A stretch of DNA of 34,144 nucleotides, taken from positions 1 through 34,144 of IMG/VR virus record IMGVR_UViG_3300038439_000018; one strand, written 5' to 3'. Position numbers and translations under genes: made by a program. This DNA is from a virus. Below are positions 1 through 34,144 of the stretch, piece after piece; position 1 is the first letter of the stretch; every line of letters begins with the position of its first letter. The notes under the pieces are model-generated. The model saw only the letters and a list, made by a program, of their open reading frames with translations. It made no database searches and was not told where the DNA came from.

Positions 1-90
1 ACCCTAAGAGTGACCCCGGCGATGGAGGCGGGTATTTCTGACCATGTATGGACGCTTGAAGAAATCGCTGGCCTGCTGGATTCAAAATGA
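1..90 (+). CDS. C-terminal fragment of a probable transposase (5' truncated by window edge)
   Basis: The frame is open from base 1 and stops with TGA at 88-90, leaving 29 residues. The peptide contains TPAMEAGISDHVWTLEEI, which resembles the conserved tail I associate with some insertion-sequence transposases (T-P-A-M-x-A-G-x-x-D-H-x-W-x-x-E-E). Family placement is from memory and not secure. If right, an IS or a host flank abuts the phage genes at the left edge. The end overlaps a tiny opposing reading frame. No terminal inverted repeat could be identified from this side. Confidence 0.45.
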   Translation, partial: TLRVTPAMEAGISDHVWTLEEIAGLLDSK

Positions 91-147
91 CCCACTACCA
101 AAGATTGTGATTAATTGCTCCATGCCATGAGACCGCTTAATTTTCAT
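82..147 (-). CDS. Tiny 21-residue reading frame with a Shine-Dalgarno site
   Basis: An ATG follows AAGGAG by about 10 bases and opens a 21-residue frame (MKIKRSHGMEQLITIFGSGS and one more residue). It is the last possible gene of the minus-strand run. It overlaps the end of the + strand transposase-like fragment by 9 bases. No family is recognised. The good ribosome site is the only support, so it may be spurious. Confidence 0.2.
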   Translation of the reverse strand: MKIKRSHGMEQLITIFGSGSF

Positions 148-161
148 TTTTTTATCTCTCC

Positions 162-278
162 TTAAACCCTATCAATCCATTTACACCAGGCGATTCCGGC
201 CACGCAAACCATCGCCAGGTACACCGCAGAAACCGATTGCAAATATCCCATTGCCATGTTAATAAGTTCCGCAGACAT
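162..278 (-). CDS. Small single-pass membrane peptide
   Basis: This 38-residue protein begins MSAELINMAMGYLQSVSAVY and has one hydrophobic segment at about residues 9-32 (YLQSVSAVYLAMVCVAGIAW), ending in a short charged tail, K-W-I-D-R-V. I chose the internal ATG because GGAGG lies 8 bases upstream. The longer frame to 398 would run back through the preceding gene's end and a hairpin. It is the last well-supported gene of the minus-strand operon. Small phage membrane peptides can be holins, inhibitors or exclusion factors, but nothing here decides between them. Function unknown. Confidence 0.55.
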   Translation of the reverse strand: MSAELINMAMGYLQSVSAVYLAMVCVAGIAWCKWIDRV

Positions 279-295
279 TGACTCAGCCTCCAGCA

Positions 296-341
296 AAGGG
301 TTAATGTTATCCCCCGGTTCAGGTTGCCGCCTGGCCGGGGG
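296..341 (-). repeat. Intergenic hairpin element, copy 1
   Basis: Between the stop of the 167-residue gene and the start of the membrane peptide lies a strong hairpin. The stems are 311-317 and 335-341 (CCCCCGG/CCGGGGG), with an inner stem CAGG/CCTG. On the minus strand it is followed by TAACATTAACCCTT and then the ribosome site. The same 14-base block and a 10-base loop core (ggttgccgcc on the + strand) recur at 868-912, also just ahead of a gene. This suggests a repeated 5'-leader element rather than chance. There is no U-tract, so it is not a classical terminator. Confidence 0.6.
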
Positions 342-348
342 AGTCTCG

Positions 349-852
349 TTATTTTTCAATTTCTTTCCCCACTGTGATCTTGAGAAAGGTGGCGGCAATG
401 TCGGGAATGTAATCGCTTTTCATTGCCTCTTGACGCTCGGCTTCAACTTCCGCCTCAGTAAGCTCTTTAATCCCCTTGCCATTCTCAAGCTCAAGAAACC
501 GCCACACTTTGGTATTGAATTTGCCATTACCCGCCTGAGTGCGTTCCACCAGGTAAAAGCCGTTGTTGCCCGGATCGGTGAAGACCTTGGCGAAGTCCGC
601 CGGATTATCAGACTTGGGGCCGTTGGTTATTCTCAGAGACAATCCGGTAATGGTTTTCTGGTCCATGAAGTCGCCTACGATATGACAGAATCGCGCCGAT
701 TCGTACATTACATCGTGGCCCCGGATCATGCGCCGGTCCATTTCAGCCAAGAAAGCGTAAATACTTTCCGGCCCGCCGTTCCAATGAAGGTAAATAGCCG
801 GTGAAAAATTCTTTTTGCCATCGGTAAAAACCACATTAGCTCTGTTTCCCAT
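349..852 (-). CDS. Conserved phage/plasmid hypothetical protein (167 aa)
   Basis: The protein starts MGNRANVVFTDGKKNFSPAI and continues YLHWNGGPESIYAFL. This opening resembles a hypothetical family I recall from phages and plasmids of several bacterial phyla; its biochemical role is unknown to me. The start at 852 is chosen because GGGAGG sits 7 bases before that ATG. A longer frame to 927 would run back through the repeated hairpin. The protein looks soluble, with no signal peptide or membrane segment. A Glu-rich helix is likely near residues 130-145. It belongs to the minus-strand small-gene operon with the DUF2958 gene upstream, an early/accessory type setting. Confidence 0.7.
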   Translation of the reverse strand: MGNRANVVFTDGKKNFSPAIYLHWNGGPESIYAFLAEMDRRMIRGHDVMYESARFCHIVGDFMDQKTITGLSLRITNGPKSDNPADFAKVFTDPGNNGFYLVERTQAGNGKFNTKVWRFLELENGKGIKELTEAEVEAERQEAMKSDYIPDIAATFLKITVGKEIEK

Positions 853-867
853 TGTCTTGCCTCCCGT

Positions 868-912
868 AAGGGTTAATGTTAGGGGCTCGCCCGGTTGCCG
901 CCAGGTGAGCCC
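868..912 (-). repeat. Intergenic hairpin element, copy 2
   Basis: Second copy of the leader element seen at 296-341. It has a 9-bp stem, GGGCTCGCC (883-891) against GGTGAGCCC (904-912) with one G-U pair, and the shared loop core ggttgccgcc (893-902). The shared block aagggttaatgtta (868-881) lies on the gene-proximal side. It sits 16 bases before the ATG of the 167-residue gene, with the ribosome site in between. The stem sequences differ between copies while pairing, loop core and flank are kept, which favours a functional RNA structure. Confidence 0.6.
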
Positions 913-933
913 TGTGTCGTTAGGCATTGAGGG

Positions 934-1257
934 TTATATGTGCTGTCCCGCATTCAACTTCTCCCATACTTCTTTGGCAGGCATGGGGCGAAAGTAAAGG
1001 TCGCGCTCGATGCCTAACCCGAATCGCCCCTTGATTGATTGCAGATCGGAAAGGTTAAAGCTCCCAATTTCCACTTCAAAACCTTTCACAATTCCCCAGA
1101 GGTGGTCAGGGTCTTCGGGGTCCTGGTTCATCAAGTACCAGGTCCAAGAGCCTGTCGGGTCAAAAAACTTAGCGACAATCTTCTGGCTTTCAAGGTCGTT
1201 GCCCTTCTCATACTGTTTGCGGGCCATAGTCGTAATTTCTTTAGTCATTAGCTTCAT
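934..1257 (-). CDS. DUF2958 family protein
   Basis: This 107-residue protein begins MKLMTKEITTMARKQYEKGN and carries KFFDPTGSWTWYLMNQD, GIVKGFEVEIGSFNLSDLQ and GLGIERDLYFRP. These match what I know of DUF2958 (K-F-F-x-P-x-x-x-W-T-W-Y and G-L-x-x-E-R-D-x-x-x-x-P). DUF2958 proteins are frequent on phages, plasmids and integrative elements; their function is not established. The start is set by AAGGAG 7 bases upstream of the ATG, so the 16-residue upstream extension is rejected. It is close to its neighbours in the minus-strand operon and probably co-transcribed. Confidence 0.8.
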   Translation of the reverse strand: MKLMTKEITTMARKQYEKGNDLESQKIVAKFFDPTGSWTWYLMNQDPEDPDHLWGIVKGFEVEIGSFNLSDLQSIKGRFGLGIERDLYFRPMPAKEVWEKLNAGQHI

Positions 1258-1324
1258 CTTCTTTCTCCTTACCATGGTGAGGGGGTTAAAGGTCTCTAAG
1301 CTCATCAGTTGAATTAAATCCCAT

Positions 1325-1384
1325 TCATGGTCTAAGCTTGCCAGCTAACCGCAGCCAATTCCAAACCATCATATAAAAAGTCAT
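1325..1384 (-). CDS. Possible 19-residue peptide with strong ribosome site
   Basis: AAGGAGG lies 8 bases before an ATG that opens MTFYMMVWNWLRLAGKLRP and stops at 1325. The peptide is hydrophobic and aromatic at its N-terminus and basic at its C-terminus. The ribosome site is as good as those of the real neighbouring genes, and the position between two minus-strand genes is right. Length alone makes it doubtful. It could be a leader peptide or a small membrane peptide. Confidence 0.35.
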   Translation of the reverse strand: MTFYMMVWNWLRLAGKLRP

Positions 1385-1405
1385 CCGCCTTTCCTCCTTG
1401 GGGGG

Positions 1406-1576
1406 TTAGGATTGTTTAACTTCTGCATCTCTGCATGAACGGGAATGCCGGTGAAACCCCAGGTGATATGTTTTATGGCAGGCGTAAGTTTTTCGTTTGT
1501 CAATTTTGCCGCCAAATTTCATATCTCCGATTCCATTGGGAGCCCACCATTTGCAATTACCGCAAGTGATTTTCAT
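1406..1576 (-). CDS. Small Cys-rich protein, probable zinc-binding
   Basis: This 56-residue protein begins MKITCGNCKWWAPNGIGDMK. It has a C-x2-C pair (C5, C8), C33 and C48, plus several His (H34, H38, H42, H44). The C-G-N-C-K-W-W opening resembles small phage zinc-ribbon or knuckle proteins. The start follows GGAAGGAGAAGGAA, an excellent ribosome site. It lies between the 19-residue peptide and a 73-residue gene in the minus-strand operon. Function unknown; a nucleic-acid or protein-binding zinc module is the most that can be inferred. Confidence 0.65.
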   Translation of the reverse strand: MKITCGNCKWWAPNGIGDMKFGGKIDKRKTYACHKTYHLGFHRHSRSCRDAEVKQS

Positions 1577-1607
1577 TTCCTTCTCCTTCCCCCGGCTTAG
1601 GGGCGGG

Positions 1608-1829
1608 CTAGTCGAACTCCACCGGGAATTTTAGGGTTTTGTCAGCAGCCATTCGGCGTTTAATGCGGCGCATTGCCGGATCACTCGCGGATACCTGCCA
1701 CCGGAACCGCGGCTCCTGCTGAATCCATAGGTGGAGTTCGTTTAAGAAGTTAAAACGAAAAATTATCGTTCCGCCCCCAATGAACCCCGGGGCCGTACTT
1801 TCAGCACCGTAAAAATAGAGCTTTCTCAT
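1608..1829 (-). CDS. Hypothetical protein (73 aa)
   Basis: The protein begins MRKLYFYGAESTAPGFIGGG and ends TLKFPVEFD. It looks like a compact soluble beta-rich domain with a basic stretch (R-R-I-K-R-R) around residues 54-59. Its ATG overlaps the TGA of the upstream gene (ATGA), and GGAGGAGG lies a few bases before it, so translational coupling is likely. I recognise no family. Confidence 0.6.
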   Translation of the reverse strand: MRKLYFYGAESTAPGFIGGGTIIFRFNFLNELHLWIQQEPRFRWQVSASDPAMRRIKRRMAADKTLKFPVEFD

Positions 1830-2008
1830 AAATCCTCCTCCCGCCCTGCCTGAATTTCTTTATCCAGTTTGTTGTAAATCTTTTCGAGCCGCTGGGCGAA
1901 AGGCGTATAAATGTTGGCTATTTCGCTCTGCCGCTCCGCCACTAAGCCCCGGAGAATTTCTGCATCTGTCTTGGTTTCCATGTCTTTGATAGTCCACCTA
2001 AATCTCAT
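1826..2008 (-). CDS. Hypothetical coiled-coil protein (60 aa), first gene of the minus-strand operon
   Basis: It begins MRFRWTIKDMETKTDAEILR. From about residue 10 to the end it is a charged heptad-like helix (LRGLVAERQSEIANIY, then LEKIYNKLDKEIQAG). The start at 2008 sits 8 bases after AAGGAGG; an ATG six bases earlier would be too close to the site. A longer frame to 2122 lacks a ribosome site. It is probably the promoter-proximal gene of the leftward operon, with the promoter in the gene-poor region to its right. Function unknown. Confidence 0.6.
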   Translation of the reverse strand: MRFRWTIKDMETKTDAEILRGLVAERQSEIANIYTPFAQRLEKIYNKLDKEIQAGREEDL

Positions 2009-2117
2009 GGTCATATCCTCCTTAAATTTTGATTTTTCTTTCGCTTCTCCGCTTGCTGCCCCAAGGCCGGGTATCACAATTAATCGGCTGAATCCGGGAG
2101 GGGTGCGGCACCAAATT

Positions 2118-2146
2118 TTCAAAGATCACTTTGTTCTGATTGTCAA
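2118..2146 (-). promoter_or_regulatory. Candidate leftward promoter
   Basis: On the minus strand there is a perfect TTGACA (2146-2141), followed after 17 bases by TTTGAA (2123-2118), a weak -10. An imperfect palindrome TTGTCAATATATACAA (2139-2154 on the + strand, 12 of 16 positions paired) overlaps the -35 and could be an operator. The site is about 110 bases upstream of the first leftward gene, the right place for the operon promoter. The poor -10 keeps confidence low. Confidence 0.3.
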
Positions 2147-2281
2147 TATATACAAGGTTGCGAGCATGGCAAGGAAAAAATGATATAGGCTAAGAAGCGA
2201 TAACCACACACCTATCAAAGAATTTTGCCCCTAAGAAGGCATGGCCTACCCTAAAAAATAGGTAAAACGGCGGCTTAGACA

Positions 2282-2353
2282 CCCCGGAATCGCTTAAAAA
2301 TCGTCAAAGGTGGGATGAACGCCTAATTTAGCCCTATCTGCCCTATTCCGGGG
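2282..2353. repeat. Long-range inverted repeat
   Basis: CCCCGGAAT (2282-2290) is the exact reverse complement of ATTCCGGGG (2345-2353), 54 bases apart. A small GGGG-AAA-CCCC hairpin (2350-2360) overlaps the right arm, so two mutually exclusive pairings are possible. The interval contains two copies of GCCCTAT. It could be an operator pair, a replication-origin element or a structured leader. The sequence does not decide. Confidence 0.4.
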
Positions 2354-2428
2354 AAACCCCTAAAATCCCCCCAAACCCGCACAAACACAGGCATAATAAT
2401 TTTGACCCGCTAAACCTGTATTTTGTTC

Positions 2429-2457
2429 TTGCATTTGTGTAAAAACACGTTAAAATA
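2429..2457 (+). promoter_or_regulatory. Candidate rightward promoter
   Basis: TTGCAT (2429-2434) is followed after 17 bases by AAAATA (2452-2457) in an AT-rich stretch. The spacer holds the small palindrome GTGTAAAAACAC, a possible repressor site. If used, transcription would begin near 2464 and run into the stem-loop region that ends at the 2656 terminator. Both hexamers deviate from consensus. Confidence 0.25.
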
Positions 2458-2461
2458 AATG

Positions 2462-2656
2462 CTATTGAGAATTAATAACGATATGACAAGCTCGCGAGAC
2501 CTTAGCAGGAAAGGTTCAGGGAAGGGGCTGCACGGCTTATGGCCTGGGTTCCTCCCGACTTATGCCGCCTGTGGGATGTCGACTCTCCGGCATAAGGATT
2601 TCATTGAGGCCCGGGGAGCAGTACTTGGAAGATTTATTTCGGCTGCTCCCCTTTTT
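2462..2656 (+). ncRNA. Candidate structured non-coding RNA
   Basis: A weak promoter candidate at the left, no credible reading frame, a 9-bp stem CTTATGCCG/CGGCATAAG (2559-2567/2588-2596) and a second 9-bp stem with a U-run at the right together suggest a short transcript of roughly 195 bases. The two stems are unrelated in sequence but similar in stem and loop size (20 and 21 bases). I do not recognise tmRNA, 6S, SRP or RNase P signatures. The 5' end is a guess from the promoter. Confidence 0.25.
2613..2656 (+). terminator. Intrinsic terminator
   Basis: A perfect 9-bp stem, GGGGAGCAG (2613-2621) with CTGCTCCCC (2643-2651), and a 21-base loop are followed immediately by TTTTT (2652-2656). 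The orientation terminates rightward transcripts that start inside the control region, ahead of the gene at 2887. The long loop is the only atypical point. Confidence 0.6.
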
Positions 2657-2886
2657 CCCCCAGGCACATGGGCGATAATGGCAAAAAACCTAAAGTCACA
2701 ATTCTCCCCCCTGATCCCAGAATCGCCCTCGCTGCGTCCGGGGTCAATCCGTTTTCTTCCCCCAATTTTTTCCCCAGCGCTCACCGCCCCCTCTGGCGGC
2801 GTATCGGCAACCCTAGCCACGGCTGCTGGATGAAGGTAACCTTGGGGAGCCATTGAAGGAAAAACGACCACATGAGGGTTAATTAA

Positions 2887-3060
2887 ATGGTCATAGCCGA
2901 TTGGGATTGGGTTTGTCCTAATAATATTTATCACCCGACAATGCGATCAGATAGATTTGATTCCTACACTTGCTTTCAATGTAACCTCTGGCTAGACGGC
3001 ACCTGCGATGACCAAGGCTGCAAATATTGTAAGGATAGGCCCGAAAGGCCGGGAGATTAA
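2887..3060 (+). CDS. Small zinc-ribbon-like protein (57 aa)
   Basis: The protein begins MVIADWDWVCPNNIYHPTMR and has six cysteines: C10, C29-x2-C32, C40 and C45-x2-C48. This is enough for one or two zinc sites. It ends in a basic, Pro-rich tail. A GAGGG lies about 8 bases before the ATG. It is the first supported gene of the rightward run and is followed directly by a GTG start. It probably binds nucleic acid or a protein partner, but no family is recognised. Confidence 0.65.
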   Translation: MVIADWDWVCPNNIYHPTMRSDRFDSYTCFQCNLWLDGTCDDQGCKYCKDRPERPGD

Positions 3061-3144
3061 GTGAAAACCCCAATTAGTCAAAGTTCTGGCGCCCTACAAG
3101 CCCGCCTGAGCCACGATAACCAGGCCGGCAATGGTTTGGCATAG
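3061..3144 (+). CDS. Possible 27-residue protein
   Basis: A GTG directly follows the TAA of the zinc-ribbon gene, and GGGAG five bases upstream could serve as its ribosome site. The frame (VKTPISQSSGALQARLSHDN and seven more residues) is polar, with no recognisable feature. Tight packing is the main support; it could equally be a chance frame in a short spacer. Confidence 0.3.
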   Translation: MKTPISQSSGALQARLSHDNQAGNGLA

Positions 3145-3150
3145 GCCAAT

Positions 3151-3321
3151 ATGAACCTCATCCCCTTAAAACCTAATTCCCGGACCCACGAAAGATTGCG
3201 CCTGGCCCGCAAACTTGAACTTCAGCGCTTCATTAACCGCATCGGTATTAACCTGGAAGATGCACCGCTTTTCGATGAGGAAATCAGGTTAGCAGCCTAT
3301 CAGGAGAGCCTGGAGAAATGA
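3151..3321 (+). CDS. Small basic helical protein (56 aa)
   Basis: It begins MNLIPLKPNSRTHERLRLAR. The N-terminal half is strongly basic (R11, R15, R17, R20, K21, R26, R30) and helical; the C-terminal half is acidic. The TGA overlaps the ATG of the winged-helix gene (ATGA), which implies coupling. There is no good ribosome site, so the start is uncertain. It is possibly a small DNA-binding or partner protein for the next gene. No family recognised. Confidence 0.5.
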   Translation: MNLIPLKPNSRTHERLRLARKLELQRFINRIGINLEDAPLFDEEIRLAAYQESLEK

Positions 3322-3857
3322 GTAGACCGAATCACCCTATTTTTGATCTTCTCAGACATGATGCTTGGTTACAAGAAAGTACCGCCTTGCGCTGGGCTCT
3401 CGGAAATGATGAGGCTGCAATCTACGCTTACCTTCTGTATAAAAACGAATACTGGAAAGAGCACGATGGATTAAACGGCGGTTATTTTTTCCTAACCATT
3501 GAAGATCTATATGTCGGCGTTCATGTCAATAAACGCGCACAACGCAGTGCAGTTAAAAATTTAGTGGATAATGGGCTAATTGATATGAAAGTCCAGGGTA
3601 TCCCGCCGATCAGATATTTTAAAATTAATTTCAATCAAGAACTTATTATTAAACTGCTCCAAAAGGGCAAAGAATTAGCTGAAAACGTCCGCAAAGTCAA
3701 TGAATTCAATAAAAGTGCTGAAATGCACCTTTTGTTAGGTGCAGAAACGTCCCCTACTAAGAATATATCTTTTACCAAAAGAAAAAAGTGGCTGAATGTC
3801 GTAAACACAGAAGCACCTGATATTCTGAAAGTGGTCGTTACAGAGGTAGCTCCTTAG
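3318..3857 (+). CDS. Winged-helix DNA-binding protein, replication-initiator/regulator type
   Basis: This 179-residue protein has an N-terminal region (about residues 10-105) with alternating helices and a beta-wing. A run of helices ends in FLTIEDLYVGVHVNKRAQRS, and the recognition-helix-like VKNLVDNGLIDMKVQG is followed by the strand-like RYFKINF. This resembles the N-terminal winged-helix of phage replication initiators and of regulators that sense growth state. The C-terminal 75 residues are Lys-rich and likely flexible. TGGAG lies just before the ATG, which overlaps the previous stop. Sitting immediately before TerS, it might bind DNA in early control or packaging. The exact role is inferred. 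Confidence 0.55.
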   Translation: MSRPNHPIFDLLRHDAWLQESTALRWALGNDEAAIYAYLLYKNEYWKEHDGLNGGYFFLTIEDLYVGVHVNKRAQRSAVKNLVDNGLIDMKVQGIPPIRYFKINFNQELIIKLLQKGKELAENVRKVNEFNKSAEMHLLLGAETSPTKNISFTKRKKWLNVVNTEAPDILKVVVTEVAP

Positions 3858-3873
3858 AATTTAGGAAAGTAAA

Positions 3874-4329
3874 ATGGCTCCACGCATTATGAAACTGAAT
3901 CCGAGACAAGCTAAATTTGCCGCTGAATACGCGGTTGATGGTAATGCGCTCCGCGCGGCTGTCACAGCGGGATACTCTCCTAAAACCGCTTATTCCATCG
4001 GGTCGCGGTTAACGAAGCATGTTGAGGTCCAAGCCGCCATTCAGAGAGCCTTAGCCGCACGATGTAAGAGAACAGAGATCACCGCTGACTATGTGCTGAC
4101 CGGCCTTCGTGACGTTGCTGAGTTCTGCCGGAAGCCTCAACCACGCCTCAACAGGGCAGGTGAGATCATAGGAGAGGTGATTGATAGTACTGGGGCTAAC
4201 AGGGCGTTTGAACTCCTGGGGAAGAACCAGAAGCTATTCACCGACAACCTCAATATCGGTGGGGAGTTAAGCGAATCCCTGGCCGCGGTTGCCAAGGCGA
4301 TCCTAGCCAAGCGGGAGAAGGGGGAATGA
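3874..4329 (+). CDS. terS: Terminase small subunit
   Basis: This 151-residue protein begins MAPRIMKLNPRQAKFAAEYA and continues GNALRAAVTAGYSPKTAYSI, the hallmark N-terminal helix-turn-helix of the Terminase_2 (PF03592) small subunits. The usual L-T-x-R-Q-x-x-F-x-x-E-Y core is recognisable at residues 8-20. TerS recognises the viral packaging site and loads DNA to the TerL motor. A C-terminal helical oligomerisation stretch (about 125-148) ends in a basic tail. AGGAAAG precedes the start. The next frame opens within its stop codon, and TerL follows after a 380-base gap. Packaging sites often lie in or near terS. Confidence 0.85.
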   Translation: MAPRIMKLNPRQAKFAAEYAVDGNALRAAVTAGYSPKTAYSIGSRLTKHVEVQAAIQRALAARCKRTEITADYVLTGLRDVAEFCRKPQPRLNRAGEIIGEVIDSTGANRAFELLGKNQKLFTDNLNIGGELSESLAAVAKAILAKREKGE

Positions 4330-4496
4330 GGGGGAATAAGGCCCAGATGCCCATCAAGGTTGGAAATAGGGTTGGAAAGATAAGTGCCATGCCAATCAAT
4401 CGTAGTATTATTAGGGTGTTAGGCATCAAGGGCGGTGGGTTATTAACCCGGAGTTTATTGCAAGAGGGAGGGGGGGCTTCTCTTCCTCTTCCGTAG
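4326..4496 (+). CDS. Possible 56-residue protein overlapping the TerS stop
   Basis: ATG overlaps the TerS TGA (ATGA) and opens a 56-residue frame starting MRGNKAQMPIKVGNRVGKIS. GGGAG lies about 8 bases before the start. The product is basic and Gly-rich (R-V-L-G-I-K-G-G-G-L-L). No family is recognised. Overlap and ribosome site support it; composition is ambiguous and the 3' part runs into a purine-rich tract, so it may be non-genuine. Confidence 0.35.
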   Translation: MRGNKAQMPIKVGNRVGKISAMPINRSIIRVLGIKGGGLLTRSLLQEGGGASLPLP

Positions 4497-4515
4497 TGGT
4501 AGGCTCCAGGTGGTT

Positions 4516-4536
4516 GGGGGGGGGGGGGTGCCCCCC
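4516..4536. repeat. 13-base G tract followed by TG and 6 C
   Basis: A run of 13 G (4516-4528) is followed by TG and CCCCCC (4531-4536). Only 40-50 bases upstream there is another purine run (gagggaggggggg). The G and C blocks could pair as a hairpin, or the G run could form a quadruplex. It lies in the unassigned part of the TerS-TerL gap. Homopolymers of this size slip in replication and are error-prone in sequencing, so the exact length is unreliable. Confidence 0.7.
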
Positions 4537-4616
4537 GGCCAGGTGCCCGAATATCCACTGACCCATGTAAGTAGCGGGATGAATTTTGAAGATTTTGCAA
4601 AAGGTAAGGAAGAAGA

Positions 4617-4697
4617 ATGGAAAAAATATTAATTAGTTTGGGTTTTGTTATAATGGGTTTAGGAATTTTTAGGTGGTGGTATTTTAATAAAGGATAG
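4617..4697 (+). CDS. Tiny membrane peptide (26 aa)
   Basis: The ATG follows AAGGAAGAAGA and opens a 26-residue frame beginning MEKILISLGFVIMGLGIFRW. A single hydrophobic stretch spans most of it, with a charged/aromatic end. It stops 13 bases before the TerL start. The segment is AT-rich compared with the G-rich stretch just upstream. A small membrane peptide is plausible; function unknown. Confidence 0.4.
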   Translation: MEKILISLGFVIMGLGIFRWWYFNKG

Positions 4698-4710
4698 GTT
4701 AAAAAATTAG

Positions 4711-6111
4711 ATGTCAATAGCGGTCAGTAAGTACAAAGTAATGGAGATGATACTGTGGGCGTGTTTTGATGATCCCGAGTTATTTGTGCGGGAGGTATTA
4801 GGGGCGAGTCCGACGGATCAGCAGGTAGAGGGATTACGGGCTGTAGGGATAGAGGGAAGTAAGGTAACGATCAGGTCGGGGCATAATACGGGAAAGACGG
4901 CGGAGTTAGCGTGGTTGATATTATGGTTTTTGTTAACGAGGTATGACTGCAAGATACCGATCACTGCGCCTACGTCGAGTCAGTTAAGGGATACGTTATG
5001 GCCGGAGTTGCACAGGTGGAGGGATAAGTTGCCGTTGGAGATGAGGGAAGAGGTAGAGATAACGACGGAGCGGATATATATCAAGAGTGCGCCGCAGATG
5101 CAGTTTGGTGTACCGAGGACGGCGAAGAAGGAGAACCCGGAGGCGTTACAGGGATTTCATGCGAAGCATTTGATGTATATAATAGATGAAGCGTCGGGCG
5201 TGGATGATGTAATATTTGAGGTAGCGAGGGCGGGGTTAAGTAATCCTGGGGCGCGGATAGTAATGGCGGGGAACCCGATCAGGACAGCGGGGTATTTTTA
5301 TGCGAGTCACCATGAGCACCGGGATAGGTGGACGGTGCTGCACTGGTCATGTTTGGATTCGCCATTGCCGGCGGTTGAGTATGGGGAGGATGTAGCGAAG
5401 GATTATGGAGTAGACAGTAATTTCTATAGGGTACGGGTGTTAGGGGAGTTTCCGACGGCGGAGGCGGACCAGTTGATAGCGTTGGAGTTATTGGAGGCGG
5501 CGGTAGTGCGGGAGGGTGTGATAGCGGAAGGGCCGATAATATGGGGGTTGGACCCGGCGTGGTTGGGTGATGCAGAGACGGCGTTGGCGAAGCGTCAGGG
5601 GGATGTGATAAGTGGGATAGAGGCGGTAAGGGGATTAGACACGATGCAGGTGACGGGTTGGTTAATAGACAAGTATGAAGCGGCGGAGGAGAAGCCTGAG
5701 ACTATAGTGGTGGATATGATCGGGATAGGGGCAGGTGTGCATGACCGGTTGGTGGAGTTAGGATATCCGGTGATAGGTTGTAATGTAGCGGAGTCGCCCA
5801 GTTCAAAGGAGAAGTATATCAATATGCGGGCGGATTTATGGGACAGATATAAACTATGGTTGCAGTCGAGGAGGGGGCGGTTGCCATCGGATAATCGGTT
5901 GATCGGTCAGAGTTCGGTAATTAGGTATGGGTTTAGTAGCAGCGGAAAGATGCAGATTGAGAGTAAGGCGGAAATGAGGCGGCGCGGTGTGCAGAGTCCT
6001 GATAGGGCTGATGCGGTATGTTTGACGTTCTACCACGAGCCGTTGATGAAGAAGAGTAGGAAACGTCCGCGGCAAAGGATAGGTGAACCGATTGGAGTCC
6101 TGGGGTTATAG
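4711..6111 (+). CDS. terL: Terminase large subunit (ATPase-nuclease packaging motor)
   Basis: This 466-residue TerL is of full length. ATPase domain: Walker A GHNTGKT (57-63), Walker B YIIDEASG (156-163, D159/E160), coupling motif AGNP (186-189) and LGEFP (244-248). Nuclease (RNase H-like) domain: WGLDPAWLGDAET with D281, IVVDMIGIG with D335, and SPDRADAV with D431/D434. It threads DNA into the procapsid through the portal and cuts concatemers. No clear Shine-Dalgarno is seen before the ATG. Codon choice is odd: TTA/TTG for Leu, ATA for Ile, AGG/CGG for Arg and GCG/ACG/CCG dominate, unlike TerS or the portal gene. That suggests separate acquisition of this gene. Confidence 0.95.
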   Translation: MSIAVSKYKVMEMILWACFDDPELFVREVLGASPTDQQVEGLRAVGIEGSKVTIRSGHNTGKTAELAWLILWFLLTRYDCKIPITAPTSSQLRDTLWPELHRWRDKLPLEMREEVEITTERIYIKSAPQMQFGVPRTAKKENPEALQGFHAKHLMYIIDEASGVDDVIFEVARAGLSNPGARIVMAGNPIRTAGYFYASHHEHRDRWTVLHWSCLDSPLPAVEYGEDVAKDYGVDSNFYRVRVLGEFPTAEADQLIALELLEAAVVREGVIAEGPIIWGLDPAWLGDAETALAKRQGDVISGIEAVRGLDTMQVTGWLIDKYEAAEEKPETIVVDMIGIGAGVHDRLVELGYPVIGCNVAESPSSKEKYINMRADLWDRYKLWLQSRRGRLPSDNRLIGQSSVIRYGFSSSGKMQIESKAEMRRRGVQSPDRADAVCLTFYHEPLMKKSRKRPRQRIGEPIGVLGL

Positions 6112-6161
6112 TGGGTAGAGAAGTGTTCGGAGTCATTGATGGGGGGAAAGGAGTTTTGAAG

Positions 6162-6353
6162 ATGAGAAGGTTACTGCTCATAATCTTATTGGTGGTAGCT
6201 GCCGGGTGCGCCCCGAGTGCGACGGCTTATCGTGACTACCTGATAGACGCGAGATTTTATGGTGCGATCAGCGATGAAGAGTATAAGGCGAAGATGACGC
6301 CGGAGCTATTGTATAACGTAGCTATAGAGCAGACCTGGGATTGGAGGCGCTGA
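6162..6353 (+). CDS. Small phage lipoprotein
   Basis: A 63-residue protein starts MRRLLLIILLVVAAGCAPSA. It has two Arg, a hydrophobic core and the lipobox V-A-A-G-C with Cys16, so it should be exported and lipid-modified. The mature part is short, acidic and helical (SDEEYKAKMTPELLYNV). I chose the ATG at 6162 because AAAGGAG lies 8 bases before it. An earlier GTG at 6111 would bury the signal sequence. It sits between TerL and the head genes. Such phage lipoproteins can block superinfection at the cell surface or, as Rz1-type spanins, act in lysis; no Rz partner is visible, so exclusion is the likelier guess. Confidence 0.65.
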   Translation: MRRLLLIILLVVAAGCAPSATAYRDYLIDARFYGAISDEEYKAKMTPELLYNVAIEQTWDWRR

Positions 6354-6357
6354 TAAT

Positions 6358-6558
6358 ATGAGTTGCCCAAACTGCGAAGATAAAAATATCCAGTTTCTTG
6401 ATGGGTATGGTTGGGAAGTAGAATGCCCTGATGAATATGGGTCCATTCTTATTAATTTCTGTCCCTTTTGCGGACACGACCTACAAAACGCCACTAAGGG
6501 TCTAAAAGCCCACCAGCAGGAGATGGGCCTAAAGATACACGAGGTGGACCCGTGGTAA
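6358..6558 (+). CDS. Zinc-ribbon small protein (66 aa)
   Basis: It begins MSCPNCEDKNIQFLDGYGWE. Cysteine pairs C3-x2-C6 and C35-x2-C38 (CPFCGH), with C23 between, form a typical zinc ribbon. GGAGG lies about 10 bases upstream of the ATG. Its end overlaps the GTG start of the next gene by 7 bases. Resembles many small phage zinc-ribbon proteins without known role. Soluble, acidic, ending near HEVDPW. Confidence 0.65.
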   Translation: MSCPNCEDKNIQFLDGYGWEVECPDEYGSILINFCPFCGHDLQNATKGLKAHQQEMGLKIHEVDPW

Positions 6559-6749
6559 AAATATATGAATTGATAGATCGAGATAATTCAGGCAAAATTT
6601 CAGTTAGAGCCGTGACAATGTTGGAAGCGGCGGTCTTGGCGGTTATAACCGCGGCCAACATAGACCATCAAATTAATGTCAAACATCTGACTATTGATGA
6701 CATTTTAAAAATGGTGGGCCATGAAGGGGTAAGTTATGCCGGTGACTAA
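6552..6749 (+). CDS. Hypothetical protein (65 aa)
   Basis: A GTG start with GAGGTG 5 bases before it gives a 65-residue protein beginning (V/M)VKIYELIDRDNSGKISVRA. The D-R-D-N-S-G-K-I-S stretch superficially resembles an EF-hand loop (D-x-D-x-S-G-x-I-S) and could bind calcium, though there is only one loop. The rest is helical (TMLEAAVLAVITAANI). It overlaps both neighbours. Not assignable to a family. Confidence 0.55.
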   Translation: MVKIYELIDRDNSGKISVRAVTMLEAAVLAVITAANIDHQINVKHLTIDDILKMVGHEGVSYAGD

Positions 6750-6900
6750 AAAGAAGGTTGGCCGGGGTAAAGTCCAAGTCCGTACCCCTGGCGGGGTTAA
6801 GGCCAAGGCCACCACCCCGGCCAACGCAAAGAAGCAGGAAAGGTTGTTAAACGCTATTGAACATAACCCTGGATTCAAGCCGAGGAAAAAGAAACCGTGA
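6736..6900 (+). CDS. Very basic small protein (54 aa)
   Basis: It begins MPVTKKKVGRGKVQVRTPGG and ends KPRKKKP. Over a quarter of residues are Lys or Arg. The middle (NAKKQERLLNAIEHN) is an amphipathic helix. AAGGGG lies 6 bases before the ATG. It overlaps the previous gene by 14 bases and the next GTG by 4. Such small, highly basic phage proteins in head regions are probably DNA- or RNA-binding or packaged with DNA; this is inference from charge only. Confidence 0.6.
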   Translation: MPVTKKKVGRGKVQVRTPGGVKAKATTPANAKKQERLLNAIEHNPGFKPRKKKP

Positions 6901-7079
6901 CGGCCATCTGTCTCTGTGATACATGCGGTTCCGATTCCGGCTTCTATGTAGAAGGTGTGCACGTTTATTGCAAGGCGTGTGGAATGGAGAATAAGCCGCT
7001 ATTTAGTATAAGAGAATATTGTCGCCACCGGGGGTGGCCCCCTGAGCAAAGGGAATTAAAAAGGACACCGCTAGGCTAA
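6897..7079 (+). CDS. Zinc-ribbon small protein (60 aa)
   Basis: The GTG overlaps the previous TGA (GTGA). The protein begins (V/M)TAICLCDTCGSDSGFYVEG and has C7-x2-C10 and C25-x2-C28, a classic four-Cys ribbon, plus C5 and C42. The tail is basic. Function unknown; it is one of several such proteins between TerL and scaffold. Confidence 0.6.
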   Translation: MTAICLCDTCGSDSGFYVEGVHVYCKACGMENKPLFSIREYCRHRGWPPEQRELKRTPLG

Positions 7080-7112
7080 AGGCTGCTGGTAAGGCGGCAG
7101 AGGTAAACGTCA

Positions 7113-7454
7113 ATGAGTGACCCCAAGGATTCTGAAAAAATTGAACCACTGAAAAGTTATATAAAAAAAGAAATGCAGGAAAAATGGGAACCTATGAAGT
7201 ACCTATCCCCTGTAGAAGTAATCAAGGGTACGAAGAGGCAAACCCAAATATTTGAAACTGATAATCCCCCAGGCCGTAAGAAAGGCGGACCCGTCAAGAA
7301 GGGGGTGAAATACATCGTGGGCGAGAAGGGTCCTGAGGTTTTTGTCCCCAAAAAATCTGGAACCATCGTCCCCAATAGGACGGCCCCTAAACCCCAAAAG
7401 AAAGAGACCAGAGGATTAGCCGCTTTCGCCAAAGAGATGAAACAGGAGAACTAA
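7113..7454 (+). CDS. Basic protein with a tape-measure-type C-terminal motif
   Basis: In this 113-residue protein, residues 58-88 read G-G-P-V-K-K-G-V-K-Y-I-V-G-E-K-G-P-E-V-F-V-P, then KKSGTIVPN. This V-G-E-x-G-P-E-x-F-V-P-x-x-S-G-x-I-x-P-N motif is a recurrent element near the C-terminus of long tape-measure proteins of siphoviruses and myoviruses. Here it stands in a small protein next to the portal. The N-terminal 40 residues are charged and helical. GAGG lies 9 bases before the ATG. It may be a head or portal-vertex component; the meaning of the motif outside tape measures is not known to me. Confidence 0.6.
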   Translation: MSDPKDSEKIEPLKSYIKKEMQEKWEPMKYLSPVEVIKGTKRQTQIFETDNPPGRKKGGPVKKGVKYIVGEKGPEVFVPKKSGTIVPNRTAPKPQKKETRGLAAFAKEMKQEN

Positions 7455-7456
7455 TC

Positions 7457-7795
7457 ATGCCATACCCAACAATACCAAAACTTAAATTTTCAAGAGACGC
7501 CAATATGTGGCTGGGGACTTTTATAACTAACATCACCCCGGCGTCGGATGCACTTGTCCTGGTGGCTAACACCGCCCAGAACTACACCATTCCGGCTGGT
7601 GCCAATAAGTTGCTTTTCTCCTGTGGGGATGAATACTGGATAGATGCCAATAAAGCGGCGGTCATTCCGGTGGGGACTATCACAGATGGGTCTGCCCCGC
7701 TGCGCTCCCCCGCCGCCCTGGGCACACACGGATATACTTACCTCAGTTTTATTTCACCGCGGGCCTGCACCGTGCAAATATCGGTGTTTGCGTAA
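7457..7795 (+). CDS. Putative virion (decoration-like) protein, 112 aa
   Basis: It begins MPYPTIPKLKFSRDANMWLG and is beta-rich throughout, with strands such as ALVLVANTAQNYTIPAG, YTYLSFISP and a final TVQISVFA. The pattern of a short beta-sandwich ending in a hydrophobic strand is common among phage head decoration or virion surface proteins. AGGAG lies 8 bases upstream. Its stop overlaps the next start (TAATG). No specific family can be named. Confidence 0.45.
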   Translation: MPYPTIPKLKFSRDANMWLGTFITNITPASDALVLVANTAQNYTIPAGANKLLFSCGDEYWIDANKAAVIPVGTITDGSAPLRSPAALGTHGYTYLSFISPRACTVQISVFA

Positions 7796-8112
7796 TGGCA
7801 AGGTTCTGTGTAAATTGTGGCAAGGGTCCGCCCGAGGTATTCCTGCAAAAGCTGCCGGTGTTTGTGGTTAGGAATAACATCCAGCCCAACTTCGAGTTAG
7901 GAGCCTGCGATGCCTGTATTCGCAAGTTCGGGGTGGAACTACTGACTGAGGAAGCAGAGATATCCTGGGTGCGAAACTGCATGAAGCCCGAACTCCTGTG
8001 TATGCACTGCGGCAAACAGATGGGTAGCTCCCTGGTAAACTTTAACGGGGCGTGGTGTTGGACTTGCGAAATAGAACGGAGGGAATGTGCCGGATCAGCA
8101 ACTTTTAATTAA
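7795..8112 (+). CDS. Double zinc-ribbon protein (105 aa)
   Basis: Four C-x2-C pairs are visible: C5/C8, C38/C41, C69/C72 and C88/C91, giving two four-Cys zinc sites. The protein begins MARFCVNCGKGPPEVFLQKL. Its start overlaps the previous stop, and its end overlaps the portal gene by 26 bases. Two ribbons in one small protein suggest binding of nucleic acid or a scaffold for protein contacts. Function unknown. Confidence 0.65.
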   Translation: MARFCVNCGKGPPEVFLQKLPVFVVRNNIQPNFELGACDACIRKFGVELLTEEAEISWVRNCMKPELLCMHCGKQMGSSLVNFNGAWCWTCEIERRECAGSATFN

Positions 8113-10168
8113 TAATCCCTTAATCCCCCCGCCGCCGGAGGGTCAGCGTACCCCGATAACGGCTGGTAAGGATATCCCTATATCTAAAAAGCTAGAGATA
8201 AAGGGGGACAAGGGCAATACTTTTCACTCCAATATTGTGGGGCGTCTAAAACAGCGGCTTAATCTTAGTCAGGAATATATTTCTGATCGGTACGATGAAT
8301 GGAATAGGGTAGATGAGCACGTTAGACTATATATTGATCTCAGTAGACGGGCGCGCTTGGCAGACAAGTCAGAAAGCTCACGAACCGCCGAAATGCCTTT
8401 CCAGAGAGCTATCGTGGTTCCCCTATCGTATGCCATTCTTACGACACGACTGGCCCAGTACATGGCGATGTTCACGTCGAGGGACAGCCTGTTGGAGATT
8501 GAGGGCCGGTCACCAGACGATGTAAAGGCGGCAAAGAAGATGGAAGCTCTGCTGTCCTATGACCTCGGGCAAACCAATGGTATTTTGTCCTGGTATCAAC
8601 TGGTACAGGATGCAGAAAAGTACGGCCTCGGCGTCATGTACGATTCCTGGGAAGAAGAATATGGGTGGGTGACAGACAGGCCCCCTACTACCGGGATACC
8701 CTGGCAAGATGCCGTGATGAAGGCCCTGATGCCCCCCAAGAGACAATGGAAGAAGGTGAAGGAGTATAATTCTTGGAGCGCAGTTGACCCGTACTGCTAT
8801 TGGCCTGACCCCAGGGTTTGCAAGAACGACCTGCAAAACAGCGAGTACATGGGCCACCGGATATACCGGGGCAAGATGTACCTGTTGGAGAGAACCGAAA
8901 AGAACGGTGGGCCTTATTTTAATATTGATAGCGTTGACAGTTATGTCGGTAAGGCGTCCATTGACTTAAATCGGCTACGCATGGCCGGCGGGTTGGCAGA
9001 GTACAATGTCCGGAACTATGCGGATGACAAGGATCGGGGATTTTTTGCCCTGGACGCCATGCAGGTGAAGATCATCCCGAAGGAATGGGAGTTGGGAACC
9101 AGCGAGGAACCGGAAATCTGGTGGTTCACCATGTTGGAAGAGGGGTTGATAATCCGGGCACACCGGGGGTCTTATGACCATAACCAATTCACTTACTCCG
9201 TGGCTGAGAGCAATTACGATTCCCATTGCCTGTTCAATCCAGGGACGATGGAAAACCTGGACGGTATCCAGAGGATGATGAACTGGAGCCTAAATTCTAC
9301 AATTGAAAACCGCATGAAGGCCCTGAATGACGCTATTATTTACGGACCATCGTTCATTGAAGAAGATGATTTGTTGTTCCCTGGCCCGGCCAAGCACGTC
9401 AGACTAACGGAACTTGGGGAACGATTAGTTAGTCAGGGGAAAAGGGAGATATCTCAATACTGGCAGCAGTTTACTATGACAGATGTAACCGCTGGAAACC
9501 TCCAGACCTTCCAAACCTTATTTGATATGGCACAGCGCATGACTGCGGCCAGCGATCCGCTCATGGGGCAGCAGAGCAAGAAGCGTATGACATTAGGGGA
9601 GATAAACCAGTTAGCCGCTCAGGGGTCGCAGCGCATGTCCTTGAATGCTAAGATCATGGATATGATGGCCTTGCAACCCCTAGCCAATCGGTCTATCGCT
9701 AACCGCCAGCAGTTCACCACCTTGGAACAGTACATCAGGATTACGGGGGAATTAGCGAAGCAGGTAGGGAAAACTAGGGATGTTATTGGATCACGTGATA
9801 TTCAGGGGAACTTCGATTATATCCCCCACTCCGGGGTAGTGTCGCCTGATCCGGCGCGCATGGCTCAGACCTGGATACAACTTCTTACTATAGGCAGTAA
9901 AATGGGAGAGTTTCTACTTAAACCCGGCCCGGACGGGAAAGCCATCGACATTCGGGAGATATTTAATGAGGCGGCCCGGAATCTTGGGGTAAAGAATGTT
10001 GAACAATTCTACCATCAGGTTCAACAAATAGGTATGCCAGGTATGCCAGGTGTAGGTCAACCTGGGGGGATACCGGGGGCTCAGGTCCAGGTGATGCCCG
10101 ATGAACAGGTGCAGAGACAGGTGCAAGCGGGGAATGTTATTCCGATGCTAGGTGGAGGGGGCCAGTAA
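8087..10168 (+). CDS. Portal protein
   Basis: This 693-residue protein has the size and place of a portal (after TerL, before scaffold and capsid). Its N-terminal half shows MPFQRAIVVPLSYAILTTRL, LQNSEYMGHRIYRGK and other stretches typical of podoviral P22/SU10-like portals. A long helical region (about 420-520, NLDGIQRMMNWSLNSTIENR) fits the wing/stem core. Residues 640-693 are a Gly/Pro/Gln-rich tail with a repeated G-M-P-G-M-P-G. The dodecameric portal forms the DNA entry vertex, binds TerL during packaging and the adaptor afterwards. The GTG start follows GGAGGG closely and overlaps the previous gene. The assignment rests on context plus general resemblance. Confidence 0.75.
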   Translation: MPDQQLLINNPLIPPPPEGQRTPITAGKDIPISKKLEIKGDKGNTFHSNIVGRLKQRLNLSQEYISDRYDEWNRVDEHVRLYIDLSRRARLADKSESSRTAEMPFQRAIVVPLSYAILTTRLAQYMAMFTSRDSLLEIEGRSPDDVKAAKKMEALLSYDLGQTNGILSWYQLVQDAEKYGLGVMYDSWEEEYGWVTDRPPTTGIPWQDAVMKALMPPKRQWKKVKEYNSWSAVDPYCYWPDPRVCKNDLQNSEYMGHRIYRGKMYLLERTEKNGGPYFNIDSVDSYVGKASIDLNRLRMAGGLAEYNVRNYADDKDRGFFALDAMQVKIIPKEWELGTSEEPEIWWFTMLEEGLIIRAHRGSYDHNQFTYSVAESNYDSHCLFNPGTMENLDGIQRMMNWSLNSTIENRMKALNDAIIYGPSFIEEDDLLFPGPAKHVRLTELGERLVSQGKREISQYWQQFTMTDVTAGNLQTFQTLFDMAQRMTAASDPLMGQQSKKRMTLGEINQLAAQGSQRMSLNAKIMDMMALQPLANRSIANRQQFTTLEQYIRITGELAKQVGKTRDVIGSRDIQGNFDYIPHSGVVSPDPARMAQTWIQLLTIGSKMGEFLLKPGPDGKAIDIREIFNEAARNLGVKNVEQFYHQVQQIGMPGMPGVGQPGGIPGAQVQVMPDEQVQRQVQAGNVIPMLGGGGQ

Positions 10169-10527
10169 TGAGCCAGCAAGACGATTTCATGTACCCCCCC
10201 GGTTATACTCCCAATGCTGACCACTCTGAGAGTAGGATAGAAGATAAAAGGGTTGAACTAGATAGATTAAGAACTGAGGTGGTCAAAGCCAAGGAATTTA
10301 TAAAAAGTGAATACTATAAGTCGCAGACGGCGGTTTGGGAGAACTCAATTAAAAATATTATAGGTCAGTACAATCCCACTTCTCCCACAGCCCTAAGCGA
10401 TGCCGTATTTGGTATGGGGATGCTTCGCCAGATTTATAACGATATGACCCGGCCACAAGAGTTAATCAATACTTACGAGAAGAAGCAGGCAAGTTACGAC
10501 AAACTGGTTAGGGCGAAGGGGAAGTGA
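10168..10527 (+). CDS. Coiled-coil hypothetical protein (119 aa)
   Basis: Its ATG overlaps the portal TAA (TAATG). Residues 21-65 are a charged coiled-coil-like helix (SRIEDKRVELDRLRTEVVKA), and a second helix spans 85-115. The N-terminus is MSQQDDFMYPPGYTP. Phages of this type often carry a small helical protein between portal and scaffold; a chaperone or portal-associated role is possible, not shown. Confidence 0.55.
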   Translation: MSQQDDFMYPPGYTPNADHSESRIEDKRVELDRLRTEVVKAKEFIKSEYYKSQTAVWENSIKNIIGQYNPTSPTALSDAVFGMGMLRQIYNDMTRPQELINTYEKKQASYDKLVRAKGK

Positions 10528-10703
10528 TGAGTTATAATTGTCCAAGGTGTGGTGTAGTAAATTCAGCCGCAGAATGTTGGAAATGTGGTATAGTAATTAT
10601 TGATGAGAACTACGGATTGTGGTTAGAATTTAAACGAGAAAAAATGATAACCGAGCTAAAACGGTTATTTCCCAAAAGTACGGTTATTTTGTCATTGGAG
10701 TGA
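10527..10703 (+). CDS. Zinc-ribbon small protein (58 aa)
   Basis: It begins MSYNCPRCGVVNSAAECWKC. C5-x2-C8 and C17-x2-C20 form a compact zinc ribbon in the first 20 residues. The rest is helical and basic (LEFKREKMITELKRLFPK). The ATG shares its A with the previous TGA. AT content rises here. Function unknown. Confidence 0.6.
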   Translation: MSYNCPRCGVVNSAAECWKCGIVIIDENYGLWLEFKREKMITELKRLFPKSTVILSLE

Positions 10704-10711
10704 GAAAATAA

Positions 10712-10819
10712 ATGGATGAAAGAGAAGCTGCAAAACTGTTGTTTATCTTAAAAGCTAAGTCGGAGGAATTGTATAGGCATTTTGTGGCTATGCTGACATC
10801 AATATTAAAGCACTTATAA
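10712..10819 (+). CDS. Small helical protein (35 aa)
   Basis: It begins MDEREAAKLLFILKAKSEEL and is predicted to be a single amphipathic helix. GGAG lies about 12 bases upstream, somewhat far. It is the last frame before a strong terminator, so it closes the portal transcription unit. Function unknown; its shortness keeps confidence moderate. Confidence 0.45.
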   Translation: MDEREAAKLLFILKAKSEELYRHFVAMLTSILKHL

Positions 10820-10854
10820 TAAGTAACCACAATTTAATCTGAACGAGTAGCGCC

Positions 10855-10910
10855 AAAAGGCCCCCTCGTTATGGCAACTAACATTGTCATACGTCGGGGC
10901 CTTTTTTTTT
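10855..10910 (+). terminator. Strong intrinsic terminator between portal and scaffold units
   Basis: AAAAGGCCCC (10855-10864) pairs with GGGGCCTTTT (10896-10905), and the run of T continues to 10910 (ten T in total). An inner stem (CGT..ATG.CAA with TTG.CAT.ACG) extends the hairpin, leaving a small loop. This is a textbook Rho-independent terminator placed in the middle of the structural genes, so the scaffold-capsid set must have its own promoter or rely on read-through. Confidence 0.85.
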
Positions 10911-10911
10911 A

Positions 10912-11058
10912 TTTTGCTCCCCCTGGGTTTACGGGGACCATCCTGGCAATCCTGACCCCAGGCAAACAACCAGAGCCGATCCATAGGGAGTTGGAAGCTC
11001 GAAGCTAACAATTAACCTCCGCCGATCTGCTCATCGGAAGCGGGGAAAGGGGATTCAA
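10912..11058 (+). promoter_or_regulatory. Structured leader of the scaffold-capsid unit
   Basis: No gene is visible. It holds a stem CCTGGG/CCCAGG (10922-10927/10957-10962) and a tight hairpin CCGAT-CTGCTC-ATCGG (11022-11037), ending about 12 bases before the AAAGGGG ribosome site of the scaffold gene. A promoter is expected here because a terminator precedes it, but I find no good -35/-10 pair; a phage-specific or activated promoter is possible. Confidence 0.4.
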
Positions 11059-12093
11059 ATGGCAAAGAAGAAGAACGTTGATACTGAACCTGTACCCAGC
11101 CCACAGGACGCTCTGATGAAGGATATGGACGACCTGGACTATGGGGTTGGCGCTGCACCCAGTTCCACCACGACCCCGGAACGGCCTGCGGTCCCGGTGG
11201 AGACTGCACCTGAACCTGCCCCTGATGCAGAGGGAGCACCCCCTGTAACTGAGGCGGGGGAAGCTATACCGGCCAGAGAAGAGGCCCCTGGCGAGCCTAC
11301 ACCTATAGCCGGTGTTGAGGCCGGAGTTGTTGAAGGCCCAGTTGAGGCTGCTGCGCCCCCGGTCAAGACCCCGGAGGAAAAGCTAAAGGAATTACAAGGT
11401 AACCAGGTCGCCCATTATCAAAAGCTGTATGAAGACCTGAAACGGGAACTGGATGAGGTTAAGGCTAAGGCTCCCCCGGCAGAACCCGTGGCGGCCGTCC
11501 AGGCCCCCAAGCCCCCTACTCCAGAGGAAATCCGGCGGCACTACGAACCGGAAGCTGAACGGGTAGTGGAGCAGGGGTATATGTCCAGGGAGTTTGTGGA
11601 TGACTACCCCAACGATGTGGCCCAACTGCTTTACCATCGGGACATCCTTTACAACGCAGTTAAGAAGGTAGAGGAACTGTCTCAGTGGGCCTCAAATACC
11701 GTGGGCCAGCAACGCAACACCGCGGCTGAGTCTAACCTCAACTCCCTCCTGGATAAGGTGTCGGAGAAGGGGTTTCATTTCCAGCCGTTAAAAGACCCCG
11801 AAGTACGTAAGGCATTTAGGGGATACCTGGATCAGGTCAACCCTATGTGTAACGCGGACAATGTAGAAGAAGTTATCAGCCAACAATATCTGGCTTTCAA
11901 CCACCAGGCGGTCTTAGCTGCCCTTTCCGGCGGCACGGCTGCTCCAAGTCCCAACTCGGGTTCAATCGCTCCGGCTGCTTCCGTTGCTCCTCCACTCAAC
12001 CTTACTATGGGGGAACATAGCGGGACCAGGACCGGGGGACCAGGACCGGGCAAGAAAGACCCATTTCTTGCTGAAATGGATGACCTGGACTAG
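11059..12093 (+). CDS. Capsid scaffolding protein
   Basis: In this 344-residue protein, residues 30-110 are Pro/Ala/Glu-rich and disordered, followed by coiled-coil helices (TPEEKLKELQGNQVAHYQKL, VKKVEELSQWASN) and a Gly/Pro/Ala C-terminal tail. This layout and the place directly before the major capsid gene are typical of phage scaffolds, which template procapsid assembly and leave before or during packaging. The short motif M-D-D-L-D occurs near the N-terminus (residues 23-27, DMDDLDYG) and as the last residues of the protein (EMDDLD). AAAGGGG precedes the start by 6 bases. Confidence 0.75.
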   Translation: MAKKKNVDTEPVPSPQDALMKDMDDLDYGVGAAPSSTTTPERPAVPVETAPEPAPDAEGAPPVTEAGEAIPAREEAPGEPTPIAGVEAGVVEGPVEAAAPPVKTPEEKLKELQGNQVAHYQKLYEDLKRELDEVKAKAPPAEPVAAVQAPKPPTPEEIRRHYEPEAERVVEQGYMSREFVDDYPNDVAQLLYHRDILYNAVKKVEELSQWASNTVGQQRNTAAESNLNSLLDKVSEKGFHFQPLKDPEVRKAFRGYLDQVNPMCNADNVEEVISQQYLAFNHQAVLAALSGGTAAPSPNSGSIAPAASVAPPLNLTMGEHSGTRTGGPGPGKKDPFLAEMDDLD

Positions 12094-12100
12094 GTGACGT

Positions 12101-12277
12101 ATGTACGACACCAGCAACAGGACCCCGGAAGAAGAGCAGCGCCTATGGGAGCGGCGGTTAAAGCTTCTGCCTGAGATGGATGAGCTAGATTATCGGGAGG
12201 GGGAGTATCGACCAGAAACTACCCTGAACGACCAGGATATAGCCACCGTGGTATTTGGAGGTGGCAGGAGAAAGTAA
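12101..12277 (+). CDS. Small acidic protein sharing the scaffold motif (58 aa)
   Basis: It begins MYDTSNRTPEEEQRLWERRL and contains LLPEMDELDYREG at residues 22-34, matching the M-D-D-L-D motif of the scaffold N- and C-termini. Its TAA overlaps the capsid ATG (TAATG). The first half is a charged helix; the end is FGGGRRK. The shared motif and location suggest a part in capsid assembly, such as docking to the same partner as the scaffold. No family recognised. Confidence 0.6.
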   Translation: MYDTSNRTPEEEQRLWERRLKLLPEMDELDYREGEYRPETTLNDQDIATVVFGGGRRK

Positions 12278-13464
12278 TGGCTATCTTAGGTATGCGCGGC
12301 ACCGGGTCCTGGGTGACTGGTACGGAGCGTCCGCTGAATTGGCGGGAAAAGCTCTTGTATTTGTTCCCAAACAGTCCGGCTATTTTCACAATGCTGGTCA
12401 GTAAGCTAGGTCAGGAAGTAACAACTGACCCCACCTTCAACTGGTTTGAAAAAGGTTTGCCTGTTTATCGGCAGACCATGTTGGCAAATCAACCCAACGT
12501 AGCGGATGTTGCCCTGGTCTTGGATAACTCCGTAGACACTATCCCGGCCCAAATCTTCCGGGCGGGTTACGTGGTTATGAATGATCGGACAATGGAAGTC
12601 ATGTGGGTTTCGGCTAATCCCGTCGCCCCTTGGACCACCATCACAGTTATCCGGGGTAAGGGTTCTGCCGCAGCAGCGATGTTGGCCGGTGACGGTATTA
12701 CCATCATCGGCGATGCCCATGCGGAAGGTGCGACGGTTCCGAAGGCGATTCAGTTCGCCCCATCCAACATCTTCAATTATACCGGTATCACCCGAACTCC
12801 CGGCAGCATCACACGCACAGCCAAGAAAACCCGGCTGCGGACCGGCGATGCGGCTAAGGAGATCAAACGCCAGTGCCTGGAAATGCACGGTATCCAGATG
12901 GAGTGGACGTCATTGTTTTCCAGCCGGGTGGAGGATCTGACCACCTTCGACGAACCCACCCGTACCCCTGGTGGTTTGAGCTACTTCATTAGCTCCAACG
13001 TCCAGGACTTTTCCGGGTCCCTGGACATTGACGCCTGGGACGATCTCCTGGAACAGTGTTCTCGCCAAGGGTCGGAAGAGCGGCTGTTGATGGCTGGTGG
13101 TGAGGCGCTGAATAACCTGAACAAGATGTGCCGGGATAAGTACACGATCAACGCCACCCCTAAGGACCAGACCTATGGGATGAACCTGCAAACTTGGGAA
13201 ACCTCTTATCTGCGCTTGCAGCTCAAGCGGCATCCCCTGTTGTCTCTGCATCCCATCTTCAAGAACTGGGCCTTTATGGTCGACATGAAGAACATCAAGT
13301 ACCGGTACATCGACGACACCATGTGGCGGGAATCCAACATCCAGGCCAGTTCTGAAAACCTGTTGGATGCCCAAAACAGTGAATTCCTGACGGAATGGGG
13401 TCTGGAAATTTGGTTCGAGAGCACCCATGCCATCATGAAGGGCATCAGTGGGTTCACCCCGTAA
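12277..13464 (+). CDS. Major capsid protein, SU10-like (DUF5309) HK97-fold
   Basis: This 395-residue protein resembles the SU10/DUF5309 capsid family (PF17236): an early TVIRGKGSAAAAML stretch, then NIFNYTGITRTPGSITRTAK and LEMHGIQMEWTSLFSSRVED (helix of the P-domain), LLMAGGEALNNLNKM, and a C-terminal EFLTEWGLEIWFESTHAIMK followed by GISGF. AGGAG precedes the ATG by 6 bases. It is the shell subunit, assembled on the scaffold with the portal at one vertex. Codon use is GC-rich and regular, as expected for the most expressed gene. Confidence 0.85.
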   Translation: MAILGMRGTGSWVTGTERPLNWREKLLYLFPNSPAIFTMLVSKLGQEVTTDPTFNWFEKGLPVYRQTMLANQPNVADVALVLDNSVDTIPAQIFRAGYVVMNDRTMEVMWVSANPVAPWTTITVIRGKGSAAAAMLAGDGITIIGDAHAEGATVPKAIQFAPSNIFNYTGITRTPGSITRTAKKTRLRTGDAAKEIKRQCLEMHGIQMEWTSLFSSRVEDLTTFDEPTRTPGGLSYFISSNVQDFSGSLDIDAWDDLLEQCSRQGSEERLLMAGGEALNNLNKMCRDKYTINATPKDQTYGMNLQTWETSYLRLQLKRHPLLSLHPIFKNWAFMVDMKNIKYRYIDDTMWRESNIQASSENLLDAQNSEFLTEWGLEIWFESTHAIMKGISGFTP

Positions 13465-13482
13465 TCAACACTATGGCCGCGG

Positions 13483-13502
13483 GGGATGGGATATCCTGTC
13501 CC
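13483..13502. repeat. Short inverted repeat after the capsid gene
   Basis: GGGATGGGATATCCTGTCCC is palindromic except for a TG/TG internal mismatch, centred on GGATATCC. It lies in the 62-base gap between the capsid stop and the next ribosome site. There is no U-tract, so it may stabilise the capsid mRNA 3' end rather than terminate. Confidence 0.35.
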
Positions 13503-13526
13503 TTGCTGTATTAGGAGGGCAATAAT

Positions 13527-14252
13527 ATGCCTATATCCCCATCACCATCGTTAAGCCCATCAGTATCTCCGTCAATATCGGCCAGTCCTTCGGTATCGCC
13601 TTCGGCAAGCCCGTCAATATCGCCGTCACCGTCGGTTAGCCCTTCGGCCAGTCCTTCGGTTAGCCCTTCGGCCAGTCCTTCGGTAAGCCCGTCTGGAAGT
13701 CCTTCGGCCTCACCTTCGGTTTCCCCATCACCGTCACCTTCGGTTTCCCCATCGGCTTCCCCATCACCCAGTCCTTCGGCCAGTCCATCGGTGAGTCCTT
13801 CACCCAGTCCATCGGTGAGTCCGTCGAAGAGTCCATCACCATCACCATCGTTAAGCCCGTCAGTGTCTCCTTCTGTATCTCCATCGGCGTCTCCATCGGC
13901 GTCTCCATCCGTTAGCCCATCGGTATCGCCCTCAGTCTCGCCTTCGGTGTCCCCCTCTTATGAACCGGTATTTGTGGTTAAACACCTGTTTCAGGAAAAG
14001 GGTAACATCATCAAGATGGTGAAGATGACCCTGAGGAAGTATATCGCTGGTGGCATCCCCATCTCCGCGGGGGAATGTGGTCTACGCCATATCCGCTGCC
14101 TTATACCCCCAGGGACGGCTGCGAGCTACCCCATTTGGTGGGATCAGGCCAACAGCAAGCTGCGAATCTACAGCGCGATAGGGGTGGAGTTGGGTAATGA
14201 AGATGTCGACGTGTCGGGAGTGATAATATACACCCTGGCAGTAGGGTACTAA
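13527..14252 (+). CDS. Decoration-like protein with a Ser/Pro repeat stalk
   Basis: In this 241-residue protein, residues 4-144 are almost only (S-P-S-x) repeats, where x is V, A, I, P, L, G or K. This is a polyproline-II-type extended stalk comparable in composition to mucin-like, O-glycosylated sequences. Residues 146-241 are a folded domain: FVVKHLFQEKGNIIKMVKMT, YPIWWDQANSKLRIYSAIG, and a final GVIIYTLAVGY. That domain resembles small beta-rich proteins encoded beside capsid genes in many phages, probably head decoration. AGGAGG lies 8 bases before the ATG. A hairpin follows the stop, then the sugar-modification cassette. Capsid binding by the C-terminal domain with an outward stalk is inference. 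Confidence 0.7.
   Translation: MPISPSPSLSPSVSPSISASPSVSPSASPSISPSPSVSPSASPSVSPSASPSVSPSGSPSASPSVSPSPSPSVSPSASPSPSPSASPSVSPSPSPSVSPSKSPSPSPSLSPSVSPSVSPSASPSASPSVSPSVSPSVSPSVSPSYEPVFVVKHLFQEKGNIIKMVKMTLRKYIAGGIPISAGECGLRHIRCLIPPGTAASYPIWWDQANSKLRIYSAIGVELGNEDVDVSGVIIYTLAVGY
13536..13958 (+). repeat. Tandem repeat region encoding (S-P-S-x)n
   Basis: About 35 imperfect 12-base units encode the Ser/Pro stalk. Serine is written with nearly all six codons (AGC, AGT, TCG, TCA, TCT, TCC), so the DNA is less repetitive than the protein. Blocks such as gccagtccttcggt recur. The protein pattern is kept while DNA identity is broken up, suggesting selection for the repeat and against slippage. It is not a CRISPR: there are no constant repeats with unique spacers. 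Confidence 0.85.
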
Positions 14253-14267
14253 CCCGTAACCAAACCT

Positions 14268-14288
14268 CGGCCCCCAGGAGGGGGGCCG
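14268..14288 (+). terminator. GC-rich hairpin ending the capsid unit
   Basis: CGGCCCCC (14268-14275) pairs perfectly with GGGGGCCG (14281-14288) around the loop AGGAG. A short pyrimidine run (ctaccctttaa) follows, not a real U-tract. It probably dampens or stabilises, giving low read-through into the following sugar genes, rather than stopping transcription fully. Confidence 0.5.
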
Positions 14289-14313
14289 GGGCTACCCTTT
14301 AACGAGGTGGCCC

Positions 14314-15096
14314 GTGAAGCTATCAGTAATTATACCTAGTTGGAAAGATCCCCTGCTGATAAACACTATTGACTCCTTGCTTAATAGTTCGGGGTTGGGG
14401 GACCAATTGGAGGTTATTGCTGTGCTGGATGGCTACTGGCCAGTATTTGAACTAAGGGGTGATCCCAGGGTTAGGTATGTTCATCTAGGTAAGAACCGGG
14501 GTATGAGGGACGCTATCAACGCCGGTGTGTTAGTGTCAAGGGGTGAGTTCATTATGAGGACGGATGAGCATTGTCTATTCGCTCAGGGTTTTGATCGCGT
14601 AATGACGGATAGTTGCCAGCCAAACTGGATTATGACCGCCCGTAGATACTTCCTCAACCCCATCAAATGGGAAGTAATGGACAACCCCCATATAGATTAT
14701 GAAAAGTTAGTTATCCAAGGCGACAATACTAAATTTGCTGGACAAAGTTGGGGGAGACGAGATCGGGAAAGAAAAGATGTGATGTGTGATGAGACAATGG
14801 CTATGCAGGGGTCGTGCTGGGTTATGCCCCGTGAGTGGTGGGATAAGGTGATAGGGGAGTTACAGACGGAAGGATACGGCCCCCTATATCAGGATTCCCA
14901 CGAGATGGTGTTCAAGACCTGGCAGGCGGGTGGCCAACTAATGTTGAATAAGAATACCTGGTTTGCCCATAAGCACCGATCGTTTTCCAGGACCCACAAT
15001 TATGGGACTGCTGAGGCCATGCCGGGCTGGACCTATTCCCTGAACCTGTGGCGGGACTATTACCTTAGTGAGGTTAAGTCTAAGTGGAAAATTTAG
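14314..15096 (+). CDS. Family-2 glycosyltransferase (GT-A)
   Basis: A GTG start follows GAGGTG; the protein is 260 residues. It begins KLSVIIPSWKDPLLINTIDS, the usual S-V-I-I-P-S entry of GT2, then VIAVLDGYWP (34-43), an L-G-K-N-R-G-M-R-D-A-I-N-A-G segment (58-71) that reads the nucleotide-sugar, and MRTDEHCLFAQGFDRVM with TDEH (83-86) in the DxD position. A Q-G-S-C-W block near residue 168 and H-E-M-V-F-K-T-W near 210 match the later catalytic and acceptor region, and both are shared with the GT2 at 18206. It transfers a sugar from a nucleotide donor; the acceptor is unknown. First gene of the cargo cassette. Confidence 0.85.
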   Translation: MKLSVIIPSWKDPLLINTIDSLLNSSGLGDQLEVIAVLDGYWPVFELRGDPRVRYVHLGKNRGMRDAINAGVLVSRGEFIMRTDEHCLFAQGFDRVMTDSCQPNWIMTARRYFLNPIKWEVMDNPHIDYEKLVIQGDNTKFAGQSWGRRDRERKDVMCDETMAMQGSCWVMPREWWDKVIGELQTEGYGPLYQDSHEMVFKTWQAGGQLMLNKNTWFAHKHRSFSRTHNYGTAEAMPGWTYSLNLWRDYYLSEVKSKWKI

Positions 15097-15725
15097 TTCT
15101 GGGTTCAGAGGGGTTTGTGGGTAGGTATCTGTGTAACTACCTGGAGGGTAAGGGAGAGACAGTAGTTCATTTTGATATAAAGCGGGGTGAGGAGGAGGAT
15201 GCCAGGTTTGCGGTGCTCCCCTTGGAGCGGGTGGATAAGGTTTTCTTTCTTGCCTGGGATGTGGGTGGGTCTAAGTACCTTTACCGAGGGGATAATCAAC
15301 TCCATCAGCTAAAATGGAATGTGGACCTGTTACATAACGTCATGCCCCAACTGGAGAAAAGTAAAGTACCCTTTGTTTTTGCCTCAAGTCAGTTGGCGGA
15401 GGAAAATACAGTATATGGGATAACCAAAAAACTGGGGGAGTTTTGGACAGTGCAGATAGGGGGGTGCTACGTCAGGTTGTGTAATACTTACGGGGCGTAT
15501 GAATCAGTATCCAACAGGAGCCATGTTGTTGCGGATTTCGTCAACCAAGCCAAGGTGGGTGAGATAAAGATGCTGACTGGTGGTCAGGAGAAGCGGCATT
15601 TTATTCACCTGGAAGATATTTGCGAAACACTTTACCGGACTAGTAATAATTGGGTATCTATAAAAGATTTGGCCGGGCTGGTACAGAGGATCACGCTGGA
15701 AGAAGGCATAAGGAAAATGATTTGA
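15084..15725 (+). CDS. NAD-dependent epimerase/dehydratase (extended SDR), short
   Basis: This 213-residue protein starts (V/M)ENLVLGSEGFVGRYLCNYL, the Rossmann G-x-x-G-x-x-G (GSEGFVG, 7-13), with D31 at the end of strand 2. A Ser region FASSQLAEEN (99-107), Y111-G-I-T-K115 as the catalytic YxxxK, and a VRLCNTYGAYE block follow. KRHFIHLEDICETL near 170-183 is the usual late motif. It is about 90 residues shorter than common sugar epimerases, so the substrate-binding C-terminal part is reduced. It overlaps its neighbours by 13 and 4 bases. It likely makes a modified nucleotide-sugar for the adjacent transferases. Confidence 0.8.
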   Translation: MENLVLGSEGFVGRYLCNYLEGKGETVVHFDIKRGEEEDARFAVLPLERVDKVFFLAWDVGGSKYLYRGDNQLHQLKWNVDLLHNVMPQLEKSKVPFVFASSQLAEENTVYGITKKLGEFWTVQIGGCYVRLCNTYGAYESVSNRSHVVADFVNQAKVGEIKMLTGGQEKRHFIHLEDICETLYRTSNNWVSIKDLAGLVQRITLEEGIRKMI

Positions 15726-16465
15726 AAGATTTAACCATACTATTCATAACAGGCAATAAAGTCCCAGAGTCCTGGGCGGAGTATCACCGGGAGGTATTGT
15801 TAGAAGCTGTTGGCGATACGCCTATCATCACTCTTTCTAAAAAGCCGACACCCATCGGGCTGAATGTGGTTCAAGAGGAAGGAGAATTTTCTTATATTAG
15901 TAATCCCGATTTCCCAGACCCCCATTTGGTTGACAACACTGGTGTCTATTCAGGATTCTATGCCCAATTATTTAAAGGGGCAAAATTAGCTATTACCCCC
16001 TATATCGCCATAGTTGAGGACGACACACTTTACCACAGTAGTCATTTTGAATTTAGGCCGCCGATGGATGCCTTTGCGTATAACTTAGCCCGGTGGTCGC
16101 TATACACCTGGGGACCACCTGTCTATTCTTATATCGGTAGTAGGATGGGGTGCGCCGGTATTTACCCCAGGGAATTAGCGGTAGAGACACTAGAAGAAAG
16201 ATTTACGAAATTCAGGGGTAGGATACCATTTGAATATTTCGGGGAATTGGGGTGCTATGAAAAGTATATGGGCCTCAAGAGACATACAACCGTTACTTAT
16301 TATTCCGAAATGCCTATTATTCAGTTTAATCACGATTATTTTTCCACCATCCCCAATACTCCGGAACTTGTAGCCCGTAGGCATAGGAAGAGAATGGGGT
16401 TTCTTAGGGCCTTATCAGTCCCATTTTGGGGGGCGTCCTCTGAATTGGTGAAGGAGTTCAAATGA
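15722..16465 (+). CDS. Putative GT-A glycosyltransferase, paralogue A
   Basis: A TTG start overlaps the previous TGA; AAGGA lies about 8 bases before it, and the residues after it align with paralogue B's MKNITILFLT, so the longer frame from 15650 is rejected. In this 247-residue protein, VEDDTLYH with EDD (99-101) is the metal-binding DxD-type motif of GT-A enzymes. Other shared blocks are WAEYHREVLLEAVGDTPIIT, FTWGPP-like YTWGPPVY, PRELAVETLEERF and an F-N-H-D-Y motif near the end. The family is related to GT2-like proteins of phages but not one I can name. It probably works with the epimerase and GT2 genes. Confidence 0.65.
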   Translation: MKDLTILFITGNKVPESWAEYHREVLLEAVGDTPIITLSKKPTPIGLNVVQEEGEFSYISNPDFPDPHLVDNTGVYSGFYAQLFKGAKLAITPYIAIVEDDTLYHSSHFEFRPPMDAFAYNLARWSLYTWGPPVYSYIGSRMGCAGIYPRELAVETLEERFTKFRGRIPFEYFGELGCYEKYMGLKRHTTVTYYSEMPIIQFNHDYFSTIPNTPELVARRHRKRMGFLRALSVPFWGASSELVKEFK

Positions 16466-17136
16466 AAAATATAACAATCCTTTTCTTAACCGTCAATGAG
16501 GTTCCGGAAAGGTGGGCAGAATACCAGAAGCAAACCCTGTTAGAGGCAGTGGGGGATGCACCAATAATCACCCTGTCGATGAAACCACTAGACTGGGGAC
16601 ACAATATATTGCAGGATAGGCCCCGGAGCCTATCCAATATCTACTGGCAGATGCTTCGGGGGGCAAAGTTGGCCGATACTCCATTTATTGGAGTGGCTGA
16701 GGATGATACTCTTTATCATAAGGAACATTTCTCAGTTAGACCGGCCCCGGATGAGTTTATATACAATATGACTCACTGGGCATTATTTACTTGGGGTCCA
16801 CCAACCTATCACTGGAGGAATCGTAAGGGAAATTACTCAATGATATCTCCGCGGGAACTATTGATTGATGCTCTGGAAGAAAGGTTTGCTAAATACCCTG
16901 ATGGTACTCCAGAGGATATAACAGGGGAGCTGGGTAGGGGTAGGGTTGATAGAAACCTGGGGCTAACCCGAAGGAAGTTGAAGGAGTTTTGGACCACAAT
17001 TTCCATAGTAAACTTTCAGCACGATCACTCCTCGGAGGAATACCAATATAGACATGTTAAGAGAATGGGGAAATTAAGAGCCTTTGAAATACCGTATTGG
17101 GGTAAGGCAAAGGAATTGGTAAAACACTTCAAATGA
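16462..17136 (+). CDS. Putative GT-A glycosyltransferase, paralogue B
   Basis: This 224-residue protein is a tandem duplicate of the preceding gene: MKNITILFLTVNEVPERWAE, LLEAVGDAPIITLSMKP, VAEDDTLYHKEHF with EDD (80-82), LFTWGPPTYH, PRELLIDALEERFAKY, KRMGKLRAFEIPYWG. It lacks a ~20-residue insert present in A after residue 50. AAGGAG lies 5 bases upstream, with ATGA overlap. The pair has diverged strongly while keeping the metal motif, implying different donors or acceptors. Confidence 0.65.
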   Translation: MKNITILFLTVNEVPERWAEYQKQTLLEAVGDAPIITLSMKPLDWGHNILQDRPRSLSNIYWQMLRGAKLADTPFIGVAEDDTLYHKEHFSVRPAPDEFIYNMTHWALFTWGPPTYHWRNRKGNYSMISPRELLIDALEERFAKYPDGTPEDITGELGRGRVDRNLGLTRRKLKEFWTTISIVNFQHDHSSEEYQYRHVKRMGKLRAFEIPYWGKAKELVKHFK

Positions 17137-17195
17137 AAACTATAATATACTACAGCAGCAACCGGGAAGACTTGGGTAAGGTGACATGCGAATAA
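17133..17195 (+). pseudogene. N-terminal remnant of a third GT-A paralogue
   Basis: The ATG overlaps the TGA of paralogue B, just as B overlaps A, and encodes only MKTIIYYSSNREDLGKVTCE before TAA. The opening M-K-x-I-I-Y-Y-S-S-N-R-E-D matches in style the first strand of the two paralogues (MKNITILFLTVNE) and of phage transferases I recall with I-I-Y-Y-x-x-N-R. The rest is replaced by the methyltransferase, whose start lies inside it. It could instead be an unrelated leader peptide. Confidence 0.4.
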
Positions 17196-17791
17196 TTGAT
17201 GGGTTAAAATTTAAAGGACAGCCATTTGAGATGCCGGGTTGCGTTAGGGCGGATTTACCTGAGTTTTTTAAAGAAATAGGGTACAAGGTCGGGGCTGAAA
17301 TCGGAGTATGTAAGGGGGCATTCACCGAGAAGTTCTGTAAAGTAGGGTTAAAGATGTTTGCAGTTGATGGGTGGTTAGCCTATGACGATTATAATGAGCC
17401 GGAGAGGAACCGGCAGAGAAGGCAAGATTTCTTGCATGAACACACGAAGAGGGTATTAAGCTCGTATCCGGACTGTGTTATTATCAGAAAACTATCCATG
17501 GAGGCAGTAAAGGATTTTGCAGATAGCAGCTTGGATTTTGTTTACATAGACGCTCACCATGGTTTTAAATACGTTACTGAGGATATTTATGAATGGTCAA
17601 AAAAGGTGAGAAGTGGGGGGGTGATCTCAGGCCATGACTTTATTGAGACCAATACAATAAAGGTCAAAATTGTTTTGCTTGCCTACACAAGAGCATACAG
17701 AATAAATAATTGGTATGTACTTGGGCGCAGTGAGGCACCTAAAGGGGAGAAGAGGGAAAGCTCCCGCAGTTGGTTTTGGATTAAACCCTAA
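17186..17791 (+). CDS. SAM-dependent class I methyltransferase (Methyltransf_24 type)
   Basis: In this 201-residue protein, motif I GAEIGVCKG (36-44) binds SAM, VDGW (60-63) is the acidic end of strand 2, SLDFVYIDAHHGF (115-127) is the D-x-x-F-x-Y-I-D-A-x-H hallmark of the family-24 methyltransferases, and RSGGVISGHDF (142-152) follows. Members act mainly on sugars and other small or glycan-bound substrates, which fits the flanking transferases. AAGGTG lies just before the ATG. Its TAA overlaps the nitroreductase ATG. Confidence 0.8.
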   Translation: MRIIDGLKFKGQPFEMPGCVRADLPEFFKEIGYKVGAEIGVCKGAFTEKFCKVGLKMFAVDGWLAYDDYNEPERNRQRRQDFLHEHTKRVLSSYPDCVIIRKLSMEAVKDFADSSLDFVYIDAHHGFKYVTEDIYEWSKKVRSGGVISGHDFIETNTIKVKIVLLAYTRAYRINNWYVLGRSEAPKGEKRESSRSWFWIKP

Positions 17792-18213
17792 TGAATATAA
17801 AGGAAACCATTAAAAAAAGAAGGTCAGTCAGGGCATTTCAGATGTGGAAGGAAGTTCCTGGTCTAACCGAGGCTATTACCCTTGCCAGAAGAGCGCCAAC
17901 AGCCGGAGGTATTCGGGGGTATCGGGCCTATATTACTAAAGAACCCATAGGTCCCTACGGTGCCCCGGTTTATATTGTCATTTGTGCTGATCAGTCAGCC
18001 TATGAGAAGCGGTATGGGGATAGGGGGATGAATCTATATGCAATTCAGGACGCCACGATCTATGCTGCTTATCTCCAACTAATTCTTACAGATATGGGGT
18101 TGGCGACTTGCTGGATCGGGGCTTTTAATGAAGAGAGGATTAAGGGGGCAATTGGTATAGCAGAACTGAAACCAGTAGTTATTCTTGCAGTGGGGTTTGC
18201 ACAAGATGAGTAA
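17791..18213 (+). CDS. Short nitroreductase-family flavoprotein
   Basis: In this 140-residue protein, KKRRSVRAF (8-16) is the conserved N-terminal FMN-phosphate contact, ARRAPTAGG (32-40) is the A-P-S/T-A-x-x/N motif, NLYAIQDATIYAAYLQL is the central helix and DMGLATCWIGAFNEE (101-115) is the usual G-L-x-x-x-W-I-G block. Typical members have about 170-200 residues, so it is compact. These enzymes use FMN and NAD(P)H to reduce nitro groups or related substrates, and some act in sugar or cofactor tailoring. The start is coupled to the methyltransferase (TAATG) with no good ribosome site. Its role inside a sugar cassette is not obvious. Confidence 0.8.
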   Translation: MNIKETIKKRRSVRAFQMWKEVPGLTEAITLARRAPTAGGIRGYRAYITKEPIGPYGAPVYIVICADQSAYEKRYGDRGMNLYAIQDATIYAAYLQLILTDMGLATCWIGAFNEERIKGAIGIAELKPVVILAVGFAQDE

Positions 18214-19183
18214 ATGTGATCTCAGCATAATTCTCCCCAGCCGAAAGGAAATGTTCCTTGCTAGAACCATACAGGATATCTTGGAGAACATAGAGGCTGA
18301 CACCGAGATAATTGCTGTACTTGATGGGGCCTGGTCTGCCCCCCCTGTCCTCCAGCATGATAGGGTTAATATAGTCTATGTACCAGAGGCAGTGGGGCAG
18401 AGGGCAGCTACTAACCTAGCCTGTAAGTTAGCCCAGGGCAAATATGTGATGAAGCTGGATGCCCACTGCTCCTTTGACCAAGGTTTTGACCGCAAGATGT
18501 TGGATGGGTTTGCGGAGGTTGGGGACGAAGTAACTATGACCCCCATTATGAGGAACCTTTGGGCCTTCGACTGGAAGTGTTATAGTTGTGGATGGAAGAG
18601 ATACCAAGGGCCGACGCCGGAGAGGTGCGAAGACTGTGGAAGTAAAAAAATTAGAAGGAAGATGGTGTGGGTAGGTAAGAAGAATCCACAAAGTTGGTCC
18701 TATTGCTTCGACGCTGAACCCCATTTCCAATATTTCGAGGACTACAAGCATCGGCCTGAAGTCATAGAAGCCAAAAACAAGACCGGATTCACGGAAACTA
18801 TGTCCCTCCAGGGAAGTTGCTGGATGGCTACCCGTAAAAAATATTGGGAATTGGATTTAGGTGGCGAAAATTTAGGTTCATGGGGAAATCAAGGTCTTCA
18901 AGTTGCCTGTGCCACATGGTTGTCAGGAGGTAGCGTTTTAGTTAATCACAAGACTTGGTATGCCCACATGTTTAGAACCCAAGGTGGCGATTTCGGTTTC
19001 CCCTATGAACAGCGTGGCAGGGAAGTCCAAAAAACTAAAAAAACAGTTAAGGAACTATTTTGGAATAAAAAACATCCCAAACAAATCTACCCGGTTAGTT
19101 GGTTGGTTGAGAAATTTTCTCCAGTTAAAGGGTGGTCGGTTGAAGACATCGAAAATCTTAAAGAACATGAGAATATGATATAA
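18206..19183 (+). CDS. Family-2 glycosyltransferase with an inserted zinc ribbon
   Basis: The protein is 325 residues; the start at the ATG inside the previous gene's end gives MSKCDLSIILPSRKEMFLAR, the normal GT2 beginning. An in-frame TTG at 18185 would add seven residues. EIIAVLDGAWS (35-43), VYVPEAVGQRAATNLA (58-73) and KLDAHCSFDQGFDRKM (83-98, DAH in the DxD position) are catalytic. Residues 125-144 carry C125-x2-C128 and C141-x2-C144, a zinc ribbon inserted into the domain. LQGSCWMATRKKYWEL and HKTWYAHMF are shared with the GT2 at 14314. The 3' end becomes AT-rich and a TATAAT box overlaps its stop. Confidence 0.85.
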   Translation: MSKCDLSIILPSRKEMFLARTIQDILENIEADTEIIAVLDGAWSAPPVLQHDRVNIVYVPEAVGQRAATNLACKLAQGKYVMKLDAHCSFDQGFDRKMLDGFAEVGDEVTMTPIMRNLWAFDWKCYSCGWKRYQGPTPERCEDCGSKKIRRKMVWVGKKNPQSWSYCFDAEPHFQYFEDYKHRPEVIEAKNKTGFTETMSLQGSCWMATRKKYWELDLGGENLGSWGNQGLQVACATWLSGGSVLVNHKTWYAHMFRTQGGDFGFPYEQRGREVQKTKKTVKELFWNKKHPKQIYPVSWLVEKFSPVKGWSVEDIENLKEHENMI

Positions 19184-19184
19184 T
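19179..19184 (+). promoter_or_regulatory. Perfect -10 box placed for a leaderless transcript
   Basis: TATAAT overlaps the stop codon of the glycosyltransferase and ends 6 bases before the HNH ATG, so the expected start site (about 7 bases downstream) falls at or near the A of the ATG. The -35 region (TCTTAA at 17 bases) is poor. No Shine-Dalgarno precedes the endonuclease, which agrees with a leaderless message. Confidence 0.35.
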
Positions 19185-19190
19185 ACATAT

Positions 19191-19772
19191 ATGAAATTTC
19201 AAAAAGGACACAAGGTAAACTTAGGGAAAAGGAACCATCTTGGATTTAAACACTCCGAGGAAAGTAAACTTAAAATCGGTGAAAAGTCAAAAGGTCGTAA
19301 AGTTTGGAATACCGGGATACCTTGGCCTGAAGAAATGAAAGAAAGAATAAGCCAAACTAATAAGCTAAAAGGTATTGAACCAAAGGTGCAATATATCGGT
19401 TTAGGCGAAAAGCATTGGAATTGGAAAAAAGATAGAACCAAATTAAAACGATTCAACGATACAGCAAAGGATAGAAGAAGTTATGCATATTCGGAGTGGC
19501 GAAAAGGGGTTTGGTTACGAGATAATTGGAAATGCAGAATAGCAAACGAAGATTGTAGTGGTAGGATTGAAGCACACCATATTCTTAATTATACATATTG
19601 TCCAGAATTGCGTTATGATATTAATAATGGCATCACTTTATGCCGCGCTCATCATCCTTCTAAGCGAATAGAAGAAAAACAATTAATTCCTGTTTTCCGA
19701 GAGATAGTAGGTTGGACAGAGGCAGACCTGGGTAGACTAAAGGAAGCAGAACTATTGGAGGTGCGACAGTGA
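19191..19772 (+). CDS. HNH endonuclease with NUMOD3 DNA-binding motifs (homing type)
   Basis: In this 193-residue protein, two NUMOD3-like repeats lie in the N-terminal third (NHLGFKHSEESKLKIGEKSK at 15-34 and PEEMKERISQTNKLKG at 46-61). The HNH centre reads RIEAHHILNY (125-134, H129/H130), NNGITLCRAHH (145-155), with supporting C115, C122, C151. This is the pattern of phage free-standing homing endonucleases, which cut intron- or endonuclease-less relatives and spread. It is AT-rich compared with its neighbours, has no Shine-Dalgarno, and sits at the junction of the sugar cassette and the tail genes, all signs of recent arrival. Its final 25 residues return to the local composition. Confidence 0.85.
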   Translation: MKFQKGHKVNLGKRNHLGFKHSEESKLKIGEKSKGRKVWNTGIPWPEEMKERISQTNKLKGIEPKVQYIGLGEKHWNWKKDRTKLKRFNDTAKDRRSYAYSEWRKGVWLRDNWKCRIANEDCSGRIEAHHILNYTYCPELRYDINNGITLCRAHHPSKRIEEKQLIPVFREIVGWTEADLGRLKEAELLEVRQ

Positions 19773-20167
19773 AACGTAGCTACGCTTGCTTAAAGTACCG
19801 TAACATGCGGATCAGGCACCTGCAGTTCAAGAATGGGCTGTTGGTGGTCAATAATGCCACTGATAAGGAATTGGTGGAAACTAATGGGTTCTATATGGCC
19901 CACATTTTCCCGGTCCCTGCACCGGAAGAGGAGAAATCAAATGGCAAAGATGATGAAGGCGAAAGAAATGAAGATGGCGAGTCCAAAGATGTCCAGTCCG
20001 AAGTTGCCGAAGGCCCCGCCCCCCCCGAGAGCGAAAGCTCTGGCAAAGGGCAAAATGCCAGCACAACTAAAAAAGGTGTCGGCCGCGGCAGAAAAGGAGT
20101 TCGAAAAGGGAAAGGGAAAAAAGAACCCATTCGGAAGATAGCAAATGACACCTCCGTCGGTAGGTAA
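19769..20167 (+). CDS. Hypothetical virion-region protein with a charged tail (132 aa)
   Basis: A GTG overlaps the HNH stop and opens a 132-residue frame. Residues 1-50 form a compact domain: (V/M)KRSYACLKYRNMRIRHLQF, FKNGLLVVNN and TNGFYMAHIFPVP. From residue 55 the chain is acidic, then Gly/Lys/Arg-rich (GVGRGRKGVRKGKGKK), with low complexity. The tail coincides exactly with a second, well-supported basic gene in another frame, so it may be a by-product of that gene's sequence. GGAGG lies about 5 bases before the GTG. It overlaps the adaptor gene by 23 bases. No family recognised. Confidence 0.6.
   Translation: MKRSYACLKYRNMRIRHLQFKNGLLVVNNATDKELVETNGFYMAHIFPVPAPEEEKSNGKDDEGERNEDGESKDVQSEVAEGPAPPESESSGKGQNASTTKKGVGRGRKGVRKGKGKKEPIRKIANDTSVGR
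19941..20141 (+). CDS. Basic Lys/Ala-rich protein encoded inside another gene (66 aa)
   Basis: It begins MAKMMKAKEMKMASPKMSSP, has a Pro-rich hinge (KAPPPPRAK) and ends EFEKGKGKKNPFGR. GAGGAG lies 7 bases before the ATG, an excellent site. Its stop is 3 bases before the adaptor ATG, so the chain upstream gene, this gene, adaptor is tightly packed. It overlaps the 132-residue frame for all 201 bases in a different frame. Small basic proteins with -NPF- ends are common just before tail-adaptor genes in this kind of phage. Function unknown. Confidence 0.6.
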   Translation: MAKMMKAKEMKMASPKMSSPKLPKAPPPPRAKALAKGKMPAQLKKVSAAAEKEFEKGKGKKNPFGR

Positions 20168-20867
20168 AACTCAGGGCGATATCGCAAGCGCCGTTTACAG
20201 TTGGCTCAAGGTCAGCACTAGACGACTGCCGGGTGCTGACCTGACCGACATTATCAATATGGCGCGGAAGGATATCAGCCGCAAGTACAAGCTCAATTAC
20301 TCGGAGAGTACCTACTCCTTTAGCACGGTGGTCAACCTTGCCACCTATGCCCTACCGGATGACTTCAGCCAGCCTTATTTGTTCCGGTATCTGGACAGCG
20401 AGAGCAACAAGTGGGTATTCCTCCGGTATAAGGCTTATGACGACTTCATGAGCAAGGGCATAACTGGGGATGAGGAGTTGGTGGGGGACGATGCTGTAGC
20501 CGGGGCACCAGAGGAATACACCTGGTGGCAGCGCAACCTGATACTGCGGCCCACCCCCACGGCTATCATACCCATGTACTTCGATTACTTCTCCCTGTAT
20601 TCGGAGATGGCCACGGCTGGCCTGTATGATTCCCTAACCATGTACGCCTGGGATGTTCTTCTGTTTAAGTGTCTGGAGTACGCCAGTCGGTACTTACTGG
20701 AGGACCAAAGGGCGTTAATATGGGAGGCCAAAGCTGAGGCCACCATGATGGATTTATCTATGGACTACAGCAGAGCCAAAAGTGCCGCCCGGATTCCACA
20801 GGCCCAGGAGTATGGGTCATATCTCGGTACTGGTCGCCATCATGAATACTGGTGGTATTTCTTTTAA
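20145..20867 (+). CDS. Head-tail adaptor (connector) protein, gp4/gp6-like
   Basis: It begins MTPPSVGKTQGDIASAVYSW, then LPGADLTDIINMARKDISRK, a helix pair typical of portal-bound adaptors. A beta-rich middle has STVVNLATYALPDDFSQPY and PEEYTWWQRNLILRPTP; a C-terminal helix follows (LFKCLEYASRYLLEDQRALI). The order helical N-terminus, beta domain and long helix matches podoviral adaptors, which ring the portal and link it to the nozzle. Its place before the nozzle supports this. The assignment is by architecture and context, 240 residues. Confidence 0.6.
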   Translation: MTPPSVGKTQGDIASAVYSWLKVSTRRLPGADLTDIINMARKDISRKYKLNYSESTYSFSTVVNLATYALPDDFSQPYLFRYLDSESNKWVFLRYKAYDDFMSKGITGDEELVGDDAVAGAPEEYTWWQRNLILRPTPTAIIPMYFDYFSLYSEMATAGLYDSLTMYAWDVLLFKCLEYASRYLLEDQRALIWEAKAEATMMDLSMDYSRAKSAARIPQAQEYGSYLGTGRHHEYWWYFF

Positions 20868-20877
20868 GGGGTAAAAT

Positions 20878-21936
20878 ATGGCACTGCCTAATCAGTTAAA
20901 AAGCGCCCGGATGACCGGCAGCACCTTGGGTAAAGATATTCCTACCAATATCGGAGCCTTGGAACAAGCTATTTGCGATATCTTCGGGTTTACGATTAAC
21001 GTAAACGTCACCGAATCCCCTGTAGGCTCTGACAATGCTGGAATAATCACTAAGGCACTGTTGCGTCAAAAGGCCGCGGCCCCGGTAGGGTGGCGATTCT
21101 TGGACAGTACTGGGGGGGGCGAATTCCGACTGGTCAATAATGGCACTTACGTCAGCATAGACCAGAATACCGGAACCGAAGGCACCCCTATCTGGACCAA
21201 CCAATGGAAGATGGCGATTGCTACCGGGATAGTTACCTTTTCAGCCATCCCGGTCGGCCCCGCGGCTGACCCCTCGTCTGATAACCAACTGGCGAGGAAG
21301 GCTTACGTAGATTCATTAGTACCGGCGGCTGTGCTGCTGACAGGGGATCAGTCGGTTGCTGGAATTAAATCCTTTGGCAGTTTTCCGATTACGCCATCCA
21401 CCGCCCCCACCACTGATTACCAGGTGGCCAATAAGAAGTATGTAGATGGCCAGTTAGTACCACCGACTTATTTAGCCATTCTTCAGAACCGCCAGGTTCA
21501 GAATACCGGCGGGGGAACAGCTACATCTGGGTCGTGGTTGATTGTTCCCCTCAATACTGAATATGAAGATGCCAACAATATTATTGATTCTTCTGCCCTC
21601 CCCGCCTTTTCTCTTGCGGCTGGCACTTATAGAATTGAGGCAATCATTCTATTTAATAACGTCGGCTATGCTCAAGTAAGATTATATAATGTGACTGATG
21701 TTGGTACACAACAAAATATTGCCGCAAAGGGTATGTTGGGAACGTCAGTAACGGCTATGGCAGGCTATTATGGAGATGGTGCTTCGGAAATATATGGAAC
21801 TTTTATTATAACTGGTACTAAGCAATTTAGAATTGAGTACCAAGTAAATACTACTTCTGTGGACATCGGCTTTGGAAGACCAGCTAACTTTGGCGTAGAA
21901 GTTTACTCCCAGGTGAAGATTACGAAGATTAATTAA
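20878..21936 (+). CDS. Tail fibre-like protein with a C1q/TNF-like head domain
   Basis: This 352-residue protein has two copies of a fibre-type segment, SSDNQLARKAYVDSL (131-145) and TTDYQVANKKYVDGQ (178-192), each followed by a variable strand. This A-x-K-x-Y-V-D pattern is common in phage tail fibres. Residues 200-352 are beta-rich: YLAILQNRQVQNTGGGT, SLAAGTYRIEAIILFNNVG, EIYGTFIITGTKQFRIEYQV and VEVYSQVKITKIN, in the order of a C1q/TNF-like jelly roll, often a receptor-binding trimer tip. AAGGGG precedes the ATG by 6 bases. Host contact is inferred, not shown. Confidence 0.6.
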   Translation: MALPNQLKSARMTGSTLGKDIPTNIGALEQAICDIFGFTINVNVTESPVGSDNAGIITKALLRQKAAAPVGWRFLDSTGGGEFRLVNNGTYVSIDQNTGTEGTPIWTNQWKMAIATGIVTFSAIPVGPAADPSSDNQLARKAYVDSLVPAAVLLTGDQSVAGIKSFGSFPITPSTAPTTDYQVANKKYVDGQLVPPTYLAILQNRQVQNTGGGTATSGSWLIVPLNTEYEDANNIIDSSALPAFSLAAGTYRIEAIILFNNVGYAQVRLYNVTDVGTQQNIAAKGMLGTSVTAMAGYYGDGASEIYGTFIITGTKQFRIEYQVNTTSVDIGFGRPANFGVEVYSQVKITKIN

Positions 21937-21939
21937 ATT

Positions 21940-23493
21940 ATGGCTACTACTAACCCCTCTATCTCCATCCCAATTCCTATCCAGGGTCAGCGCGCCGACC
22001 TGGATAGGAAGGATGTGCCCTTGGGTTCTGCGGCAGTTTTACAGAACTGGATTTGCAGAGAGGGGAAATTCCAGGTTCGCCCAGGATATAGAACTGTTGG
22101 GGATGCTTTAGCTGATAGGCCCACTAGAATGATTACTTTTTATAACGCGGCCGGATACTACGATACTATTGTGGGCACAATAGCGCACTGGTACTTGTGG
22201 AATCTGGGGACGTTAAACTGGGTTGATATTACTGACCCTGCCAATCCACTGACGGGGGGGGACTTAACCTCCCAGAGATTTAGAACCTTTATGAAAGGAA
22301 CGCCCCCTATAAACTACGTAGTAGGGGTAAATGGGTGGGACGATAAGCCCAAAAAATGGGATGGGTCTTCCCAATATTATAAGGATATGGGGGGTAGCCC
22401 TCCTTACGCCAAGTGTATAGCGGTCAACTTTAATCGTATGCTCCTGGGGAACTATAAGGCCGGAAATGTAGAATATCCTATGGGAGTAACTGTTTCGGCG
22501 TTTAATGACTTTGAGTCCGGGTGGTTGTCTACTCAAACCGTAATACTATCAGATACCAGTGCCCCCATCATGGCTATGAGAGAGATGGGGCCAAATACCA
22601 GCGTCTATAAACAGGACGCTATTTATGTGGCTGCCGGCCAAGCAGCCATCGATCCCTTCAACTTTACGCTCTATTATACGGGGATATCCGGTCCGGTAAG
22701 TGGTCCTGCTATCGTATCACTACCCAACCTGAATGTTCACCTGGGTAACGATGGGCAATTGCATATGTTTGATGGAGTCTCACTTTCCCCCTTGCCCCCA
22801 TCTGTTGCATACCACATTCAAAACACCTGGGACCCAAGTAAGGCATACCGAGCCTTTGGGTTTTATGATTCCCGTAGGCAGGAAATCTACTTCTTCTACG
22901 CCGACTTAGACCATGAGTGGCCGAACCAGGGAATTATGGTCAATAAGATCAATGGCACCGTTTGGCCCCTGACTTTTGGCCAGTTAATGCCCACTTGTGG
23001 AATGCAGTTAAAAACAGAGGTGAACCTAACCATCGCAGAGATGACTGAACCCCTAAGTTTTTACACTAGTGCATTGGATACCCTGGGGTATATTCACAAT
23101 ACCCTGTGGCTGGCGGATGAGAGTGGGCGGGTGATAGAGGAGCGTGGAACTGATGATGCCGGGGACCCAATCCCCTTCGATCTGAAATTGGGGCTTATAA
23201 CCCCTGACCCAGACAGTAGGGATTATCTGACGATAATTGAGAGCGAACACCTGTTCCCCCGCGCCGCGGCTAACCAGCCGGTGGATATCACTTTGGGATA
23301 TTCTGATTCTGGGGAAGACCCGGTTGATGAGTCATTGGGGGCGGGTCAGATAGATATAGGGGAGGAGGGGCCATACATTATCGGCCATGAGGAGACCAGC
23401 AGGTTATTTACCCTAAAGATTGCTGGGGAAGGTACAGAAGAGATACAGTGGCGGGGAAGTTTTATAAGCGGTGTCCAGAGGGGTCCAGCATGA
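21940..23493 (+). CDS. Tail nozzle / stabilisation protein (P22 gp10-like)
   Basis: This 517-residue, beta-rich protein begins MATTNPSISIPIPIQGQRAD and shows DRKDVPLGSAAVLQNWICRE followed by GKFQVRPGYR, the opening I associate with phage stabilisation proteins (PF11134 type). Repeated W/Y-rich strands (HWYLWNLGTLNWVDIT, NGWDDKPKKWDGSSQYY, LGNDGQLHMFDGVSLS, RRQEIYFFYADLDHEW) suggest a beta-propeller. Such proteins form the hexameric tube below the adaptor, closing the DNA channel and attaching the needle or spikes. A weak ribosome site precedes the ATG. The order adaptor, fibre, nozzle is consistent. Confidence 0.65.
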   Translation: MATTNPSISIPIPIQGQRADLDRKDVPLGSAAVLQNWICREGKFQVRPGYRTVGDALADRPTRMITFYNAAGYYDTIVGTIAHWYLWNLGTLNWVDITDPANPLTGGDLTSQRFRTFMKGTPPINYVVGVNGWDDKPKKWDGSSQYYKDMGGSPPYAKCIAVNFNRMLLGNYKAGNVEYPMGVTVSAFNDFESGWLSTQTVILSDTSAPIMAMREMGPNTSVYKQDAIYVAAGQAAIDPFNFTLYYTGISGPVSGPAIVSLPNLNVHLGNDGQLHMFDGVSLSPLPPSVAYHIQNTWDPSKAYRAFGFYDSRRQEIYFFYADLDHEWPNQGIMVNKINGTVWPLTFGQLMPTCGMQLKTEVNLTIAEMTEPLSFYTSALDTLGYIHNTLWLADESGRVIEERGTDDAGDPIPFDLKLGLITPDPDSRDYLTIIESEHLFPRAAANQPVDITLGYSDSGEDPVDESLGAGQIDIGEEGPYIIGHEETSRLFTLKIAGEGTEEIQWRGSFISGVQRGPA

Positions 23494-23765
23494 ATAGGTT
23501 ATTACCAGTTTTTATTAAATTGCCGGAGCCTCCGCGGGGATCGACTGACTCAAACTATATTTCAAACTGGATACGAGATACGCTTTTCGTATTTTTGGCC
23601 AACCTTTACCGGTCTTTAGCCGACCGCAGTGAGGAAGTGATACAGGAGGGAACCCTTGCCCAAAGACCTGCCGCGATAGGCCGTAGGCGATTTTATTATG
23701 CCACCGATACGGATGACCTTTATTATGACAAAGGATCGTGGATGAAGGTGGGTCATGGAGTATAG
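23490..23765 (+). CDS. Small tail-region structural protein (91 aa)
   Basis: It begins MNRLLPVFIKLPEPPRGSTD, has a helix (SNWIRDTLFVFLANLYRSLA) and ends RRRFYYATDTDDLYYDKGSW. The R-R-F-Y-Y-A-T-D-T-x-x-L-Y-Y-x-x-G-x-W segment is a short strand motif found in many phage virion proteins. The chosen ATG overlaps the nozzle stop (ATGA) with AGAGGGG 6 bases upstream, so the longer frame from 23448 is rejected. Role unknown, possibly a tail accessory. Confidence 0.6.
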   Translation: MNRLLPVFIKLPEPPRGSTDSNYISNWIRDTLFVFLANLYRSLADRSEEVIQEGTLAQRPAAIGRRRFYYATDTDDLYYDKGSWMKVGHGV

Positions 23766-24222
23766 GGCTGTGGTTATAACCAAAGGGGATAAGGAGTCCT
23801 GGGGACTGGTGCCTGAATTATTGGATAGAGTAAAAACCTTTTGTACTAAATACGATACTGATACAGACGGCATTAGTATATGTCGGTTGGTAGAGACTCA
23901 CTTTATAATAGATAACCCTCAATTATTCATGGTGGCATGTATGCGGGGGGATGAGATGGTAGGACATTCCTTAGCCAGTATAGAAGTTTATTATGAAAAA
24001 AGGGTATTAACTATTATTCAACTGGAACTGGATAATGTAGTAGATAGAGATATAATAATGAAGGGGTTTAATGCTATTCTTAGTTGGGGGATGCTGCAAG
24101 GTGCAGAGGACGTGCGGATATCAACCGGAACGAGAGCCAAGGCCAAAATGCTGAGAAGGTTCTATGGATTCAAACCCCACCGGATGGTTATGATTAGGCC
24201 ATTGGTAGGGCAGGGGGTATAG
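23755..24222 (+). CDS. GNAT-like N-acetyltransferase-fold protein
   Basis: In this 155-residue protein, a beta-strand run LFMVACMRGDEMVGHSLASI fits the GNAT central sheet, and RVLTIIQLELDNVVD is the usual acidic strand before the CoA loop. RAKAKMLRRFYGFKPHRMVM (C-terminal) is the typical R-F-Y-x-x-x-G-F-x-x-x end of GNAT proteins. The Q/R-x-x-G-x-G/A pyrophosphate loop is not obvious, so acetyl-CoA binding is uncertain. Such proteins are frequent in podovirus tail operons with unknown targets. AAGGTG precedes the ATG and overlaps the previous gene. Confidence 0.65.
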   Translation: MEYRAVVITKGDKESWGLVPELLDRVKTFCTKYDTDTDGISICRLVETHFIIDNPQLFMVACMRGDEMVGHSLASIEVYYEKRVLTIIQLELDNVVDRDIIMKGFNAILSWGMLQGAEDVRISTGTRAKAKMLRRFYGFKPHRMVMIRPLVGQGV

Positions 24223-24224
24223 TT

Positions 24225-25067
24225 ATGGGAAGCGGCGGCGGCAGCGGTCAAGGTACGTCAACCACTGTATACCAGCCTGTACCATCGACTCAGGCCACTA
24301 CGGTTACCCCGCAAATTCCCGCGGAGTTAAAACCACTGGTTAGCGGCAGTGCGGCACAGTTGCTGGATATACAAGCAATGGCCCCTTTGAGTCAGTATCT
24401 GCAATCCAACCCCCAACAAATTGCGCCCTTAACAGATTTGCAGAACTATGGGGCTTCTCTCGTTCCCACCATCAACCAGATGCCATTAAATGAGACACTG
24501 GCTCAACAATTCAGTTACTTGTCCCCTTATGTGGCAGCAGCCCCCTTACCAGCGTCACTTGCCGATGACCCCCTGGTTCAGGCTCAGCAACAGGCATTCG
24601 AGGCAAACGCGTTACCATTAATCCAAAATCAAGCGGCTAAGGCTGGCTTGGGCGCGTCCTCCTCCTACCTGGACGCCATAGCCAGGGGGGAGGCAGCTAC
24701 GTTGCCGGGGGCCATCAATACGGCCCTGGCGACAGAATTGGCCCAGCAGCAGGGGGTGGTTGGTGCTATGGGCCAGGGTGCTACTACCTTGGCTGGTTTG
24801 AGTGCGGCGGATACTGCTAGGTTACAGGGTGCTATCGGCACGGCTGAGGCAGTTGGAGGGGTTCAGCAAACCAATCAGCAAGCTGTACTTAATGCTGCTT
24901 ACCAAGATTATCTGCGTAGGATGGGACTGGCTGAGCAAGCCGTAATGGGTCCGGCTGGGTTGTTTCCGTCTACTATTGGGACATCCTCTGTTAGTAGTGG
25001 GACCCAGTACATAAATCCAACCGTGACTTCCGGACAGACTACAAGCGGTGGTGGTTTATTTAAGTAG
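24225..25067 (+). CDS. Putative ejection / internal virion protein (280 aa, Ala/Gln-rich)
   Basis: It begins MGSGGGSGQGTSTTVYQPVP, with a flexible Gly/Ser/Thr start, then Ala/Gln-rich helices (LAQQFSYLSPYVAAAPLP, DDPLVQAQQQAFEANALPLI, AAYQDYLRRMGLAEQAV), and a Gly/Ser/Thr end. Composition, position after the nozzle and before the giant protein, and the linked neighbours agree with podoviral ejection proteins, which leave the capsid ahead of DNA to form a channel. GGGGG lies upstream of the ATG. No catalytic motif is seen. Confidence 0.5.
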   Translation: MGSGGGSGQGTSTTVYQPVPSTQATTVTPQIPAELKPLVSGSAAQLLDIQAMAPLSQYLQSNPQQIAPLTDLQNYGASLVPTINQMPLNETLAQQFSYLSPYVAAAPLPASLADDPLVQAQQQAFEANALPLIQNQAAKAGLGASSSYLDAIARGEAATLPGAINTALATELAQQQGVVGAMGQGATTLAGLSAADTARLQGAIGTAEAVGGVQQTNQQAVLNAAYQDYLRRMGLAEQAVMGPAGLFPSTIGTSSVSSGTQYINPTVTSGQTTSGGGLFK

Positions 25068-25077
25068 GGGGTGGAAT

Positions 25078-25668
25078 ATGGAAGCATTAGCGGCAATACC
25101 GGCAGGCATAAGTGCTTTGGTTGGAGGGGGCGGGGCTGCCGCTGGAGCAGGTATAGGGACCACTTTATTGAAGGCAGCCCCACTGGTGATGAGTGCCGGG
25201 TCGCTCCTTACTAAAGACAAAACCATGAAGGATTTGTTGGGGATAGGGTCTTTGGTGGCTGGTGGGGCTAACTTATTGGGCGGCTTTGGGGGTGGGGGCG
25301 GGTCTGATTTGATAAACAACGCTGCCAGCTCCCCGGCTACTGGAGCAGGTGTTCCACCCGCAAGCTTGCCCGGAGCAAGCGCGCCCCCTCCCGCCGTATC
25401 CGCTCCGGTTACTGCCGCCGCTGATACACGGTTCAAGGACCTGATGGGGATGACTTATATGGGGTCTACGATAGGAGGAGTTCTTGGCGGTCAGAAGACC
25501 AACCCATTCCAACTTCCGCCTCCGGGCCAAAATATGCCGTTACAGGAGGTTCCCCAAGTACAAAAACCTGTCATTGGCGCACCATCCTTTACCCCTGGGT
25601 CGAATAATCCCATAACCCAGGCGGCTTTCCAAAGGTGGTTACAGACGCAGCAGGGCATGGGGGCTTAA
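25078..25668 (+). CDS. Gly/Ala-rich putative ejection protein (196 aa)
   Basis: It begins MEALAAIPAGISALVGGGGA and has two hydrophobic Gly/Ala stretches (residues 3-45 and 58-80) that could insert into a membrane, followed by a Pro/Gln-rich tail. The start follows GGGGTGGAAT and is preferred to a frame opening at 25048, which would overlap the previous gene. Glycine-zipper-like membrane segments are typical of ejection proteins that form a pore. No family match is claimed. Confidence 0.5.
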   Translation: MEALAAIPAGISALVGGGGAAAGAGIGTTLLKAAPLVMSAGSLLTKDKTMKDLLGIGSLVAGGANLLGGFGGGGGSDLINNAASSPATGAGVPPASLPGASAPPPAVSAPVTAAADTRFKDLMGMTYMGSTIGGVLGGQKTNPFQLPPPGQNMPLQEVPQVQKPVIGAPSFTPGSNNPITQAAFQRWLQTQQGMGA

Positions 25669-25669
25669 T

Positions 25670-25801
25670 TTGATCCTGTTTATCAGCACCAGTAGGGAAT
25701 CCTTAGACTTTGCCCGGCGGTGCAAGGAGGAAGGCACCGATATACGGTACTACCTCCACGCCAAGCGCCAGTGTAAACGCTGGGATATTAAGGTTTTATG
25801 A
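25670..25801 (+). CDS. Possible 43-residue protein with TTG start
   Basis: A TTG one base after the previous TAA opens LILFISTSRESLDFARRCKE and continues EGTDIRYYLHAKRQCKRWD, ending IKVL. The pattern L-D-F-A-x-R-C-x-x-E-G-x-x-V/I-R resembles the first strand-helix-strand of ATP-grasp (PurD-like) proteins I associate with some phages, though only this N-terminal piece is present. It may be a remnant or an orphan domain. A weak G-rich site lies upstream. It fills the space before the next ejection gene exactly. Confidence 0.4.
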   Translation: MILFISTSRESLDFARRCKEEGTDIRYYLHAKRQCKRWDIKVL

Positions 25802-25817
25802 CAAAAAGGTGATGTAA

Positions 25818-26870
25818 ATGGACGCACTATCTGGAATTTTTAGCGGTAAGTCTGCTGGTGGTGGTGATACCAATGCGAGTGCTGGGGCAGGAGCCGGGAC
25901 TACCCGGACCCCTACACCGGCCCCCCCGGTAGCAACCCCGGCGGCCCCTAAGCCGATGTCCCCGTGGATTAGTTATGGATTACCTGCACTGGCGGGGGTA
26001 GTCAGTGCCGCGTCTCCTGCGGGTGCCAGGGGCATACAGGGTGCGTCTCATATAATGGCGGCGATGAACAAGGATACTGACCCCTACGGGATTAAGGTAT
26101 TGGAAGCCCAAGGTAAAGCCGATTCCATAACTACCCAGAGGGCCAAACAGGAAGAGAATCAGCGCATGTTCGATCAAAACCGTCAATTTAGAGGGGTGAT
26201 GGTTAAAAAGTATCCCGACTATGCAGATGAGATAAACGCTATACCGGATAAAGACTTATTCCCCATGTCTCAGAAACTGATAGAACGCCCCACCGATTCA
26301 GAGTATTCAGTAGCTGCCACGGCGGTATTGCCCAAGGGGGCCTCCCACAGAAATTTAACCCCTGAACAGGCTAATGCTGTGATGGAGAAAGTAAAGGAGA
26401 ATAGGGTAGATACTACTGCCAGGAAAGCCTTTGAAACCCAAATCATCAAGATTGACATGCCAGCACCGTCCAGGGGCGGTAAGGGCGGTGGCGACCCGGA
26501 ATCAAAATACGCTCAATTCCAAGACCCCGAAACAGGAGAATGGGGGCCAAAACAGAACAAGGAAGGCAAATGGATATTAAAGAGTCAGGTAGTAACAGGA
26601 ATTACCCCAGAGGATAGGGGGAAGCCAAAACCACCAACACCAGCAGAACAAAGAGCCATGAGAAAAGAGGCAAGAACTAACGCGATAAGAAACAATCCCG
26701 AGGCATGGTTGGACCCAAACAAGAGGGACGGTTTGATAAAAACTGAAATAGATAAGTTGAAAAACCAAGGAATTGCACCTAAAGCAGGCGGGGATACGCC
26801 CCCGGCGGCTACGCCTCCTGGTGCCTTAAATCTAGGGAAGTACAACCCCACGACGGGAAAATGGGAATAA
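25818..26870 (+). CDS. Putative ejection / internal virion protein (350 aa)
   Basis: It begins MDALSGIFSGKSAGGGDTNA and has a Gly/Ala/Thr/Pro-rich start, a membrane-type segment (YGLPALAGVVSAASPAGARG, residues 53-72), a long charged helical section (KADSITTQRAKQEENQRM onward) and a C-terminal tail rich in Lys, Pro and Gly with FQDPETGEWGPKQNKEGKW. AAGGTGATG precedes the ATG. It is followed by the giant protein, whose ATG overlaps its stop. Likely a partner in the same ejected complex; there is no enzyme signature. Confidence 0.5.
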   Translation: MDALSGIFSGKSAGGGDTNASAGAGAGTTRTPTPAPPVATPAAPKPMSPWISYGLPALAGVVSAASPAGARGIQGASHIMAAMNKDTDPYGIKVLEAQGKADSITTQRAKQEENQRMFDQNRQFRGVMVKKYPDYADEINAIPDKDLFPMSQKLIERPTDSEYSVAATAVLPKGASHRNLTPEQANAVMEKVKENRVDTTARKAFETQIIKIDMPAPSRGGKGGGDPESKYAQFQDPETGEWGPKQNKEGKWILKSQVVTGITPEDRGKPKPPTPAEQRAMRKEARTNAIRNNPEAWLDPNKRDGLIKTEIDKLKNQGIAPKAGGDTPPAATPPGALNLGKYNPTTGKWE

Positions 26871-29800
26871 TGCCTACCTTAGACGACATCAGAACTCAGA
26901 ATCCAGAATATAAGGATGTGCCGGATCAGGTTCTTGCTGATCGCGTACATCAGATATATTACCCTGATGTTCCTAAAGATAAGGTATATGAGCGGTTGGG
27001 GTTTGCGCCTAAAATTGCTGCGCCAACTCCCCAAACTCCGCCTATGCCCCAGCCCGTTACCCCCACCATGACCAAGGGGGAGATGCGGCTTCCTGGCAGT
27101 ACGGGAGAGCAGCCGGTTGACACCCTGGCGCAGTTTGTGAAGGGGCCGCAAGCGCAACCGCAGCCGATGACTGTTTCTCCTGCGACTCCGCAACCGCCTC
27201 CCGTTCCATTCGATGCCACTAGTGCGACCGTTGCGGGACTGTTTAATCAACCCGCACTTCCTCCTGCTCCCGAGGTGCCGGGGTACATATCCCCCCGCGC
27301 CAAGGCTGGAATTACCCAGGATATGATCAATGCACCCCCGCCTCCCCCTCGGGAAACGATCAGGGCTGAGAAAATGGCGGGACCGCGGCCTGGTGAACAG
27401 TTATGGGACCATCCAGACATCACATCTACCCCCTGGGAGTACATCAAGCATGATGTTTGGCAGAACGGGCTAAAACGGTTCGGAACGAATGTCAAGATAG
27501 GTGCTCAGTCGGGAACCTCACAATTTTATGATAAATTCGCTGCTAATCTGGTTTTTGTGACTAACAAAGCCCAAGAATACCTTGGCGGTGATCCAGAAGC
27601 TCTCGGAAAGGTTGAAAGTTATCTCCGCAAGGTTGCAGCAGGTACAGCACCTGACCCCGCCGAAGTTAAACAATTCAGTTCTTTTACAGACCAATTTGTG
27701 CAAGCCCTGGGTGCAGCACCTTACCAAATCGCCGTATATGCTCCGATGGTTACGGCGGCTGGGCCGGTTGCTGGTTTCGCTTTGGCCGATGCGCTAATGT
27801 CCGCCGACAAGGGATGGGCTGGGGCCGGGAAAGCCTTAGTCGAAGGTGCGGGGATGGGGTATATGCTGGGTGGGGTCGGCCATTTAAGTATAGTCCCCAG
27901 GGCAGTTGCCTTGGCGGCGGCTGGCGCAGCGGCAACCGGGGGGGGAGTTAGGGAACGGGCGCTAGGGGGGCTTACCCTGGCGGCGTTAGGATTGCATGGA
28001 AAAGGGCGCGTTGGATTTGCGGAAGCAGCGAAGAACGCCGTGGAATCATTCAAAGGACCTTGGGAGAAAAACCAGAGCGTCCATCATTTTCAGAAACAAG
28101 GGTTTGAGTTTAAACAAGCTAAGAGTCCACAAGAGGTAGAGGACTTGCAGGGGAAAGGATACCAAAGAACCGATCTTGCCCCCGATTTATGGTTTAAGGC
28201 GAAGGGGGCAGAACCGGGCAAAGAGATCGGCCCACGCATATATGAGGAGCAACCTGGGGGTTATTGGCGGGTCCAGGGAAGTGAGGACGCTTTCAACAGC
28301 CGGGAGTTAGCGGAGGAAGCGGCGGGTAAGATGGGGAAGCCCTCTCCTACGGCCCCTGCCGCGGAAGCGAAGGGGGAAGCCAAGGGTGCGCCGGAAGTGC
28401 CGGGAGAGGGGGTTACACCCGCCCCCGAAGTAATCAGGCCACCGGGGGGAGAAGGTGCCCCTACCCCTACCATCACCCCGCCCTCAAAAGTGCAACAGGC
28501 GGCGTCTGGTGAGGTCGTGCCGGAGAAAAAAGCCTGGCAAATGAATTCGAATGAGTTTTTTGAGCGACAGGGGATAAATCGCAGAAAGGCCAGTGGACAG
28601 AAAGTAAATAATACCATCAAACTTCACGAAAGAATCATTGAGACTGCTGCAAAAGAAGGCAAGCAAATTCCTGATGCGGTTTTGGAAGAATACCCCTTTA
28701 TCGCCAGAGATTATTTCGGCTGGGAAGTTAAGAGTCCTGAATTTAGACCGACAGCCACAAAGCCAGTCGCCCCGGAAGCGAAGCCCCCTGTTGAGGCTGG
28801 GGGGGTGAAAGAGCCGAAACTGCGTGGAATAGATAAAGCAGTTGAGCATTACGATCTTCCCACCATTATTAGGCTTCGCGGCGGCATTGACCCCCGAAGT
28901 AAGGATGTCATTGGGAATTTTGAACCAGAAGAATTGCAATACCTTCGCCTACATGTGTTTAGAAAAGGGGGAACTGGCCCGGATGTTATGTTTGATACAT
29001 TAAAAAAGGAGTATCCAGATCAGTTCGGACACTTTAAAGACTCAAGCGATATGATGAGTGCTCTTGTTGACGGCAGAGCAAAAAGAGTGTTAAATAGACT
29101 TGGAATTGAAAAAACAGCGGAGGAATATTATGCCAGAATCGAAGAGCAAAGAATTCGAGACGGACTTGATGAAGAAGGTCTCACCCGAGTTGAAAGAGTT
29201 ATTGAAAGAGAGATGGAGGCTGAGGAAATTGCTGGCAGAAGCGCAAAGCCAGGAGGATACGACACCTCCTGGGACATCACCCCCCGAAAAACCCCAACCT
29301 CAAAGTTAGAATCCCGCCTCGACCAAATCCAGACCGATTATCCTGGTGCTGACCGGGAGAAAGTCGCCCAAGTCATCCGCGCCCTCCCCAACGCCGAAGA
29401 TGGTCAGATTGTCAACATGGCCGTTGACCCCGAGATGTTCAAGCAGGTGGCTCGAGGTAACTTAACCGCCTTAGAACGCGCCCAACTTCTCAAAAAAGCC
29501 ACCGATGTCGGGGCACAGCAAGTGATTCCTGGCATGGAAGGCAAAGAATTTGACCATCTTAAAACAGAGAAGGAGGTCGCACGCGGGAAACTGTTCGACA
29601 CCCCCACGCCGAAAGCGGGGGAGGGGAAGATGTACGGCTCCCCTATTGATACTGAGGATATTGTAAGGCTGGCGACTCCGGGCCTTGAGGCTGGAAAGAG
29701 CACGAAAAGGGGAATCCAATCCCTTTTGTTGCCAGGTGCATCATCTCCCCTACACCTTACATCGGCTGAGGTTTTAGGAAATTACCTTGGGAGTAAGTTC

Positions 29801-32728
29801 CGCGACTCTAACAATCAGGCTATTACCCTGAGAAAAGATAAAAGAATGTTCGACAAGTTGGGAGTGAATAACCCCAAAATTCCTTTTGATGAGAACATCG
29901 GTATGGAGGTGATGTCTGCTTTATCTACAGGGCGGGACTTAGACCCCAGGTTTCAGGGGTATGCGACTAAAAGAGCCAAACTTTTTGATTATTTACTGAA
30001 GGCTCTGGAAGCTGCTGGGGTCCCCCTGGAAAAAGTACGTGAAAACTATTTCGAGGGTATGTGGGAAGTAAAGTCAGTCAAGGCTTATCACACCGCTATG
30101 GAAGAGGCCAAAGCCGCGGGCATAGGCAAAGATGTGGCAGACGTTAATGACTGGAGAGCCCAAGATAAGGCGTGGGTGTTTGACCGAGTAAAAGAGTTAC
30201 TGAAATCCGGTGATTATGGAGAAGATAAGAGCGCCTTATCCTATCTAACAAAACGCCCCCTTGCAGGCAAAGAGTCTTTTCGCAAGGCTAAGACTTTTAA
30301 TGACATTTTTACCGGCATGGAGTTTGGATTAGAACCAATTTCATATAACCCTGTTATATTAGATTTATTGAAAATGGAAGAGATGGGTCGATCCCTAATG
30401 GCTGCCCGAGCCTTTAAAGAGTTTAGGGAGTTGGGGCTTGAAAGGCCAATTACTGCAACTGAGATGGTTCCTGAAGGATGGAGCAAAATATCTGATAAGT
30501 ATGGAACAATCTGGGGCGGGACATCTGTCCCGGTTTGGAAAATGTTACAAGAGTTAGCAAAATCAGCGAAGAAAGACCTTTATTTCGCCAAATTTGGCAA
30601 AGATGTGTTTGCCGACCCAGCCTTAAAAGAAGAATTGAAGAATTTTGGTGATCTCCACCAAAGGAAAGTCGGTCAAAAAAAGTCATATAGTCAGGTTTTA
30701 ATGGAAAAACTTCTTGAGAACCCCACTGATTTTCAAGAGAAAGCACCAGGCATTTATGCTAAATTACAAGATATTGCTGACAATAACCCTAAATTGAAGG
30801 AAATATTGGGAACGCCTGAATTTACTAATCTTCAACAGAAGTTGCCGGTAGGGGGTAAGATTATCAAGGGGTATCATATCTTTAAAAACCCAACCGCCGA
30901 TATTCTGAATAACTATTATTCCTCAAGCCTTTATAACAGCCCATATTTCGGTACGGCCTACAAAGGACTGATGGCGGCTGGGAATAGTCTTAACCAATTT
31001 CAATTAATGGGATGGTTTCATGCGGGATTTACTACCTTTGAAACTCAGATAACCGCGGGTTCAGAGGTTATCAAGGACATCTATGGTTTAGCGCGGGGTA
31101 ATAGAACTGTCGGTCAACTTGGTAAGACTCTGGCAAAATTTTCTGTGGCAACCATAAATACCGCCAGGGAAGGTTCCAAAATCTTAGCCGAATGGAATAA
31201 CCCCCAAATGGATGTCCCTACCAATGTCCCTGTAGGCACACTTCCTACTACCAAAGAACACCGGATCGCCCAAATAGCTAAAAGTGTAGAATTGGGGGGC
31301 GGCAAATTCGATATGGATATGGGTCTTCGCACATTTCAATCCGAAGCCATGCGCCGGGATTGGTATGGAGGTAAACCCGGCAAAGCGGTACTACGGTCTC
31401 CCATAGCCCTCACCGAAGCCTTTATGTGGCCCACCATGAAGTTCTTAGTGCCAAGGCAAAAAGCAGGGGTGAACGGGGAAATCATCGGCAGGATAATCGA
31501 ACAAAACCCAAACCGAACCTTAGCTGAACTTCGTCCTCAATTTCGCCAGGCCGTCAATCGTGTTGATGCCCGTTTGGGACAGGTTGGATATGATCGGTTA
31601 TTTATCAATAACGCTGCCAAAAACGTTATGCAACTTTTAGTCCGTGCCCCCGGTTGGACAGGTGGCACTTTAGCAGAGATCGGCGGGGCACCAAAAGACT
31701 TAGCTAAGTTTGTCGATGAATGGGTAAAAACCGGCAAGGCTCCTGAGAACATCCCTGATCGGGTTGCCTATACTTTATCACTGCTTGGCACGATGGTTGT
31801 AGCTAATGGTCTGATGACTTATCTCTTCACCGGAGAAAGGCCGCATGGTATGGACTGGTGGGCTTTCCGGGATGGTGGTAAAGACGACAAGGGGAACCCC
31901 ACGAGGCTTTTATTTCCTACCTATATGAAAGACCTTCATGCTTGGTTTAAGGATTGGAAACATACCGCATCTGCTAAAATGCATCCCCTTCTCTCATTGG
32001 GATCGGAGATCAACAGGAACAGAGATTACTACAACAACATGCTTTTTGATGAGGAAAAGGGAAGGTTTCACCCGGATAGTTTGAAGTTACAGGGCAAGCA
32101 TCTTATCAAGGGCTACATTCCCTTTTGGATAAGAGGGGCGGCGCAAATTGCTGAAAGAGGCGGGGGCCTCAAAGAGACTTTAGCTGAACATCCGGGGAAG
32201 TTGATTGCTCCTCAATTCGGCATTATGCCTGCTACCAGGGCTTATACGCAGACCAATCTTGACGAAGTGATAAATAGATACAACAGGGTTCAAATCACCC
32301 GCACTCCCGAACAGGGAGAAGAAACTAAACTCAGGAGAGAAGCACAGGCACTTATTCGCATGGGCAAACCCGAAAAGGCGACCAAGATGCTACAAGAGGC
32401 GGTAGCCAGTAAAAAGATTGACCCTGAAAAAGCAATAAAATGGCAAGAAGAAGGAGAAAAACCCGCCAAGACTGTGCAGTTCAAAAATCTCCCCTTGGAA
32501 TGGCAAGCCAAGGCATTATTAAAAGCTACACCGGAGGAAGAAAAACTGCTCATGCCCTTGTTTGAGGACAAGAGAGATAACGCCACAGATAAGGCCATAG
32601 ATAAAGCTGCACCTCAACTAAAGCAGTTATATGAGATGTGGAAAAACCGGGGGAAAGTTAAAGTATCTCTCCCTGCTGCCCCCCCTGCAAAAGAAGATGA
32701 TGAAGAGAATGAACCAGAAGAAGATTAG
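26870..32728 (+). CDS. Giant internal virion / ejection protein (about 1,950 aa)
   Basis: The start at 26870 (TAATG, MPTLDDIRTQNPEYKDVPDQ) is preferred; an ATG three codons earlier gives 1,955 residues. Residues 1-50 form a small N-terminal domain seen at the front of other large phage proteins. About 50-180 and 500-560 are Pro/Gln/Ala-rich linkers. About 280-378 is a Gly/Ala-rich hydrophobic stretch that could span membranes. Near 1636-1659 (AYTLSLLGTMVVANGLMTYL) lies another. The last part is Lys/Glu-rich, ending DDEENEPEED. Size, membrane segments and place match T7 gp16- or N4-like ejection proteins in role; no lytic transglycosylase or polymerase motif was recognised. A second basic frame overlaps at 29130. 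Confidence 0.6.
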   Translation: MPTLDDIRTQNPEYKDVPDQVLADRVHQIYYPDVPKDKVYERLGFAPKIAAPTPQTPPMPQPVTPTMTKGEMRLPGSTGEQPVDTLAQFVKGPQAQPQPMTVSPATPQPPPVPFDATSATVAGLFNQPALPPAPEVPGYISPRAKAGITQDMINAPPPPPRETIRAEKMAGPRPGEQLWDHPDITSTPWEYIKHDVWQNGLKRFGTNVKIGAQSGTSQFYDKFAANLVFVTNKAQEYLGGDPEALGKVESYLRKVAAGTAPDPAEVKQFSSFTDQFVQALGAAPYQIAVYAPMVTAAGPVAGFALADALMSADKGWAGAGKALVEGAGMGYMLGGVGHLSIVPRAVALAAAGAAATGGGVRERALGGLTLAALGLHGKGRVGFAEAAKNAVESFKGPWEKNQSVHHFQKQGFEFKQAKSPQEVEDLQGKGYQRTDLAPDLWFKAKGAEPGKEIGPRIYEEQPGGYWRVQGSEDAFNSRELAEEAAGKMGKPSPTAPAAEAKGEAKGAPEVPGEGVTPAPEVIRPPGGEGAPTPTITPPSKVQQAASGEVVPEKKAWQMNSNEFFERQGINRRKASGQKVNNTIKLHERIIETAAKEGKQIPDAVLEEYPFIARDYFGWEVKSPEFRPTATKPVAPEAKPPVEAGGVKEPKLRGIDKAVEHYDLPTIIRLRGGIDPRSKDVIGNFEPEELQYLRLHVFRKGGTGPDVMFDTLKKEYPDQFGHFKDSSDMMSALVDGRAKRVLNRLGIEKTAEEYYARIEEQRIRDGLDEEGLTRVERVIEREMEAEEIAGRSAKPGGYDTSWDITPRKTPTSKLESRLDQIQTDYPGADREKVAQVIRALPNAEDGQIVNMAVDPEMFKQVARGNLTALERAQLLKKATDVGAQQVIPGMEGKEFDHLKTEKEVARGKLFDTPTPKAGEGKMYGSPIDTEDIVRLATPGLEAGKSTKRGIQSLLLPGASSPLHLTSAEVLGNYLGSKFRDSNNQAITLRKDKRMFDKLGVNNPKIPFDENIGMEVMSALSTGRDLDPRFQGYATKRAKLFDYLLKALEAAGVPLEKVRENYFEGMWEVKSVKAYHTAMEEAKAAGIGKDVADVNDWRAQDKAWVFDRVKELLKSGDYGEDKSALSYLTKRPLAGKESFRKAKTFNDIFTGMEFGLEPISYNPVILDLLKMEEMGRSLMAARAFKEFRELGLERPITATEMVPEGWSKISDKYGTIWGGTSVPVWKMLQELAKSAKKDLYFAKFGKDVFADPALKEELKNFGDLHQRKVGQKKSYSQVLMEKLLENPTDFQEKAPGIYAKLQDIADNNPKLKEILGTPEFTNLQQKLPVGGKIIKGYHIFKNPTADILNNYYSSSLYNSPYFGTAYKGLMAAGNSLNQFQLMGWFHAGFTTFETQITAGSEVIKDIYGLARGNRTVGQLGKTLAKFSVATINTAREGSKILAEWNNPQMDVPTNVPVGTLPTTKEHRIAQIAKSVELGGGKFDMDMGLRTFQSEAMRRDWYGGKPGKAVLRSPIALTEAFMWPTMKFLVPRQKAGVNGEIIGRIIEQNPNRTLAELRPQFRQAVNRVDARLGQVGYDRLFINNAAKNVMQLLVRAPGWTGGTLAEIGGAPKDLAKFVDEWVKTGKAPENIPDRVAYTLSLLGTMVVANGLMTYLFTGERPHGMDWWAFRDGGKDDKGNPTRLLFPTYMKDLHAWFKDWKHTASAKMHPLLSLGSEINRNRDYYNNMLFDEEKGRFHPDSLKLQGKHLIKGYIPFWIRGAAQIAERGGGLKETLAEHPGKLIAPQFGIMPATRAYTQTNLDEVINRYNRVQITRTPEQGEETKLRREAQALIRMGKPEKATKMLQEAVASKKIDPEKAIKWQEEGEKPAKTVQFKNLPLEWQAKALLKATPEEEKLLMPLFEDKRDNATDKAIDKAAPQLKQLYEMWKNRGKVKVSLPAAPPAKEDDEENEPEED
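29130..29309 (+). CDS. Candidate gene nested in another frame of the giant gene (59 aa)
   Basis: GGAGG lies 6 bases before an ATG that opens a clean frame beginning MPESKSKEFETDLMKKVSPE and continuing LKELLKERWRLRKLLAEAQS with a Pro-rich end (TTPPGTSPPEKPQPQ). It reads like a normal small helical protein. The frame is +2 relative to the giant protein, whose own sequence here (IEREMEAEEIAG) is also plausible. Either an overlapping gene or a chance frame. Confidence 0.3.
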   Translation: MPESKSKEFETDLMKKVSPELKELLKERWRLRKLLAEAQSQEDTTPPGTSPPEKPQPQS

Positions 32729-32743
32729 AGAGAGGACCTAATC

Positions 32744-34144
32744 ATGAAAAGTAAATGGATTGTTCTGATTGCCGCAGTGGTATTCGGGTTTTACGGGTTA
32801 AGCATTGCCGGACCCTACACCACTGGCCCCTACACAAACCCAAATGCACCAGTCTGGGGAACCATTGTAGAAACCCCCACTACTTTATCTGGATATGGGA
32901 TTACCGATGCTATCCAGGTTTTATACGGTGGGACACAAGCAGTTATTGAGGCTGCCATTACTCAGGTAGGGGCAGACTTAGCAACTCTATATCTTGCCCC
33001 GGATACTTGGAGTATTCTTACTAATCTAATAATACCATCTAATATATCCCTTAAATTGGACAAAGGAGTTGCGCTAAATCCCCCAGAAGCTGGCCCCTAT
33101 CAAATCTTCTCCTGCACCGGCACTGGCAAGGTAATTTTTGGTAACGCCCCCAATCCTATTAAGTCCATCTGGTTCGGGAACACTGCGGCTGGAATCCAGT
33201 TGGCAATAAACTCAGTACCTAATTATACTCCGTCAGTAGTAGAAATGCCTCCTGGAGAGATAACCCTGTCTACGGGCTTGACAATCCCTAATTCCATTCG
33301 AGGATTAACTTTGCAAGGCTATGCCGGTCCAGAATATTATTCCTCAGTTATTTTCGGCGGGACGATTCTGTATTGGCTGGGAGCCGGACCAGGTCTTACA
33401 GTGGGAGATAACTCCGGTTATCATCTTGCCGACCATATCACACTTAAAAATTTTGCTTTGGCTGGAGCCGCTTATGGTGCCGCTAATACTGGTGAGGTGG
33501 GTATAAAGGTTGGATATGACAAGGATAATGCAGCCATCCACTTAACGCTGGAGAACATTCTGGTTCGTGGGTTTGTGACCTGTGGAATTGATTGGAGGAG
33601 TGCAGAATACACTAAGCTGACTCGGGTTCAGAGCATGACAAATACCGGTCCTGGATTGAAAGTTGGCAATGGTTATTCAGCCGTCGTATCTTTTGATACC
33701 TGCTCTTTTGGACACAACTTGCAGGAAGGAGTGTTGATTGATCCAGGGGCGATGGTAGGGTCTGCATTTGCCGCCGCCACTTTCATCAACTGTGATATAC
33801 AATCGAATGGCTATGAAGGGGTGCGGGTTGCATCCTCCAGGACCCTTTCCGTCAAGGGTCTCAAATTAGATGGGAATTGGATAGAAGGCAATAATACTGA
33901 CGCTGGACGTTCCGGTGGTGGCTATTTTGATATATCGCTGGTTGGGGTGGCCTACCGGCACATCGGAAATGTGACCTTGATTGGTAATGAATGGGGATCG
34001 ACACAGAATCGGTTAGGCACCGACCTTGTTGTCAATGGTGCTTTCGCTGCCGACACCGACTGGACAAAGGGAGCTAACTGGACGATTGCAGCCGGAGTAG
34101 CCGCTCATGCAGCTGGAGCCGTAGCAGTTTTGGAGCCTACGGTG
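32744..34144 (+). CDS. Tailspike / right-handed beta-helix protein, 3' truncated by window end
   Basis: 467 residues are visible and the frame is still open. It begins MKSKWIVLIAAVVFGFYGLS with IAGPYTT, a Sec-type signal peptide cleaved around residue 23. From about residue 140 to 390 repeated short strands (GLTIPNSIRGLTLQGYAG, DHITLKNFALAG, NILVRGFVTCGIDWRS, AAATFINCDIQSNGYEGVRV, LKLDGNWIEGNNTDAG, TLIGNEWGSTQNR) give the ~20-25 residue rhythm of pectate-lyase-like beta-helices used in spikes that bind or degrade polysaccharide. The last part (TDLVVNGAFAADTDWTKGAN) looks like a carbohydrate-binding jelly roll. GAGAGGA precedes the ATG. Confidence 0.75.
   Translation, partial: MKSKWIVLIAAVVFGFYGLSIAGPYTTGPYTNPNAPVWGTIVETPTTLSGYGITDAIQVLYGGTQAVIEAAITQVGADLATLYLAPDTWSILTNLIIPSNISLKLDKGVALNPPEAGPYQIFSCTGTGKVIFGNAPNPIKSIWFGNTAAGIQLAINSVPNYTPSVVEMPPGEITLSTGLTIPNSIRGLTLQGYAGPEYYSSVIFGGTILYWLGAGPGLTVGDNSGYHLADHITLKNFALAGAAYGAANTGEVGIKVGYDKDNAAIHLTLENILVRGFVTCGIDWRSAEYTKLTRVQSMTNTGPGLKVGNGYSAVVSFDTCSFGHNLQEGVLIDPGAMVGSAFAAATFINCDIQSNGYEGVRVASSRTLSVKGLKLDGNWIEGNNTDAGRSGGGYFDISLVGVAYRHIGNVTLIGNEWGSTQNRLGTDLVVNGAFAADTDWTKGANWTIAAGVAAHAAGAVAVLEPTV

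Follow-up and report, generated by a model that had tools for sequence, protein, structure and literature searches.

The window analysed here is the whole 34,144-base stretch of a linear virus record (IMG/VR IMGVR_UViG_3300038439_000018), and its last gene encodes the protein, hereafter the spike, that is the subject of this study (Table 1). By homology the record is a SU10-capsid podophage-type virus, as fixed by its major capsid protein, whose relatives belong to podophage-type phages of Pseudomonas, Vibrio, Caulobacter, Polaromonas and Microcystis and to a Desulfofustis phage; its portal protein is likewise of the SU10 type (PF23899, E 2.4e-16). The spike gene sits in the structural module, 3' of the capsid, portal and fibre genes and 15 bp past the gene for a 1955-aa protein. 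No relatives were recovered from IMG/VR through the 1955-aa protein or the capsid protein, and none of the seven other SU10-capsid phages examined carries a signal-bearing spike.

Table 1. Coordinates of the spike gene, its parts and its structural neighbours in the window
Feature	Position	Strand	Basis or remark
Spike ORF	32744-34144	+	Open at contig end; 467 N-terminal residues visible
Shine-Dalgarno-like AGAGAGGA	32729..32736	+	Sequence and start-codon survey; 7 nt to ATG 32744
Predicted Sec signal peptide MKSKWIVLIAAVVFGFYGLSIA	32744..32809	+	Rule-based test; predicted signal peptidase I (SPase I) cut after A22
Mature spike (predicted)	32810..34144	+	N-terminal 445 residues visible; runs off contig end
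Tail-fibre motif TPTTLSGYGITDA	32873..32911	+	Residues 44-56; phrog_3018 match at residues 35-67
Right-handed beta-helix region (PF13229)	33554..33853	+	Residues 271-370; E 8e-06
DLVVNGAFAADTDWTKGANW module (phrog_30593)	34025..34129	+	Also within tail proteins of contigs L001 and L002
SU10-type major capsid protein	12277..13464	+	PF17236, E 1.5e-28; phage relatives; fixes phage type
Presumed internal virion protein, 1955 aa	26861..32728	+	Function inferred from size and position; 15 bp gap to spike
Second tail fibre, without signal peptide	20878..21936	+	Within the same structural module as the spike

A reading of this DNA from its letters alone (the sequence-only reading) had proposed that the ORF encodes a tailspike beginning with a Sec signal, and the gene coordinates, the start codon and the three-part N-terminus all bear out the signal. 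The start at ATG 32744 is secure: an in-frame stop five codons upstream marks the end of the preceding gene, and over 150 codons the frame offers just two further starts, a GTG at codon 12 and a TTG at codon 105, neither with a Shine-Dalgarno sequence. The product reads MKSKWIVLIAAVVFGFYGLSIA|GPYTTGPYTNPNAPVWGTIVETPTTLSGYGITDA..., with a predicted mature start at GPYTT, and combines the features expected of a Sec and SPase I substrate, namely a positive n-region (MKSK), a 15-residue uncharged core and an A-x-A-like site (S-I-A|G). The hydrophobic core is long (KD 3.1 over 11 residues). A position weight matrix trained on 17 Escherichia coli signals gave this N-terminus a modest score (95th to 99th percentile of shuffles) and proved overfitted, so it was replaced by a rule-based test whose background was measured; the spike passes this test, as do only 30 of 12,024 internal pseudo-starts (0.25%). 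Sec export of the spike is likely on these features, and its cleavage is predicted. In most substrates of the Bacteroidota signal peptidase I, cutting exposes a glutamine (PMC5837995); since the spike has SIA|G and not such a Q-rule site, its cut site speaks for a host that is not a member of this group. The only other rule-passing signal in the window belongs to a small lipoprotein at 6156-6353 (MKMRRLLLIILLVVAAG|C, TTG start), 3' of the terminase gene, possibly a spanin or a receptor-blocking lipoprotein.

The identity of the protein as a tailspike rests on three things: the fibre motif PTTLSGYGITDA, the position of the gene and a PF13229 match that, at 26.0 bits, lies marginally above the 25.9 cut-off. 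That part of the sequence-only reading which saw a tailspike with a beta-helix is strengthened by the fibre-type motifs (PTTLSGYGITDA and the phrog_3018 match) and by the place in the structural module, while its beta-helix stays marginal. Podophage tailspikes of the P22 gp9 type are comparable in having a beta-helix, marginal in the window spike, together with a fibre motif in a gene that closes the late structural module. It is plausible on this analysis that the window spike is a virion member. To our knowledge, conventional tailspikes have no signal peptide, unlike the window spike; the spikes of the Cellulophaga phages phi17:2 and phi14:2 are examples. Full-length homologues of the spike were found neither among 50,697 phage records (Cellulophaga phages included) nor in GTDB genomes or the PDB, and the same phage records gave no homology to the Cellulophaga gp101-104 families discussed below. 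An AF2 model built from the single sequence was discarded (pLDDT 34). In IMG/VR the spike matched other contigs by its C-terminal module only, in L001 and L002; the module is CBM_4_9-like in L001. This NGGF-ADTDWTKGANW carbohydrate-binding-like module (L001, ~1892-2044; L002, 5002-7800; window, 34025-34129) is common to tail proteins of three kinds from unrelated phages and is duplicated in L002.

Tail-fibre-type proteins behind signal peptides are encoded in five other IMG/VR contigs: L001, found via the C-terminal module of the window spike, and L044, L138, L141 and L216, found by pattern scans that are selective and so yield no frequency of such fibres. In the latter four the signal stands ahead of the GYGITD tail-fibre motif that the window spike also carries. 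A GTDB scan (MK, hydrophobic codons, GYGITD) returned three matches, all out of frame. The L044 protein carries an SGNH enzymatic domain that shares 32-39% identity with its homologue in Klebsiella phage tail fibres. The L001 fibre reads MKQFLTITGATLLSLCLIFGESLA|TNSYYNHTNPF. Its signal was called by eye and narrowly fails the strict rule-based test owing to a Glu near the cut site. Relatives of this fibre occur with the same gene order in Vibrio phages and in two Escherichia phages, PTXU04 and HelliStehle. The L001 mature part, TNSYYNHTNPF, aligns with M(A/T)N(S/T/E)Y, with which these related fibres truly start; three IMG/VR relatives begin at the same point, without a signal. Because the proteins of these relatives begin where the L001 mature part begins, the L001 signal is, by this alignment, an addition ahead of a complete conventional virion fibre. 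Like the window spike, L001 joins a signal to a tail-fibre protein in a podophage-type gene order, and the DWTKGANW module lies on its contig; it differs in that its PTXU04-type N-terminal domain is unrelated and no beta-helix was found in it.

Cultured phages supply the strongest evidence. In the marine Cellulophaga phages phi19:1, phi10:1 and phi18:3 (Assiduviridae and Pachyviridae, families that take in siphoviral and podoviral members; PMC8776804), signals occur in 11/11 receptor-binding-module proteins annotated from virion MS/MS and in 0/18 of the other proteins so annotated, a contrast drawn from RefSeq notes and not from spectra, with module limits set after the data had been seen and with proteins partly homologous between phages, so that a Fisher test on these counts overstates their independence. 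By phage, the counts are 4/4 in phi19:1 (gp101-gp104, one a pectate-lyase-type spike; gp104 satisfies the signal test in its loose form only) vs 0/10, all of gp091-gp094 in phi10:1 vs 0/6, and all of gp085-gp087 in phi18:3 vs 0/2. The same signal-bearing module is found in phi13:2, phi46:3 and Ingeline_1, with the exception of one 71-aa fragment in phi13:2; this fragment (gp085; L230, 17781-17996) corresponds to the C-terminus of phi19:1 gp101, apparently as part of a split gene. More signal-bearing genes of the beta-helix/pectate-lyase type, at 19289-20779 of L229 and 7814-9154 of L228, close Cellulophaga receptor-binding modules. Signal-bearing spikes are not universal in Cellulophaga phages, since the spikes and fibres of the Crass-like phi14:2, phi17:2 and phi12:1, and those in the part of phi38:1 examined, have no signals. 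The bodies of the phi17:2 and phi14:2 spikes share 44-49% identity with gp102, and these spikes have conventional N-termini, so one and the same spike body goes with either type of N-terminus.

The Cellulophaga proteins resemble the window spike in joining a Sec signal to a spike or fibre whose gene closes the structural module; two of them are annotated as pectate lyases. They differ in that each phage has several, that their cut sites follow the Bacteroidota Q-rule and that they share the architecture of the window spike and not its sequence; virion MS/MS annotation, moreover, is a feature of theirs. Glutamine stands at the expected cleavage site in 20/21 of the signal-bearing Cellulophaga proteins (phi19:1 gp104 being the exception), which fits real cleavage by the host signal peptidase, and across four phages the signal codons of the gp102 family show synonymous differences only. 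The signals thus appear adapted to the host signal peptidase, which argues against an uncut attachment peptide.

Altogether, a spike with a signal is, as judged from these comparisons, no freak, and recurs in unrelated phages. The sequence-only reading was right to see a conflict between an export signal and virion assembly in the cytoplasm, which for tailed phages is taught as entirely cytoplasmic. We propose a model in which the spike is a Sec-exported receptor-binding protein, cut by signal peptidase I, matured outside the cytoplasm and joining virions at or after lysis, and we put this at nearly an even chance. It is put forward because it fits cleaved export and virion detection together. 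The spike would be made as a Sec precursor and exported by the host Sec translocon, signal peptidase I would cut it after SIA|G, and the mature spike would build up outside the cytoplasm (in the periplasm if the host is diderm). Particles assembled in the cytoplasm would then meet mature spikes at or after lysis, the step of attachment being inferred, and the attached spikes would serve as the receptor-binding proteins of the virion. Such late attachment is chemically possible, since tailless P22 particles can be fitted with tailspikes in vitro. Counting against the model are the seven other SU10-capsid phages without a signal-bearing spike, the lack of sequence similarity between the window spike and the Cellulophaga proteins, and the modest matrix score of its N-terminus. 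The wider claim, that in several unrelated tailed-phage lineages receptor-binding proteins are Sec precursors cut by the host signal peptidase and added at or after lysis, is more tentative, and we would call it possible but doubtful.

The main rival is that the protein is a secreted non-virion enzyme or adhesin with a spike fold, which would cut or mask surface polysaccharide and so ease release, prevent re-adsorption to debris or mediate superinfection exclusion, the virion being served by the fibre at 20878-21936. As the genome encodes this separate signal-less fibre, the spike could be absent from the virion, and in L138 and L216 large fibre-like ORFs without a signal likewise adjoin the signal-bearing fibre. 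Pantoea WceF also combines a tailspike fold for a glycan enzyme with an export signal, although it is a bacterial gene and its signal is of the Tat type (PMC7949094). Secretion by infected cells, which the sequence-only reading had suggested, draws support from the comparative data, but its assumption that export excludes a place in the virion does not, given the signal-bearing spikes annotated from virion MS/MS in three cultured phages. The rival also sits badly with L001, whose signal-bearing fibre lies at the tail-fibre locus of its relatives and shares their N-terminal domain. MS/MS detection could, on the other side, reflect co-purified secreted protein. We regard a purely secreted role as unlikely, if still a serious contender. 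The sequence-only reading had also offered a hydrophobic segment serving virion attachment or a membrane anchor. The long, very hydrophobic core would suit an N-terminus left uncleaved and with no export in practice, and signal and anchor are inseparable from sequence alone; however, SIA|G is a good cleavage site, the Cellulophaga set conforms to the Q-rule, and the relatives of the L001 fibre attach without any such peptide, its signal standing ahead of a complete fibre N-terminus. We therefore consider an uncleaved segment improbable, and a membrane anchor possible but not needed. A chance hydrophobic N-terminus or a misassembly is very improbable: the gene does lie at the extreme end of a linear metagenomic contig, but its frame and GC content agree with the upstream region, its ribosome-binding site is good, background N-termini rarely pass the test and the architecture recurs in other phages. 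A later true start giving a signal-less protein, which would have overturned the signal, is hardly credible and was rejected along with an assembly artefact, as the strong Shine-Dalgarno sequence precedes ATG 32744 only and codon 12 falls within the hydrophobic core.

The use of the host Sec system by late proteins of tailed phages has precedent in the signal-bearing and SAR endolysins, such as Lys44 of fOg44, which differ in being lysis proteins (PMC6116005). Phages of P. gingivalis encode five functionally uncharacterised proteins with Q-rule signals, which are not linked to virion spikes (PMC10367356), and the absence of a signal peptide has been used as support for a phage origin of tail-type proteins (PMC6199706). 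In the open-licence literature searched we found no account of signal-bearing virion spikes, nor were the signals of the Cellulophaga spikes pointed out there. If our model is true, the last step of virion assembly takes place outside the cytoplasm, and export followed by late addition would revise views on phenotypic mixing in co-infections and on superinfection exclusion; spike folding (e.g., disulphides) and the way annotators recognise spikes would also be affected. The question can be tested directly on the Cellulophaga phages, for which cultured hosts are at hand and proteomics data already exist.

Elsewhere in the window, a low-complexity SPSVSPSASPS... protein (13527-14252), perhaps a head fibre or decoration that carries glycans, is encoded immediately past the major capsid protein gene and ahead of a glycan-gene cassette. 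This cassette (14314-19183), at the boundary of capsid and tail genes, encodes two GT2 glycosyltransferases, an NAD-dependent epimerase, a methyltransferase and a nitroreductase. A short protein at 7113-7454 contains GEKGPEVFVPKKSGTIVPN, a motif typical of tape-measure C-termini, here in a podophage-type genome.
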